A DNA stretch of 13,039 nucleotides from SAR116 cluster bacterium (GTDB taxonomy: Bacteria > Pseudomonadota > Alphaproteobacteria > Puniceispirillales > Puniceispirillaceae), in contig NYTO01000096.1 in the NCBI GenBank assembly GCA_002683535.1, forward strand, positions 3,790 to 16,828, read 5' to 3'. Under the pieces are notes generated by a model, which saw only the letters and a list, made by a program, of their open reading frames with translations, did not search any database and was not told where the DNA came from. This document shows positions 1 through 13,039 of the stretch, piece after piece. A program made the translations under genes and the position numbers. Numbering within the stretch: position 1 is the first letter of the stretch; every line of letters begins with the position of its first letter.

Positions 1-465
1 CTGGATGATCTGGTGGCATCGGGAAAAATCCGTGCCGTTGGTGTTTCGAATTTTCGGTCGTGGGACATGGATCTGCTGCAGTCGGCCATGAAGACACCAA
101 TTGTCACCAACCAGATTGAAATCAGTGTGCTGCACCACGCGCCTTTCACCAATGGTGATATTGCCTGCCTGCAGCAGCGCGGCATCGCACCGATGGCCTG
201 GTCGCCGCTGGCGGGCGGCGCGCTGTTCAGCCCGGAAAATCAGGCGCTGCACGCGGAAATCAGCAATGTGGCTGCCCGGCTTGGCAGCGATGTTACGTCG
301 GTTGCAATAGCCTGGCTGATGGCGCATCCGGCACGGATCATGCCGGTCATGGGAACCAATAATCTGCAGCGCATTGCCGGTTTCGGCAAAGCTGCCGAGG
401 TAACTGTCGACCGCCAGACATGGTATGAAATCTATACGGCGGCACTTGGCGAAGAGGTGCCCTAA
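1..465 (+). CDS. Aldo/keto reductase, YdhF-like (3' part only)
   Basis: This is the C-terminal part of an NAD(P)H-dependent aldo/keto reductase; the reading frame is open at the left window edge, so the start and the catalytic N-terminal half lie outside. About 154 residues are visible. The segment GKIRAVGVSNF is the hallmark strand and helix of the AKR barrel, and it is followed by NQIEIS, by MAWSPLAGG (the cofactor-side strand) and by VMGTNNLQR near the C-terminus. The end, with a Trp-rich helix and then AALGEEVP, resembles from memory the end of E. coli YdhF, a cytosolic reductase of unknown natural substrate. It lies 80 bases upstream of a TRAP transporter on the same strand, so it may be co-transcribed and may act on the imported compound; that link is inference. 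The family call is secure, the substrate is unknown. Confidence 0.88.
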   Translation: MDDLVASGKIRAVGVSNFRSWDMDLLQSAMKTPIVTNQIEISVLHHAPFTNGDIACLQQRGIAPMAWSPLAGGALFSPENQALHAEISNVAARLGSDVTSVAIAWLMAHPARIMPVMGTNNLQRIAGFGKAAEVTVDRQTWYEIYTAALGEEVP

Positions 466-525
466 GATAGCACAAGACAACAACGGCGCAGAGCGGGATC
501 AACCCGCCAGGCTGTAAGGTTAACC

Positions 526-530
526 GGAGG
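526..530 (+). promoter_or_regulatory. Distant ribosome binding site for the TRAP small permease
   Basis: GGAGG is the only good Shine-Dalgarno match upstream of the ATG at 546, but it sits 15 bases away instead of the usual 5 to 9. No alternative in-frame start lies between. Just upstream are a GCGGG/CCCGC stem with a five-base loop (493-507) and the perfect palindrome GGTTAACC (518-525), either of which could be a regulatory element or chance. Confidence 0.4.
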
Positions 531-545
531 AAAACAACTGCCCGC

Positions 546-1133
546 ATGGCACTTCTACTGACAATCCTGAAACCGCTTGAATGGTTCAACGACTGGGCTG
601 GCCGGATTGGCCGCAACCTGTCGGTGGCTGCGATTGCCATTATGGTGATCGTCATTCTGCTGCAGGTGTTCTTCCGTTATGTGCTGAACAACGCCCTGCC
701 GTGGCCGGACGAGGCAGCCCGTTTCATGATGCTGTGGCTGACCGGGCTGATGGCACCGGTGGCGCTGCGTCAGGGCGGTATGGTGGCGATAACCGGCCTT
801 CTGGAATTGTTTCCGGCCCCGGTTCTGAAAGTCATCTCTATCCTGCTTTTGTGCCTGTCGCTGCTGGTTCTGGTGATCGCCGTTCAGCTTGGCTGGAAGC
901 ATGTCAATTCTGGCTGGCTGTTTGCGAGTTCTTCGCTGCGTCTGCCCCTTGGGCTGTTCGGGATGAAGGCGCAGAAGCTGAAGCTGGCCTGGATGTATAT
1001 GTCGCTGTTTACCGGCGTCTGCCTGATGATTGTCGTCAATGTCGAGTTGATCCTGCGATCGCTGGTATCATTTCTGGGTGGGGATAATCATCTGCGCCCT
1101 GTCCCCGGCACAAAAGCGGTGGAGCCAGGCTGA
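546..1133 (+). CDS. TRAP transporter small permease (DctQ family)
   Basis: This 195-residue inner-membrane protein is the small, four-helix subunit of a tripartite ATP-independent periplasmic transporter, which drives uptake with an ion gradient. Hydrophobic segments are visible at about residues 28-48, 58-74, 86-117 and 143-168. The family signature is present: a Gln-Val-Phe-Phe-Arg-Tyr-Val segment ending the first helix, then LPWPDEAARFMMLWL with its conserved Trp/Glu. The C-terminal tail after the last helix is somewhat long and hydrophilic. Its stop overlaps the start of the large permease gene by one base (TGATG), indicating translational coupling. The ATG at 546 is the only reasonable start, although its Shine-Dalgarno is distant. 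The substrate cannot be predicted from this subunit. Confidence 0.93.
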   Translation: MALLLTILKPLEWFNDWAGRIGRNLSVAAIAIMVIVILLQVFFRYVLNNALPWPDEAARFMMLWLTGLMAPVALRQGGMVAITGLLELFPAPVLKVISILLLCLSLLVLVIAVQLGWKHVNSGWLFASSSLRLPLGLFGMKAQKLKLAWMYMSLFTGVCLMIVVNVELILRSLVSFLGGDNHLRPVPGTKAVEPG

Positions 1134-2422
1134 TGCTAATCTGGTTCCTTCCCGTCTTTCTGATGTTCCTGCTGCTAGGTCTGCCGGTGATGTTTGCGCT
1201 GTTATCGGCGCCGGGCCTGTTGTTGTGGCTGAACGGGCAGGAGCGCGATATCACGCTGCTCTACCGCAATGTGTATAACGGCATTGACAGTTTTCCGCTG
1301 ATGGCAATTCCGTTTTTCATGCTGGCCGGCGAATTGATGAATCGCAGCCGGATAACCGAACGGCTGGTCGAATTTGCGCAAGCGATGATGGGGCATCTTC
1401 GTGGCGGTCTGGCGCATGTGAACATATTGTCTTCAATGCTGTTTGCCGGCCTGTCGGGATCGGCAGTGGCAGATACGTCGGCGCTTGGCTCCATGCTGAT
1501 CCCGGCAATGGAAAAGCAGGGCTATTCACGCAAGTTCTCGGCTGCCATCACGGCGGCAAGTTCGGTGATCGGCCCGATTATTCCACCATCCGGCATCATG
1601 ATCATCTATGCCTATGTCATGGGTGAAAGCGTCGCCGCGCTGTTCCTTGCGGGCATCGTGCCGGGCATACTTGTTGGTGTTGGTCTGATGCTGACAGTGT
1701 CATGGATGGCGGATCGCTATAATTTTCCGGTGGCCACACGACGCTACAGCTGGCGAGAACGCGGCGGGGCCAGCCTGAAGGCGTTCTTCCCGCTGATGAC
1801 ACCGGTGATCATCCTTGGCGGCATTCTGGGCGGGATTTTCACCCCGACCGAGGCCGCGGCTGTTGCTGTCGGCTATGCCGTCTTTATCGGTCTGTTTGTC
1901 ATGCGAACGATACAGATAAGAGACCTTCCTGATGTGATGGCGCGCGCCGCGCTGACATCGGCTGTGGTGCTGCTGCTGGTTGGTGCGGCGATGGCGTTCA
2001 AGACTGTTGTCAGCCTCAGCCATGCGCCAGAAATTCTGGCAGCTCTCATTCTGTCCATTTCAGAGAATCCGCTTATCCTGCTGTTTTTGATCAACATGCT
2101 GCTGTTTGTTGTCGGCATGTTTCTGGACGCTGGGCCGGCCATCATTATTCTGGGTCCTATTCTGGGCCCCATTTTTGTCAGCATGGGTATTGATCCTGTG
2201 CATTTTGCCATAATCATGAGTGTGAATTTGACGGTGGGGCTTGCCACACCGCCAATGGGGTTGGTGCTGTTTGTGGCATCATCCGTGTCGGGAGAGAGGA
2301 TCGAGAATATCGCACGCGCCATACTGCCGTTTCTGGCAGTTGAAATCGCGACGATCTTTCTGATCACCTATGTTCCGGCCATTTCAATGACAATACCCAG
2401 ACTAACCGGGTTTGTTGACTGA
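1133..2422 (+). CDS. TRAP transporter large permease (DctM family)
   Basis: This 429-residue, strongly hydrophobic inner-membrane protein is the ion-coupled channel subunit of the TRAP system, of typical length for DctM (about 425-435). Family hallmarks are visible in order: PFFMLAGELMNRSRITERLVEFA (about residues 60-82), GLSGSAVADTSALGSMLIPAM (about 103-123), IGPIIPPSGIMIIYAY (about 146-161), the FTPTEAAAVAVGYA segment (about 236-249), and near the C-terminus the VGLATPPMG motif. These correspond to the conserved helical hairpins that hold the transport and sodium sites in characterised homologues. It starts one base inside the stop of the small-permease gene, with GGTGGAG upstream as Shine-Dalgarno, and is followed 23 bases later by the binding-protein gene. 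Confidence 0.96.
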   Translation: MLIWFLPVFLMFLLLGLPVMFALLSAPGLLLWLNGQERDITLLYRNVYNGIDSFPLMAIPFFMLAGELMNRSRITERLVEFAQAMMGHLRGGLAHVNILSSMLFAGLSGSAVADTSALGSMLIPAMEKQGYSRKFSAAITAASSVIGPIIPPSGIMIIYAYVMGESVAALFLAGIVPGILVGVGLMLTVSWMADRYNFPVATRRYSWRERGGASLKAFFPLMTPVIILGGILGGIFTPTEAAAVAVGYAVFIGLFVMRTIQIRDLPDVMARAALTSAVVLLLVGAAMAFKTVVSLSHAPEILAALILSISENPLILLFLINMLLFVVGMFLDAGPAIIILGPILGPIFVSMGIDPVHFAIIMSVNLTVGLATPPMGLVLFVASSVSGERIENIARAILPFLAVEIATIFLITYVPAISMTIPRLTGFVD

Positions 2423-2445
2423 CCTTTGAACCCAGGGAGGACCAA

Positions 2446-3501
2446 ATGAAAGCAGGGTTTCTTAAGGCGACGCTTGTGGCGGCCATGATGGCGGTTACTG
2501 GTGTGGCACAGGCAGCCGATTACACCATTCGTGCGACTGCCAATTCCAATGAGAATGACGAGGACTATGACGGTCTGATTGTTTTCAAGAACTATGTAGA
2601 GAGTGCCTCGAACGGTGCCATCGCTGTTGAACTCTTCATCGGCACGCAGCTTTGTTCGAAAGGCGCGGAGTGCCTTCAGGGCGTAGCTGACGGGTCTATC
2701 GATGTGTATATTTCCACATCGGGCGGTGCCGCTGGTATTTTCCCGTATGTCCAGGTTCTCGATCTGCCATATCTGATGGCTGATGATCGGGTTGCCGAGC
2801 ATGTTCTTTCAAGTGACTTCACCCGCACCATGCGTGACATGGCGCTTGATGATTCAGGGGGGAAGATTCGCCTGATGACCATCGGCAATACCGGTGGCTG
2901 GCGCAACTTTGCCAACACCAAGCGGCGTGTTCAGAATCCGGGCGATATGGCCGGGCTGAAGATTCGTACGGTTGTTGCTGATCTGCCGCAGGAACTGGTT
3001 CGTGCGCTGGGTGCATCCCCAACACCGATTCCATGGCCAGAGCTGTTTACCAGCTTCCAGACAGGTGTTGTCGAAGGCTCCAAGAACGGCATCACCGACA
3101 TCATGGGCATGAAGTTCCCTGATGCGGGTCTGCAATATGTCACGCTCGATGGCCACGCCTATATGGGCGCGTTGTGGTGGATGAGCAATGACACATTTAC
3201 GGCCATGCCAGAAGAAATGCGTCGTGTGGTTGTGGATGGCTTTGCCCAGCTGCAGCAGGCGACCTTTGCTTCGCCAAAGCGCAAGTCGATTCAGGCCTAT
3301 GCTGATTTTGTTGCCGGTGGTGGTGATCTGTACGTTCCGACACCTGCAGAAAAGGCAGCATTCAAGGACGCTGCTGCACCGGTCTATGACTGGTTCAAGT
3401 CGAATGTTGATGGTGGCGACAAGATCTTCAACGCGCTGACCAGTGCCGTAGTAGATGCTGAAGCCGACATTAATGACGGCCGCAAAAAGGACCTGATGTA
3501 A
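2446..3501 (+). CDS. TRAP transporter substrate-binding protein (DctP family)
   Basis: This 351-residue periplasmic binding protein delivers substrate to the permease pair encoded just upstream. A Sec signal peptide is clear: Lys residues at 2 and 7, a hydrophobic core, and a likely cleavage after AQA at about residue 23. The DctP fold signature follows: a hydrophobic-edge segment VLDLPYLMADD (about 104-114), GNTGGWRNF (about 147-155), and GLKIRT with Arg174, the position equivalent to the arginine that binds the substrate carboxylate in most TRAP binding proteins. PTPIPWPELFTSFQTGVVEG (about 192-211) is the usual next block. Cys70 and Cys76 are the only cysteines seen and could form a periplasmic disulfide. 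A perfect AGGGAGG lies five bases before the ATG. The conserved Arg suggests an organic acid ligand, otherwise unknown. Confidence 0.95.
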   Translation: MKAGFLKATLVAAMMAVTGVAQAADYTIRATANSNENDEDYDGLIVFKNYVESASNGAIAVELFIGTQLCSKGAECLQGVADGSIDVYISTSGGAAGIFPYVQVLDLPYLMADDRVAEHVLSSDFTRTMRDMALDDSGGKIRLMTIGNTGGWRNFANTKRRVQNPGDMAGLKIRTVVADLPQELVRALGASPTPIPWPELFTSFQTGVVEGSKNGITDIMGMKFPDAGLQYVTLDGHAYMGALWWMSNDTFTAMPEEMRRVVVDGFAQLQQATFASPKRKSIQAYADFVAGGGDLYVPTPAEKAAFKDAAAPVYDWFKSNVDGGDKIFNALTSAVVDAEADINDGRKKDLM

Positions 3502-3520
3502 ACGTCCGGAACTTGTTGCT

Positions 3521-3554
3521 GGCGGGCAGCCTTCATCGGTTGCCCGCCCCTTTT
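3521..3554 (+). terminator. Rho-independent terminator of the first TRAP operon
   Basis: An 11-bp stem (one G-T wobble) pairs 3521-3531 with 3538-3548 around the six-base loop TTCATC, followed by CC and four T residues. It begins 19 bases after the binding-protein stop. It has no T-tract on the minus strand, so it probably does not serve the convergent Sel1-repeat gene. Confidence 0.85.
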
Positions 3555-3558
3555 CATC

Positions 3559-4074
3559 CTATCTGAACGGATAGAGCCACACCCGATAGTCATCAATCAG
3601 CTCATGCGCTTCTTCTATTTGCTCAGATGTCATTTTCTTGATTACTTCTTCCTGGCTTATGGCCGCGTCAGGGTCGCCGCCAATGGCCGACAGCACATAC
3701 CACATATAGGCGCGCACCAGATCGGGCGCCGGCATGCCAAGGCCAAGCTCGTAGTACCAGCCGATACCGGATTGCGCACCCGGATGGCCCTTCATGGACG
3801 AGCGCAGATACCATTCAAACGCGCGCTGATGGTCCTGTTCAACGCCAAGGCCCATTGCGTACATCACGCCAATCAGCTCTTCAGCATCGGCATTGCCGGA
3901 CCGCGCTGCCGGCCACAGTTGCTTGTATGCCTCTTCGAACCGGCTGGCCTCCATAAGGTCGCGCGCATGTTCAATTTCGGCATAGGCCGGTTGCGCTGCG
4001 GCCATGGCCAGTTGCAGAATAAGTGCGATCGCAATTACCGGGGCTCTTGCCTTGCTATAATGAAGAATGTTCAT
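3559..4074 (-). CDS. Secreted Sel1-repeat protein
   Basis: This 171-residue protein has an N-terminal Sec signal peptide (Lys8/Arg10, hydrophobic core about 12-27, likely cleavage after AYA at residue 32), so it should be periplasmic or outer-membrane associated. The mature part carries at least two Sel1-like (TPR-type) repeats: residues about 45-80 include an alanine-rich helix then LIGVMYAMGLGVEQD, and about 81-117 include AFEWYLRSSMKGHPGAQSGI then YYELGLG. A third, degenerate repeat contains AYMWYVLSA. Such repeats are protein-protein scaffolds; no enzymatic role is implied and the partner is unknown. The start at 4074 is supported by the signal peptide and by a weak TTGAGA upstream. It runs divergently from the di-heme cytochrome gene, and the first 15 bases of the two coding sequences overlap. 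Confidence 0.85.
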   Translation of the reverse strand: MNILHYSKARAPVIAIALILQLAMAAAQPAYAEIEHARDLMEASRFEEAYKQLWPAARSGNADAEELIGVMYAMGLGVEQDHQRAFEWYLRSSMKGHPGAQSGIGWYYELGLGMPAPDLVRAYMWYVLSAIGGDPDAAISQEEVIKKMTSEQIEEAHELIDDYRVWLYPFR

Positions 4075-5388
4075 CTGATCTCAATTCTTGTTTTTCTGTT
4101 TGCTGGCGTGCCATCGGTGGCTTCCGTATTCCCGGCACCGATGAGTGATGCTGACTATCATAGCTTTTCGGCAGATCGCGCCAAGATCGGACAGCTGTTA
4201 TTCTATGACAAGATTCTGTCTGGCAACCGGAATATTTCCTGCGGCACCTGTCATCATCACCGCTTTGGCGGCACGGACGGATTGTCGCTTGGCATTGGTG
4301 AGGGTGGAATTGGCGTGGGGCCGGACCGCCACCCGGGCAGGGGTGAGTCGCGGATACACAAACGCATTCCGCGCAATGCCAGTGCGCTGTGGAATCTGGC
4401 GGCAAAGAACTTCACAGTCCTGTTCCATGACGGGCGGCTGGCACTGGCCGATGATTTTGACAACGGCTTTAATACACCGGCCGAGGAATGGCTGCCACAC
4501 GGGCTGGAAAGCGTGTTGGGAACGCAGGCTATTTTCCCGATGACCGCACAGTTCGAGATGGCCGGAAACCCGAAGGAAAACGAGGTTGCCGGCGCGCTGC
4601 ATGACCGGATAGATGCGGTCTGGCCAATTCTTGCCAAACGTGTACGGGTGATCCCCGAATATGGTGATATGTTTGTCGCTGCGTTCGATGATCTGGATGC
4701 CGCAGAGGACGTAACCATTGCCCATATTGGCGAGGCGCTGGCGGCGTTCATTGCCATCGAATTCAGGTCTGATGATGCGCCTTTTGACAGATTCCTTGCG
4801 GGTGAAAGGGGCGCGCTGACGCTGCGCCAGCAGCGCGGGGCCGAATTGTTTTACGGCAAGGCAGGATGCGCCGAATGTCATAGCGGGCCGTTATTGACGG
4901 ACCAGAAATTTCATGCGCTGGCAATTCCCCCATTCGGGCCCGGGCGCACCCGCCGGTTTGACCCCTATACGCGCGATGTCGGGCGGATGGGCGAGACGGA
5001 TGACCTTGATGACGCCTACCGCTTTCGTACGCCGTCACTGCGAAATGTCGCGTTGACAGCGCCATATGGCCATAACGGGGCCTATGCTGATCTTGACGGA
5101 ATCATCCGCCATCACCTCGATCCGCAGGGCAGTTTCGATGCGTGGCAGACACATATGGCACAGCTTCCAGACGCGCCGTGGCTGGCCGCAATAGATTTCG
5201 TGGTGTGGCAAGACCGGTTCGAAATCGCCCGTGTCCGCGCCAAGATTGATATCAAACCGCGCCAGCTTGCCGAAGACGAGATCGGGGCGCTGATTGACTT
5301 CATGAGCGCGCTGACTGGCGCCAGCACCGCCAATCCACCCTTTGGTGTTCCCGAACGGGTGCCTTCAGGATTGCCAGTCGACCGATGA
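4060..5388 (+). CDS. Di-heme cytochrome c peroxidase / MauG family protein
   Basis: This 442-residue protein has a short Sec signal peptide (about residues 1-22) and two covalent heme c sites: CGTCH at 61-65 and CAECH at 270-274. The surrounding blocks are those of bacterial di-heme peroxidases and MauG: IGQLLFYDKILSGNRNISC before the first heme, a Met-containing FPMTAQFEMAG segment (about 159-169), GAELFYGKAGC before the second, and FRTPSLRNVALTAPYGHNGA (about 322-341), which is the usual His-containing block near the C-terminus. It should act in the periplasm, either reducing hydrogen peroxide or oxidising a protein or small-molecule partner; these cannot be told apart here. The frame stays open far upstream, but the ATG at 4060 is chosen because it alone gives a signal peptide. 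The downstream 61-residue gene overlaps its stop by 4 bases. Confidence 0.92.
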   Translation: MKNVHLISILVFLFAGVPSVASVFPAPMSDADYHSFSADRAKIGQLLFYDKILSGNRNISCGTCHHHRFGGTDGLSLGIGEGGIGVGPDRHPGRGESRIHKRIPRNASALWNLAAKNFTVLFHDGRLALADDFDNGFNTPAEEWLPHGLESVLGTQAIFPMTAQFEMAGNPKENEVAGALHDRIDAVWPILAKRVRVIPEYGDMFVAAFDDLDAAEDVTIAHIGEALAAFIAIEFRSDDAPFDRFLAGERGALTLRQQRGAELFYGKAGCAECHSGPLLTDQKFHALAIPPFGPGRTRRFDPYTRDVGRMGETDDLDDAYRFRTPSLRNVALTAPYGHNGAYADLDGIIRHHLDPQGSFDAWQTHMAQLPDAPWLAAIDFVVWQDRFEIARVRAKIDIKPRQLAEDEIGALIDFMSALTGASTANPPFGVPERVPSGLPVDR

Positions 5389-5570
5389 GCCGGTCCGCCC
5401 CATCTGGCAAGGCCGCAGATGATCCGGATACGGTGCTGACCGATGCGCTGCTGGACCAGTTCGCTGCCTATTATCTGCTGTCTGTGCTGGCAGTGAAGAT
5501 GCTGGAAGAAGCGCGGCGTCAGCGTGCGATGGCGACTCAGTCAGCTGCTAGACCTGTCCAGAGGGCTTGA
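5385..5570 (+). CDS. Small hypothetical protein coupled to the di-heme cytochrome gene
   Basis: This 61-residue protein is not recognised. It starts within the stop codon of the di-heme cytochrome gene (ATGA overlap at 5385-5388), a layout that normally means translational coupling. The N-terminal 18 residues are polar and probably disordered. Residues about 19-47 form one likely amphipathic to hydrophobic helix (LLDQFAAYYLLSVLAVKMLEEARR), followed by a basic, alanine-rich tail. It has no signal peptide, cysteine or metal motif. It could be a small membrane-associated accessory factor, but no function can be assigned. The overlap and the codon-like composition are the only support for it being real. 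Confidence 0.55.
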   Translation: MSRSAPSGKAADDPDTVLTDALLDQFAAYYLLSVLAVKMLEEARRQRAMATQSAARPVQRA

Positions 5571-5605
5571 TCGCGTAGCCCCCGAACTGACAGCCATGCT
5601 CAGAT

Positions 5606-5640
5606 AAAAAGTCGGTGAACGGTTCGAGAAGATCCGTTCC
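5606..5640 (-). terminator. Rho-independent terminator of the hps-com operon
   Basis: On the minus strand, GAACGG (5639-5634) pairs with CCGTTC (5622-5617). Beyond one T-T mismatch two more base pairs close a five-base loop. A run of five T residues (5610-5606) follows six bases after the stem. The element starts about 26 bases after the comE stop, as expected for the end of this operon. Confidence 0.65.
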
Positions 5641-5665
5641 ACGTGCCCTGTTAGGCCTTTATGGG

Positions 5666-6220
5666 CTAGGCCTCTATGGCGCTCATGAAGCGATCGCGAA
5701 TTGTGACAGGATCCATGGTTATGACTGGCATCTTCGCATTGCCGCTTTCGCACTTGCAGACGATAATTGTCATTTGTCCAGAATCCAGGGCTTCTTGAAG
5801 TACTGTGCCAGTATTTTCAGCAGAACATTCAATCACCCTTTCACAACCACATGCCTCGGCAACTTTGCTAAGCGACGTTTTTCGTCCAGCATAAGTTGGT
5901 TGATCCCCGGTGGAACCATAGGAGCCATTATCGACAATCAGCAGGATGAAGTTGTTGGCCGGGTTGTTCGCTATCGTCGGCAACGTTCCCAAATTCGTGA
6001 GCACAGATCCGTCACCATCAATCGAAATGACCGGTTTTGGCTGAGAAAGTGCAAGCCCCAATCCAATTGAAGATGCCAGCCCCATGGTGCCGAGCATATA
6101 GAAGTTGGTTGGCTGATCATCGATTGCATGGAGTTCCTGACTGGGAATCCCGATATTGCAGACCACCAGTTGATCGCGGAGGATAGGCGCAATTTCCTTT
6201 AGTATTTCTGATCTAATCAT
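5666..6220 (-). CDS. comE: Sulfopyruvate decarboxylase, beta subunit (ThDP-binding half)
   Basis: This 184-residue cytosolic protein is the thiamine-diphosphate (PP) half of a split ThDP decarboxylase. The ThDP/magnesium motif runs from Gly69-Asp70-Gly71 to Asn98 with the expected spacing of about 27 residues, and YMLGTMGLASSIGLGLAL (about 41-58) is the usual block ahead of it. Length and split organisation match ComE of coenzyme M synthesis and its catabolic relatives in marine bacteria, which with ComD convert 3-sulfopyruvate to sulfoacetaldehyde and carbon dioxide. A phosphonopyruvate decarboxylase would be the main alternative, but no phosphonate gene is nearby whereas DHPS dehydrogenase genes are. 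The start lies one base after the comD stop, with GGGGAGGG as a very strong Shine-Dalgarno inside comD. It is the last gene of the operon. Confidence 0.85.
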   Translation of the reverse strand: MIRSEILKEIAPILRDQLVVCNIGIPSQELHAIDDQPTNFYMLGTMGLASSIGLGLALSQPKPVISIDGDGSVLTNLGTLPTIANNPANNFILLIVDNGSYGSTGDQPTYAGRKTSLSKVAEACGCERVIECSAENTGTVLQEALDSGQMTIIVCKCESGNAKMPVITMDPVTIRDRFMSAIEA

Positions 6221-6221
6221 C

Positions 6222-6725
6222 TCAGTACCCTCCCCAAAAGGATGCGTCTGTCAGGATGGCAACTGGCTTGTTGCACATAAATGTGTATTTCAGGATTTTG
6301 TCGAGTTCTTCTACATCATCACGATGGTGAAAATGATAAGTTGGAATATGAAGCTGTGCCAGCAACGACTTTGTATGAACAGCCATCTCAACCTGACAAG
6401 CGACAGGCTCTCCAAGTTCACCACGATAAGAAATAAGCATCGGAAGTGGCATTCTGTAGAACTGTGTGAGGGTCGCCAATGTGTTGATTGTCACGCCGAT
6501 AGCCGTGTTCTGCATGATGATTGCAGGCCGCTTGCCTCCCATGAAGGCGCCAGCGCATAAACCCATGCCCTCATCTTCCTTGTTGGACGGGATATGACGG
6601 ATTTCCTTGCGTGCATCAATTTCGTCAATGACCCCGGCCAGCTGCTTGCAGGGCACTGTTGTCACGAAAGATACGTCATTCGCAACAAAGTCATCGACGA
6701 TCCTTTTGTTAATATCCTCTTGCAT
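6222..6725 (-). CDS. comD: Sulfopyruvate decarboxylase, alpha subunit (PYR half)
   Basis: This 167-residue protein is the pyrimidine-binding (PYR) domain of a split ThDP enzyme and must pair with the adjacent ComE to bind the cofactor. The activating glutamate is probably Glu52 in NKEDEGMGLCAG (48-59). A conserved QNTAIG block (72-77) and ISYRGELGEP (98-107) follow, the latter typical of the sulfopyruvate/phosphonopyruvate group. The frame extends upstream to a start at 6890 inside the dehydrogenase gene, but that extension is basic and unlike the family. The ATG at 6725 gives the normal length of about 165 residues and has a purine-rich AGAGAGAGA a few bases ahead. Expected reaction: 3-sulfopyruvate to sulfoacetaldehyde. 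An 82-base gap separates it from the preceding gene. Confidence 0.85.
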   Translation of the reverse strand: MQEDINKRIVDDFVANDVSFVTTVPCKQLAGVIDEIDARKEIRHIPSNKEDEGMGLCAGAFMGGKRPAIIMQNTAIGVTINTLATLTQFYRMPLPMLISYRGELGEPVACQVEMAVHTKSLLAQLHIPTYHFHHRDDVEELDKILKYTFMCNKPVAILTDASFWGGY

Positions 6726-6807
6726 TTTGTCTCTCTCTGTAACTTTTCTGCGAGATGAAAGTTGATCTCTCTCTTTGTTCTGTATTACTGCCGCCCGGCT
6801 TAAAAAC
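6726..6807 (-). promoter_or_regulatory. Non-coding spacer ahead of comD with repeated GAGAGAGA
   Basis: This is the only sizeable gap among the closely packed enzyme genes of the operon. On the minus strand it holds two AGAGAGAGA tracts (6774-6766 and 6738-6730), the second placed as the comD ribosome binding site. Between them AACTTT and AAAGTT (6764-6742) form a weak six-base inverted repeat. It could hold an internal promoter, an RNA processing site or a duplicated ribosome-entry region; no clear -35/-10 pair was identified. Confidence 0.35.
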
Positions 6808-7791
6808 CTATGGAGCCAGGATAATTTTCGGTGACGCCACTTTATGAGCCCTGAGATCGGAAAAAGCTGCCGCGCCATCTTTGAGGTCACGCATCTCTAT
6901 CCAGTCCAATGAGCCAAGGTCACCATTGAAGATTGCCGCCGCAGTGTTTTGGAAATCTTCGGGCGTGTAGGTATAAGTGCCCATAAAGGTAATTTCCTGC
7001 AATGTCAGGCGCCGTGGATCGATGCCGCCGCTTGCTTCTCCAAGGCCGATATGCATGATGACCCCGCCCGGACGGGCATATTGGCAGGCCAGCGTGCGGC
7101 TTGAAGAATAACCGACAGCATCAATTACGATATCGAACTGGCCATTTGGATCCAGTTGATCAGGTTCAATGGCCCGGTGTTCACCCGCTTGCTCGACGAT
7201 TGCCCGGCGATCAGCATTCGGCTCAAGGATCACAGTGTCCTTAACGCCAAAATTTGCGAGGCTGAGGGCACTGCCAAGACCGATAGCCCCGCCGCCTATC
7301 ACCAGCGCTGACGCGCCATGCGTTGAAACAAGGCTGGTCGCCAGGCGCGAGGCATGCCAGCCACACGCGATCGGTTCGGCCAGGGCTGCCTTTTCGAAAG
7401 ACACATGATCAGGAATCTTGATAACATTTGTTTCTGGTATTGATAGCCATTGGGCAAAGGCCCCTTCACGTGGCGGCATGGAAATTATCTGGCGGTTAGC
7501 ACAGAGATTGCCACGACCAGAGACACAGTCAGCGCAGGTGCCACATGTGACCAGTGGATTGATAGTCACACGCTCGGCGTCTCGTTCGCCACCGGATATT
7601 GTCCCAGCCGCTTCATGACCCAGAATGAGTGGCGCTGGACGGCGCTCATCATGTCCAAGATAGGCGTGCATATCGGAACCACAGATACCGCATGCCTCGA
7701 CGCGGATAAGGAGTTCACCATCCTGTGGAACCGGATCTGGCGCGTCCCGAAACTCCAAAGTTTCGGGGCCATCATAAATAAGAGCCTTCAT
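6808..7791 (-). CDS. hpsP: Zinc medium-chain dehydrogenase, probable DHPS 2-dehydrogenase
   Basis: This 327-residue NAD(P)-dependent alcohol dehydrogenase belongs to the zinc-containing MDR family (sorbitol/threonine dehydrogenase-like). The catalytic zinc site is seen in CGICGSD (Cys37) and GHE (His59-Glu60). The structural zinc site is complete, with Cys83, Cys86, Cys89 and Cys97. The Rossmann motif GGGAIGLG is at 166-173, and an acidic Glu190 at the end of the next strand favours NAD over NADP. In hps clusters two dehydrogenases, HpsO and HpsP, interconvert the DHPS enantiomers through a 2-keto intermediate; this gene fits one of them. The letter P follows gene order and memory of those clusters and could be swapped with O. 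Its ATG overlaps the preceding stop by 4 bases, with GGGGGA upstream. Confidence 0.8.
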   Translation of the reverse strand: MKALIYDGPETLEFRDAPDPVPQDGELLIRVEACGICGSDMHAYLGHDERRPAPLILGHEAAGTISGGERDAERVTINPLVTCGTCADCVSGRGNLCANRQIISMPPREGAFAQWLSIPETNVIKIPDHVSFEKAALAEPIACGWHASRLATSLVSTHGASALVIGGGAIGLGSALSLANFGVKDTVILEPNADRRAIVEQAGEHRAIEPDQLDPNGQFDIVIDAVGYSSSRTLACQYARPGGVIMHIGLGEASGGIDPRRLTLQEITFMGTYTYTPEDFQNTAAAIFNGDLGSLDWIEMRDLKDGAAAFSDLRAHKVASPKIILAP

Positions 7792-8549
7792 TTTGCCGTG
7801 AATCCCCCATCAACCATCAGCACCTGGCCTGTCACATAGCTTGACGCATCAGAACACAGAAACAGCAGAGGCCCGTCCAAATCCTCGAGCGCCCCATTTC
7901 TATTCACACATGTTTGCCCAGCGTTACGTGCTGCCCTGTCATTATCAGCAAACACCGCAGCGGTAAGCTCGGTGGGAAAGAAGCCGGGGCCAATGGCATT
8001 GGCCATAATACCATGCTGTGACCAGGCTTCAGCCATTGCGCGGGTAAGCTGTGCAATGGCGCCTTTGGTTGCGCCATAGGCTATGCCACCAGGAAAGGCG
8101 CGAAATGTTTGCAGCGAGGCAAAATTTACAATCCTGCCCCACCCCTTGGCCTGCATGTGGGGTGCCAGCGCCTGACTGAGAAAGAAGGGCGCTGATAAAT
8201 TGAGGGCAATAGTCGTGTCCCAGCCCGCAGCAGTCACTTCGTTGGCGGTTTGACGTAGATTGACCCCGGCAGCGTGAACAATTATATCAGGTGCACCAAA
8301 GGGCGTGCAAATTGCGGATTTAAGTTCGTCCAAATTCTCTCGATCAGCAACATCTGCAACGACAAACGCTGCGTTGTCTCCGCCTGCAGCTTGCCATTGC
8401 GCCAAACGCGACCGACGACGCGCCACACCCACAACCTGCGCGCCAGCTGCCAGGAGAGTGTCTGCGGCCCTTAATCCAAGGCCGGAACTGGCACCGGTAA
8501 CACAAGCAATTTTGCCAGTCAGGTCAAAGAGGCCGATAGGGTTAGTCAT
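7788..8549 (-). CDS. hpsO: Short-chain dehydrogenase, probable DHPS 2-dehydrogenase
   Basis: This 253-residue classical SDR has all expected motifs: the nucleotide-binding TGASSGLG at 18-25, HAAG at 92-95, a structural Asn117, catalytic Ser145, and the Tyr158-x3-Lys162 pair. The C-terminal VDGG segment is also standard. Arginines after the second strand (about 44-48) could favour NADP, but this is weak. It probably oxidises or reduces the 2-hydroxyl of DHPS, working with the adjacent zinc dehydrogenase so that both enantiomers reach HpsN. Oxidation of sulfolactate to sulfopyruvate is an alternative role, because no dedicated sulfolactate dehydrogenase is seen nearby. Its start overlaps the end of hpsN by 8 bases and has no obvious Shine-Dalgarno, pointing to translational coupling. 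Confidence 0.8.
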   Translation of the reverse strand: MTNPIGLFDLTGKIACVTGASSGLGLRAADTLLAAGAQVVGVARRRSRLAQWQAAGGDNAAFVVADVADRENLDELKSAICTPFGAPDIIVHAAGVNLRQTANEVTAAGWDTTIALNLSAPFFLSQALAPHMQAKGWGRIVNFASLQTFRAFPGGIAYGATKGAIAQLTRAMAEAWSQHGIMANAIGPGFFPTELTAAVFADNDRAARNAGQTCVNRNGALEDLDGPLLFLCSDASSYVTGQVLMVDGGFTAK

Positions 8550-9849
8550 TTGCTGTCAGATCGAAGACTTCATCAGGAAAATATTTTGCAAGCCTGACAT
8601 CGGCTGCACGGGCGTGGCCTTCCATACCTTCAAGACGTGAAATGCGAGCCGTTGCTTCGGCGACCTGTTTTGCGCCGTCGCGGGGGGATTTCTGCCAGGT
8701 CACAATTTTCATGTATTTATGAACTGACAGCCCACCGGTATATCGCGCCGCACCGGATGTTGGCAGGACGTGGTTGGTGCCTGACGCCTTGTCTCCATAT
8801 GAGACTGTTGTCTCTTCACCAAGGAACAGCGAGCCATAGCATGTCAGGCGGTCCAGCCACCAGTCCAGATCTTCGGCCTGAACCGTCAAATGCTCTGGTG
8901 CGTATTCGTCGGATGTGGCCGCCATTTCCTCGCGGTCTGAGCAAAGAATTACCTCGGCATAATCGCGCCATGCCGCTGCCGCATTGTCACGATTTGTTTC
9001 AGGCAGATTGTCGATCAGGGTTGGCACCAGCTCCATGACTTTTTCAGCCAGTGGCCGATCATCGGTCACCAGCCAGACGGGCGAGTTGTAGCCATGTTCA
9101 GCTTGCGACACCAGATCAGTGGCCACAATCATGGCGTCGGCTTTCGCATCAGCCAGAATGAGACTGTCCGTGGGGCCGGCAATCATGTCGATGCCAACGC
9201 GGCCAAAGAGAATTCTCTTGGCTTCCGCAACAAACTGGTTGCCGGGGCCGACAAGGATATTGGCCTCTGGCATGCCAAACAGTCCGAAGGTCATTGAGGC
9301 GATGCCTTGAACGCCACCCATGGCCATGATCTTGTCGGCGCCGCAAATATGGGCTGCAAATACAATGGCCGGAGCAATACCTACGCCTGGACGTGGCGGG
9401 GAACATGCGATAATCGATTCGCACCCGGCCACCTTGGCTGTGGTTACGGTCATTACCGCGCTGGCGATATGGCTGTAACGGCCACCAGGAATATAGCAAC
9501 CGGCAGCGCTGACCGGAATGGCGCGCTGGCCAGCAACAAGGCCGGGAACGACTTCAAACTCTATATCGGCAATGGTTTTTTTCTGCTGCTCGGCAAATCG
9601 GCGGACATTGTCGTGTGAAAAGCGGATGTCATCCTTTACCTTTTCAGGCACCAGCTTGCACGCCGCATCAATTTCCTCCTGCGTCAGAATGATGTTGCCT
9701 TCATACTTGTCGAACTTCGCCGCATATTCCAGCGCGACAGCGTCACCGCCAGCTTCAATATCATTCAGGATTTTCTGAACCGTCGCCGAGACATCCGACG
9801 CGCCGGTTGTAGATGTGCGATTTGACTCTTTCAGATATATGCGTGTCAT
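8542..9849 (-). CDS. hpsN: DHPS 3-dehydrogenase, histidinol-dehydrogenase family
   Basis: This 435-residue protein is a histidinol dehydrogenase homologue. The zinc ligands and catalytic pair known from HisD are all retained: Gln249 and His252 in VSQAEHG, Glu319-His320 in APEHL, Asp353 in GDKASGTNHVLPT, and His412 near the C-terminus. In this operon it is unlikely to make histidine: it sits with a TRAP transporter, two dehydrogenases and sulfopyruvate decarboxylase, the context of HpsN, which oxidises (R)-2,3-dihydroxypropane-1-sulfonate to (R)-sulfolactate in two NAD-dependent steps. The C-terminal block TGGLSVHKYMKIVTWQ (371-386) is of the type I associate with catabolic paralogues rather than with true HisD. 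It starts 12 bases after the large-permease stop (AGGG ahead of the ATG) and overlaps hpsO by 8 bases. The exact substrate rests on context. Confidence 0.87.
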   Translation of the reverse strand: MTRIYLKESNRTSTTGASDVSATVQKILNDIEAGGDAVALEYAAKFDKYEGNIILTQEEIDAACKLVPEKVKDDIRFSHDNVRRFAEQQKKTIADIEFEVVPGLVAGQRAIPVSAAGCYIPGGRYSHIASAVMTVTTAKVAGCESIIACSPPRPGVGIAPAIVFAAHICGADKIMAMGGVQGIASMTFGLFGMPEANILVGPGNQFVAEAKRILFGRVGIDMIAGPTDSLILADAKADAMIVATDLVSQAEHGYNSPVWLVTDDRPLAEKVMELVPTLIDNLPETNRDNAAAAWRDYAEVILCSDREEMAATSDEYAPEHLTVQAEDLDWWLDRLTCYGSLFLGEETTVSYGDKASGTNHVLPTSGAARYTGGLSVHKYMKIVTWQKSPRDGAKQVAEATARISRLEGMEGHARAADVRLAKYFPDEVFDLTAND

Positions 9850-9861
9850 AGTCTGGGAACC

Positions 9862-11190
9862 CTATTGGTAAATTTCAGGTAATAAACTTGTCGAAATTGC
9901 TGGCACGAATGCAATCAGCAGCACCACGACAAGCATGCAGAGGACAAAAGGTACGGCGCGCGCTGCTATTCTCAAAATTGACTCGCCGGTAATGCCCGAT
10001 ACTACAAACAGGTTCAGCCCCAATGGCGGCGTGATAAATCCAACGCCAAGAGCCGTGATCATCATTACACAAAACTGGATCTCATTCATGCCGATATTAT
10101 CGGCAAGCGGCTTGAGAATAGGCGCAAGAATAACAATGTTTGGCGTCGTTTCCATGACGCATCCAGCCGCTATCAGAATGCCAATCATCATCAGGATCAG
10201 CAGATATGGATCATCTGTGAGCGAGGTCGCTGCGCCAACAAACCCCTGTGGCACTCCCATGATTGCAAGCGCTTGAGCCAGCGGCAGCGAAAACGCGATG
10301 ATGGGAAGAATGACACCGTTAACCTTGGCCGAGCTGACCAGCATTGCCGGAAAGTCGGATAGTTTCAACGTTCCCAGAATGAAGCCGATGATAATGGTTA
10401 CAATAACAGCTGTTGCACCAGCTTCGGTCGGGGTCAGCCGTCCGGAAAAAATGCCATAGAAAATGATCCCCGGAACAACGAATGCGTACCATCCCGATTT
10501 TACAGACGCCACAAGTCTGGCAAACCATTCGGAAAAGCTGATCAGGCTGCCCTGTTCATAGGCATGAATGCGGTTCATGACGATGTTCGTCACCAGGATT
10601 GCTGTCAGGATCGCAAGTCCCGGAATGACGGCGGCCAGGAACAAGGTTGATGCCGATATGCCAAGCACAAGGCCGATGACGATATAGGCAATCGAAGGGG
10701 GGATTAGGATACCGGTACAGGCTCCCGCCGCAACAAGTGCGCAGGCATATGGGCGTGAATACCCAGACTCGACAAGTCTGGCAATTGTCATTCGTCCGAC
10801 GGCCGCCGCCCCTGCTGCATCAGAGCCAGAGATGGCGGAAAACATGCCACAAACCAGAACAGTGGCCGATCCAAATCCGCCTTTGGCCCAGCAGGTCAAC
10901 GCTTCGGCAACATCAAGAAACTTGCGTGACAGCCCCGCGCGGACAAGAACATCTCCTGTCAGGATGAAAAGTGGCACAGCTGTTAGGGCGAATGCATCAA
11001 TGCCGTCGAACAAACTCTCACCAACAAGGCTGAGAGGCAGATCACCGGACATCAGCAACATGGTGATTGCAGCTGCACCAATGGCTGCCCAGACGGGAAT
11101 CGCCAGAGCGATCAGACCAACAAACATGATGACTGGAAGATAAAAATCCCAGCCGAGTTCTACTGTCTGATTAAGTGTGTTCCAGAGCAT
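9862..11190 (-). CDS. hpsM: TRAP transporter large permease, probable DHPS uptake
   Basis: This 442-residue polytopic inner-membrane protein is a DctM-family ion-coupled permease. Visible signatures include LFILTGDVLVRAGLSRKFLDVAEAL (about 75-99), the SGSDAAGAAAVGRM block (about 120-133), GILIPPSIAYIVIG (about 158-171), LTPTEAGATAVIV (about 251-263) and GVGFITPPLGLNLFV near the C-terminus. The ATG at 11190 is taken as the start; a TTG six bases upstream is possible, and neither has a strong Shine-Dalgarno. It follows the small-permease stop by 11 bases and is followed by hpsN after 12. The substrate, DHPS, is inferred from the catabolic genes in the same operon. The K, L, M lettering follows gene order and is less certain than the subunit type. 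Confidence 0.9.
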   Translation of the reverse strand: MLWNTLNQTVELGWDFYLPVIMFVGLIALAIPVWAAIGAAAITMLLMSGDLPLSLVGESLFDGIDAFALTAVPLFILTGDVLVRAGLSRKFLDVAEALTCWAKGGFGSATVLVCGMFSAISGSDAAGAAAVGRMTIARLVESGYSRPYACALVAAGACTGILIPPSIAYIVIGLVLGISASTLFLAAVIPGLAILTAILVTNIVMNRIHAYEQGSLISFSEWFARLVASVKSGWYAFVVPGIIFYGIFSGRLTPTEAGATAVIVTIIIGFILGTLKLSDFPAMLVSSAKVNGVILPIIAFSLPLAQALAIMGVPQGFVGAATSLTDDPYLLILMMIGILIAAGCVMETTPNIVILAPILKPLADNIGMNEIQFCVMMITALGVGFITPPLGLNLFVVSGITGESILRIAARAVPFVLCMLVVVLLIAFVPAISTSLLPEIYQ

Positions 11191-11201
11191 CGCCAAATCA
11201 C

Positions 11202-11714
11202 TCAGTCAAAAAGTTTATTGCCTTCATAGACGGGCGTGCCGTTACGAAGGCTGTTGATGTCATTGCGGAGCGACTGCAAAAGGCGCCACACCATAAGCGC
11301 AAATCCAATGGGAACAGCCATGAGGAACCACACCATGGACACTCTGAGGCCATGACTGACTGATCCGAATTTGGCAGAAACCAGAACAGTTTCAAATGAC
11401 CAGTAGAGGGCGATGACAGCCACGCCCATCATCATCAGGTCACCAAAAATATATGTCAGCGTCCTGGCGCGCGGCCCGAGGTAGTTCAACAGGACGTCAA
11501 TCCGAATATGCGCACGGTCCCTGACAGCGGCTGCGGCACCAATCCAGGCAAGATAGATAAAGGAATAGCGTACGATTTCTTCGCCCCATATTGATGAATA
11601 GGCAAAGACCTCGCGGCGCAATACTTCCACGGCCATGGTCGTTACAAGCATCACGTAAAAGATCAAAAGCAACCAGCGTTCGGCATTCTGGTCTATGAGG
11701 CGCAGCGCGTTCAT
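11202..11714 (-). CDS. hpsL: TRAP transporter small permease, probable DHPS uptake
   Basis: This DctQ-family inner-membrane protein of 170 residues has four hydrophobic segments at about residues 15-33, 48-66, 86-107 and 126-147. The family pattern EVLRREVFAYSSIWGEEIVRYSFIYLAWIGAA (about 31-62), with its Trp-Gly-Glu-Glu helix, is clear, as is the following RDRAHIRIDVL block. An in-frame GTG at 11744 would add ten residues, but the ATG at 11714 is preferred because it has AAGGGA seven bases ahead. It pairs with the large permease encoded immediately downstream and the binding protein encoded upstream. A 170-base spacer containing a hairpin separates it from the binding-protein gene. Confidence 0.9.
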   Translation of the reverse strand: MNALRLIDQNAERWLLLIFYVMLVTTMAVEVLRREVFAYSSIWGEEIVRYSFIYLAWIGAAAAVRDRAHIRIDVLLNYLGPRARTLTYIFGDLMMMGVAVIALYWSFETVLVSAKFGSVSHGLRVSMVWFLMAVPIGFALMVWRLLQSLRNDINSLRNGTPVYEGNKLFD

Positions 11715-11721
11715 GGATATA

Positions 11722-11727
11722 TCCCTT
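11722..11727 (-). promoter_or_regulatory. Ribosome binding site deciding the small-permease start
   Basis: AAGGGA on the minus strand lies seven bases before the ATG at 11714. No comparable site precedes the in-frame GTG at 11744, so the shorter protein is preferred. Confidence 0.6.
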
Positions 11728-11737
11728 CGAGGGTGTC

Positions 11738-11755
11738 TTGCCACTGAATTGGCAA
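11738..11755 (-). other. Short inverted repeat in the small-permease leader
   Basis: TTGCCA and TGGCAA, separated by six bases, form a perfect six-base inverted repeat about 25 bases upstream of the permease start. It could be a small RNA hairpin in the leader or a dyad operator, or could be chance; nothing else in the sequence decides. Confidence 0.25.
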
Positions 11756-11836
11756 TTTCGTTCTAGAGGGGCGCCGTAGATAATTTTTCACCAGTCTGGT
11801 CTGCATGATGGTCGTTTAGCCCAGTTGGTAAAACTG

Positions 11837-11877
11837 AAAAAAGGAAGTGGTGGGCACAAACCGAATTCGTGCCCACC
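11837..11877 (-). terminator. Hairpin and T-tract after the binding-protein gene (attenuator)
   Basis: On the minus strand a perfect 9-bp GC-rich stem (11877-11869 with 11857-11849) encloses an 11-base loop. Six bases later comes a run of six T residues (11842-11837). It starts 8 bases after the binding-protein stop. Because the permease and enzyme genes continue on the same strand, it most likely acts as a partial terminator and 3'-end stabiliser, giving more binding protein than permease, rather than as the operon end. An independent promoter in 11760-11836 is the alternative. Confidence 0.75.
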
Positions 11878-11884
11878 TTTGATC

Positions 11885-13039
11885 TTAGGCGTCGTGTACG
11901 TAGTACTTGCCTTGGGTGTTTGCGGCGTCTTCCAATTTGCCGAATTTGGCCATTGAACCCGCAAGATCCTTCTTGAAGGAATCCCACTCAGAGCGCTGAT
12001 AGCCGCCAGCAGCTTTCCACTCAGCAAGCTGATCATCGCTGAGAGAGTGGAACTGAACCCCTGACTTGGCAAGCTCGGACATCGCGTAGCCACGAGCAGC
12101 AGGCACTTTTGCAAGGTTCATATGACCGGTCATCTCAGACCCCCACATCACACCTTCCTGCACGTCTGATGGCAGGCTGTTGAACCATTCGAGGTTACAG
12201 GAATAAACCTGACTGTCCGGAACGGCCTGTGTGAATGTGACGTGGCTCAGGATATCCTTGAAACCAAATACATACAGTGCACCAACGGACGGATCCAAAG
12301 CGTCAGCAACACCCTGCTTGATGGCTGAAGGTGTTTCACCCCAGGCCACAGGTGTCGGGTTGGCCCCAACCATCCGGTAATATTGCTGAAGCATCTTCGA
12401 TCCAGGGACGCGGAACTTCACACCGGACAGATCGCCAGGCGTGATAACTGCTCCGGCACCACCTTTACGAACCGCAACGACCCGAGGGTCAATGTTGACG
12501 TAGAACAGAGCCTTGAAACCGTTCTGCTCAACTTTCGGGTGAACTTCCTTGTTCCAGAAGTCAGAATGTACCAGATTTGTGAAGCGCTGGTTCGAGCCGC
12601 ACAGGTAAGGCATGTTGATCAGGTCAACCGTCGAGGCAAATGGCGCAAAGTTGGACAGTGAATGCTGGGCAGCCTGGATGGTGCCCGACTGAACTTTCTG
12701 CACAAGCGCGCCACCAGCGCCGAGCTGGCCGCCGGGTGCAAGCTTTACATAAACTTTACCATTCGTTCCGTTTTGGATGTTTTCTTTCAGATCCAGCTGC
12801 AGAATCGGGTAGCTGCGCGATGCGCCGAGCACATATGCTGTAGCAACTGTCATCACGTGATCAGCTGCGTTTTCGCGCTCCTTCTCTTCGGCGGCTGTTT
12901 GTGCAATGGCCTCTTTCGACCACAGCATGCCGTTGGCTCCAACGATAAGCGCTGCCGTGAAACTGCCGCCCGCGGCAAGTTTCAAGAAGTTGCGCCGCTC
13001 AAGGGACTTCAGTTCTTTTGTGTCGTTATTCAATTTCTT
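11885..13039 (-). CDS. hpsK: Tat-exported TRAP substrate-binding protein, probable DHPS uptake (start outside window)
   Basis: This DctP-type periplasmic binding protein is the first visible gene of the sulfonate operon. The frame remains open to the right edge, where only a TTG (13033) could start it, so the true start probably lies just beyond. About 384 residues are present. A twin-arginine signal is clear: LERRNFLKLAAGG, a hydrophobic stretch, then a likely cleavage near AIAQ, about 45 residues in. The mature protein has the DctP features VDLINMPYLCGSNQRF and GVKFRV, whose Arg (about 208 from the TTG) occupies the ligand-binding arginine position, then GANPTPVAWGETPSAIKQG. Tat export implies folding before export. 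DHPS as ligand is inferred from the operon. The hairpin after the stop suggests higher expression than the permeases. Confidence 0.9.
   Translation of the reverse strand, partial: KKLNNDTKELKSLERRNFLKLAAGGSFTAALIVGANGMLWSKEAIAQTAAEEKERENAADHVMTVATAYVLGASRSYPILQLDLKENIQNGTNGKVYVKLAPGGQLGAGGALVQKVQSGTIQAAQHSLSNFAPFASTVDLINMPYLCGSNQRFTNLVHSDFWNKEVHPKVEQNGFKALFYVNIDPRVVAVRKGGAGAVITPGDLSGVKFRVPGSKMLQQYYRMVGANPTPVAWGETPSAIKQGVADALDPSVGALYVFGFKDILSHVTFTQAVPDSQVYSCNLEWFNSLPSDVQEGVMWGSEMTGHMNLAKVPAARGYAMSELAKSGVQFHSLSDDQLAEWKAAGGYQRSEWDSFKKDLAGSMAKFGKLEDAANTQGKYYVHDA

Follow-up and report, generated by a model that had tools for sequence, protein, structure and literature searches.

The window, by which we mean the whole 13,039-nucleotide stretch of DNA from a SAR116 cluster bacterium that was analyzed, contains eight minus-strand genes that run from position 13033 to 5666 in the order hpsKLM-hpsNOP-comDE, and the protein family assignments made for them in the first-pass annotation agree with ours. 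The genes are as follows:

hpsK: 11885..13033, minus strand, TRAP substrate-binding protein (Pfam DctP; similar to PDB 24gc)
hpsL: 11202..11744, minus strand, TRAP small permease (DctQ; weak family match, 28.5 bits)
hpsM: 9862..11196, minus strand, TRAP large permease (DctM; TIGR00786 at 305.8 bits versus a cut-off of 268.45)
hpsN: 8542..9849, minus strand, putative R-DHPS 3-dehydrogenase with the HisD fold (expected product R-sulfolactate)
hpsO: 7788..8549, minus strand, SDR, putative R-DHPS dehydrogenase
hpsP: 6808..7791, minus strand, putative zinc-dependent S-DHPS dehydrogenase
comD: 6222..6725, minus strand, sulfopyruvate decarboxylase alpha subunit (ATG start at 6725)
comE: 5666..6220, minus strand, sulfopyruvate decarboxylase beta subunit

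Layout and surroundings of the operon

The close packing that had been described for these genes was reproduced, with overlaps of 8 bases between hpsN and hpsO and of 4 bases between hpsO and hpsP and a gap of 1 base between comD and comE; the spacing between hpsP and comD is 82 bases. The eight genes are probably co-transcribed. The assignment of hpsL was also drawn from its place between hpsK and hpsM, where the homologue in relatives sits as well. The start codon of hpsK is TTG, with an AGGAGG-like site ahead of it just past the window end, and the N-terminus of HpsK carries what we take to be a Tat-like signal. No intrinsic terminator was found by scan 3' of comE, and the 71 bases after comE fold no better than shuffled sequences (z -0.81), so no terminator is claimed there. 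Within the window there were no tRNA genes and no RNA families above the gathering score.

The operon runs past the window end, and consequently the promoter region, the regulator and a small first gene are cut off by the window. Just outside it lies a gene for a regulator of the LacI type, together with conserved operator boxes, two of which sit upstream of the operon; TGTAAGCGCTTACA is the candidate operator sequence for this regulator (HpsR), and the operon is probably LacI-regulated. Directly upstream of hpsK, also outside the window, a conserved, membrane-like microprotein is encoded that is about 57-68 residues long and has two helices. It adjoins hpsK in all 22 of the hpsK-bearing genomes in two genome samples, had no match over the cut-off in Pfam or NCBIfam, and no name was found for it. 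The microprotein may be an overlooked part of the system beside which it is coded, the DHPS (2,3-dihydroxypropane-1-sulfonate) transporter, and we regard this transporter-linked protein and the candidate HpsR operator as by-products of the analysis that are more useful than the operon itself.

The binding protein and the three dehydrogenases

HpsK is 86% identical over 338 aligned positions to PDB entry 24gc, titled 'DHPS TRAP transporter', and is thus closely related to a protein that binds DHPS, with the hpsL and hpsM permease genes adjacent to its own. In the sections drawn on from PMC10130141, an R. pomeroyi mutant in SPO0591 (hpsKLM) is reported with growth on DHPS reduced by 78.6% and drawdown by 64.8%.

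The first-pass annotation had placed the HisD homologue with HpsN, and this placement was borne out in a tree of 19 sequences (four of the 23 prepared were dropped as too short), in which the protein groups with characterised HpsN and a 100/100 branch splits off E. coli HisD together with a HisD-type protein of a genus mate (G003). Long branches were flagged in this tree, and the fork that joins the group of the window with 8wwe, an R-DHPS dehydrogenase, has values of 92/96. The protein is 80% identical to 8wwe, 56% to 8v35 and 35% to E. coli HisD. At residues 123-127 it has GRYSH, where HisD has G-S-A-P-L, corresponding to the G-R-Y-A/S-H motif given for HpsN in the text used from PMC11382572. 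The published active-site residues that were checked are present (H127, E319, H320, D353, H360 and H412), among them the catalytic Glu/His pair (E319/H320), the zinc-ligand Asp (D353) and the C-terminal His (H412) of HpsN; the alignment to 8v35 is gap-free, and the chain numbering of 8v35 is one above that of the paper.

The best PDB match of HpsO is 6le3, 'Gluconate 5-dehydrogenase' (388 bits), followed by 8wwf, '(R)-DHPS dehydrogenase HpsO' (383 bits). Its triad S145, Y158 and K162 and the R-selective Q147 are all present by position, the roles of these residues being those given in the available part of PMC11131964. HpsP is 60% identical to 8wwd, titled a zinc-containing alcohol dehydrogenase, and H59, E60 and E139 are likewise all present by position. 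The residues checked in the three dehydrogenases are those discussed or mutated in the portions used of PMC11131964 and PMC11382572.

The predicted route and its alternatives

ComE scored 239.3 bits with TIGR03846 (cut-off 221.5) and has a GDG motif at residue 69, while ComD, scanned as the longer frame 6890-6222, was barely over the cut-off of TIGR03845 (148.7 versus 147.95 bits). A gene for Xsc is located elsewhere in the genome, on contig C55, with 896.3 bits versus a cut-off of 676.4, and xsc was above the cut-off in all seven relatives tested. Taken together with the similarity to 24gc and 8wwe, the active-site residues and the HpsN tree, the initial reading of the locus as serving DHPS uptake and oxidation is strongly supported. 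Among proteins of known structure, those nearest to HpsK and HpsN are DHPS proteins, as are near relatives of HpsO and HpsP, and we consider it very probable from the sequence comparisons that the operon serves the uptake and catabolism of DHPS. In the proposed route, the HpsKLM TRAP transporter would import DHPS; HpsN would convert R-DHPS to R-sulfolactate, and HpsO and HpsP would convert R-DHPS and S-DHPS, respectively, to sulfolactaldehyde; an aldehyde dehydrogenase whose gene lies outside the operon would carry this on to sulfolactate. A sulfolactate dehydrogenase, also coded outside the operon, would then produce sulfopyruvate, from which ComDE would form sulfoacetaldehyde and Xsc, in turn, acetyl phosphate and sulfite.

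The sulfolactate dehydrogenase step is a gap in this route, as slcD is missing from the operon and the slcD-like and Ldh_2 candidates are distant or fit better elsewhere. An slcD-like query had no match on the operon contig, in the related locus L015 of a genus mate, or on the contigs that carry the operon in G001 and G003. Elsewhere in this genome (G000) its best genes were 40% and 36% identical, with a further fragment at 38%; the best in the genus mates G001 and G003 (99% complete) was 41%. Identities span 34-41% in G000, G001 and G003, and 50% was reached in the genus mate G002. In G001 and G003, three Ldh_2 proteins gave 179, 142 and 241 bits with the sulfolactate dehydrogenase model, whose cut-off is 500. 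An Ldh_2 protein of G001 whose gene neighbours match those of G000, tested as a comC candidate, scored higher as a piperideine-carboxylate reductase (257 bits) than as a sulfolactate dehydrogenase (146 bits). A bolder joint proposal, to which we give somewhat less than an even chance, is that HpsKLM cannot do without the microprotein, as an accessory subunit or an assembly factor, making a four-part TRAP system, and that the operon in G000, G001 and G003 feeds ComDE via a sulfolactate dehydrogenase other than the SlcD that is usually coded nearby. A fourth TRAP component, if true, would surprise transporter specialists.

Other readings were weighed against uptake and oxidation of DHPS. A role of the HisD homologue in histidine biosynthesis, with the cluster serving amino acid metabolism, might be suspected from its passing NCBIfam TIGR00069 (histidinol dehydrogenase) at 442.8 bits, from the name hisD carried by its annotated relatives, and from the E. 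coli HisD query finding only HpsN, and no separate HisD, in a genome that is 59% complete. However, the GRYSH motif and the much lower identity to E. coli HisD than to the R-DHPS dehydrogenase oppose it, and the genus mates G001-G003 have separate HisD-type genes that are 44-45% identical to E. coli HisD; on tree placement and motif a HisD identity was rejected, and we give this reading practically no chance. It is highly improbable that ComDE decarboxylates phosphonopyruvate, which would link the cluster to phosphonates: the solved relatives found carry titles of putative subunits of phosphonopyruvate decarboxylase or are unnamed ThDP proteins, and the margin of ComD over its cut-off is small, but the phosphonopyruvate decarboxylase model scored 76.8 (ComD) and 134.6 bits, far under its cut-off of 312.5, and at 49 of 80 related loci the neighbours of comDE include hps dehydrogenases. 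There is also a small probability that the main substrate is a neighbouring sulfonate such as sulfolactate and DHPS a secondary one, given that ComDE is assigned to the sulfolactate/sulfopyruvate branch in the part seen of PMC11382572 and that the TRAP system known for isethionate, as described in an extract of PMC4334477, is a precedent for another sulfonate. Against this, the three dehydrogenases each have DHPS-acting relatives and keep the stereospecificity residues, and the binding protein closely matches that for DHPS.

Recurrence of the gene order and comparison with described systems

From one scan of other genomes 80 HpsN loci were kept, and 16 of these have less than 4.5 kb of sequence after hpsN, so that the following counts are lower bounds: both hpsO and hpsP were present at 70 or more loci, hpsKLM placed so that hpsM immediately precedes hpsN at 54 or more, both comD and comE at 49 or more, and all eight genes at 32 or more. 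Such recurrence shows that the gene order is not chance. The position of comDE directly after the dehydrogenases had been pointed out for this cluster; the arrangement holds here, but comDE near the dehydrogenases is common, as the counts indicate. A UspA gene lies between the dehydrogenases and comDE at 32 of the 49 comDE-bearing loci, and the exact layout seen here, without hpsQ (UspA) and slcD, was found at one of 64 related loci with room, namely L015 (on the same contig as G003 C80); G001 has it too. In G001 and G003 the eight genes are 81-97% identical and their order is unchanged.

Among 60 relatives, HpsN of the type found here (78-92% identity) was detected in three of the 11 genomes of the same genus, in G021, where the locus is cut by the contig end, and in four genomes of family f2. 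Another 27 that matched at E 1e-150 have an HpsN type at 54-60%, and 25 had no match at that threshold. Horizontal gain of the operon from Roseobacters was considered, but the forks of the HpsN tree near the window are too weak to support or reject it. In the consulted portion of PMC11131964 DHPS is called a currency of worldwide abundance that bacteria receive from phytoplankton, and the operon places a set for its uptake and oxidation in an alphaproteobacterial lineage beside the better-known Roseobacters.

The operon belongs to an already known DHPS system. The match in gene set and order that was initially drawn to Ruegeria pomeroyi and Cupriavidus held for the hps genes of the former and, as to the enzymes, for hpsNOP of the latter, but not for ComDE, which in the excerpts used is described from other clusters. 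For R. pomeroyi DSS-3 the list taken from PMC4334477 comprises hpsR, hpsKLM, hpsNOP, hpsQ and slcD (SPO0590-SPO0598), without comD, and the organism is described in the same part of PMC11382572 as using the CuyA route. It shares with our locus the LacI-family regulator, the TRAP transporter, the three dehydrogenases and their order; it differs in having UspA (hpsQ) and slcD after hpsP, where here both are missing and comDE follows directly. The cluster of Cupriavidus pinatubonensis JMP134, given in that source as hpsRNOUPsuyAB, has the enzymes HpsN, HpsO and HpsP in common with ours, but the MFS transporter HpsU instead of TRAP and the SuyAB lyase instead of ComDE. The hps genes with ComDE and Xsc described there for Jannaschia sp. 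CCS1, Ruegeria sp. ANG-S4 and Granulosicoccus (HpsNOP-SlcD-ComDE-Xsc) are alike in combining hpsNOP with comDE and the Xsc route of sulfolactate breakdown, whereas here the operon is without slcD and xsc is on a separate contig. The same eight genes in the same order are found in Leisingera, Ruegeria, Sulfitobacter and others, in a KLM-N-O-P-UspA-comDE-slcD-like arrangement (27 of the 64 loci with room), from which our operon differs in missing the UspA and slcD-like genes.

Gene content of the block and its solved relatives

The window corresponds to bases 3790-16828 of contig C49 in a source assembly of 1.47 Mb that is 59% complete. The eight-gene minus-strand block for DHPS (2,3-dihydroxypropane-1-sulfonate) use proposed in the first-pass annotation was borne out, running from 13033 down to 5666 with the gene overlaps described there. 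Family scans identified a TRAP binding protein, two permeases, a histidinol-dehydrogenase-fold protein, an SDR, a zinc dehydrogenase and both sulfopyruvate decarboxylase subunits, the small permease being assigned from a weak match and its gene position only.

Close solved relatives were found for several of these proteins. The binding protein HpsK shares 86% identity with PDB 24gc ("DHPS TRAP transporter") across 338 aligned positions, and this chain scored 649 bits versus 69 bits for the runner-up. For HpsN, identity is 80% with 8wwe ("(R)-DHPS dehydrogenase"), 56% with 8v35 ("sulfopropanediol 3-dehydrogenase") and 35% with E. coli HisD. Judging by the titles and the residue numbering, we infer that 8wwe and 8v35 are, respectively, the R. 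pomeroyi and Cupriavidus enzymes of PMC11131964 and PMC11382572, as far as the available portions of those papers go. HpsP is 60% identical to 8wwd, and HpsO matched 8wwf (titled HpsO) at 383 bits and, slightly above it, 6le3 (titled gluconate 5-dehydrogenase) at 388 bits. All of the residues given as required in the available portions of PMC11131964 and PMC11382572 were present: H127, E319, H320, D353, H360 and H412 in HpsN, S145, Q147, Y158 and K162 in HpsO, and H59, E60 and E139 in HpsP.

The position of HpsN relative to HisD was also apparent in a tree of 19 rows (of 23 prepared, four with too short an extracted frame were left out), in which a branch with 100/100 support parted E. coli HisD and the HisD-type protein of genus mate G003 from the window's HpsN, 8wwe and 8v35. 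The percent identities and the GRYSH motif of the window's HpsN concur with the tree. The fork uniting the window's group with 8wwe had 92/96 support, with long branches flagged by the program. Each of the genus mates G001-G003 carries a separate HisD-type gene, 44-45% identical to E. coli HisD; none was found in the window's own 59% complete genome.

Other features of this genome were noted. On contig C93 (record L004, 7757-11078, minus strand) a second HpsN-like gene, at 41% and cut by the contig end, is followed by an SDR-like and then a LacI-like match, and this is possibly a paralogous cluster. Apart from the hps operon, a separate cluster (window 1-3501 and positions 269-4254 of L003, the record of the window's contig reaching past the window end) has a minus-strand part with a GFO/IDH/MocA dehydrogenase and a GntR regulator, and a plus-strand part with a luciferase-like monooxygenase, an aldo-keto reductase and a second TRAP transporter. 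At window 3559-5388 a plus-strand di-haem cytochrome c peroxidase/MauG frame overlaps, with its listed start, a minus-strand Sel1-repeat protein. As the Pfam match of the MauG frame starts only at residue 192, the true start of that frame is probably further in.

Layout and putative regulation across genomes

A scan of other genomes with HpsN, from which the best 80 loci (80-92% identical) were retained, identified hpsO and hpsP in 70, hpsKLM in 54, comDE in 49 and all eight genes in 32. Layouts were counted among the 64 loci with at least 4.5 kb beyond hpsN. The commonest (27/64) was KLM-N-O-P-UspA-comDE followed by an slcD-like oxidase, which we read as SlcD based on its position following UspA, as in the available portion of the R. 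pomeroyi gene list (PMC4334477), and on the Leisingera annotation "alpha-hydroxy acid oxidase". The window's exact layout occurred in one of the 64, L015, which is the same contig as in G003; G001 and G003 have the same gene block as the window. Of the 49 comDE loci, 32 have a UspA-family gene separating hpsP from comD (e.g. L094, 12070-12480), with no copy there in the window, G001 or G003. The operon is well supported as an example of an established type, its layout being slightly shorter.

Beyond the window end lie the following features (L003 numbering):

17248-18270, divergent to the operon: LacI-family gene
about 17115-17066, between the LacI-family gene and the operon: two LacI-type palindromes, TGTAAGCCCTTACA and TGTAAGCGCTTACA
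17030-16857, minus strand: frame of 57 residues that has two hydrophobic stretches and lies immediately upstream of hpsK, 29 bases past the window end (the microprotein)

Allowing up to two mismatches, the box was identified in 65 of 66 LacI-operon intergenic regions of the 80-locus set, the remaining 14 loci being excluded for want of a usable LacI gene or interval. There were 119 sites in these 66 regions versus one in the remainder of the same loci. The box is a strong candidate for the HpsR operator.

A microprotein upstream of hpsK

The main new lead from the operon is the microprotein, copies of which range from 57 to 68 residues. It was detected by tblastn in 52 of the 54 hpsK-bearing loci, and the 26 loci that lack hpsK, some of them short, gave no match; the other two hpsK-bearing loci (L042 and L084) have a frame of suitable size at the site, unmatched by tblastn. 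Among 53 copies, the amino-acid-changing difference was smaller than the silent difference in all 1378 pairs (means 0.27 versus 0.71); it is therefore a protein under selection.

A profile built from 15 copies was searched at E 1e-4 in two genome samples, which overlap by three genomes, the window's among them; since all copies came from hps loci, it could overlook distant relatives that adjoin other TRAP systems. In the class sample the microprotein was found in 17 of 385 genomes and hpsK (E 1e-100) in 15, all within the 17, the two additional matches (G067 and G151) having the contig end at most 370 bases away in the direction expected for hpsK. In the phylum sample, both the microprotein and hpsK (E 1e-60) were found in the same 10 of 398 genomes. 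In all 22 distinct hpsK genomes it is on the same strand as hpsK, 25-106 bases upstream as measured between match ends.

The microprotein had no match in NCBIfam and none over the cut-off in Pfam, and its site is annotated as a hypothetical protein in Leisingera and Rhodovulum. In R. pomeroyi the locus numbers from hpsR to hpsK are consecutive in the available part of PMC4334477. No description of a TRAP-linked small protein was apparent among the papers listed by searches of open-licence full texts. The microprotein is probably tied functionally to HpsKLM; that it is a true accessory part of the transporter we propose only tentatively, at slightly under an even chance.

Proposed sulfolactate route and published systems

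The window's genome has xsc above cut-off on contig C55, as do all seven relatives examined. Among slcD-like genes, the highest identities in this genome are 40% and 36%, plus a fragment at 38%, and in G001 and G003 (99% complete) they are 41% and 34-35%. A gene at 50-51% was identified in four of the seven relatives searched, including G002, which also has an hps operon; in another of the seven, G011, none was found at E 1e-30. Three Ldh_2 proteins of G001 and G003 scored 142-241 bits versus a sulfolactate dehydrogenase cut-off of 500, and the better PDB match of the G001 protein that shares neighbours with a gene of the window's genome was a piperideine-carboxylate reductase. Other exits from sulfolactate, through SlcC, SuyAB, CuyA or GabD-2, may exist. 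In G001 (L124, 319-3279) xsc adjoins a divergent frame, presumably resembling a TauD-type dioxygenase, and given this neighbour taurine may also feed the G001 xsc.

The available portion of PMC4334477 lists for R. pomeroyi SPO0590 as hpsR (LacI), SPO0591-0593 as hpsKLM, SPO0594-0596 as hpsNOP, SPO0597 as hpsQ (UspA), SPO0598 as slcD and SPO3187 as comC. As that text has no comD, crediting R. pomeroyi with the com genes is the one slip of the first-pass annotation. For an SPO0591 mutant on DHPS, the accessible part of PMC10130141 gives differences of 78.6% in growth and 64.8% in drawdown. According to the portion of PMC11382572 available, the cluster of Cupriavidus is hpsRNOUPsuyAB; clusters that include SlcD, ComDE and Xsc occur in Jannaschia, a Ruegeria and Granulosicoccus. 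Together with the hps genes of R. pomeroyi and Cupriavidus, these clusters indicate, as far as those portions extend, that the system found here has already been described.
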